A stretch of 32,534 nucleotides of DNA from NCBI GenBank assembly GCA_902622825.1, contig CACNRH010000007.1, forward strand, positions 1 through 32,534, written 5' to 3'. The stretch is from an uncultured Pelagibacteraceae bacterium (GTDB lineage: Bacteria > Pseudomonadota > Alphaproteobacteria > Pelagibacterales > Pelagibacteraceae). This document shows, piece by piece, positions 1 to 32,534 of the stretch. The notes beneath the pieces are model-generated. The model was not told the DNA's origin and made no database searches. It worked only from the letters and a program-made list of their open reading frames with translations. The position numbers were made by a program, and so were the translations under genes. Positions within the stretch are counted from its first letter, which is position 1. Each line of letters opens with the position of its first letter.

Positions 1-605
1 CCTGGGTACAAATCTGGACTATTTTGAAAATTTTCTTTAAATTTAATTTCTCTTATTCTTAAATAAACAGATTTAACAAAATTATTAATTTGAACACCAT
101 AATCATTTATATAGTATTCCTTGATGACCTTATTTCCATTAAATAACAATAGATTACTTATTACATCGCCTAAAACTGCCCCCCTGCAGTGACCAACGTG
201 CATTGGTCCGGTAGGATTAGCTGAAACAAATTCAATATTTATTTTTTTGTTTTGCTTTTGTGAACCGTACTTATCCTTATCTTTTAAAATTTTTTCTATT
301 ATTTTAAGTATAGAATTTTCTGTTAAAGATATATTAAGAAATCCCGAACCAGCAATTTCAATATTTTGAAAATCTTTTATTTTTTTGATTAATAAATCTT
401 TTAAATCATGGCTAAATAATTGAAGATCTTTTTTGTTTCTTTTCGTAAGTAACATTGCAATATTAGTTGAAATATCACAATTAAACTTTTCTGGAGCGAG
501 CTCCACTTGCATTCCATTAAAATTAACTTCACTGATTTTAAGAATTTTTTTATTTTTTTTAATAGTTTCGATAATTTTTTTTTGATAAAAATCAAATATA
601 TTCAT
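1..605 (-). CDS. argS: Arginyl-tRNA synthetase, N-terminal 201 residues (gene runs off the left edge)
   Basis: Charges tRNA-Arg with arginine in the cytoplasm as a class I aminoacyl-tRNA synthetase. Translation from the ATG at 605 starts MNIFDFYQKK. An N-terminal additional domain typical of ArgS occupies roughly residues 1-110. The class I signature follows as EFVSANPTGPMHVGHCRG at about residues 125-142, with the HIGH-type tetrad HVGH at 136-139. The catalytic core beyond residue 201, the anticodon-binding domain and the stop lie outside the window. The start overlaps the dgt stop (ATGA, 602-605), so argS is translated downstream of dgt on one mRNA. The argS-dgt pair divergent from erpA-xthA is, from memory, a common alphaproteobacterial order. 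A minus-strand 64-residue frame at 401-595 is a shadow of this gene. Confidence 0.93.
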   Translation of the reverse strand, partial: MNIFDFYQKKIIETIKKNKKILKISEVNFNGMQVELAPEKFNCDISTNIAMLLTKRNKKDLQLFSHDLKDLLIKKIKDFQNIEIAGSGFLNISLTENSILKIIEKILKDKDKYGSQKQNKKINIEFVSANPTGPMHVGHCRGAVLGDVISNLLLFNGNKVIKEYYINDYGVQINNFVKSVYLRIREIKFKENFQNSPDLYP

Positions 606-1735
606 GTTAATTTTTTATATAATCTTAAAGCATACCTATCAGTCATTCCTGCAATAAAATCACTGACCTGACGATAAATATTTTGTTTTTTATTTATATT
701 TATTTCTTTAATTTTGTTCGGTGACTTTATTATTTTTTTAAATAGCAAAGCAATAACTTTTTTTCCCTTATTTGTCCTTTTCAAAACTTCTGGTGAATAG
801 TACATTTTTCTTTTTAAAAAGTTTTTAATTTGAGCATCTAATACCTTAACTTCTGAAGAAAAATTAACCACATTAATATTTGAATTATATATGGAATTCA
901 AACTTTTAATATTATTTTTTTTAAGATTGTTTTTTGTATTTTTAATAACATCTATAACTAAATAATTTATAAGTTCTCTTGAAATAATTCTTTTAATCAA
1001 TTCATCAGTAATCATTTTAGATTTATATTTTTTTATAAATAATTTAATAATATCAATTTCTTGTAAATCTTTAACTTTAAATAATCCAGCTTTCAATCCA
1101 TCCTCTAAATCGTGAGAATTATAGGCTATATCATCAGAAATAGCTGCAAGCTGTGCTTCAAATGATGGACGATTTTGAAAAATTATCTTTTTTTTAAAAT
1201 ATTTTAATCCAATCATACTTTCTAATTTTTTTGTATCTCTTAATGGTCCATTATGTTTTAACAAACCATCAAGTGTTTCAACGGTAAGATTTAACCCTTT
1301 AAATTTTAGATATTTGTTTTCTAATAAAGTTACTACTCTTATAGTTTGTAAATTATGGTCAAAACCACCGTGATGAATCATGCATTCATTTAAAGACTCT
1401 TCACCAGCATGGCCGAAAGGTGTATGGCCAAGATCATGCGCAAGACTCAATGTCTCACAAAGATCTTCGTTTAAATTAAAATGCTTGGCCAATGTTCTGG
1501 CTATTTGTGAAACTTCTAGTGAGTGAGTAATTCTAGTTCGATAGTGATCATCTGTAGTGTTAACAAAAACTTGGGTTTTGTGCTTTAGCCTTCTAAAGGC
1601 TGTTGAATGTATGACGCGATCTCTATCTCTTTGAAATTCAGTTCTTAAATCATGAGAAGCCTCTTTAGTTAAACGACCTGAGGATTTGATAGGTGTTGCT
1701 AAATTTGAATAGTAATTTTTGATTTTTTTTTGCAT
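602..1735 (-). CDS. dgt: dGTPase-like deoxynucleoside triphosphate triphosphohydrolase (HD domain)
   Basis: Predicted to hydrolyse dNTPs to deoxynucleoside plus triphosphate, limiting dNTP pools. The 377-residue protein has the N-terminal segment typical of dGTPase-like proteins (FQRDRDRVIHSTAFRRLKHKTQV is represented at residues 35-57). HD-domain metal ligands can be seen: His71 in THSLEVSQIAR, His100-Asp101 in LAHDLGHTPFGHAGE, and Asp201 in AAISDDIAYNSHDLED. Length fits the short type-2 dGTPase-like family better than the roughly 500-residue E. coli Dgt, so the preferred nucleotide is uncertain. It is the first gene of a dgt-argS unit and faces erpA across a 38-bp spacer that must hold both promoters. 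Confidence 0.9.
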   Translation of the reverse strand: MQKKIKNYYSNLATPIKSSGRLTKEASHDLRTEFQRDRDRVIHSTAFRRLKHKTQVFVNTTDDHYRTRITHSLEVSQIARTLAKHFNLNEDLCETLSLAHDLGHTPFGHAGEESLNECMIHHGGFDHNLQTIRVVTLLENKYLKFKGLNLTVETLDGLLKHNGPLRDTKKLESMIGLKYFKKKIIFQNRPSFEAQLAAISDDIAYNSHDLEDGLKAGLFKVKDLQEIDIIKLFIKKYKSKMITDELIKRIISRELINYLVIDVIKNTKNNLKKNNIKSLNSIYNSNINVVNFSSEVKVLDAQIKNFLKRKMYYSPEVLKRTNKGKKVIALLFKKIIKSPNKIKEININKKQNIYRQVSDFIAGMTDRYALRLYKKLT

Positions 1736-1773
1736 ATAACGTATTAAAATTGTATACTATATTTTTTAGAATT

Positions 1774-2091
1774 ATGATTGAAAAAGTTACTTTTACAAAC
1801 AATGCTGAGAATCAAATAAATAAGATTACTGGTGATGCAAAAAACAAAAGCTTTTTTAGAATATCGGTAAAAGGTGGCGGCTGTTCTGGTTTCAAATACA
1901 ACTTTTCAATAGATAATAAAATCAATGATAATGATGTTAAATTTAATAATGCTGTAATTGATAAAGATTCTTTAAAATTATTAAATGGCTCGATTGTTGA
2001 TTTCAAATCGCAAATGATCGGTGAAAGTTTTGTAATAGAAAATCCTAAAGCAAAATCTTCTTGTGGCTGCGGTTTATCTTTTTCTGCTTAA
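1774..2091 (+). CDS. erpA: ErpA/IscA-type iron-sulfur cluster insertion protein
   Basis: A-type carrier that receives Fe-S clusters from the assembly scaffold and delivers them to client enzymes. The 105-residue protein carries the three invariant cysteines of the HesB/IscA family: Cys37 in VKGGGCSGFKY and Cys97/Cys99 in SSCGCGLSFSA near the C-terminus. I start it at the ATG at 1774 (MIEKVTFTNN), not at an upstream in-frame TTG at 1750, because homologs begin just before this core and a TATACT-like -10 lies between the two. Clients in this window include the Fe-S enzyme IlvD. The stop overlaps the xthA start by one base (TAATG), implying translational coupling. ErpA and IscA are hard to separate by eye; context favours ErpA. 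Confidence 0.88.
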   Translation: MIEKVTFTNNAENQINKITGDAKNKSFFRISVKGGGCSGFKYNFSIDNKINDNDVKFNNAVIDKDSLKLLNGSIVDFKSQMIGESFVIENPKAKSSCGCGLSFSA

Positions 2092-2867
2092 TGCGTATCT
2101 CTTCATGGAATGTTAACTCGGTAAGGGCTAGACTTGAAAATATTTTAGATTACTTAAAAAAAGAGAAGCCTGAAATTTTAATGTTACAAGAGATTAAAGC
2201 ACAAGAAATAAATTTTCCTAAAGAAAGTTTTGAGAAAATTGGATACAAAAATTATGTATTTGGTCAAAAAAGCTACAATGGAGTTGCTTTTTTATCGAAA
2301 GTTGATATTTCAAACGTGAATACAAAATTTATTAATGATCCTTTAGGTCAAGCAAGAATTATTTGTGGCAGCATATCTTTAAAAGAAAAGGAAATTCTTC
2401 TCATAAACATCTATGTTCCAAATGGTAACCCAATAGAAAGTGAAAAATATAATTATAAAAAAAAATGGTTAAATTTATTTACGAATAAAATTGCAGAAAT
2501 TTTAAATAAAAATAAAAATATAATTATTTCTGGAGATTTTAATATTATTCCTGAGGAAATTGACGTTTATGATTACAAAAGATATGAAAATGATGCTCTA
2601 TATAAAATAGAGATTAGAAAAAAATTTAGAGAATTGATTAATTTGGGCTTAACAGACGTTTATAGATATTTTTTTAAGGATAAAATTGAATACACTTTTT
2701 GGGATTATTTTGCTGGATCTTGGCAAAAAAATTACGGAATGCGGATTGATCATTTTCTTGCTTCAAATAACGTACTTAGAGATATTAAATCTATAAAAAT
2801 TAATAAAACTCCAAGAGGAAAATTAAAGCCCTCTGATCACACACCTATTGAGATAAACATTACTTAA
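2091..2867 (+). CDS. xthA: Exodeoxyribonuclease III (AP endonuclease family)
   Basis: Mg-dependent 3'-5' exonuclease and apurinic/apyrimidinic endonuclease of base-excision repair. The 258-residue protein shows the exonuclease-endonuclease-phosphatase fold motifs in order: SSWNVNSVRARL near the N-terminus, the metal-binding Glu34 in LMLQEIKAQ, INIYVPNG, the catalytic Asp/Asn pair in IISGDFNIIPEEIDVYD, MRIDHFLAS, and the terminal SDHTPIEI with the catalytic His. The ATG at 2091 is chosen because the motif begins immediately (MRISSWNVNS); an extension to 2061 would run inside erpA. It is coupled to erpA by the TAATG overlap. Its 3' end overlaps the convergent manC by 8 bp, leaving no room for a separate terminator. 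Confidence 0.93.
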   Translation: MRISSWNVNSVRARLENILDYLKKEKPEILMLQEIKAQEINFPKESFEKIGYKNYVFGQKSYNGVAFLSKVDISNVNTKFINDPLGQARIICGSISLKEKEILLINIYVPNGNPIESEKYNYKKKWLNLFTNKIAEILNKNKNIIISGDFNIIPEEIDVYDYKRYENDALYKIEIRKKFRELINLGLTDVYRYFFKDKIEYTFWDYFAGSWQKNYGMRIDHFLASNNVLRDIKSIKINKTPRGKLKPSDHTPIEINIT

Positions 2868-4062
2868 TACGACCATAAATATCTTGATATCTTACAATAT
2901 CTGACTCTTTTAAAATTGTACCAATTTGAGCCTCAATGATTTTAACTGTTTTTTTAAACGGATTGTATATTCTATGTTTAGCGCCTCTTGGAATAAAAAT
3001 AGATTCGTTTGGTTTTTTTATAAAGGATTTTTTATTTAATGTTATCATTGGCTTCCCATTAATTATTAGCCAATGCTCAGACCTGTGATAATGTTTTTGT
3101 AAACTTAAAATGCCTTTTGGTTTAATAATCAATTCTTTTATTAAAAATTTATTACCTTTAAATAAATTAATATATTTGCCCCATGGTTTATAAAAAATAT
3201 TTTTTCTTTTAAAATATTTACTCTTATTTGTATTAAACATTGAGCATATTTCTCTCCAACTACCAAGATCTGACCAAGGAATATTAAGTTTTATAGCATT
3301 TATTTCTTTAGATTTTTCTAAAATTGCTCGATCAAAAGGAATAGACTTATTCTTTTTAAATTCTTTTATATTTAAATAGATAATATTATTCTTGTACTTC
3401 GCTTTATCAACTGCTTTTTTACAATATAGATAGATTTGCTTTTCGTATTTTTTAAAATTATATATTAGTGAGTCTTTTCTTGCTAAAAAAATTCCAGAGT
3501 TCCAAAATCCATTTTGTTTAATTATCTTTTTTGCAATTGATATTTTTGGCTTTTCAATGAATTTATAAACATTATTAAAAATTTTTTTTCTTCTAGTTAA
3601 GAAATATCCAAATTGATCTGAGGCATTTTTTGGTTTAATTCCAAAAACAAAAATATTTTTCTTGTCAAGATTGGGAAGAGATTTTTTGATAGATTTGTTA
3701 AATAAAGTTGTCTTATCTATTAAATGATCCGACGACAAAAATACTATTGCTTGCTCGTTTGGTATTTCTTTTATCAGTGATGTTGCTAACATAGCTGGTC
3801 CTGTGTTTTTTCTTACTGGCTCAACAATTATCTTAAATTTCCCTATTTTATGTTTTTTGAGATATTTTTTTACGAATTTTATATAATTCTTATTAGTACT
3901 TATGATTGGGGAGTCAAATAGTGGATTATTAACTCTGTCTAGGGTTTTTCCAAACAGTGTCCAATTGCCAAAGTCAATAAATTGCTTCACAGGATTTTTC
4001 TTAGTATTATCCCATAATCTTGTTCCAGCTCCTCCACATAAAATAACTGGTCTAATTTTCAT
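2860..4062 (-). CDS. manC: Bifunctional mannose-1-phosphate guanylyltransferase / mannose-6-phosphate isomerase
   Basis: Makes GDP-mannose from mannose-1-phosphate and GTP, with a C-terminal cupin of the type-II phosphomannose isomerase class. The 400-residue protein opens with the nucleotidyltransferase loop VILCGGAGTRLW (residues 6-17) and a PVKQF element, followed by SSDHLI, KFIEKPKI and NSGIFLARK. The C-terminal quarter has the cupin signature LQKHYHRSEHWLIINGKP, then FIPRGAKHRIYNP and DIVRYQDIYGR. It is shorter than the usual 460-480 residues, but both domains appear intact. It is last in the valS-ilvD-manC run; the start overlaps the ilvD stop by one base. Its product would feed surface polysaccharide or mannosylation, but no glycosyltransferase lies nearby. 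Confidence 0.85.
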   Translation of the reverse strand: MKIRPVILCGGAGTRLWDNTKKNPVKQFIDFGNWTLFGKTLDRVNNPLFDSPIISTNKNYIKFVKKYLKKHKIGKFKIIVEPVRKNTGPAMLATSLIKEIPNEQAIVFLSSDHLIDKTTLFNKSIKKSLPNLDKKNIFVFGIKPKNASDQFGYFLTRRKKIFNNVYKFIEKPKISIAKKIIKQNGFWNSGIFLARKDSLIYNFKKYEKQIYLYCKKAVDKAKYKNNIIYLNIKEFKKNKSIPFDRAILEKSKEINAIKLNIPWSDLGSWREICSMFNTNKSKYFKRKNIFYKPWGKYINLFKGNKFLIKELIIKPKGILSLQKHYHRSEHWLIINGKPMITLNKKSFIKKPNESIFIPRGAKHRIYNPFKKTVKIIEAQIGTILKESDIVRYQDIYGRIK

Positions 4063-5780
4063 TAAATTTTAGAATATTCTTTAACTTCTTTTTTCTTACC
4101 AGGATGAGTTGGTGCACCTAAATAAGCTGGACCAACTGTTTGTGCATATTTCCAAAGTGTACCGGAACCAAAATCTGTTTTTCTTGCTTTCCATTTTCTC
4201 TTTCTTGATGCTAATTGTGATTTGGTTAATCTTACGTTTATAGAACCCTTTTTTGCATCAATATCAATTAAATCCCCATTTTTTAATAGTGCTATAGGTC
4301 CGCCTAGTGCTGCTTCAGGTCCTACATGTCCTACACAAAATCCTCTTGTGGCTCCAGAAAACCTTCCATCGGTTATTAGAGCAACTTTTTCTCCTTTGCC
4401 CTGACCATATATTGCTCCAGTTGTTGAAAGCATTTCTCTCATTCCAGGCCCTCCCCTTGGACCCTCGTACCTTATTATTATAACATCTCCATCTTTATAT
4501 TTCTTTTTTTGAACAGCCTTCATTGCGTCTTCTTCATTATCAAAACATCTTGCTTTGCCGGTAAATTGTAGTTTTTTTAAACCTGCAATTTTAACTATCG
4601 CTCCGTCTGGTGCTAGATTTCCTTTCAATCCAACTACACCACCGTCAGGTGATAATGGATTGTTATACTCTCGTAAAACTTTTTGATTAGGATTAAATTT
4701 TATATCCTTTAAATTCTCCTTCATTGTTTTACCTGTAACAGTCATACATTCACCGTGAATAAAGCCACCGTCATATAATGTCTTGAGGAGCATAGGTACA
4801 CCTCCTGCTTCCCACATATCTTTGGCAACATATTTTCCACCTGGTTTCAAATCTGCTAAGTAAGGTGTTTTCTTAAAAATCTTAGCCACATCCATTAAAT
4901 CAAACTTTACTCCTATCTCGTTAGCAAGAGCTGGTAGGTGTAAAGCAGCATTTGTTGAGCCACCCGTTGCAGCAACAATGGTGGCTGCATTTTCTAGAGA
5001 TTTTTTTGTAACTATGTCTCTGGGTTTTATATTTTTTTCTAATAAAGACATCACAGTTTTACCGCTTTCGTGCGCATATTTGTCTCGTTCTTCGTAAGGG
5101 GCTGGTGTACCCGCAGAATACGGTAATGCAAGTCCTATAGCTTCTGAAACACATGCCATAGTATTAGCGGTGAATTGACCACCACAAGCACCAGCGCTTG
5201 GACAAGCGACCAATTCTAATTCTCTAAGTTCTTCGGCGGTCATTGAGCCTGATGAGTGTTTTCCAACTGCCTCAAACACATCCACTACTGTAACGTCTTT
5301 CCCTTTGTATTTTCCTGGTAAAATTGAACCACCATAAATAAAAACACTTGGGACGTTTAGTCTTAACATTGACATCATTAATCCAGGTAAAGATTTGTCA
5401 CAACCAGCAATACCTACCAAAGCATCATAGCAATGACCTCGTACGGTTAATTCGGCAGAGTCAGCAATTATCTCTCTAGAAATTAAAGATGATTTCATAC
5501 CTTCATGGCCCATTGCTATACCATCAGTTACGGTTATTGTGCAAAATTCTCTTGGCGTACCCCCAGTTTCTTTAACCCCTTTTTTTACCGACTGTGCTTG
5601 CCTCATGAGAGCTGTATTACATGGTGCTGCCTCGTTCCAAGTTGATACTACTCCAACGAAAGGTTTAGCAACGTCTTGTTCTGTTTCGCCCATTGCATAA
5701 TAAAAAGATCTGTGAGGAGCTCTATCTGCGCCTAAAGATGTATGACGACTAGGTAATTTTTTTTTATCTATTTTAGACAT
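4062..5780 (-). CDS. ilvD: Dihydroxy-acid dehydratase
   Basis: Fe-S enzyme that dehydrates 2,3-dihydroxy-isovalerate and 2,3-dihydroxy-3-methylvalerate to the 2-oxo acids that become valine, leucine, isoleucine and pantoate. At 572 residues it has full family length. The three cluster cysteines are visible: Cys54 ([13 protein letters not shown]), Cys127 ([14 protein letters not shown]) and Cys199 ([16 protein letters not shown]). Later family motifs include [15 protein letters not shown] and [19 protein letters not shown]. It begins 2 bp after the valS stop and overlaps manC by one base, so it is the middle gene of a tight operon. It depends on Fe-S delivery, for which erpA is encoded 2 kb away. 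Other biosynthetic ilv genes are not in the window. Confidence 0.95.
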
Positions 5781-5782
5781 AT

Positions 5783-8431
5783 TTAATTAATACTGGATAC
5801 AATACTTCTTAATTTTTCATCTTCAACTGTTAATTCTTTTACTAATTTTTTATCATTTTGTACAATTTCATTAGGGGCTTTCTTTAAATAAGCCTTATTT
5901 TTAAGCTTATTGTTTAATTGGTTAATTTGACTATTTATGTTTTCAATCTTTTTGAAAATTCGCTCCTTTTGTGAAATTAAGTCAACATCTTCAGAAAATT
6001 CCAAGGTAATTTTTTCTTTTAAGGCTAAAATTTCTAGTGAGTTTTTATCATTTTTTATTTTCCCAATAATATCATTTACTCTTCCGACTTGCTTAAATAA
6101 ACTTAAATTGTTCTCAATCAATTTCTTAATTTTAGACGATTTTTCATTAAAAGAAATATTGCAAAAAAGTTTAGGGGTTATTTTTAACTCAGCTTTAGCA
6201 GACCTGATACTCGAGATTAATTCGATCAAGTTATTTATATCGTCTTGATTTTTTTTATATTTGTTTAATCTCTGATAATTTGGCCAGTCTGATGTGATTA
6301 AATCTTTTTTAAAAAAAGTCTTATAATTATTTTTATTCCAAACAGTCTCTGTAAAGAAAGGAATAAATGGATGCAATAATCTAAGAATATTAGCCATCAT
6401 TAAAGAGGCGAAATGTTTAGATTCATTAATTTGTTCTTTGTTTTTTGAATTAAATATCGGCTTTAAAAATTCTAAATACCAGTCACAATATAAATGCCAA
6501 ACAAATTGATAGACCTTTTTAGCTGCCTCATCAAAACGAAATGACTCAATATTTTTTGATACTTCATTTTGAGTTTCAATATATTCATTAAATATCCATT
6601 GATTTATTGGCGTCTTAATTAATTTAATATTAGCCTTTTTATTCAATTTACAATTATTTAATTTTAGAAAATTATTTGCACTCCAAATCTTTGTAATAAA
6701 ATTTCTATTCCCTGTTACTCTTTCTTTAGATAATTTTACGTCTCTTCCGGGAGATGCCATTGAAATTAGGGTAAATCTTAAACTGTCAGCTCCATATTCA
6801 TTAATTAATTCCAATGGATCAATGACATTGCCTTTTGATTTTGACATTTTTTGTCCCTTTTCATCTCTCACTAAAGCATGAACATAAACTTTTTGAAAAG
6901 GAGTATTCTTATTGAAGAAATTACCCATCATTAACATTCTAGCTACCCAAAAAAATATTATATCAAAGCCCGTAACTAATACTGAGGTAGGGTAAAATTT
7001 TTTAAGTTCTTTAGTTTTATTCGGCCAACCTAAAGTAGCAAATGGCCACAAAGCAGATGAAAACCAAGTGTCTAATACATCTGTTTCTTGTTTTAATTTA
7101 ACAATTTTCTTTTTATTTTTTTTTCTAGCTAAGTCTAATGCAATCTTTTCATTTTCAGCGACAAAGATATTTTCGCTTTCATCATACCAGGCTGGAATTC
7201 TATGGCCCCACCATATTTGTCGCGATATACACCAAGGCTCGATGTCACGCATCCATTGATAAAATATCTTTGTCCAATTAGCTGGAAAAAAAGAAGTTTT
7301 ACCTTGATGAACAATTTTAATTGGTTTTAGAGATAATTTTTTAGCATTAACAAACCATTGTTCGGTAAGAAGTGGTTCAATTATTGAATTAGATCTATCT
7401 CCAAAAGGAACTTTATTTTTAATAGTTTCTATTTTTTTTAAAAAGCCTTTTTCCTTTAATCGACTGACCAATAGCTTTCTGGCTTCAAATCTATCTAATC
7501 CAATATATTCTTTAATTCCGTTTTTATTAATTTTACCATCTTTTTCAAAAATATTAATTAATTCTAATCTATTTCTTTTGCCAACCTCATAGTCATTAAA
7601 ATCATGCGCTGGGGTTATTTTAACAGCACCCGACCCTTGATCTGGATCTGCATGTGTATCACTGATAATTTTAATGACCCTATTTACTAATGGAATTTTA
7701 ACATTTTTTCCAATTAGTTTAGTATATCTTTGATCCTTCGGATTGACCGCAACAGCTGTATCTCCCATCATTGTTTCAGGTCTAGTTGTTGCAATAGTTA
7801 TTTTCTGATCAGAGTCTTCAACTTGATAATCGATGTAAAATAATTGAGATTGAACATCTTTTTGGTTAACTTCTAGATCTGATATAGCTGTTTGAAGTTG
7901 TGTATCCCAATTTACCAATTTTTTATCTTTGTATATAAGTTTGTTGTTATACAAATCGACAAATACTCTAATTACGGCGGCAGAGAGATCTTTATCCATT
8001 GTAAATCTTGTTCTTGTCCAATCACATGAGCAGCCTAGTTTTTTTAATTGGTCTAAAATTATTCCACCAGATTTTTCTTTCCATTTCCAAACTTCTTCAA
8101 TAAATTTTTCTCTCCCTAATTGGTTTTTCTTAACTCCTTCAGTTTCTAGATTTTTTTCTACAATCGCTTGAGTAGCTATACCAGCGTGATCAGTGCCGGG
8201 TTGCCATAATGTTTCAAAACCTTTCATTCTCTTAAACCTTACTAGAACATCTTGAAGACTATTATTTAAGGCGTGCCCCATATGCAGTCTTCCAGTTATA
8301 TTAGGTGGGGGGATTACTATTGAAAACTTTTTTTTACTCTTACCTTTTCTTGGTTTAAACAATCCTTTTTTTATCCAAAAATCAGAGATTTTTTTTTCTT
8401 CTTGTGTATGATTGTATTTTTTAAATTCCAT
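5783..8431 (-). CDS. valS: Valyl-tRNA synthetase
   Basis: Class I synthetase that attaches valine to tRNA-Val and edits misactivated threonine. The 882-residue protein has the HIGH motif as HMGH (residues 50-53) within [17 protein letters not shown], the editing-domain signature [18 protein letters not shown], and the KMSKS motif as [12 protein letters not shown] at about residues 527-538. After the anticodon-binding domain there is a C-terminal coiled coil rich in Lys, Glu and Asn, as is usual for bacterial ValS. It leads the valS-ilvD-manC run. The start at 8431 is 98 bp from tRNA-Cys on the opposite strand, so the spacer 8432-8529 should carry promoters for both directions. Confidence 0.96.
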
Positions 8432-8529
8432 TTTTATGATTATTATAGTTTATATCAGATGGACAAAAACCTAAAAGACATAGATTTTGCTTTATTGAAG
8501 CTATTAAATGATTTAAAAGAAGCATTATT

Positions 8530-8603
8530 GGCCACGTGGCGGAATGGTTACGCAGAGGATTGCAAATCCTTGTATCCCAGTTCGATTCTGGGCGTGGCCT
8601 CCA
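8530..8603 (+). tRNA. tRNA-Cys (anticodon GCA)
   Basis: A cloverleaf can be drawn by hand. The acceptor stem is GGCCACG (8530-8536) with CGTGGCC (8593-8599). The anticodon arm is GAGGA-TTGCAAA-TCCTT with anticodon GCA, and the T-arm contains the GTTCGATTC loop region. The discriminator is U (8600), the identity base expected for tRNA-Cys, and CCA is encoded at 8601-8603. It lies 47 bp before tRNA-Asn on the same strand, so the two may be co-transcribed. Confidence 0.96.
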
Positions 8604-8650
8604 AAAAATTAGTTGTTTTATTATTTTAAAGAAAGTATGTTCAAAATCAT

Positions 8651-8726
8651 TCCTCGGTAGCTCAGTTGGTAGAGCAGTTGACTGTTAATCAATTGGTCGC
8701 AGGTTCGAGTCCTGCCCGAGGAGCCA
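8651..8726 (+). tRNA. tRNA-Asn (anticodon GTT)
   Basis: The acceptor stem is TCCTCGG (8651-8657) with CCGAGGA (8716-8722). The D-arm holds AGCTCAGTTGGTAGAGC. The anticodon arm is GTTGA-CTGTTAA-TCAAT with anticodon GTT, and the T-arm holds CAGGTTCGAGTCCTG. The discriminator is G (8723) and CCA is encoded at 8724-8726. Only one base separates it from the stop codon of the convergent XRE-family gene, so neither transcript has room for its own terminator before the other gene. Confidence 0.96.
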
Positions 8727-8727
8727 A

Positions 8728-9093
8728 TTAACCAGTTTTCTCGTAGGCTACTGTATTTTTAAGAACTTGTAGGATTTTCTCTTTTTGCGATCTTGAAAGA
8801 GAAGAAAATGTTTTGCTCAGAAACGAGTAATTCAGATCATCTCCCTCTACTTTAGTTTGATTATTAGCATTAAAATCTCTGAAATCCTCGAAGAAATAAG
8901 TAATAGGTACTTTCAGAAACGATGAAAGCTGCATAAGCCTACTAGAGCTTACTCCATTTGTGCCCTTTTCATATTTTTGAATTTGTTGGAAGGTAACGTT
9001 GATTGCTTGAGCTACTTTTGTTTGGGTTAATCCTAAAGATAGTCTTCTCATTCGTAATTTTTTGCCCAAATGTATATTAAAATTTTCTTCCAT
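8728..9093 (-). CDS. XRE-family helix-turn-helix transcriptional regulator
   Basis: A 121-residue DNA-binding regulator. The N-terminal half is a Cro/C1-type HTH: LGKKLRMRRLSLGLTQTKVA, then INVTFQQIQKYEKGTNGVS, then SRLMQLSSFLKVPITYFFED. This wording resembles the alphaproteobacterial PhrR/PraR-like group as I remember it, but the target is unknown. The C-terminal third (about residues 75-121) has no recognised domain. I start at the ATG at 9093 because a strong Shine-Dalgarno, GGGGAG, lies at 9098-9103, four bases upstream; an in-frame TTG at 9105 would place that ribosome site inside the gene. It is monocistronic with its own promoter candidate and ends one base from tRNA-Asn. No partner toxin is next to it. 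Confidence 0.86.
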   Translation of the reverse strand: MEENFNIHLGKKLRMRRLSLGLTQTKVAQAINVTFQQIQKYEKGTNGVSSSRLMQLSSFLKVPITYFFEDFRDFNANNQTKVEGDDLNYSFLSKTFSSLSRSQKEKILQVLKNTVAYEKTG

Positions 9094-9126
9094 TAATCTC
9101 CCCAAAAATCAAATTGAACATTAAAT

Positions 9127-9154
9127 TTTATAGTTTGGCAATGATAAAGTTCAA
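9127..9154 (-). promoter_or_regulatory. Candidate sigma-70 promoter of the XRE regulator gene
   Basis: Read on the minus strand, a TTGAAC -35 (9149-9154) is followed after 16 bp by a TATAAA -10 (9127-9132). Transcription would begin near 9120, giving a leader of about 27 nt that contains the GGGGAG ribosome site. The rest of the spacer up to 9256 is poly-A/T with only a weak A/T hairpin near 9183-9198, so no clear terminator for the upstream gene can be named. Confidence 0.5.
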
Positions 9155-9256
9155 GATGGGTCCACTTTTTTTTTTAATTTTTTAGGGCTAAAAACCTTAA
9201 AAAAAAAGATAATAGGTATTGACTTTATTTAATAATATGCCTGTTTTTTAATAAAA

Positions 9257-9943
9257 TTACCTAACTTCTTTTAGCCTATATTCCCAATAACCTCTTTTAT
9301 CAAAAGAAGCTTTTAGCCATAAAAATGTTTTTTCTTCATACCATATGTCAGTGTTTAATTTTTTGTTATCGGGTAATGTCTCGTCAGACGATTTAAAGTT
9401 AAAATGTAACGAATTGTATTCTTTTCCATTAATAGTAATTTGTTTTTTTCCCAAAAATGTTACTTTTTGACCAATTATTCTACCTGATATTGCACTTATT
9501 TGAGCTTTTGCCTTTACAATTTCGTGATTCCACCAGGTTCCAATAATAGCATCTATGCTGGCTGAACCCTTGTACGATGATCCGTCTATAATTAACTGTT
9601 TTTGGCTATCGTCGACTTTAATATTTACATATTTATCTTTTTTATTTTGTTTAGTTTTTGAATTAAATGACAAAAATTTACTATTTTTATATTTTTCCCT
9701 ACTTGACGCGAAATATTTATATAGATCTACTCCAAATTTTGAAATTTTAAATTCCACGATACTATTTACCGTTAAATTATTGTTATTTCTGACAAATTCA
9801 TATTTGTGATAACCTATAGGCTGATTATTTCTGAAAAGTTCATATTCTAAATAATCATAATTTTTGTAATGGTCGACATGGCCTAATATAAATGTGAATG
9901 ATATTAAAAAGTAAAAAGTAATTGAAAGGATTATTTTTTTCAT
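9257..9943 (-). CDS. Exported protein of unknown function, possibly DUF6134-like
   Basis: I do not recognise a function. The 228-residue protein starts with a signal peptide (MKKIILSITFYFLISFTFILG) and should be periplasmic or outer-membrane associated. The rest is rich in alternating beta-strand patterns, with phrases such as YELFRNNQPIGYHKYEF, VEFKISKFGVDLYKYF, ATIDAIIGTWWNHEI-like text near residue 130, and a C-terminal DIWYEEKTFLWLKASFDKRG. The 'polar-N-x-x-P-I-G' opening and the final 'W-Y-x-x-x-x-x-L-W/V-K' ending remind me of DUF6134, a lipocalin-like beta family, but I hold this loosely. It is divergent from cysK with only 12 bp between start codons and shows no Shine-Dalgarno in that gap. 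Confidence 0.72.
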   Translation of the reverse strand: MKKIILSITFYFLISFTFILGHVDHYKNYDYLEYELFRNNQPIGYHKYEFVRNNNNLTVNSIVEFKISKFGVDLYKYFASSREKYKNSKFLSFNSKTKQNKKDKYVNIKVDDSQKQLIIDGSSYKGSASIDAIIGTWWNHEIVKAKAQISAISGRIIGQKVTFLGKKQITINGKEYNSLHFNFKSSDETLPDNKKLNTDIWYEEKTFLWLKASFDKRGYWEYRLKEVR

Positions 9944-9955
9944 TTATTTTAGTTT

Positions 9956-10951
9956 ATGATTAATAATAATTTAATTGCTAGAATTGGGAATACACCATTA
10001 ATTCGATTAAAACAAGCCTCTGAAATAACTGGTTGTAACATTTATGGGAAGGCTGAATATTTTAATCCTGGACAATCTGTTAAAGATAGAGCTGCATTGT
10101 TTATTATAAATGATGCAATAAAAAAAGGTAAAATCAAAAAAGGCGGAACAATTGTAGAGGGTACAGCTGGGAATACAGGTATTGGGCTTGCAGTAATTTG
10201 TAGAGAATTAGGTATTAATCTAAAAATAGTAATTCCAAATACACAGTCAATTGAAAAAAAGAATACATTAAAAGATTTAGGTGCTGAACTTATCGAGGTT
10301 GATGCTGTTCCTTACACAAATCCTGAAAATTATATTAAAAAATCGAAAAAAATAGCCGACGAATTATCTAAGAAAAATAAAAATGGTGTTATATGGGCTA
10401 ATCAATTTGATAATACAGTCAATACTGAAGCACACATTAAAACAACTTCTCAAGAAATATGGTGTCAGACTGGAGGAAATATAGATGGATTCATATGTGC
10501 TGTAGGAACAGGTGGGACCTTAGCTGGTGTTTCAATAGGATTAAAAGAAAAAAACAAAAATATTAAGATAGGACTATCTGATCCAATGGGTTCTTCGTTA
10601 TATTCATATTTTAAAGATAAGAAATTGAAAAGTCAGGGAAATTCTATAACTGAAGGTATAGGCACTGGTAGAATTACGAATAACTATGAAAAAGCAATTG
10701 TTGATGAAGCTTTTCAAACTTCTGATGTAGAAGCTTTAAATATAGTTTATGATTTGATAATTAGCCAAAAAATAATACTTGGAGGTTCATCAGGCATTAA
10801 TATAGCTGGTGCAATTAAACTAGCAAAGAAATTAGGACCAAATAAGAATATAGTTACTATTTTGTGCGATGATGGAAGAAGGTATGCAAGCAAAATATTT
10901 AATAAGAAATTTTTGAAAGATAAAAATTTACCTATTCCAAAGTGGCTATAA
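9956..10951 (+). CDS. cysK: Cysteine synthase (O-acetylserine sulfhydrylase), PLP-dependent
   Basis: Replaces the acetyl group of O-acetylserine with sulfide to give cysteine, using pyridoxal phosphate. The 331-residue fold-type II enzyme has [10 protein letters not shown] near the N-terminus, the PLP-binding Lys43 in GQSVKDRAA, the phosphate/substrate loop [12 protein letters not shown] (residues 68-79), the glycine-rich [13 protein letters not shown], and [11 protein letters not shown] towards the end. Length matches the alphaproteobacterial CysK group; the close relative cystathionine beta-synthase is a weaker alternative because no CBS tail is present. Cysteine from this step could feed glutathione made by gshA/gshB 7 kb away. 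It is convergent with aapP, with a 6-bp overlap. No Shine-Dalgarno lies before the ATG at 9956, so a leaderless or weakly led message is possible. Confidence 0.9.
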
Positions 10952-11677
10952 AATTTGACTTAAAAACAATTTAGTTCTATCTGATTTAGGATTATCAAAA
11001 AATTCTTTAGTTTTTGCTTTTTCAACAATTTTTCCCTCATCCATAAAGATCATATTATCGGCGACCTCTTTTGCAAAACCCATTTCATGCGTCACAACTA
11101 TCATTGTCATTCCACCTTTAGCTAAATCTACCATAGAGTCTAATACCTCTTTAATCATTTCAGGATCTAAAGCAGAAGTAGGTTCGTCAAATAACATAAT
11201 CTTTGGTTCCATACATAATGCTCTTGCGATTGCAGAACGTTGTTGTTGTCCTCCAGATAATTGACCAGGAAATTTTTTAGCTTGATCAGCAATTTGGACT
11301 CTTTCTAAATTTTGCATAGCAATTTCTTCTGCTTGTTTTTTAGGCATTTTTTTTACCCATATAGGTGCGAGAGTACAATTATCTAAAATTGACAAATGGG
11401 GAAATAAATTGAACTGTTGAAAAACCATTCCAACTTCTGCCCTGATTTTTTCTATATCTTTTGTATTTTCAGAAATTTCGTTACCATCTACAATTATTTG
11501 TCCGTCTTGATGTTCCTCAAGTCTGTTAATACATCTTATTAAAGTAGACTTGCCAGAACCTGAGGGTCCACAAATAACAATTTTTTCTTGCTGATTAACT
11601 TCTAAACTAACGTCTTTTAAAGCTTGAAATTTATCAAACCATTTATTAACATTTTTAAGTTCAATTATTTTTGTCAT
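10946..11677 (-). CDS. aapP: General L-amino-acid ABC transporter, ATP-binding subunit
   Basis: Hydrolyses ATP to drive amino-acid import through AapQ-AapM. The 243-residue protein has the ABC motifs in order: Walker [10 protein letters not shown] (residues 37-45), Q-loop [11 protein letters not shown], signature [15 protein letters not shown], Walker [15 protein letters not shown], and the H-loop VTHEMGF. This is the wording of the polar amino-acid transporter subclass (GlnQ/HisP/AapP). It is the last gene of aapJ-Q-M-P; its start overlaps the aapM stop by 4 bp (ATGA). Its 3' end overlaps cysK by 6 bp in convergent orientation. Confidence 0.94.
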
Positions 11678-12936
11678 TGTCTTTCAGTACTCAATTTTTT
11701 CTCTAAATTTTGACTATATCTACTCATAGCATAACAAATTACCCAGAAAACTAAACCTGCAAAAACATACCCTTCCATCGCCATTCCTAGCCATTTAGGA
11801 TTAGTTTTTGCTAAATTTACCATCCCCGCAAGCTCTAACAAGCCGACAACGAATATGAGTGGTGTATCCTTAACCAAAGCTAAAAAAGTATTAGCTATAC
11901 CAGGTATAACCAGTTTCAACGCTTGTGGTAAAACAATCAGAAAATGCATTCTCCAATATCCCATTCCTAATGATTTAGCAGCCTCATATTGCCCTTTAGG
12001 TAGAGCCTGAAGGCCACCTCTGATAACTTCGGCCATATAGGCAGCTTCAAATAAAGTTATAGCAATTAGAACTCTTATTAATTTATCTACATAAGTTCCA
12101 TCTGGTAGAAACATAGGAAACATTACAGCTGACATAAACAAAACTGTTATTAAAGGAACTCCTCTCCATAGTTCAATGAATCCTATTGATGAATATCTTA
12201 TTGCTGGAAGATTTGACCTTCTACCTAACGCTAACAACATTCCTATTGGAAAACACAAAATTAAAGCAAATGCTGAAACAATGAATGTTAGAGATAATCC
12301 GCCCCAAGCTCCGGTTTCAACATATTTTAATCCAAAATCTCCACCAGATATTAATTTAAGCCCAATGAATGGATAGACAAAAACCAAAAAAATAAGAAGA
12401 TATTTTTTATACTTTGATGGAACAAAAAACGAGGCTCCAACAAGTAAAAAAAGCATTATAAATGCTGAATTAATTCTCCACTGTTCAGCATCTGGATACA
12501 TGCCATATACAAATCTATTAAACCAGACCTTAACAAACACCCAGCAAGCACCGCCACTTGTACAATCTTCTTTCTTATTTCCAATAAAATCAGCATCAAA
12601 TATAAACCAGTTCAAAAGTGGAGGCACATATTTTATTAAAGCAAAAATGACTAAAAGTGTTAAAATAGCATTAAAGCTACTCGAGTTAAAATTTTTGTTT
12701 ATTTTGTCTAATAATTTATTTCCACTAAATTCAATTCTGATTAAATATAAACCTAATGCACCAAATATAAGTGGCGCAATAAAACTTATTTTTTCAGGTA
12801 AAAAAGAGGTCAAATTGAAATTAAATAAGCTATTAAGAATAATATCAATTAAGCCCATAGAGATCAAAAATATACCAACAGGCAATGTGCTTTTAAGGTT
12901 GTCTTTGTTTGGTTTAAAGTAAGCAATTTTCATCAT
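11674..12936 (-). CDS. aapM: General L-amino-acid ABC transporter, permease subunit M
   Basis: Inner-membrane permease half paired with AapQ. The 420-residue protein is much longer than GlnP-type permeases, as is typical for AapM/BztC: an N-terminal set of hydrophobic helices (to about residue 200) precedes the permease core. The core carries the EAA loop at [20 protein letters not shown], followed by [20 protein letters not shown], the docking site for AapP. Two adjacent ATGs (12936 and 12933) are possible; both overlap the aapQ stop, and AGGGAAAA upstream, formed by the last aapQ codons, is the likely ribosome site. Confidence 0.92.
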
Positions 12937-14111
12937 TTTTCCCTTATAGCCATTTTTTTGTTATACCAATTCATGAATACAGAAATCGATAAGCTTAAAG
13001 ATAAGTATGTAAGCATAGTAATTGATATAATTTCAATCGCCCTACCAGTTTGCATTAAGGCTGTTCCTGCAAAAACTAAAACAATATCTGGATAAGCTAT
13101 AGCGGCTGCTAGTGAAGAATTTTTTGTTAAGTTAAGATATTGATTAGTAGTTGGAGGAATAATTATTCTTAAAGCCTGGGGCATGACAACAAGTTTTAAA
13201 ATTTGACCTTTGGTCAAACCAATCGACGCTGCAGCCTCTTTTTGTCCTTTACTCACCCCTAATATACCAGCTCTTACGTTCTCGGCAATAAAAGTTGCTG
13301 TGTACATCGAAAGTGCCAGTGCTAAGGCTATAAGTTCAGGAATTATACTAACTCCACCTTTATAAACATAAACCGTTTTAGATAATTGTGTAAGCTCAGG
13401 TATTTCAAAAGTCAGCGATACACCACCAATTAAAAAGGTTAATGTCGGCAAAATAAAAAGTATTGCTAAAGATATATAAAATGTTGGAAATTGTTTTCCA
13501 AATTCATCTCTTTGTTTTTTGGCATATCTCAAAAAAAAGATTACTATAATGATTGCAAATATTATTGAATAAAGAAATAGTGAAAAATTCGTCCACAAAA
13601 ATTTAGGCACATACCAACCTTTAACATTCAAAAAACTTATATCGTAAAAATTTATTGAATCTATTGTCAGTGGCAATGCCCTCAATGCTGCAAAGTACCA
13701 AAAAAAGATTTGTAAAATTAAAGGAATATTTCTGAATATCTCTACATACCATTCAGCTGTTTTTGCTATCAGGTAGTTTTGAGATAATCGTGAAATACCT
13801 ACAGTGACACCTAATATAGTAGCGAAAAATATACCTATTACGGAAACTAAAATTGTATTTAATAATCCTACCAAGAAAGCTCTAGCATAAGAATGCGAGC
13901 CATCATAATCAATTAATGAAAATGTTATATCAAACGATGACTCTTGAGATAAAAAACCAAATCCAAAAGAAATGCCTCGATTACCCATATTATTTTGGGC
14001 ATTAATGGTAAAATAGATAACTAGTAAAAGAATGAATAGTACCGTAAGTACCTGAGGTATTAAGTTTTTGTTTTTATTAGAAAGATCGAATTTAAAATTT
14101 TTAAAATTCAT
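12933..14111 (-). CDS. aapQ: General L-amino-acid ABC transporter, permease subunit Q
   Basis: Second inner-membrane permease half of the Aap/Bzt transporter. The 392-residue protein has an N-terminal helix (about residues 19-38), a long periplasmic and transmembrane insertion that distinguishes AapQ/BztB from short permeases, and a C-terminal core with the EAA loop SKGQKEAAASIGLTKGQILK followed by MPQALRIIIPPTTNQYLNL. It follows aapJ across a 58-bp spacer that is almost filled by a terminator-like hairpin (14124-14156), so its expression should depend on read-through from aapJ. Its stop is inside the aapM start (ATGA). Confidence 0.92.
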   Translation of the reverse strand: MNFKNFKFDLSNKNKNLIPQVLTVLFILLLVIYFTINAQNNMGNRGISFGFGFLSQESSFDITFSLIDYDGSHSYARAFLVGLLNTILVSVIGIFFATILGVTVGISRLSQNYLIAKTAEWYVEIFRNIPLILQIFFWYFAALRALPLTIDSINFYDISFLNVKGWYVPKFLWTNFSLFLYSIIFAIIIVIFFLRYAKKQRDEFGKQFPTFYISLAILFILPTLTFLIGGVSLTFEIPELTQLSKTVYVYKGGVSIIPELIALALALSMYTATFIAENVRAGILGVSKGQKEAAASIGLTKGQILKLVVMPQALRIIIPPTTNQYLNLTKNSSLAAAIAYPDIVLVFAGTALMQTGRAIEIISITMLTYLSLSLSISVFMNWYNKKMAIREK

Positions 14112-14123
14112 TTTATAGAGAAT

Positions 14124-14156
14124 AAAAAAAAGGGCCGGATAAATCCAGCCCTTTTT
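14124..14156 (-). terminator. Intercistronic intrinsic terminator/attenuator between aapJ and aapQ
   Basis: On the minus strand the RNA would read AAAAAGGGCUGGA, a UUUA loop, then UCCGGCCCUUUUU, with the U-run extended to eight. That is a 13-bp stem with one U-G pair. The plus strand has a C/A mismatch at the same place, so the structure is built for minus-strand RNA. It begins 13 nt after the aapJ stop and ends 12 nt before the aapQ start. Partial termination here would leave more binding-protein mRNA than permease mRNA. Confidence 0.85.
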
Positions 14157-14169
14157 AATTAATTAGCAA

Positions 14170-15213
14170 TTATCTTGCTGGTGGTACATAAAGTATTCCG
14201 CCTTTTGTCCATAATTGATTAGGACCTCTGTTAGGCAAGATACCTGTGTCAGCTATATGTTTTTTATAGCTTTCTCCGTAATTACCAACTTGCTCGATAA
14301 TTCTCAAGCTCCACTCATTATCTAGACCAAAAGCTGCGCCTAATTCACCCTCAGCACCAACTAATCTTTTGATTGCTGGGTTCTCTGAGTCTTTAAGGCT
14401 AGAAGCGTTAGATGAATTAACACCGTACTCTTCTGCTTCGATCATAGTATTTAGAGACCATCTTACGATATCTTCCCATACAGCATCCCCTTGTCTTACT
14501 ACAGGACCTAATGGTTCTTTAGAAATCGTTTCTGGTAATACTTTGTGTTCATCTGGATTTGACATTTTAGTTCTTTGTGCCGCTAAACCAGATTTATCAG
14601 TTGTATATGTATCACATCTTCCAGCATCATAAGCTTGAACAACTTCGTCTGCTTTTTCAAACGCTATTGGTTCATACTTAATGTTTTTGGAATTAAAGAA
14701 GTCTCTCATGTTAAGCTCGGTAGTTGTACCTGTATTTGTACAAGCAGAAATACCATTTTTGAAATCATTCACGGAATTAATTCCAGAATTTTTTCTTACC
14801 ATGAAACCTTGTCCATCATAAAAGTTAACACCAACAAACGTTAAGCCAATGTCAGCATCCCTAGATAATGTCCAAGTTGTGTTTCGTGCTAATACATCGA
14901 TTTCACCAGAAGTTAATGCTGTAAATCTTTCTTTAGCACTTAAGGGTGTATATTTTACTTTATCAGCATCGCCTAAAACAGCAGCTGCAACAGCTCTACA
15001 TACATCCACGTCTATGCCGGTCCAATTTCCTGATGCATCTGCATTAGAAAATCCTGGAAGTCCTTGAGATACTCCACATTTTACAAAACCAGCTTTTTTT
15101 GTATTTTCAAGTGTCTTTGATTTTTTTGAACCACTTCCTCCTCCTTGGCCACAAGCCACTAAAAGAATTGAAGCAAATCCAATTAAAATCCAAGTCTTAA
15201 TTGATTTAATCAT
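14170..15213 (-). CDS. aapJ: General L-amino-acid ABC transporter, substrate-binding protein (lipoprotein-like N-terminus)
   Basis: Captures amino acids in the periplasm and delivers them to AapQM. The 347-residue protein matches AapJ/BztA/YhdW: FVKCGVSQGLPGFSNADASG, WTGIDVDVCRAVAAAVLGD, SAKERFTALTSGEIDVLARN, then RCDTYTTDKSGLAAQR and LGPVVRQGD. The N-terminus is unusual: a hydrophobic stretch ends in the lipobox LVAC (Cys21) followed by a Gly/Ser-rich linker GQGGGSGSKK, which suggests lipid anchoring, whereas rhizobial AapJ is described as soluble. It is the first gene of the operon, with GAGAGGAAA as ribosome site before the ATG at 15213. From memory, the SAR11 homolog (yhdW) is abundant and rises in nitrogen limitation. 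Confidence 0.94.
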   Translation of the reverse strand: MIKSIKTWILIGFASILLVACGQGGGSGSKKSKTLENTKKAGFVKCGVSQGLPGFSNADASGNWTGIDVDVCRAVAAAVLGDADKVKYTPLSAKERFTALTSGEIDVLARNTTWTLSRDADIGLTFVGVNFYDGQGFMVRKNSGINSVNDFKNGISACTNTGTTTELNMRDFFNSKNIKYEPIAFEKADEVVQAYDAGRCDTYTTDKSGLAAQRTKMSNPDEHKVLPETISKEPLGPVVRQGDAVWEDIVRWSLNTMIEAEEYGVNSSNASSLKDSENPAIKRLVGAEGELGAAFGLDNEWSLRIIEQVGNYGESYKKHIADTGILPNRGPNQLWTKGGILYVPPAR

Positions 15214-15232
15214 ATCTATGATTTCCTCTCTT

Positions 15233-15269
15233 ATATTGTTAACAATATTTTGAAATTTAATTTCAAAAT
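15233..15269 (-). repeat. Two abutting inverted repeats in the aapJ leader
   Basis: The first is a perfect 16-bp palindrome, ATATTGTTAACAATAT (15233-15248). The second is a perfect 10-bp inverted repeat, ATTTTGAAAT and ATTTCAAAAT around a 3-bp TTA loop (15247-15269). They abut and share two bases. The second starts at the predicted transcription start, so the aapJ mRNA would begin with a hairpin; either could also be an operator. AT-rich DNA yields short palindromes by chance, but two perfect ones back to back at a promoter are notable. Confidence 0.55.
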
Positions 15270-15275
15270 TTTCTT

Positions 15276-15304
15276 ATTATGATTTAATTATTTTTGAATT
15301 TCAA
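15276..15304 (-). promoter_or_regulatory. Candidate promoter of the aapJQMP operon
   Basis: On the minus strand TTGAAA (15299-15304) is a near-consensus -35, followed by a 17-bp spacer and CATAAT (15276-15281) as -10. Transcription would start near 15269, exactly at the edge of the inverted repeat 15247-15269, giving a leader of about 55 nt. The rest of the 196-bp spacer, towards the tautomerase gene, is AT-rich; a weak plus-strand TTTACA/TTTTAT pair lies in it but I do not call it as a promoter. Confidence 0.55.
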
Positions 15305-15409
15305 CGTCACGCTTTTGCAACACTATATATGGTATTAATTTAAAGATATACTAAATATATGAATTTACACCTGTACAAAATATAAGTTTTATAAAGTATA
15401 ATTTTTCTT

Positions 15410-15850
15410 ATGCCGACATATACAATTAAATATTCAAATTTTAATATTACAAAAAAGAATATGGAAAAAATCGCAAGAGGAATTACAAAAGCACATAATA
15501 TTGCAACTGGGGCCAATTCTTTTTTTGCTCAGGTAATTTTTGAAAAAAATTTAAAAGGGTCACATTTTATGGGGGGTAAAATTGTAAATAGTAAAGAGAT
15601 ATTTTTAAATGGTCAAATCCGATCAGGAAGAACGAATGAAATAAAACAAAATCTGCTTGATGAACTTATGAAATCTTTAATTCAAAACAGTAAATTAAAA
15701 AAAGATAACATATGGATTTATCTTGAAGAATTATTGCCAGAGCAAATGATTGAATATGGAAATGTTTTGCCTAAATCTGGAGAGGAAAAAGAATGGTTCA
15801 ACAATTTATCAGTACCATTAAAAAAAAGATTAACAAAAATGGATAATTAG
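15410..15850 (+). CDS. Tautomerase-superfamily protein, cis-3-chloroacrylic acid dehalogenase-like
   Basis: A 146-residue protein starting Met-Pro, so removal of Met would expose the catalytic N-terminal Pro1 of the tautomerase superfamily. Counting from Pro1, residues known to matter in cis-CaaD occur at the same positions: His28 (KAHNIATG), Arg70 and Arg73 (GQIRSGRTNE), Tyr103 (NIWIYLEE) and Glu114 (EQMIEYGNVLP). The stretches FFAQVIF, FMGGK, IWIY and EWFNNLS also match what I remember of cis-CaaD. Family membership is therefore strong; the natural substrate is not known, and related enzymes act on unsaturated or oxo acids. It stands alone between the divergent aap promoter and the convergent trmB, whose stop is 3 bp away. 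Confidence 0.82.
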   Translation: MPTYTIKYSNFNITKKNMEKIARGITKAHNIATGANSFFAQVIFEKNLKGSHFMGGKIVNSKEIFLNGQIRSGRTNEIKQNLLDELMKSLIQNSKLKKDNIWIYLEELLPEQMIEYGNVLPKSGEEKEWFNNLSVPLKKRLTKMDN

Positions 15851-15853
15851 ATA

Positions 15854-16486
15854 TTAATTATTTTTAATTTTCAGTGAATAAATTTTACTCCCATTTTTAA
15901 TTGCCTTTTGGTGATATTTTGTTTTAATTTTTGTTTTAAGATTTTGATAGAAATCTTTAATTAATTCTTTTTTTTTAAATTCGTTAACCATATTGTAAAC
16001 TTGCTCGTAATAATTATAATTATCTGTTTTAAAAAAAATTTTACTATTTTTTCTTCCTTTTTTTAAAATTAATCTTAAAAAATCTTCATCGAATAGACGT
16101 CTTTTATGATGTCTTTTTTTAGGCCATGGATCTGGAAATAGAATATATAAGTCATCATAATTATAATTTTTATATTTTTTGTGAAATTTTTCAAAAACAT
16201 AAGGAAATACATATAAATTTTTAATATTATTTCCCATGCAATATTTTGCTACTTTAGCCAATCCATTTTGAAAGGGATCAATTCCAATAATTGTTTTTTT
16301 TGTGAAATTTTTTGATAAATAAACCAGATGTTCTCCATGGCCGAAACCAATTTCAATTATAATTTTATTTTTTCTAAATAATGAATTTTTTATTTTTCTT
16401 GTTTTAAGAAATAAAGATGAGTTTTTTTTTTGTAGATTAGTTAAAATTCTAGACTTTACCCTACCAAAAAATAATTTTTTTTTCAC
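15854..16486 (-). CDS. trmB: tRNA (guanine-N7-)-methyltransferase
   Basis: Makes m7G46 in the variable loop of tRNAs using S-adenosylmethionine. The 210-residue protein has the SAM-binding IIEIGFGHGEHLVYL, IIGIDPFQNGLAKVAKYC, and the TrmB hallmark DDLYILFPDPWPKKRHHKRR followed by FFKTDNYNYYEQV. Length is normal for the family, and the lysine-rich N-terminus is normal for this genome. It starts 4 bp after the gshB stop, so it is the last gene of the DUF4396-dehydrogenase-gshA-gshB-trmB run. Its stop codon lies 3 bp from that of the convergent tautomerase gene. Confidence 0.95.
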   Translation of the reverse strand: MKKKLFFGRVKSRILTNLQKKNSSLFLKTRKIKNSLFRKNKIIIEIGFGHGEHLVYLSKNFTKKTIIGIDPFQNGLAKVAKYCMGNNIKNLYVFPYVFEKFHKKYKNYNYDDLYILFPDPWPKKRHHKRRLFDEDFLRLILKKGRKNSKIFFKTDNYNYYEQVYNMVNEFKKKELIKDFYQNLKTKIKTKYHQKAIKNGSKIYSLKIKNN

Positions 16487-16490
16487 TCTA

Positions 16491-17408
16491 TTATTTTAAT
16501 TTACTCCAAAATAATTTACTAAGGTTTAATCCTGACAAATCCATGAATGTTTTTAAGCCAGTGGGAGAAGTCACGTTTATATCTCCAGATAAATGATTAT
16601 CTATTATATCAATACCAGCGAAATAAATATTATTCTTCTTAAGATCTTTTGCTATTGTCTTCGTTATCTTAATTTCCTTAGTGTTTAATTTTGTTAAATA
16701 AGCTCTTCCACCTTGGGAAATATTACTGAGGATAGAATTCTTTTTTGGAACCCTTTTAATAGCTCCACAAATTTTACCATTAATTATAAATACTCTTTTA
16801 TCACCTTTTTTTACCCCATTTAAATATTTCTGCACCATTACATGTTTGTATCTTTTTAAAAAATTTTCTATTTCACCTTTTTTGATAGTATCTTTAATAA
16901 ATTTAATATGTTTTCCACCATAACCATGTGTTGCTTTTATTACGATCTTTTTGTATTTTTTTTTAAATTTAATTATTTCAGAGTAATTTTGAGTAAAAAT
17001 TGTCTCCGGCATAAACTTCTTGTATTTTATTGAAAATAACTTTTCGTGAGTTTTCATAATACCGATAGGAGAATTAATTATTTTTACTTTATCAGGCAAT
17101 GATATTAATGGGTAAAGTGATGTAATATAATCGAGGTTGAAGGGAGGGTTTTGTCTAATAAGAACAAATTTTACAGAAGATAAATCTAAGTCTATTTTTC
17201 TTGAAATTTTTTTTATAGGCTCAATTTTATAGTACTCTCCCTTGGCTATAATTTTTCCATTTTTAATATTCATATCTTTACTTTGATAAAAAAAAATTTT
17301 ATACCCCTCTCTTTGAGCCTCATTAGCTAACAACAAAGTGGTGTCTGTATTAACATCTAAAGTGTTTATTGGATCAGATTGTATAGCAACAATATTTTTA
17401 ATTTTCAT
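16491..17408 (-). CDS. gshB: Glutathione synthetase
   Basis: Joins gamma-glutamylcysteine and glycine with ATP to give glutathione, the second step of the pathway. The 305-residue ATP-grasp protein shows the bacterial GshB features: IVAIQSDPINTLDVNTDTT at the N-terminus, VLIRQNPPFNLDYIT, the glycine-rich ATP-binding KATHGYGGKHIKF at about residues 155-167, KYLNGVKKGDKRVFIINGKI, and the C-terminal DIIDNHLSGDINVTSPTG. The usual family phrase is 'EINVTSPTG' in place of DINVTSPTG; the change is conservative. It overlaps gshA by 11 bp. Confidence 0.94.
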   Translation of the reverse strand: MKIKNIVAIQSDPINTLDVNTDTTLLLANEAQREGYKIFFYQSKDMNIKNGKIIAKGEYYKIEPIKKISRKIDLDLSSVKFVLIRQNPPFNLDYITSLYPLISLPDKVKIINSPIGIMKTHEKLFSIKYKKFMPETIFTQNYSEIIKFKKKYKKIVIKATHGYGGKHIKFIKDTIKKGEIENFLKRYKHVMVQKYLNGVKKGDKRVFIINGKICGAIKRVPKKNSILSNISQGGRAYLTKLNTKEIKITKTIAKDLKKNNIYFAGIDIIDNHLSGDINVTSPTGLKTFMDLSGLNLSKLFWSKLK

Positions 17409-18690
17409 TAAACAAAATTTTACCAGATTTGTTATATTTGTTTATATTTATTTCTGCCTTGGTTAATCCGTTTTCTAAAATATTTTTTATATTTTTTAAA
17501 TAGACACTTTCATTATTATTTTTTGAATTTTTTATATTTCTTTTTTTTAAGCCTTCTTCTGATAATTTAAGAAGTATTTCACTCCATCTCTTAATTGATT
17601 TTTTCTCAATTACCGTTTTGAGACCTTTTTTTGGTGCATCGTAATATGCATTCATTATATCATTTGATTTCCAATTTTTTACTAATTCCAAAGCCTCATC
17701 TAAATTTTCATATATTAAACCTAGGAAAAAGGCCGGACCTGAACAATGACAATCCCATTCGCAAGTATCTAAAGATCGTATTTCTAAATATTTTTTAAGT
17801 CTTATTTCGGTAAATATTGTCGCTAAATGCGTTGATAAATCATGCGAGGTAATCTCTCTTTTAATTGTAGAAACTTTTTTTAACAGCAAATCTTTAAAAG
17901 TATATCCTTCAGATTTAACATAGTTTTCTTTATCAATAATAAAAAGCAATGGGTAATTGATAATAAAGTCAGCATATTTTTCAAAATTCATTTTTTCAAG
18001 AAATAATTCAGGCAATCCACCTCTTGCTGTATTTTGCCATACATAAGATCTGTAAGATAAAAATTTACTCAAACTGTTTTCATAAAATGGAGAATTTGCG
18101 AATAGTGAAATTGTAAGAGGTGTGAGTTTTGCTAATAAATTAAATTTTTTTGAAAAATCTTCCTCAGATACATAGTCTAAGTTTATTTGTGTTCCAGATG
18201 TCATGTACATCATATTTAAACTTAATTTTCCCTTTTTTGGCATAACATCGGTCATTATTTTGTATCTTTTTTTAGGATTATTTGGCCTATCTTCTAATCT
18301 GGATATAGGATCATAACTTAAAGAAACAGACTTATATTCAAGTTTTTTGCAAGCACCATTTAATTCTTCCAAAAAATTATAAGACTCCGCACACACCTCA
18401 TGAAGTGTGTCCTTTTGTGAGCCTGATAACTCAATTTGATTTCCCGGTTCAAGGGTAATTGTTTGGTCGTTTCTTTTTAAAGCAACTACTTGGTTATCTT
18501 CTTTAATTTCTCGCCATGAATATTTTTTAAAGTATTCAAAAAGTTTTCTAATATCTGTAAATTGAAGTCTATAATTATTTTTATCATATAAAAATCTTTC
18601 ATGCTCAACACCAATTTTTAGATTTTTATTATTTTTAGAGCCATCTTTAAAATAATTTATGATTTCATCTTTTGTTTCTATGACGTGCAT
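17398..18690 (-). CDS. gshA: Glutamate-cysteine ligase (proteobacterial/plant-type)
   Basis: Forms gamma-glutamylcysteine from glutamate and cysteine, the first and rate-limiting step of glutathione synthesis. The 430-residue protein matches the alphaproteobacterial/plant GshA group and not E. coli GshA: KIGVEHERFLYD, TLEPGNQIELSGS, SLSYDPISRLEDRP, PKKRYKIMTDVMPKKG, NMMYMTSGTQINLDY, then TARGGLPELF and EIRSLDTCEWDCH. It sits directly before gshB with an 11-bp overlap, so the two steps are translationally linked, and begins 1 bp after the upstream dehydrogenase stop. Confidence 0.94.
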   Translation of the reverse strand: MHVIETKDEIINYFKDGSKNNKNLKIGVEHERFLYDKNNYRLQFTDIRKLFEYFKKYSWREIKEDNQVVALKRNDQTITLEPGNQIELSGSQKDTLHEVCAESYNFLEELNGACKKLEYKSVSLSYDPISRLEDRPNNPKKRYKIMTDVMPKKGKLSLNMMYMTSGTQINLDYVSEEDFSKKFNLLAKLTPLTISLFANSPFYENSLSKFLSYRSYVWQNTARGGLPELFLEKMNFEKYADFIINYPLLFIIDKENYVKSEGYTFKDLLLKKVSTIKREITSHDLSTHLATIFTEIRLKKYLEIRSLDTCEWDCHCSGPAFFLGLIYENLDEALELVKNWKSNDIMNAYYDAPKKGLKTVIEKKSIKRWSEILLKLSEEGLKKRNIKNSKNNNESVYLKNIKNILENGLTKAEININKYNKSGKILFNEN

Positions 18691-18691
18691 T

Positions 18692-19753
18692 TTAATTTTT
18701 GCTTAATTCCCATAATCCACCTTGATCCGTTAATATTAAAATCTTACCTCCATTTGTAATCTTTAAATCCCTTAATCTACCTATTTCATCTTTAAAAATT
18801 ATATCTTCTGATTTAAAATTATTTTTTGTGAATGATATTTTCCTTAATGATTGTTCTTTAAGTGCCGCTATTAAAGCATTTCCGTTCCACTCTTTAAATT
18901 CATCCCCTTTATATATTTGACAAGCAGAAATTGCTATAGATGGAACATAATATTTTATTGGTTTATCGTAACCTGGTAGCCATTTAGGTCCACCTTTGAG
19001 ACCCGAATATTTAGTTCCACCCCAGTATAATTTGTCCCATCCGTAATTTCCTCCATAATTAACTCTACCAAACCAATCTCCTCCTTTAGCTCCATGGTTG
19101 GTCATATAAACTTCATTATCAAAAGGGGATAAACACATTCCCTGAACATTTCTTATGCCTATTAGGTAAATTTCTGGCAACCATTCGTTTTTACCCTTAA
19201 ATTTAGGATTATCTTTAGGAATCGACCCGTCTAAATTTATTCTTATGATACTTCCTGGATGCTTATCAGCTTCTTGGCCAATTTGTTTTCCGCCTCGCTC
19301 GCCTGATGAAACAAATAATTTATCATTTTTTATAACTATTCTTGATCCAAAATGGTAACCACTTCGTATAGGTGGCTGAGATTGGAAAATATTTTTAAAA
19401 TTCATTTTATCTTCATCAAAATTTGCTACAGCTACTGATGTGCTTGACTTCATGCTATTATCTCTTTCCTCTGAATACGAAACATAAACTTTGCCTTCAT
19501 GATAATAAATATCTAATAGTCCGCCCTGTCCATGTTCTAAAACTTTTAAATTATGATTGATTTTTTTTACTGTGTTGTCTGATCTATCAAATATTTTTAT
19601 ATTTCCAGATTTTTCATTGATTAAATAAGTATTTTTTTTTACTATAGTAATTGACCATGGAGATTGTAAATCATTAATTAAGTTGGTTAATTTAAATTCT
19701 GCATACGAATTTCCATTCAAAATAAAAATAAAAATTAAGATTTTTTTAAACAT
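18692..19753 (-). CDS. Exported PQQ-type (soluble glucose/sorbosone) sugar dehydrogenase
   Basis: A 353-residue beta-propeller protein with an N-terminal signal peptide (MFKKILIFIFILNGNSYA), so periplasmic. It matches the GSDH/Asd (YliI-like) family: LQSPWSITIV, LLDIYYHEGKVYVSYSE, HFGSRIVIKNDKLFVSSGERG, GSIIRINLDGSIPKDNP, LIGIRNVQGMCLSP and NHGAKGGDWFGRVNYGGNYGW. Relatives oxidise aldose sugars with bound pyrroloquinoline quinone. Whether this organism makes PQQ cannot be told here, since no pqq gene is in the window. The gene lies between a DUF4396 membrane protein (3 bp gap) and gshA (1 bp gap), which implies co-transcription with glutathione synthesis. Confidence 0.88.
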   Translation of the reverse strand: MFKKILIFIFILNGNSYAEFKLTNLINDLQSPWSITIVKKNTYLINEKSGNIKIFDRSDNTVKKINHNLKVLEHGQGGLLDIYYHEGKVYVSYSEERDNSMKSSTSVAVANFDEDKMNFKNIFQSQPPIRSGYHFGSRIVIKNDKLFVSSGERGGKQIGQEADKHPGSIIRINLDGSIPKDNPKFKGKNEWLPEIYLIGIRNVQGMCLSPFDNEVYMTNHGAKGGDWFGRVNYGGNYGWDKLYWGGTKYSGLKGGPKWLPGYDKPIKYYVPSIAISACQIYKGDEFKEWNGNALIAALKEQSLRKISFTKNNFKSEDIIFKDEIGRLRDLKITNGGKILILTDQGGLWELSKN

Positions 19754-19756
19754 AAA

Positions 19757-20200
19757 TTAGTGACATGATATATTGAATTTTTTTAACCTATAGTAGTTAT
19801 ATGGCCAGGGTGTGAGAAAACCAACCGTCAACATTATTGGTATAACCCACCAATTTAATATTGCTCCACCTGTTAATATATAATCTGTAAAATTCATTGC
19901 TATTTCCATACTTAGCATCGAAATCAGACTCATCCCCGTTGCTGTTTTAATAGCCTGTTTAAAAGTAAATTTCTGTCTTAATAAAATTATAGTTTCCAAA
20001 ATTATGCTCGTTATGATTCCATTAACTATTGCTAAGGACATAATTGCGATAATTGGAAACGAAATCTTATATAATTGAAAAAATAAAATAGTACCAAAGT
20101 CTCCAATTGAACACCCCAATAAGCACCATGAAGTATTAATTGCACTTCTTTTCCAAGTAAGTTTGCACGACCAATTAAACTTCTGTTCCAAATAACTCAT
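19757..20200 (-). CDS. Small integral membrane protein, DUF4396-like
   Basis: A 147-residue membrane protein of unknown function with about four hydrophobic segments. Features that recall DUF4396 are the Cys-containing WCLLGCSIGDFGTILFF (residues 25-41), the acidic/methionine helix SMLSMEIAMNFTD, and the ending GFLTPWPYNYYRLKK plus a terminal Cys-His. The conserved Cys, Met, Glu, Asp and His in and next to membrane helices suggest metal or redox interaction, but that is inference. It is the first gene of the run leading to the sugar dehydrogenase, gshA, gshB and trmB, and begins 43 bp downstream of tRNA-Arg on the same strand. Confidence 0.75.
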   Translation of the reverse strand: MSYLEQKFNWSCKLTWKRSAINTSWCLLGCSIGDFGTILFFQLYKISFPIIAIMSLAIVNGIITSIILETIILLRQKFTFKQAIKTATGMSLISMLSMEIAMNFTDYILTGGAILNWWVIPIMLTVGFLTPWPYNYYRLKKFNISCH

Positions 20201-20243
20201 AAAATTATTTTATACGATTTTGATTTCGTTTAAATGAGAATAG

Positions 20244-20320
20244 TGGCGCGCCCTGAAGGATTCGAACCTACGACCCTCGGTTTAGAAAACCGATGCTCTA
20301 TCCAACTGAGCTAAGGGCGC
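20244..20320 (-). tRNA. tRNA-Arg (anticodon TCT)
   Basis: Read on the minus strand, the acceptor stem is GCGCCCT with AGGGCGC. The D-arm is AGCTCAGTTGGATAGAGC, the anticodon arm TCGGT-TTTCTAA-ACCGA gives anticodon TCT, and the T-arm holds GTAGGTTCGAATCCTTC. The discriminator is G and CCA is encoded (plus-strand tgg at 20244-20246). It lies 18 bp after the fbpC stop and 43 bp before the DUF4396 start, all on the same strand. Confidence 0.96.
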
Positions 20321-20338
20321 TTAGATTAGTATATTTAA

Positions 20339-21409
20339 TTAAAAACATACCAGATGGTCAATAAAAATCGGAGTTTTAATACCAAATTTTTCTGACTTTT
20401 CATGTTGATGAATATGATGTGAGTGAACAAATACTGGTAATTGTTCCCCGGATTTAGTTTTTAAAGTATAGACAAAATTGGTTCCTCTGAATTTTCTGTC
20501 AATAACTTCAAGTTTAAGTGAGCTTTGATCATCATGAATTAAATCTTCAGGTTGTAACAGCAGTTTTACATTCGACCCTGCTGGAAAATTATTTAATAAT
20601 TTTCCTTTGATTTCACCTAATTCTTCATGTTGTAAGCTATGAACAGCACAATCGCTGCTAACAACTTTTACATCAACGAACACACCTTTGTTAAGAAATT
20701 TAGCCACCTCAATAGAATTAGGCTCATGGTGCACATTATAAGGAACATCAAATTGTTTTAGTTCTTGATTAAGAATTATTCCACATTTATCAGCTAATGA
20801 GAAAGCTTCATATGAGTCATGGGTTACAATTATTGTTGTTAAATTTATTTTCTTAATCAATTTTTTGACTGAGTATTGCAATTCTTCTTTTAAACTTTGA
20901 TCAATATTAGCAAATGGTTCATCAAGTAACAACAAATCAGGTTTTGACATTAAGGATCTTGCAAGTGAAACCCTCTGGGCTTCGCCAGCGCTTATCTGAT
21001 GAGGAAATTTATTTAATAATGGAGCAATATGTAAGAGTTCGATAATATCATTTTCATCATAAGTGTACCCACTATTATCGGATTTTTTTTTTCCAAAATT
21101 TATATTTTCAATAACTTTATAATTCGGAAACAAAGAATTATCTTGAAACGATAGAGCAATATTTCTTTTTTCAGGAGGCAAATGATAATCTTTGGAAGAA
21201 ATAAGTTTTTCTTTTAAAAAAATTTCACCATTTTCAACTTTTTGAAGACCCGCTATAGATCTTAATATTGTTGTTTTACCAACACCTGAGGGGCCTAATA
21301 ATGTAATAATCTCACCTTGTTTATCTATTTTAAGATCAACATTTTTAACTTTATTTTTTTCACTAGCATAGAAATCAACATTTTTAATTTCAAAAAATGA
21401 ATTAGACAT
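20339..21409 (-). CDS. fbpC: Iron(III) ABC transporter, ATP-binding subunit
   Basis: Energises ferric-iron import through FbpB. The 356-residue protein has Walker A GPSGVGKTT (residues 39-47), Q-loop SFQDNSLFPNY, a slightly divergent signature ISAGEAQRVSLARSL in place of LSGGQ, Walker B LLLLDEPFANID, and H-loop VTHDSYEAF. A C-terminal regulatory OB-like domain (about residues 240-356) contains VKLLLQPEDLI and FRGTNFVYTLKTKSGE, as in FbpC/PotA relatives. I choose the ATG at 21409 (MSNSFFEIKNVDFY); starting at 21484 would add 25 residues lying entirely in the 3' end of fbpB. It is last in fbpA-flavodoxin-fbpB-fbpC. Confidence 0.9.
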   Translation of the reverse strand: MSNSFFEIKNVDFYASEKNKVKNVDLKIDKQGEIITLLGPSGVGKTTILRSIAGLQKVENGEIFLKEKLISSKDYHLPPEKRNIALSFQDNSLFPNYKVIENINFGKKKSDNSGYTYDENDIIELLHIAPLLNKFPHQISAGEAQRVSLARSLMSKPDLLLLDEPFANIDQSLKEELQYSVKKLIKKINLTTIIVTHDSYEAFSLADKCGIILNQELKQFDVPYNVHHEPNSIEVAKFLNKGVFVDVKVVSSDCAVHSLQHEELGEIKGKLLNNFPAGSNVKLLLQPEDLIHDDQSSLKLEVIDRKFRGTNFVYTLKTKSGEQLPVFVHSHHIHQHEKSEKFGIKTPIFIDHLVCF

Positions 21410-21422
21410 TTGTAAGATTATA

Positions 21423-23039
21423 TTAGATTTTTTTAGAAAGTATATATCTTGAGGAAAATAAAAGCAAAATCGTTGACCAGCCAATTAAAAATAATGAGGG
21501 TAACGCAGCGGCTTCAAGCAAATCTTGTGATGCATAAATATAAGCTTGAGTTGCAAAAGTCTCAAAATTGAAAGGCCTTAAAATCATTGTCATTGGCAGT
21601 TCTTTAATTATCTCCAAAGAAATTAGGACTATAATTAAAATAATATTATTTTTTAGGTAAGGTATGTGAATTGACGAAAAAGTTTTAAATTTTGAATATC
21701 CAAGTAGATAAGCACTTTCGTCGATCGAATTATTTATTTTTTCATAAGATGATCTAATTCCATTAAATGAAAGTGAAAAAAATCGTACAAAATATGCCAG
21801 CACTAAACCAAATATTGATCCAATAAATATTTTTTTTGTACTTCCTAAATTTGTAACATTGGATAAAAATTCACTTAAATTAGAAAAAAAGGTAATGAAT
21901 GCTACCGCTAAAATCACTCCAGGTATAGCATAGCCTGATATGGAAAAAGTTGTTAAATAATTTAATATTTTACTTTTTGATATTCTATTACCGTAATTTA
22001 TAAATAAGGAGACCATAACTAAAATTATACTTGCCAGTCCTACAAGGTAAATAGTATTCAAATTAATTCTTAATATATCTAGATCCTGAATGTATTTTGG
22101 ATATTTAATTGTCCAATAAATCATCTGACTTAATGGAAATAAAAAACTTACAAATAAAACAATAAAACAAAATAAAAATACAAAGAAAGATTTACTGCCT
22201 GATAATTTTATTTTTTGAATTGGTTTGTAGCCTCTACCAGGCTGATGATATCTTGCCTCTTTCCTAGAATAAATTTCTAGAGATAGTAAAATTAATATAA
22301 ATAAAAGTAAGATGAATGAAATCTGGTTAGCTGTGTTGAGATCATCAAATGATAGCCATGAATTATATATTCCAGTTGTAAGCGTATTTACTCCAAAAAA
22401 TGAGACAGTTCCAAAATCTGAAAGACATTCCATAGAAACTAAGGCGAGCCCAGCAATTATAGCAGGTCTTGCAGATGGTAAAATAATTCTAAAAAAAGTT
22501 TCCTTTTCAGATAATCCAAGATTTTTTCCCACTTCCATATAATTATTAGACTGATAAAGAAAAGATGATCTTGTTAAAACGTAAACATATGGGAATAACG
22601 ATAAACTGATTGCCAGAATTGATCCAGCCATTCCATCAAATTTTGGAATGTGTTGATTATAATTATATTCCCCAAACACACTTATTAAAATTGTATACGC
22701 GGTACCGTAATTTTCAAAAAAAGCTATTAAAGAGAATGCATAAATATAAGCTGGGACAGCAAAAGCTAATATTAGAGCCCAACTAAAAAAATTTGAAAAC
22801 GGGAAGTCATAAAAAGATACAAAATATGCTAATGTAACTCCTATTGTAAAAGTAATGATTAAAACCATTGATAACAAAAATATTGAATTGAATATGTATT
22901 CGTAAAGAAATGTTCTTTTTAATAAATCAAAATAAAGACTTGTTTCAGAAAAAAAACTACTAAAAACTGTTAATATCGGTAGTGCTACAATTGAAGCAAT
23001 TAGAAAAGAGCTGAAAAACCAGAAATTATATTTTGACAT
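21423..23039 (-). CDS. fbpB: Iron(III) ABC transporter, fused permease
   Basis: Inner-membrane channel for ferric iron delivered by FbpA. The 538-residue protein is two permease halves in one chain, as is usual for FbpB/SfuB. Each half carries an EAA-type loop: GKNLGLSEKETFFRIILPSA near residue 175, and ESAYLLGYSKFKTFSSIHIP near residue 440. Hydrophobic helices fill the rest. It begins 12 bp after the flavodoxin stop and ends 13 bp before fbpC, so the order is a single operon. Confidence 0.92.
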   Translation of the reverse strand: MSKYNFWFFSSFLIASIVALPILTVFSSFFSETSLYFDLLKRTFLYEYIFNSIFLLSMVLIITFTIGVTLAYFVSFYDFPFSNFFSWALILAFAVPAYIYAFSLIAFFENYGTAYTILISVFGEYNYNQHIPKFDGMAGSILAISLSLFPYVYVLTRSSFLYQSNNYMEVGKNLGLSEKETFFRIILPSARPAIIAGLALVSMECLSDFGTVSFFGVNTLTTGIYNSWLSFDDLNTANQISFILLLFILILLSLEIYSRKEARYHQPGRGYKPIQKIKLSGSKSFFVFLFCFIVLFVSFLFPLSQMIYWTIKYPKYIQDLDILRINLNTIYLVGLASIILVMVSLFINYGNRISKSKILNYLTTFSISGYAIPGVILAVAFITFFSNLSEFLSNVTNLGSTKKIFIGSIFGLVLAYFVRFFSLSFNGIRSSYEKINNSIDESAYLLGYSKFKTFSSIHIPYLKNNIILIIVLISLEIIKELPMTMILRPFNFETFATQAYIYASQDLLEAAALPSLFLIGWSTILLLFSSRYILSKKI

Positions 23040-23051
23040 TAATTAACCGTA

Positions 23052-23648
23052 TTAGTCTTCAGATTTACCCGTAAGCGGTCTAAAGATTTTTTTTGCCTCA
23101 TTAAAATTAATATCTTTTGGGTCTCTATTTTTTAGTTTATTTGCGATTTTTTTTGAGTCATTATTGCATGTTTCACAAGTACCACTTGGTGACATTTTTA
23201 AATTACCAGATATTTTATCTTTTAACACCTTTATAAATTTAATAGACCATTCATAAGTTCCTTCTGTGTCTCCATCGCATTCAAGTCTATCAATAATTCT
23301 ATTAGACTCTAATTTATCTAGTTTCATACTTATTTTTCTTCCAGCACCACAGAATTTATCATGAGATCTGTCTCCTAATGCAATCAATCCGTAATTTTGA
23401 TTAACTAATTTTGTGTCTCTAAATTCTAAACTTTTCCAAAAGTCTATGCCCATGTCTGGAACATCTCCATCTCCATAAGTGGAGGTTACAATTGCTACGT
23501 TTTTTAATTTACTGAACGACTCAAAATCAAAATCATTCATCTCGTACATTCTTGATTGAAATCCGGCTTCTTTTGAAAGTAACAAAAGTTTTTTTGCTAC
23601 CATTTCAGCGTTTCCGGTTGTTGAAGCGTATAAAATATCTAATTTCAT
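23052..23648 (-). CDS. Flavodoxin-domain protein resembling a truncated sulfite-reductase flavoprotein
   Basis: A 198-residue FMN-binding electron carrier. The flavodoxin fold is clear: the phosphate loop ASTTGNAE (residues 8-15), the second FMN loop TSTYGDGDVPD (55-65), and ALGDRSHDKFCGAGRK (90-105). This wording fits the CysJ/P450-reductase/MioC subgroup. Residues about 150-198 form a tail with a CETC motif (Cys158, Cys161), and the end (KDINFNEAKKIFRPLTGKSED) resembles the first strand of the FAD domain of CysJ, after which the gene stops. It could be a stand-alone electron donor, perhaps reducing ferric iron or replacing ferredoxin. It lies between fbpA and fbpB, so it should share their iron control. 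No clear Shine-Dalgarno precedes the ATG at 23648. Confidence 0.85.
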   Translation of the reverse strand: MKLDILYASTTGNAEMVAKKLLLLSKEAGFQSRMYEMNDFDFESFSKLKNVAIVTSTYGDGDVPDMGIDFWKSLEFRDTKLVNQNYGLIALGDRSHDKFCGAGRKISMKLDKLESNRIIDRLECDGDTEGTYEWSIKFIKVLKDKISGNLKMSPSGTCETCNNDSKKIANKLKNRDPKDINFNEAKKIFRPLTGKSED

Positions 23649-23661
23649 TTTAATTTACAAA

Positions 23662-23692
23662 TATTAGAGGCGTATTTATTACGCCTCTAATA
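23662..23692 (-). other. Intercistronic hairpin after fbpA
   Basis: A perfect 13-bp inverted repeat, TATTAGAGGCGTA and TACGCCTCTAATA, surrounds a 5-nt loop (23675-23679). It begins 11 nt after the fbpA stop and ends 13 nt before the flavodoxin start. No U-run follows, so it looks less like an intrinsic terminator than a 3'-end protecting or processing hairpin that lets fbpA mRNA outlast the downstream part of the operon. Confidence 0.82.
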
Positions 23693-23703
23693 AAATTTAT
23701 TGA

Positions 23704-24720
23704 CTATTTCCAACCTGCTGCAGTCATTACTTCTAATGCATCAGCTTGTCTTTTTCCGTAGTTAACTACTTTTGTTTTTAGATCTTGTTTAAAATCTAAA
23801 CCCATATTTACTACAAGAGGATGTGGTGAAACACCTGAAATCATTGGATACTCGAAAGTATTATTTACTATATGATTTTGAGCTTCTTCGCTTAGTAAGA
23901 ACTCGACTAATTTTATTGCATTAGCTTTATTCGGAGCTCCTTTTACTAAACCAGCACCACTAATATTCATATGCGTTCCTCTGCCATCTTGATTTGGGAA
24001 GAAAGGTTTAACTTTTTTTGCTGCAGCTTGTTGTTCTGCACCTTTTTTTCCAGATAACATCAGCGCTAAATAATAAGTATTAGCTACTGCTATATCAGCA
24101 TCTCCAGCAGCAACAGCAAGTATCTGTGCTCTGTCGTTTCCTTTTGGAGATCTAGCCATATTTGAAACCATTCCTTTTGACCATTCAGCTACTTTACCTT
24201 TACCATTATTTTTAATTAGTGAAGCAACCAGTGATTGGTTATAAATATTATTTGAGGCTCTTATTACTAATCTACCTTTCCATTTTGGATCAGCTAAACT
24301 TTCATAAGTTAAACCTGCTAGCTCTGCGCCGCTAACTCTCTCAGGAGCAAAATAAACTATTCTTGCTCTTTTTGCTATTCCAACCCACTTGTTTGTTCTA
24401 AAGTTGCTTGGAACCGCTGATTTGATTGCAGAGCTTGTAAGGCCAGATTGTAAATTGCCCGAGAACGCGCCTAATCTTCCAGCGTCAGCTGTTATATATA
24501 AGTCAGCTTTACTATCTGCTCCCTCTTCTGCTATCCTTTTCTCTAATGCTCCAGACTTTCCAGATACAACATTAACTTTAATTCCAGTTTTAGCTGTAAA
24601 TTTTTCATAAAGCTGTATGTCCGAGTCATAATGTCTTGCACTAAAGATGTTAACTTCATTTGCAAGAACGTTAGATGCAACAAATAATAAAGTTGCAACT
24701 ATAAGTGTTATTTTTCTCAT
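23704..24720 (-). CDS. fbpA: Iron(III) ABC transporter, periplasmic ferric-binding protein
   Basis: Binds ferric iron in the periplasm. From the ATG at 24720 it is 338 residues, beginning with a type I signal peptide MRKITLIVATLLFVASNVLA. Iron-ligand landmarks of the FbpA/FutA/SfuA family are visible: SARHYDSD (His30, Tyr31), TADAGRLGAF, SNNIYNQSLVASLI and the Tyr216-Tyr217 pair in VANTYYLALM. The ATG at 24720 is preferred over one at 24759 because GAGGGAAAG lies just upstream and the signal peptide starts there; the longer version would run through the operator. It heads the operon fbpA-flavodoxin-fbpB-fbpC. Confidence 0.94.
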   Translation of the reverse strand: MRKITLIVATLLFVASNVLANEVNIFSARHYDSDIQLYEKFTAKTGIKVNVVSGKSGALEKRIAEEGADSKADLYITADAGRLGAFSGNLQSGLTSSAIKSAVPSNFRTNKWVGIAKRARIVYFAPERVSGAELAGLTYESLADPKWKGRLVIRASNNIYNQSLVASLIKNNGKGKVAEWSKGMVSNMARSPKGNDRAQILAVAAGDADIAVANTYYLALMLSGKKGAEQQAAAKKVKPFFPNQDGRGTHMNISGAGLVKGAPNKANAIKLVEFLLSEEAQNHIVNNTFEYPMISGVSPHPLVVNMGLDFKQDLKTKVVNYGKRQADALEVMTAAGWK

Positions 24721-24743
24721 TTTTACTTTCCCTCGTTTTATAT

Positions 24744-24758
24744 TGATAATGATTATCA
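24744..24758 (-). promoter_or_regulatory. Fur-box-like operator 1 (perfect 7-1-7 palindrome)
   Basis: TGATAATGATTATCA is an exact 7-1-7 inverted repeat, the classical Fur-box core. It covers the predicted transcription start of fbpA (near 24757), where a bound repressor would block initiation under iron sufficiency. Confidence 0.82.
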
Positions 24759-24763
24759 TTTAC

Positions 24764-24792
24764 ATTGTACTGCAAATGATTATCAGTTGCAA
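24764..24792 (-). promoter_or_regulatory. Candidate promoter of the fbpA iron operon
   Basis: On the minus strand TTGCAA (24787-24792) serves as -35 and TACAAT (24764-24769) as -10, with a 17-bp spacer. Operator 2 overlaps the spacer and -35 region, and operator 1 overlaps the start site. Transcription would begin about 37 nt before the fbpA ATG. Confidence 0.6.
24771..24791 (-). promoter_or_regulatory. Fur/Mur-like operator 2 (near-perfect 10-1-10 palindrome)
   Basis: The half sites are TGCAAATGAT (24771-24780) and ATCAGTTGCA (24782-24791) around a central T, with a single mismatch. The TGCAA...TTGCA flanks recall the alphaproteobacterial Fur/Mur box, while the core ATGATTATCA-type sequence repeats that of operator 1. 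The two centres, 24751 and 24781, are exactly 30 bp apart, about three helical turns. Confidence 0.72.
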
Positions 24793-24802
24793 TAGTGTCG
24801 CA

Positions 24803-25729
24803 TCAGTCTTTTTTTATTGGGATAGTTGGATGTCGGGCAGTTGAAGTTACAATATTCTTTTTTAATTTCATCTCCCTCATGACTATATAAAGTCCTGAGG
24901 CTATTATGATTGAATTACCTATATAATTATTGATTGTTGGGATTTCACCGAATACCAAGTAGCCAATGATAACCCCTGCAAAGATTTGAACATATATTAC
25001 GGATCCAAATATAGCTCCTGGTAGGTGCCTGGCAGCATTTATTACCAATATCATTGCTGTCCCTCTAAAAATTCCTGAAATAGCATTTAAAGCTAAGTCA
25101 TTAAAATCCATAACTTTAAAGGAAAAAATAATAAACACGCCTGAGAATAAGATCATTAATATTTTTCCATAAATGACAAATGAAAAAATGCTTTCCTGAT
25201 GACCATATTTTCTTACAATTAGGTAACTAGCGGCTGCACAAACAGGACATAAAAGAGCTATAAATGTATAAGGATCAATACTCGCGCCAAAAGGGTTTAT
25301 TGAAATTAATGTGCCAATTAAACCAAAAATAATTGCTGAAAATCTTTTCCATCTTACTACCTCATTTAAAAAGAAAACTGATCCTATTGTTATGAGTAAA
25401 GGTGTTAAAAAAACAATGCTATACATTGTTACCATTGGCATTAAGTAAAAACCTGTGTAGGCAAAGAAAACTGCTAATGCCATAGTCAAAGATCTAAAAA
25501 AATGAACTTTAAAGTTGGCACCTTTCAGCTTTTTCCAACCGTTTAGAGTTTGCGTGTATAATATAATTGGAATTAAAGCGAACCAGGAATTAACAAAGAT
25601 GATTTGGGTAATTTGGTAATCTTCTGCAATATATTTAACTATTGCATCTTGAGAAACGAATAAGAAATAACCTAAACAGGCAAGAAAAAACTCAGGGAGA
25701 TAATTTTTCTCCGATGTGGATGAACTCAT
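24803..25729 (-). CDS. DMT-superfamily (EamA-like) transporter
   Basis: A 308-residue inner-membrane protein with about ten hydrophobic helices arranged as two EamA repeats, for example FFRSLTMALAVFFAYTGFYL with FLTPLLITIGSVFFLNEVV in the first half and GIFRGTAMILVINAARHLPG with VIIGYLVFGEIP in the second. Relatives export amino acids, metabolites or drugs; the substrate cannot be read from sequence. The start overlaps the phyH stop by one base (TAATG), so the two are translationally coupled. Its stop lies only 11 bp from operator 2 of the fbpA promoter, and no terminator hairpin fits between. Confidence 0.88.
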   Translation of the reverse strand: MSSSTSEKNYLPEFFLACLGYFLFVSQDAIVKYIAEDYQITQIIFVNSWFALIPIILYTQTLNGWKKLKGANFKVHFFRSLTMALAVFFAYTGFYLMPMVTMYSIVFLTPLLITIGSVFFLNEVVRWKRFSAIIFGLIGTLISINPFGASIDPYTFIALLCPVCAAASYLIVRKYGHQESIFSFVIYGKILMILFSGVFIIFSFKVMDFNDLALNAISGIFRGTAMILVINAARHLPGAIFGSVIYVQIFAGVIIGYLVFGEIPTINNYIGNSIIIASGLYIVMREMKLKKNIVTSTARHPTIPIKKD

Positions 25730-26712
25730 TAAATAATATTTGTTAGATCTCTTTTTGAGCCTTTGAAAGTTGGAAGTGGATATTTATATGTCCATTTTCT
25801 TTTTAAACATTTATTTTTAGCTTTTTCCCACAAGGTGATCCACTGTTTGTAAGTATTTACTTTAATATTTTTTTTATTTTTGCTTTTAACTACAAAACTT
25901 GGCAGTGGGTCTCTCCCTGAGTGTTGTCCACTTTTATTAAATCTCAAATCCATACTTATTCTAAAGTTTTTTGAATTGTTTGGTAAAGAACAATGAATTA
26001 AATATTTATTAAGTAAAATTATATCCCCAACATCGGCTTCTAGAGGTATTGTCTTTAGATTATCTATGCTTTTTATACCTTTAATCTCAACTTGTCCTTT
26101 GCTTCCAGTATCATGATTTACAAGACCCAGCTTATGACTATTTTTTACTGCCAACATACACCCATTTTCTATTCTAGTTTTAGTAAATGGTATCCAACAA
26201 GTTACTAATTCTGTTCCTTTTTGACCTTTTTTATTCATAACGCCAGCATCTTGATGCCAAGGCGTTCTTCCAACAAGTCCGTCATGTAAATTCTTTTTCG
26301 CAATACCTTTTTCAGGTTGTTTAATTCTTGAATTTTGACAAGGATTAGAAGAAATTTCTGTACCTAAAATTTTCGAGACTTTTTCAATTATCTTTCTATT
26401 TTTTATTAAAGTAAAAATTGACTGACTTGCAAAAAAGTCGCTATCAACTGTAATATTGTTTTGAGGAAGTCTTATATTAAAGTATTGATCTAATTCAGGA
26501 ATACCTAATCTCACCAAATATGAATATTTTCTTTTAAAATTTAAATTTAAAACTCTTTTTTTATCTTTTTTTGAAACAAATCTATGAACTAATCTGTTCA
26601 TGATAAAAGCCATATCGTTTAAGATAGGTTCTAAATCTAATTTGTAATCTAAAACATTTTTTATTCTTACAAACCCATTTTTATCGAATTCTTTTTTGAT
26701 ATTTTTATACAT
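25729..26712 (-). CDS. Phytanoyl-CoA dioxygenase (PhyH)-family Fe(II)/2-oxoglutarate oxygenase
   Basis: A 327-residue non-haem iron oxygenase. The facial triad is visible as His153-x-Asp155 in TPWHQDAG and His240 in NKYLIHCSLP, with Arg251 (NFRISMDLRF) as the likely 2-oxoglutarate ligand. The N-terminal FDKNGFVRIKNVL is the usual PhyH opening. Bacterial members hydroxylate amino acids, ectoine, phosphonates and other small molecules; I cannot name the substrate. It follows livG across 38 bp on the same strand and is coupled to the DMT exporter. The arrangement transporter, oxygenase, exporter could reflect uptake and modification of one compound, but that is inference. Confidence 0.85.
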   Translation of the reverse strand: MYKNIKKEFDKNGFVRIKNVLDYKLDLEPILNDMAFIMNRLVHRFVSKKDKKRVLNLNFKRKYSYLVRLGIPELDQYFNIRLPQNNITVDSDFFASQSIFTLIKNRKIIEKVSKILGTEISSNPCQNSRIKQPEKGIAKKNLHDGLVGRTPWHQDAGVMNKKGQKGTELVTCWIPFTKTRIENGCMLAVKNSHKLGLVNHDTGSKGQVEIKGIKSIDNLKTIPLEADVGDIILLNKYLIHCSLPNNSKNFRISMDLRFNKSGQHSGRDPLPSFVVKSKNKKNIKVNTYKQWITLWEKAKNKCLKRKWTYKYPLPTFKGSKRDLTNII

Positions 26713-26750
26713 TGAGTAATAGATTATTAATAAATCTTATCAAATTTCTT

Positions 26751-27548
26751 TTAGACCGCAAGCGCTTTTCTCATTTCCTCATCATTCATCTTCTTGCCTA
26801 AATAAGCCTCTATTACCGCATTATCGTCTTTAACTTGACTAGGTGTTCCCTCGGCTATCTTTTGTCCATGATCAAGAACTGTAACGGTGTTACAGGTATC
26901 CATAACTACTTTTAAAATGTGCTCTATAATAATAAGTGTTAATCCATACTTGTCTTTTAATTGCATAATTATCTTCATAAGATTATCAACATTTACTGGA
27001 GATAGTCCTGCTGCAGGTTCATCCAACATCAATAATTTTGGTTTCATGGCTATTGCTCTAGCTAAAACTAACAAGCGTCTTTGACCGCCAGATAACTCAC
27101 TTGCGTTTAATTCAGCATAATCAGCGAGTCCTACAAAGGATAAAAGTTCCATCATTTCATCTTTGATTTCTTTTTCTTGATCCCATATTTTTTTTCTTCC
27201 AATTACAGCGTCAAAAAATTTATATTTTACTCTAGTGTGATAACCGGACATTACATTATTTATTACTGACATATCTTGATAAAGTCTCAAAAGTTGGAAA
27301 GTTCTAGATAAACCTAATGCTCCAATTTTATGTGGCGGTTCATTGGTAATATCGTGACCGTCAAATTCAATGTAACTACCAGGATCTGGATCGTAAACCC
27401 CGGACACTAAATTAAAAAAAGTACTTTTTCCTGAACCATTCGGACCGATTATTCCTCTGATTTCTCCAGCTGGTAACTCAAAATCAACTTTATCAATGGC
27501 TTTTAAACCACCGAAAGCTTTCATCAAATTTTTTGTTTTAAGTAACAT
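26751..27548 (-). CDS. livG: Liv-type branched-chain amino-acid ABC transporter, ATP-binding subunit G
   Basis: One of two ATPases of the HAAT (branched-chain amino acid/amide/urea) transporter class. The 265-residue protein has Walker A GPNGSGKST (residues 35-43), the LivG-type GLSRTFQLLRLYQDMSVINNV, signature LSGGQRRLLVLARAI, Walker B LLMLDEPAAGLS, and the H-loop IIEHILKVVMD. The start overlaps the livM stop by one base. It pairs with livF, which lies on the other arm of the locus. Confidence 0.93.
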   Translation of the reverse strand: MLLKTKNLMKAFGGLKAIDKVDFELPAGEIRGIIGPNGSGKSTFFNLVSGVYDPDPGSYIEFDGHDITNEPPHKIGALGLSRTFQLLRLYQDMSVINNVMSGYHTRVKYKFFDAVIGRKKIWDQEKEIKDEMMELLSFVGLADYAELNASELSGGQRRLLVLARAIAMKPKLLMLDEPAAGLSPVNVDNLMKIIMQLKDKYGLTLIIIEHILKVVMDTCNTVTVLDHGQKIAEGTPSQVKDDNAVIEAYLGKKMNDEEMRKALAV

Positions 27549-28537
27549 TACTTACCTTCTTCAACTTTCTTTTTTTTAAATCTTTTATCTATGAATATCT
27601 TATCTATAAATCCACCAATTCCTTTTGGCATGAATAAAATTGTTAAAACGATTGTTAAGCCAAATATAAATAATTGATATTCATAAAGAGGACGAGTTAA
27701 ATCATAGACAATTGTAATTATTATTGCCCCTATTATTCCTCCCCAAATGTGGCCTAGGCCTCCGAAAACAACCATTGCTAAAAAAGTAACCATCTCAATT
27801 ACTGTGTAGTTATTTGGATGAATATATCCTGGTGGAAGGTGTGCGTAGACAGCTCCGGCAGCTCCAGCAAACATTGCACTTAATATAAATGCTAAAATTT
27901 TGTATTTTTTTATATCAATTCCGGATGCAGCTGCAGATATTGGATCTTCTCTTACCGACATAAATGCTCTTCCAATAGAAGATTTTAAAATACTGTAAGA
28001 AAAGTAAACTGCTATTAACATAACTGGCATCGAGATATAATAATATTTATCGGGAGTATCAAAGGGTACTCCAAAAATCACGGGTTGAGAAATACTTGAA
28101 ATTCCATATGTCGAACCAAAAAATTCTCCATTCTCGATAAATAATCTTATGGCTTCTCCCCCTCCTAATGTGGCCAAGGCTAAATAAGGACCTTCAAGTC
28201 TAAAGGACGGAATCCCGAAAGCTATTCCAAATAAACCTGTAACTATAATTGCAGCTGGCAAGGTTAACCACAAGTCAGAGCCTAAATACATGAACATACA
28301 TCCAGCTGTGTATGAACCAACCGCATATAGACCAACATGTCCAACGGTAACTTGACCGCAATAGCCTTTAACAATATTTAGTCCCGCAGCAACTATTATA
28401 TTAACAAATATTAAGCTTGATAAATGTGATTGATACAAGTCTGTAAAAAAAATTGTTGGTACACATAAAAGAACTAGATAAGCAATGATAAATCCAAGAA
28501 ATGGATACTGGCTGATTACTTTTTTAAATTTTTCCAT
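27548..28537 (-). CDS. livM: Liv-type ABC transporter, permease subunit M
   Basis: Inner-membrane permease that pairs with LivH. The 329-residue, highly hydrophobic protein has the LivM hallmarks NIVKGYCGQVTVGHVGLYAVG, FRLEGPYLALATLGGGEAIR, AFMSVREDPISAAASGIDIKKYK (the cytoplasmic ATPase-contact loop), and MVVFGGLGHIWGGIIGAIII. The basic tail KRFKKKKVEEGK is cytoplasmic. It follows livJ across an 82-bp spacer containing a strong hairpin and is coupled to livG by a one-base overlap. Confidence 0.93.
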   Translation of the reverse strand: MEKFKKVISQYPFLGFIIAYLVLLCVPTIFFTDLYQSHLSSLIFVNIIVAAGLNIVKGYCGQVTVGHVGLYAVGSYTAGCMFMYLGSDLWLTLPAAIIVTGLFGIAFGIPSFRLEGPYLALATLGGGEAIRLFIENGEFFGSTYGISSISQPVIFGVPFDTPDKYYYISMPVMLIAVYFSYSILKSSIGRAFMSVREDPISAAASGIDIKKYKILAFILSAMFAGAAGAVYAHLPPGYIHPNNYTVIEMVTFLAMVVFGGLGHIWGGIIGAIIITIVYDLTRPLYEYQLFIFGLTIVLTILFMPKGIGGFIDKIFIDKRFKKKKVEEGK

Positions 28538-28579
28538 TTTCTTGCTCTTTTTTTTATTAAATTTCTCTTAAGATTATAA

Positions 28580-28606
28580 ATGAGCGGTGCTTTATACACC
28601 GCTCAT
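28580..28606 (-). other. Intercistronic hairpin after livJ
   Basis: A perfect 10-bp GC-containing stem, ATGAGCGGTG and CACCGCTCAT, encloses a 7-nt loop (28590-28596). It begins 13 nt after the livJ stop and lies 42 nt before livM. The minus-strand RNA continues UUUAUAAUCU, not a long U-run, so it may be a weak terminator or an RNA-stabilising hairpin. It parallels the hairpins after aapJ and fbpA. Confidence 0.8.
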
Positions 28607-28619
28607 CAATTTTTAGAAA

Positions 28620-29816
28620 TTATAGACCGTCACTAGGGTTAAATGTAACCGTACCAGCAACTGCTGTTTTCCAGTTTTTTCCACCTCTTGAGTATTTGAT
28701 CATAACTGGTGTTTTGTTACCATCTCTACACTCTGGTGAACCATTCGCACAAAAACTAATTGGTCCTGAAGCTAGTCCAGTAAAATTAGTTATTCCAGCG
28801 ATAGCATCTCTGACAGCGTTTCTATCAGCGGCTAAATCACCAGAAAACTTAGCAGAAGCTTTTGTCAATGCTGGTTTAAGCATATCTAAAAGATCTTGCA
28901 TTTGTGAAAAGTCGTGACCTGGTGTAACGCCATAAGTACTTTTGATCTTCTTCACAAATTTTTTAGCGATTGGTCTTGTGTCTGAAGCAGCGAAAGCAGC
29001 TGAGTAAACAACTCCAACTGCAGCTTTACCTGCGTTTGTTGGCACTTCTACTTTTGAAGCTACTGAGTTTGCTACTCTGTGAACGCTTTTTGGTATTCCA
29101 ACTTCATATGATTGAACAAGCATACGAACTGTCTCATCAACTAGACCAGATAAAACTATTACGTCTGGATTAGTAGCTTTAGCTTTCATTAAGTAAGATC
29201 TAAAGTCAGTTTCTTTTTCTCCGGCTTGAACTGCATAAGTTGGTTCAACTCCGTACTCGTCTTTCATAAATTGAATCATCTCTTTAGCAAAAACCATGCT
29301 GGCTTGGTCAGGAACATAGATATACGCTATCTTCTTTCCTTGTTGCTCAGCAGTGAATTTACCTTGTACAAGTTTATAAAATCTAGAAGATACTGGTACT
29401 CTAAATATATATTCACTTCCCTGCATTGTGATTTTAGAACTTGTTGAGTGAGGTATAATTTGCGGAACTTTTGCTTTAGTTATAACTGGAACCATTGGTA
29501 ATGTTACAGAACTACAGCTTGATCCGATTATTACGTGAACTTTGTCTTGGTAGGCAAGTTTAGTAGCATTTGCTACTCCTTTTTCTGATTTACACTCATC
29601 GTTATAGAGAATTAAATCAATTTTTCTACCATTGATACCGCCTTCTTTATTCCACATCTCTACAGTATCAGTTATTAATTCACCGTGCTTATATCCAACA
29701 TCTGATAACATTCTAAATGAAACACCAATTTTGATGTCATTTGCCTGTGCTATTGATGATAGGGCTAATCCAGCAGTGAACACTAGTGTTGAAAAAATAA
29801 TTTTTAATTTTTTCAT
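28620..29816 (-). CDS. livJ: Liv-type ABC transporter, periplasmic substrate-binding protein
   Basis: Periplasmic type I binding protein of the HAAT class. The 398-residue protein starts with a signal peptide (MKKLKIIFSTLVFTAGLALS...AQA) and continues DIKIGVSFRMLSDVGYKHGE, EGGINGRKIDLILYNDECKS, IIGSSCSSVTLPMVPVITKA, PQIIPHSTSS, and YIFRVPVSSRFYKLVQGKF. The pocket region differs from textbook LivJ, so the ligand could be a branched-chain amino acid, another amino acid, an amide or an aromatic acid. It leads livJ-M-G, with AGAGGGG as ribosome site. A 112-bp spacer separates it from the divergent livF. Confidence 0.9.
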   Translation of the reverse strand: MKKLKIIFSTLVFTAGLALSSIAQANDIKIGVSFRMLSDVGYKHGELITDTVEMWNKEGGINGRKIDLILYNDECKSEKGVANATKLAYQDKVHVIIGSSCSSVTLPMVPVITKAKVPQIIPHSTSSKITMQGSEYIFRVPVSSRFYKLVQGKFTAEQQGKKIAYIYVPDQASMVFAKEMIQFMKDEYGVEPTYAVQAGEKETDFRSYLMKAKATNPDVIVLSGLVDETVRMLVQSYEVGIPKSVHRVANSVASKVEVPTNAGKAAVGVVYSAAFAASDTRPIAKKFVKKIKSTYGVTPGHDFSQMQDLLDMLKPALTKASAKFSGDLAADRNAVRDAIAGITNFTGLASGPISFCANGSPECRDGNKTPVMIKYSRGGKNWKTAVAGTVTFNPSDGL

Positions 29817-29861
29817 ATTCCCCTCTTTCTTTTTTAATTTATAATCCTCCGGCGTTTTTTA

Positions 29862-29890
29862 TTGACGGCGAAGAACAAATTTAATTAAAT
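29862..29890 (+). promoter_or_regulatory. Possible promoter for livF-livH in the divergent spacer
   Basis: TTGACG (29862-29867) and TTAAAT (29885-29890) are separated by 17 bp and could drive livF, whose ATG is at 29929. A TATAAA-like -10 for the opposite direction (livJ) lies near 29841-29846 without a convincing -35. The 112-bp spacer must serve both arms. The call is tentative in such AT-rich DNA. Confidence 0.35.
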
Positions 29891-29928
29891 ACATTTAATA
29901 AAATATAGAATTTTAAATCAAGTATTAT

Positions 29929-30654
29929 ATGCTTAAAATTAACGGTCTAATTTCTGGGTACGGCTCTGTGCAAATTTTAAATGGTGCAAACATGAAAGTG
30001 GATGCACAATCTATAGTTGCATTACTAGGTGGAAATGGCACAGGTAAATCTACAATCCTTAAAGCTTGTTCAGGATTAATCAGATCATGGAGTGGAAGCA
30101 TAAGTTTCAACGGTGAGGAAATTCATAATAATCCTCCTCACAAAATCGTAGAGAAAGGTTTAGTTCAGGTAACTCAAGGTAAAGATGTATTTCCGGCTAT
30201 GTCGGTTATAGAAAATTTGAGATTGGGTGGTTTTGTTTTGAATTCAAAAAAAAAATTAGAAGATAATCTTCAAAAGGTTTTTAATTACTTTCCAAGATTA
30301 GATGAAAGAAAAAATCAACTAGCGGCAACGCTATCAGGTGGTGAATTGCAAATGCTTTGTATTGGTAGAGGGCTTATGTCTAATCCCAAGATGATAATGT
30401 TAGATGAACCAAGTGCAGCTTTAGCTCCTCAAATAGTTTTGGATATTTTTAAGAACATAAATAGAATTAGAAAAGACGGCCTTACAGTATTAGTAGTAGA
30501 ACAAAATGTAAGAATGGCATTATTGTTAGCTGATTATGGTTATGTAATCAAAGATGGTGTTATAAAAGTTGAGGGTGATTCTAAAAAACTGATGTACGAT
30601 GATACTGTAAAAGACTCTTATCTAGGAGGCGGAGGAACTACTGCTAATGTTTAA
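29929..30654 (+). CDS. livF: Liv-type ABC transporter, ATP-binding subunit F
   Basis: Second ATPase of the Liv transporter. The 241-residue protein has a variant Walker A GGNGTGKST (residues 34-42; LivF usually has GPNGAGKST or GRNGVGKTT), LVQVTQGKDVFPAMSVIENL, signature LSGGELQMLCIGRGL (usual form LSGGEQQM), Walker B MIMLDEPSAALAP and VVEQNVRMAL. Gly-for-Pro and Leu-for-Gln are mild changes that leave the catalytic residues intact. It overlaps livH by 8 bp and lies on the arm opposite livJ-M-G. Confidence 0.92.
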   Translation: MLKINGLISGYGSVQILNGANMKVDAQSIVALLGGNGTGKSTILKACSGLIRSWSGSISFNGEEIHNNPPHKIVEKGLVQVTQGKDVFPAMSVIENLRLGGFVLNSKKKLEDNLQKVFNYFPRLDERKNQLAATLSGGELQMLCIGRGLMSNPKMIMLDEPSAALAPQIVLDIFKNINRIRKDGLTVLVVEQNVRMALLLADYGYVIKDGVIKVEGDSKKLMYDDTVKDSYLGGGGTTANV

Positions 30655-31684
30655 AACATTTAAATTTACAAGAAAAGTTGAAAATACTTTAATGTTATTA
30701 TTTACAGCTATCTTCTTAGTTTATATTAGCTTAAGCCCTGACATGAACATTGATTCATTAAAAGGAGTTTTAATAATTGGTGTTACTGTTGGAATTATCT
30801 ACGGCTTAGTAGCAGTGGGGATATCTCTTATTTATACCGGTTTAGATGTTGTAAATTTTTCTCACGGAGAATTTTTTATGATAGGTGCCTTTACTGGCTT
30901 AACAGTTTACAACTTTCTTGTAGATGGTGAGTTAATTTACGCAATTTTTCCTGAAGCTTACGGAGTTGTTGGTTACGTAATTGGATTATTTTTTGCCTTT
31001 GTATTAATGGGTCTCTTTGGAGTTTTAATAGAGAGAATATTTTTAAGACCATTAACAAAAAAAGGAGGTGGTTACACTGTAGCAGGTATGGGTATTATTA
31101 TTTGTGGGTTTGGTCTTTCAGTAATATTACAAAATGTTGCCTATATAATTTGGAATCCGACTGCCCACCCTTTCCACGCTGACTTAGGACTACCCATCAA
31201 TATTGCTGGAATAACTTTACCGATGACTTATTTATGGATGTTGGTGACTGGATTTGTAGTAGCGGGCGCTCTCTACTTTTTTCTTAATAAAACTAAAATG
31301 GGATTGGGAGTAAGAGCTGTGGCATTCTCAAAGGATATTTCAAATTTGGTTGGAATTAACGTTCCTCTTTATATTTCTATTATATTTGGTATTGCATGCG
31401 CACTTGCTGGAATAGCAGGAACCCTGGTTGGTCCAACTTATCAGGTGGTTGTTTATATGGGTTATATTATTCTACTAAAGGCATTTGCATCTGCAGTGGT
31501 AGGTGGTTTTGGTAGTCTACCTGGTGCAATTGTAGGAGGTTTTACCGTAGGGTTATTTGAAACTGCTTGCTCATTTTTTATATCAGGAAGTCACAAGGAT
31601 GCTTATGCATTTTTACTAATGGTAGTCGTCTTATTGATTAAACCAACTGGTTTCTTTGGCGTTCAGGTCAAAATGAAAGCATAA
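30647..31684 (+). CDS. livH: Liv-type ABC transporter, permease subunit H
   Basis: Inner-membrane permease partner of LivM. The 345-residue protein has an N-terminal extension with an extra hydrophobic segment (about residues 13-30) before the LivH core: GIIYGLVAVGISLIYTGLDV, NFSHGEFFMIGAF, IERIFLRPL, MGLGVRAVAFSKDISNLVGI and FASAVVGGFGSLPGAIVGG. Typical LivH is about 290-310 residues, so the extension accounts for the length. The stop overlaps the next start by one base (TAATG). Confidence 0.93.
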   Translation: MFKTFKFTRKVENTLMLLFTAIFLVYISLSPDMNIDSLKGVLIIGVTVGIIYGLVAVGISLIYTGLDVVNFSHGEFFMIGAFTGLTVYNFLVDGELIYAIFPEAYGVVGYVIGLFFAFVLMGLFGVLIERIFLRPLTKKGGGYTVAGMGIIICGFGLSVILQNVAYIIWNPTAHPFHADLGLPINIAGITLPMTYLWMLVTGFVVAGALYFFLNKTKMGLGVRAVAFSKDISNLVGINVPLYISIIFGIACALAGIAGTLVGPTYQVVVYMGYIILLKAFASAVVGGFGSLPGAIVGGFTVGLFETACSFFISGSHKDAYAFLLMVVVLLIKPTGFFGVQVKMKA

Positions 31685-32534
31685 TGATAAAAAAAGATAC
31701 AAAAGTTGCAGTGCTAGGAGCCGGCGCCATGGGATGCTTATTCGGAGGTTTACTTGCTGAAAAAGGCCTAGACGTAGTTCTTATAGATGTTTGGAAAGAA
31801 CATGTTAATGAAATTAATAACAAGGGTTTAAAAATGATGGGTCATGGTGGAGATCGAACCATTAAAATTAAAGCTACCACAGAACCACAAACATTAAAGC
31901 CGGTTGATGCAATAATTATAATGTGCAAGGCAACAGCTTTGGAACAGGCTTTAACTAACTCAAGAAATATTATTGGTGAAAAAACAATGCTTATGTCTTT
32001 TCAAAATGGAATAGGTCATGAAGAAATAATGCAAAATATTGCAGGTAAAGATAAAGTTTTGGGAGGATCAACAACCCAAGCTTCAAGTATTCAAGGACCT
32101 GGGATTATTCAAAATCATGCAAGTTTACCTTCTTGGATCGGTGAATATGACGGCGGACACAGTGATAGGGTTAAAAATCTTGCCGAGACTTTTACTGCAC
32201 ACGGACTAGAAACTATAGCTGAGGATAATATTAGAAGAAGAAAATGGATGAAATTATTCGCTCTTACTGCAATAGGACCTCTTTCAGCAATTTTTGATTT
32301 ACATCACACTGATCTATATATTTCAAATAAGAATCAAAAAATGTCTAGAAAATTAGGTACTGATATAATTTTAGAGACAAGAGAAGTTGCGAAAGCAGAC
32401 GGTGTAGAAGTTAGCGAAAAGGATTGTTTAGAAATGTTTAATAGAATTGTTGACTCTAGACAAACGAATAAATCATCTATGGCCTTTGATGTGTTAAAAA
32501 GTAGAAAGACCGAAATAGATTTTATTAGTGGTGC
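31684..32534 (+). CDS. Ketopantoate-reductase-family dehydrogenase, N-terminal 283 residues (gene runs off the right edge)
   Basis: NAD(P)H-dependent reductase of the PanE/ApbA fold. It starts MIKKDTKVAVLGAGAMGCLF with the Rossmann GxGxxG, followed by MCKATALEQAL and SFQNGIGHEE, and the family lysine at Lys190 in KWMKLFALTAIGPLSA. In authentic PanE that segment reads K-L-x-x-N-x-x-x-N-P-L-T-A, and both asparagines help bind ketopantoate; here they are Leu194 and Gly198. The enzyme may therefore reduce a different 2-oxo acid, and I give no gene symbol. It is coupled to livH by a TAATG overlap. The C-terminal end is outside the window, so the catalytic Glu cannot be checked. Confidence 0.84.
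   Translation, partial: MIKKDTKVAVLGAGAMGCLFGGLLAEKGLDVVLIDVWKEHVNEINNKGLKMMGHGGDRTIKIKATTEPQTLKPVDAIIIMCKATALEQALTNSRNIIGEKTMLMSFQNGIGHEEIMQNIAGKDKVLGGSTTQASSIQGPGIIQNHASLPSWIGEYDGGHSDRVKNLAETFTAHGLETIAEDNIRRRKWMKLFALTAIGPLSAIFDLHHTDLYISNKNQKMSRKLGTDIILETREVAKADGVEVSEKDCLEMFNRIVDSRQTNKSSMAFDVLKSRKTEIDFISG

Follow-up and report, generated by a model that had tools for sequence, protein, structure and literature searches.

The analysed stretch of DNA (the window; 32,534 nucleotides) is contig C7 of a 680-kb genome assembly that is 67% complete. An iron(III) uptake operon on its minus strand comprises sfuC, a flavodoxin-like gene, sfuB and sfuA, and is preceded by two Fur-like boxes and a short conserved block (Table 1). 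The sfuC product matches 6g7n (E 1.7e-91) and FutA1 2pt1 (E 5.4e-90). The ORF-caller start of sfuC, at 24759, falls within the operator and is unlikely to be the true start; the real start of sfuA is probably later than listed. Of the roughly 104 sfuC loci inspected, some of them truncated, just 4 show the flavodoxin-like insertion; the inserted gene may serve to spare iron and be controlled by the same Fur. The hairpin between sfuC and this gene, on the transcribed strand, is possibly a processing or attenuation site and could set the ratio of sfuC to sfuBA expression. Upstream of the operator lies an EamA gene, the stop codon of which directly precedes the TGCGACA block.

Table 1. Features of the sfuC operon and its upstream region, in the direction of transcription.
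Feature	Position	Strand	Remarks
TGCGACA (conserved TGCGWCA block)	24796..24802	-	10 bp upstream of distal TGATAAT
-35 hexamer TTGCAA	24787..24792	-	predicted only; 9 of 12 matches, spacer 17
Distal Fur box	24771..24791	-	21-mer TGCAACTGATAATCATTTGCA, 5 mismatches to the 21-bp consensus
Distal 15-mer	24771-24785	-	TGATAATCATTTGCA, 2/15 mismatches; inside the -35/-10 spacer
-10 hexamer TACAAT	24764..24769	-	predicted only
Proximal Fur box	24744..24764	-	21-bp (7-1-7)2 box TGTAAATGATAATCATTATCA, 2 mismatches to consensus
Exact 15-mer inside proximal box	24744-24758	-	TGATAATCATTATCA, 0/15 mismatches
Ribosome-binding site GAGGG	24730..24734	-	9 nt ahead of the start codon
sfuC/fbpA	23704..24720	-	FutA1-type periplasmic iron(III)-binding protein, 338 aa, signal peptide
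Hairpin	23662..23692	-	13-bp stem, between sfuC and the flavodoxin-like gene
Flavodoxin-like gene	23052..23648	-	CysJ-type domain, between sfuC and sfuB
sfuB	21423..23039	-	iron(III) ABC permease, two BPD_transp_1 stretches
sfuA	20339..21484	-	ABC ATPase, listed start overlaps sfuB

The proximal box reads as a perfect 7-1-7 palindrome at 24744-24758, and the distal box as a 10-1-10 palindrome with one mismatch at 24771-24791; both were re-read, and an earlier sequence-only reading had their sequences and coordinates right. Palindromes of such sizes are common in the window: the perfect 7-1-7 type occurs 10 times where chance predicts 6.7, and the 10-1-10 type, with one mismatch or none, 6 times where it predicts 4.1. 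These counts would suit an origin of both palindromes by chance in AT-rich DNA and, as they show no excess over it, palindromy was rejected as evidence. What is significant is the match to the Fur consensus, not palindromy. An exact copy of TGATAATnATTATCA occurs once in the 680-kb genome, where it is the proximal box, and a tandem pair equally good against the 21-bp Fur consensus appeared in none of 300 simulated windows. With the exact consensus, the tandem pair and a conservation in two families that already refutes it, the chance explanation is hardly credible. Both palindromes are predicted Fur boxes, each conforming to the 7-1-7 form TGATAATnATTATCA or to the overlapping 21-bp (7-1-7)2 form. 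At two mismatches to the Fur 15-mer, the level of the distal box, the genome and the control both give 22 sites, and the scan for further Fur targets at this threshold is uninformative.

The boxes had been described as exactly 30 bp apart and on the same helix face. This distance mixes the center of a 15-mer with the center of a 21-mer; in a single register (24778 to 24751, or 24781 to 24754) it is 27 bp, and the claim of a common helix face therefore fails. The best promoter match, TTGCAA-17-TACAAT (24792-24764, minus strand), is one of 13 matches in 2 kb, with 8.3 expected by chance. The left TGCAA arm of the distal box overlaps the predicted -35 hexamer, while the proximal box begins at the final base of the predicted -10 hexamer and spans the presumed start site. 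The boxes lie over predicted promoter elements of an iron gene, the FutA1-type sfuC, and the earlier placement of one box on the -35/spacer and the other on the start region holds as a prediction only.

To follow the operator across SAR11, as had been proposed, 90 upstream regions of sfuC orthologues were gathered from two families of the order. The Fur-box core TGATAATCATT, with at most one change, precedes the gene in 89 of them; the alignment was anchored on this core, which is thus conserved by construction, and the flanks are independent. Where records with this promoter pattern are named, they belong to the Pelagibacteraceae and hence to SAR11. The right half-site of the relatives consists of ATT, then AT, CT, CG, TT or TG, and finally CA; at the position of the distal box they carry ATTCTCA, ATTATCA, ATTCGCA or ATTTTCA. 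Given this variability, the ATTTGCA of the window is one variant of the same half-site. A second box follows 27 bp downstream in all 15 promoters that share the layout of the window, and 16 bp downstream in 41 other SAR11 promoters under a strict pattern. Fur-pattern sites mostly number 1-6 per genome, compared with 0-1 in the control.

A search for Fur, Irr, RirA and Mur homologs, another check suggested earlier, yielded three Fur-family proteins, namely Fur (L002), Irr (L003) and a Zur-like protein (L004), and no match to the Rrf2 family (RirA/IscR) in this 67%-complete genome. L002 is an alphaproteobacterial-type Fur (PF01475, E 1.0e-35) whose best matches are the Fur proteins of Magnetospirillum gryphiswaldense and Rhizobium leguminosarum, and it shows 66-94% identity across the family. 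Its recognition helix, ATVYRT, retains the Tyr-Arg pair with which M. gryphiswaldense Fur reads DNA (alignment to 4ray), and a cognate Fur is encoded in the same genome as the boxes. The corresponding helix of Irr is ATIYNT, with Asn where Fur has the DNA-reading Arg. The best NCBIfam scores of L003 are to IrrA/Irr, under the curated cut-offs. The irr gene adjoins katG-like and fabA/fabB-like genes, and the zur-like gene adjoins an ABC metal transporter. Irr control involves an ICE-type TTAGAAnnnTTCTAA motif, whereas the operator as read shows Fur-type half-sites.

The sequence-only reading also raised the idea that two box types side by side serve two regulators. Under such a scheme, Fur would for example take the proximal box, leaving the distal one with its TGCAA flanks to Irr or a further member of the Fur family. 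The genome does encode Irr and Zur, and the distal box has TGCAA/TTGCA arms that deviate from TGATAAT. However, these arms are Fur half-site variants: relatives carry plain Fur half-sites at this position along with the conserved core, and the left arm coincides with part of the predicted -35 hexamer. Moreover, the closest solved Fur, that of M. gryphiswaldense, binds both TGCAAAT/ATTTGCA and GATAAT-type half-sites and was crystallised on TTAATTGCAAATCATTTGCAATTGC and on CGCGATAATGATAATCATTATCCGC (PMC4506495; PDB 4rb1-4rb3). Both a TGCAAATCATTTGCA operator and a GATAATGATAATCATTATC box are present in its structures, and the bases are read by Arg57 and Tyr56 (PMC4506495). Because this related Fur binds TGCAAATCATTTGCA as well as GATAAT-type DNA, a single Fur would explain both boxes, and a division between two regulators is quite unlikely. 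The Magnetospirillum system differs in its target genes, and in the window both kinds of half-site are mixed in one distal box.

The Fur of R. leguminosarum acts as a manganese sensor. L002 matches this protein (5fd5) nearly as well as it does Magnetospirillum Fur, which would be compatible with a manganese-responsive Mur in place of an iron-responsive Fur. This alternative is nevertheless unlikely, as the target is an iron(III) transporter. Its orthologue is induced by iron limitation (PMC2864753), and published surveys report manganese uptake systems to be largely absent from SAR11 genomes (PMC4771312).

Boxes of an Rrf2-type regulator, either RirA or IscR, were considered as well. The IRO-type pattern TGA-N9-TCA is contained within the Fur box, and Rrf2 proteins are found in 10 of the 12 genus members examined, the present incomplete genome giving no match. 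In the one relative whose locus was inspected, however, the Rrf2 gene is immediately upstream of sufB, a position typical of IscR and not of RirA. Since the full TGATAATnATTNTCA is conserved, and not TGA..TCA alone, control by such a protein is highly improbable.

The distribution of Fur and of the boxes was also compared. Three genomes of genus g4 (G009, G054 and G167) are without Fur and also without boxes; G009 and G054 are in addition without sfuC in the locus sample, which did not include G167. Three others (G038, G044 and G046) carry boxes with no true Fur match, probably on account of incomplete assemblies. From the conservation of the boxes across SAR11, sfuC is likely to be controlled by Fur rather than by Irr or RirA. 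The expectation that this arrangement would reveal which regulator SAR11 cells use is borne out in its direction, toward Fur over RirA and Irr, and is less novel than supposed, having been partly anticipated in print (PMC4771312).

The locus is very probably a tandem Fur operator of the sfuC(-flavodoxin)-sfuBA iron(III) uptake operon, that is, a Fur-repressed promoter. In the proposed mechanism, the two 21-bp boxes, 27 bp apart, would cover the -35/-10 spacer and the inferred transcription start. With enough iron in the cell, Fur dimers carrying metal, probably two to a box, would sit on the operator and keep RNA polymerase out; under iron shortage they would dissociate, allowing transcription of sfuC. 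This Fur would presumably be the repressor, with iron rather than manganese as its metal. Two components of the model are taken from the literature: the induction by iron limitation, from an orthologue, and the DNA binding, from a related Fur. M. gryphiswaldense Fur binds as one dimer to the feoAB1 operator and as two to a Pseudomonas aeruginosa Fur box (PMC4506495).

The promoter is of a known kind, its conserved pair of boxes largely expected, with one unexplained element beside it. In the available part of their paper, Hogle and colleagues describe 7-1-7 Fur boxes before SAR11 Fe3+ transporters and FTR1 (PMC4771312), and the present sites resemble these as 7-1-7 inverted repeats before a FutA1/Fbp-type iron(III) transporter. 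That part of the paper names as targets only Fe3+ ABC transporters and FTR1 and contains neither the tandem 27-bp/16-bp architecture nor the TGCGWCA block. In Candidatus Pelagibacter ubique, the orthologous iron-binding protein gene sfuC rises 16-fold in mRNA and 27-fold in protein under iron limitation; the accessible portion of that study does not define the operator (PMC2864753), and the operon in the window adds the flavodoxin-like gene. Earlier, classical Fur-box models had found nothing in HTCC1062 (2011; PMC3090418). SAR11 bacteria occur in the ocean in extremely high numbers and are often limited by iron. Because published work describes them as lacking a genetic system, their regulators must be read from sequence. 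A likely controller, Fur, can now be named for sfuC, a gene proposed as a marker of iron limitation in the field, and the conservation yields a consensus with which the remainder of the SAR11 Fur regulon can be sought.

The unexplained element is TGCG(A/T)CA. Spread over two SAR11 families, 73 of the 90 promoters carry it 10-11 bp ahead of the distal box, while the columns upstream of it are unconserved. The composite pattern TGCGWCAN{10,11}TGATAATCATT was scanned over about 85,000 genomes. Among the 80 matches listed, 74 lie 40-80 bp before sfuC, 3 more lie near contig ends in the same context with no sfuC in the adjoining DNA, and 3 belong to unrelated organisms. None of 31 relatives has more than one copy of the composite in its genome, and the control has none. 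Several identities were tried for the block and rejected. It is not a general SAR11 promoter motif, as other intergenic DNA of these loci shows no enrichment (1 copy against 1.9 expected); symmetry and the variable fifth base speak against a Fur half-site; and as a -35 element of sfuC it has no -10-like hexamer at 16-18 bp. The motif recurs near a Fur box, at a distance of 12-15 bp, in the intergenic region between hemB and an Asp/Asn-hydroxylase-like gene; this holds for 16 genomes, all from a single genus. Some lineages without the block have promoters with TTGACA (L066-L068) or TTGATA-16/17-TATATA (L069-L072), which would fit a role of the block in helping a weak promoter. No known element explains it. 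A tentative proposal, which may well prove wrong, is that the block binds a second regulator or is itself an RNA-polymerase element, working jointly with Fur at SAR11 iron promoters.

Besides this conserved block, conserved Fur boxes at tRNA-Asp/nuoA and, in other SAR11, at hemB are newly seen here; the regulon was sampled by pattern searches. In this genome, a Fur box lies downstream of tRNA-Asp and upstream of nuoA (L097 1501-1515; G000:C14:4980-4994). The pattern of a tRNA end plus a box recurs in 22 further genomes (23 in total) from three genera, mostly with constant spacing between the two, the presence of nuoA downstream being confirmed by reading only in the loci fetched. In Caulobacter crescentus, Fur is a repressor of iron uptake and has a positive effect on nuo and sdh (PMC3751524), which makes it plausible that Fur controls complex I directly in SAR11. 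Most positive effects in Caulobacter are, however, thought to be indirect (PMC3751524), whereas the SAR11 box lies directly between tRNA-Asp and nuoA. The results point to direct control of complex I by Fur and to an extra conserved promoter element. Were the TGCGWCA block such a site, it would, with the tRNA-Asp/nuoA boxes, imply a small Fur regulon in SAR11 linking iron uptake, heme synthesis and complex I.

The Fur box with TGCGACA in the hemB intergenic region belongs to one SAR11 genus (L135, L138, L158, L160, L166-L168). It overlaps the hemB start codon, and its conservation could in part reflect protein-coding constraint. Fur-pattern sites also precede FTR1 in genus g2, and boxes within sdhD and other coding genes are weak. 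A further Fur box precedes a gene for a 58-aa Cys-rich protein that matches nothing in Pfam or NCBIfam (L161 1029-1294, L157), followed in L161 by a DUF2061 membrane protein gene. In the genome of the window, a Fur-like box, TGATAATGATTAGCA, lies 79 bp before petA, which encodes the bc1 Rieske subunit (L095 1501-1515; G000:C2:36188-36202).
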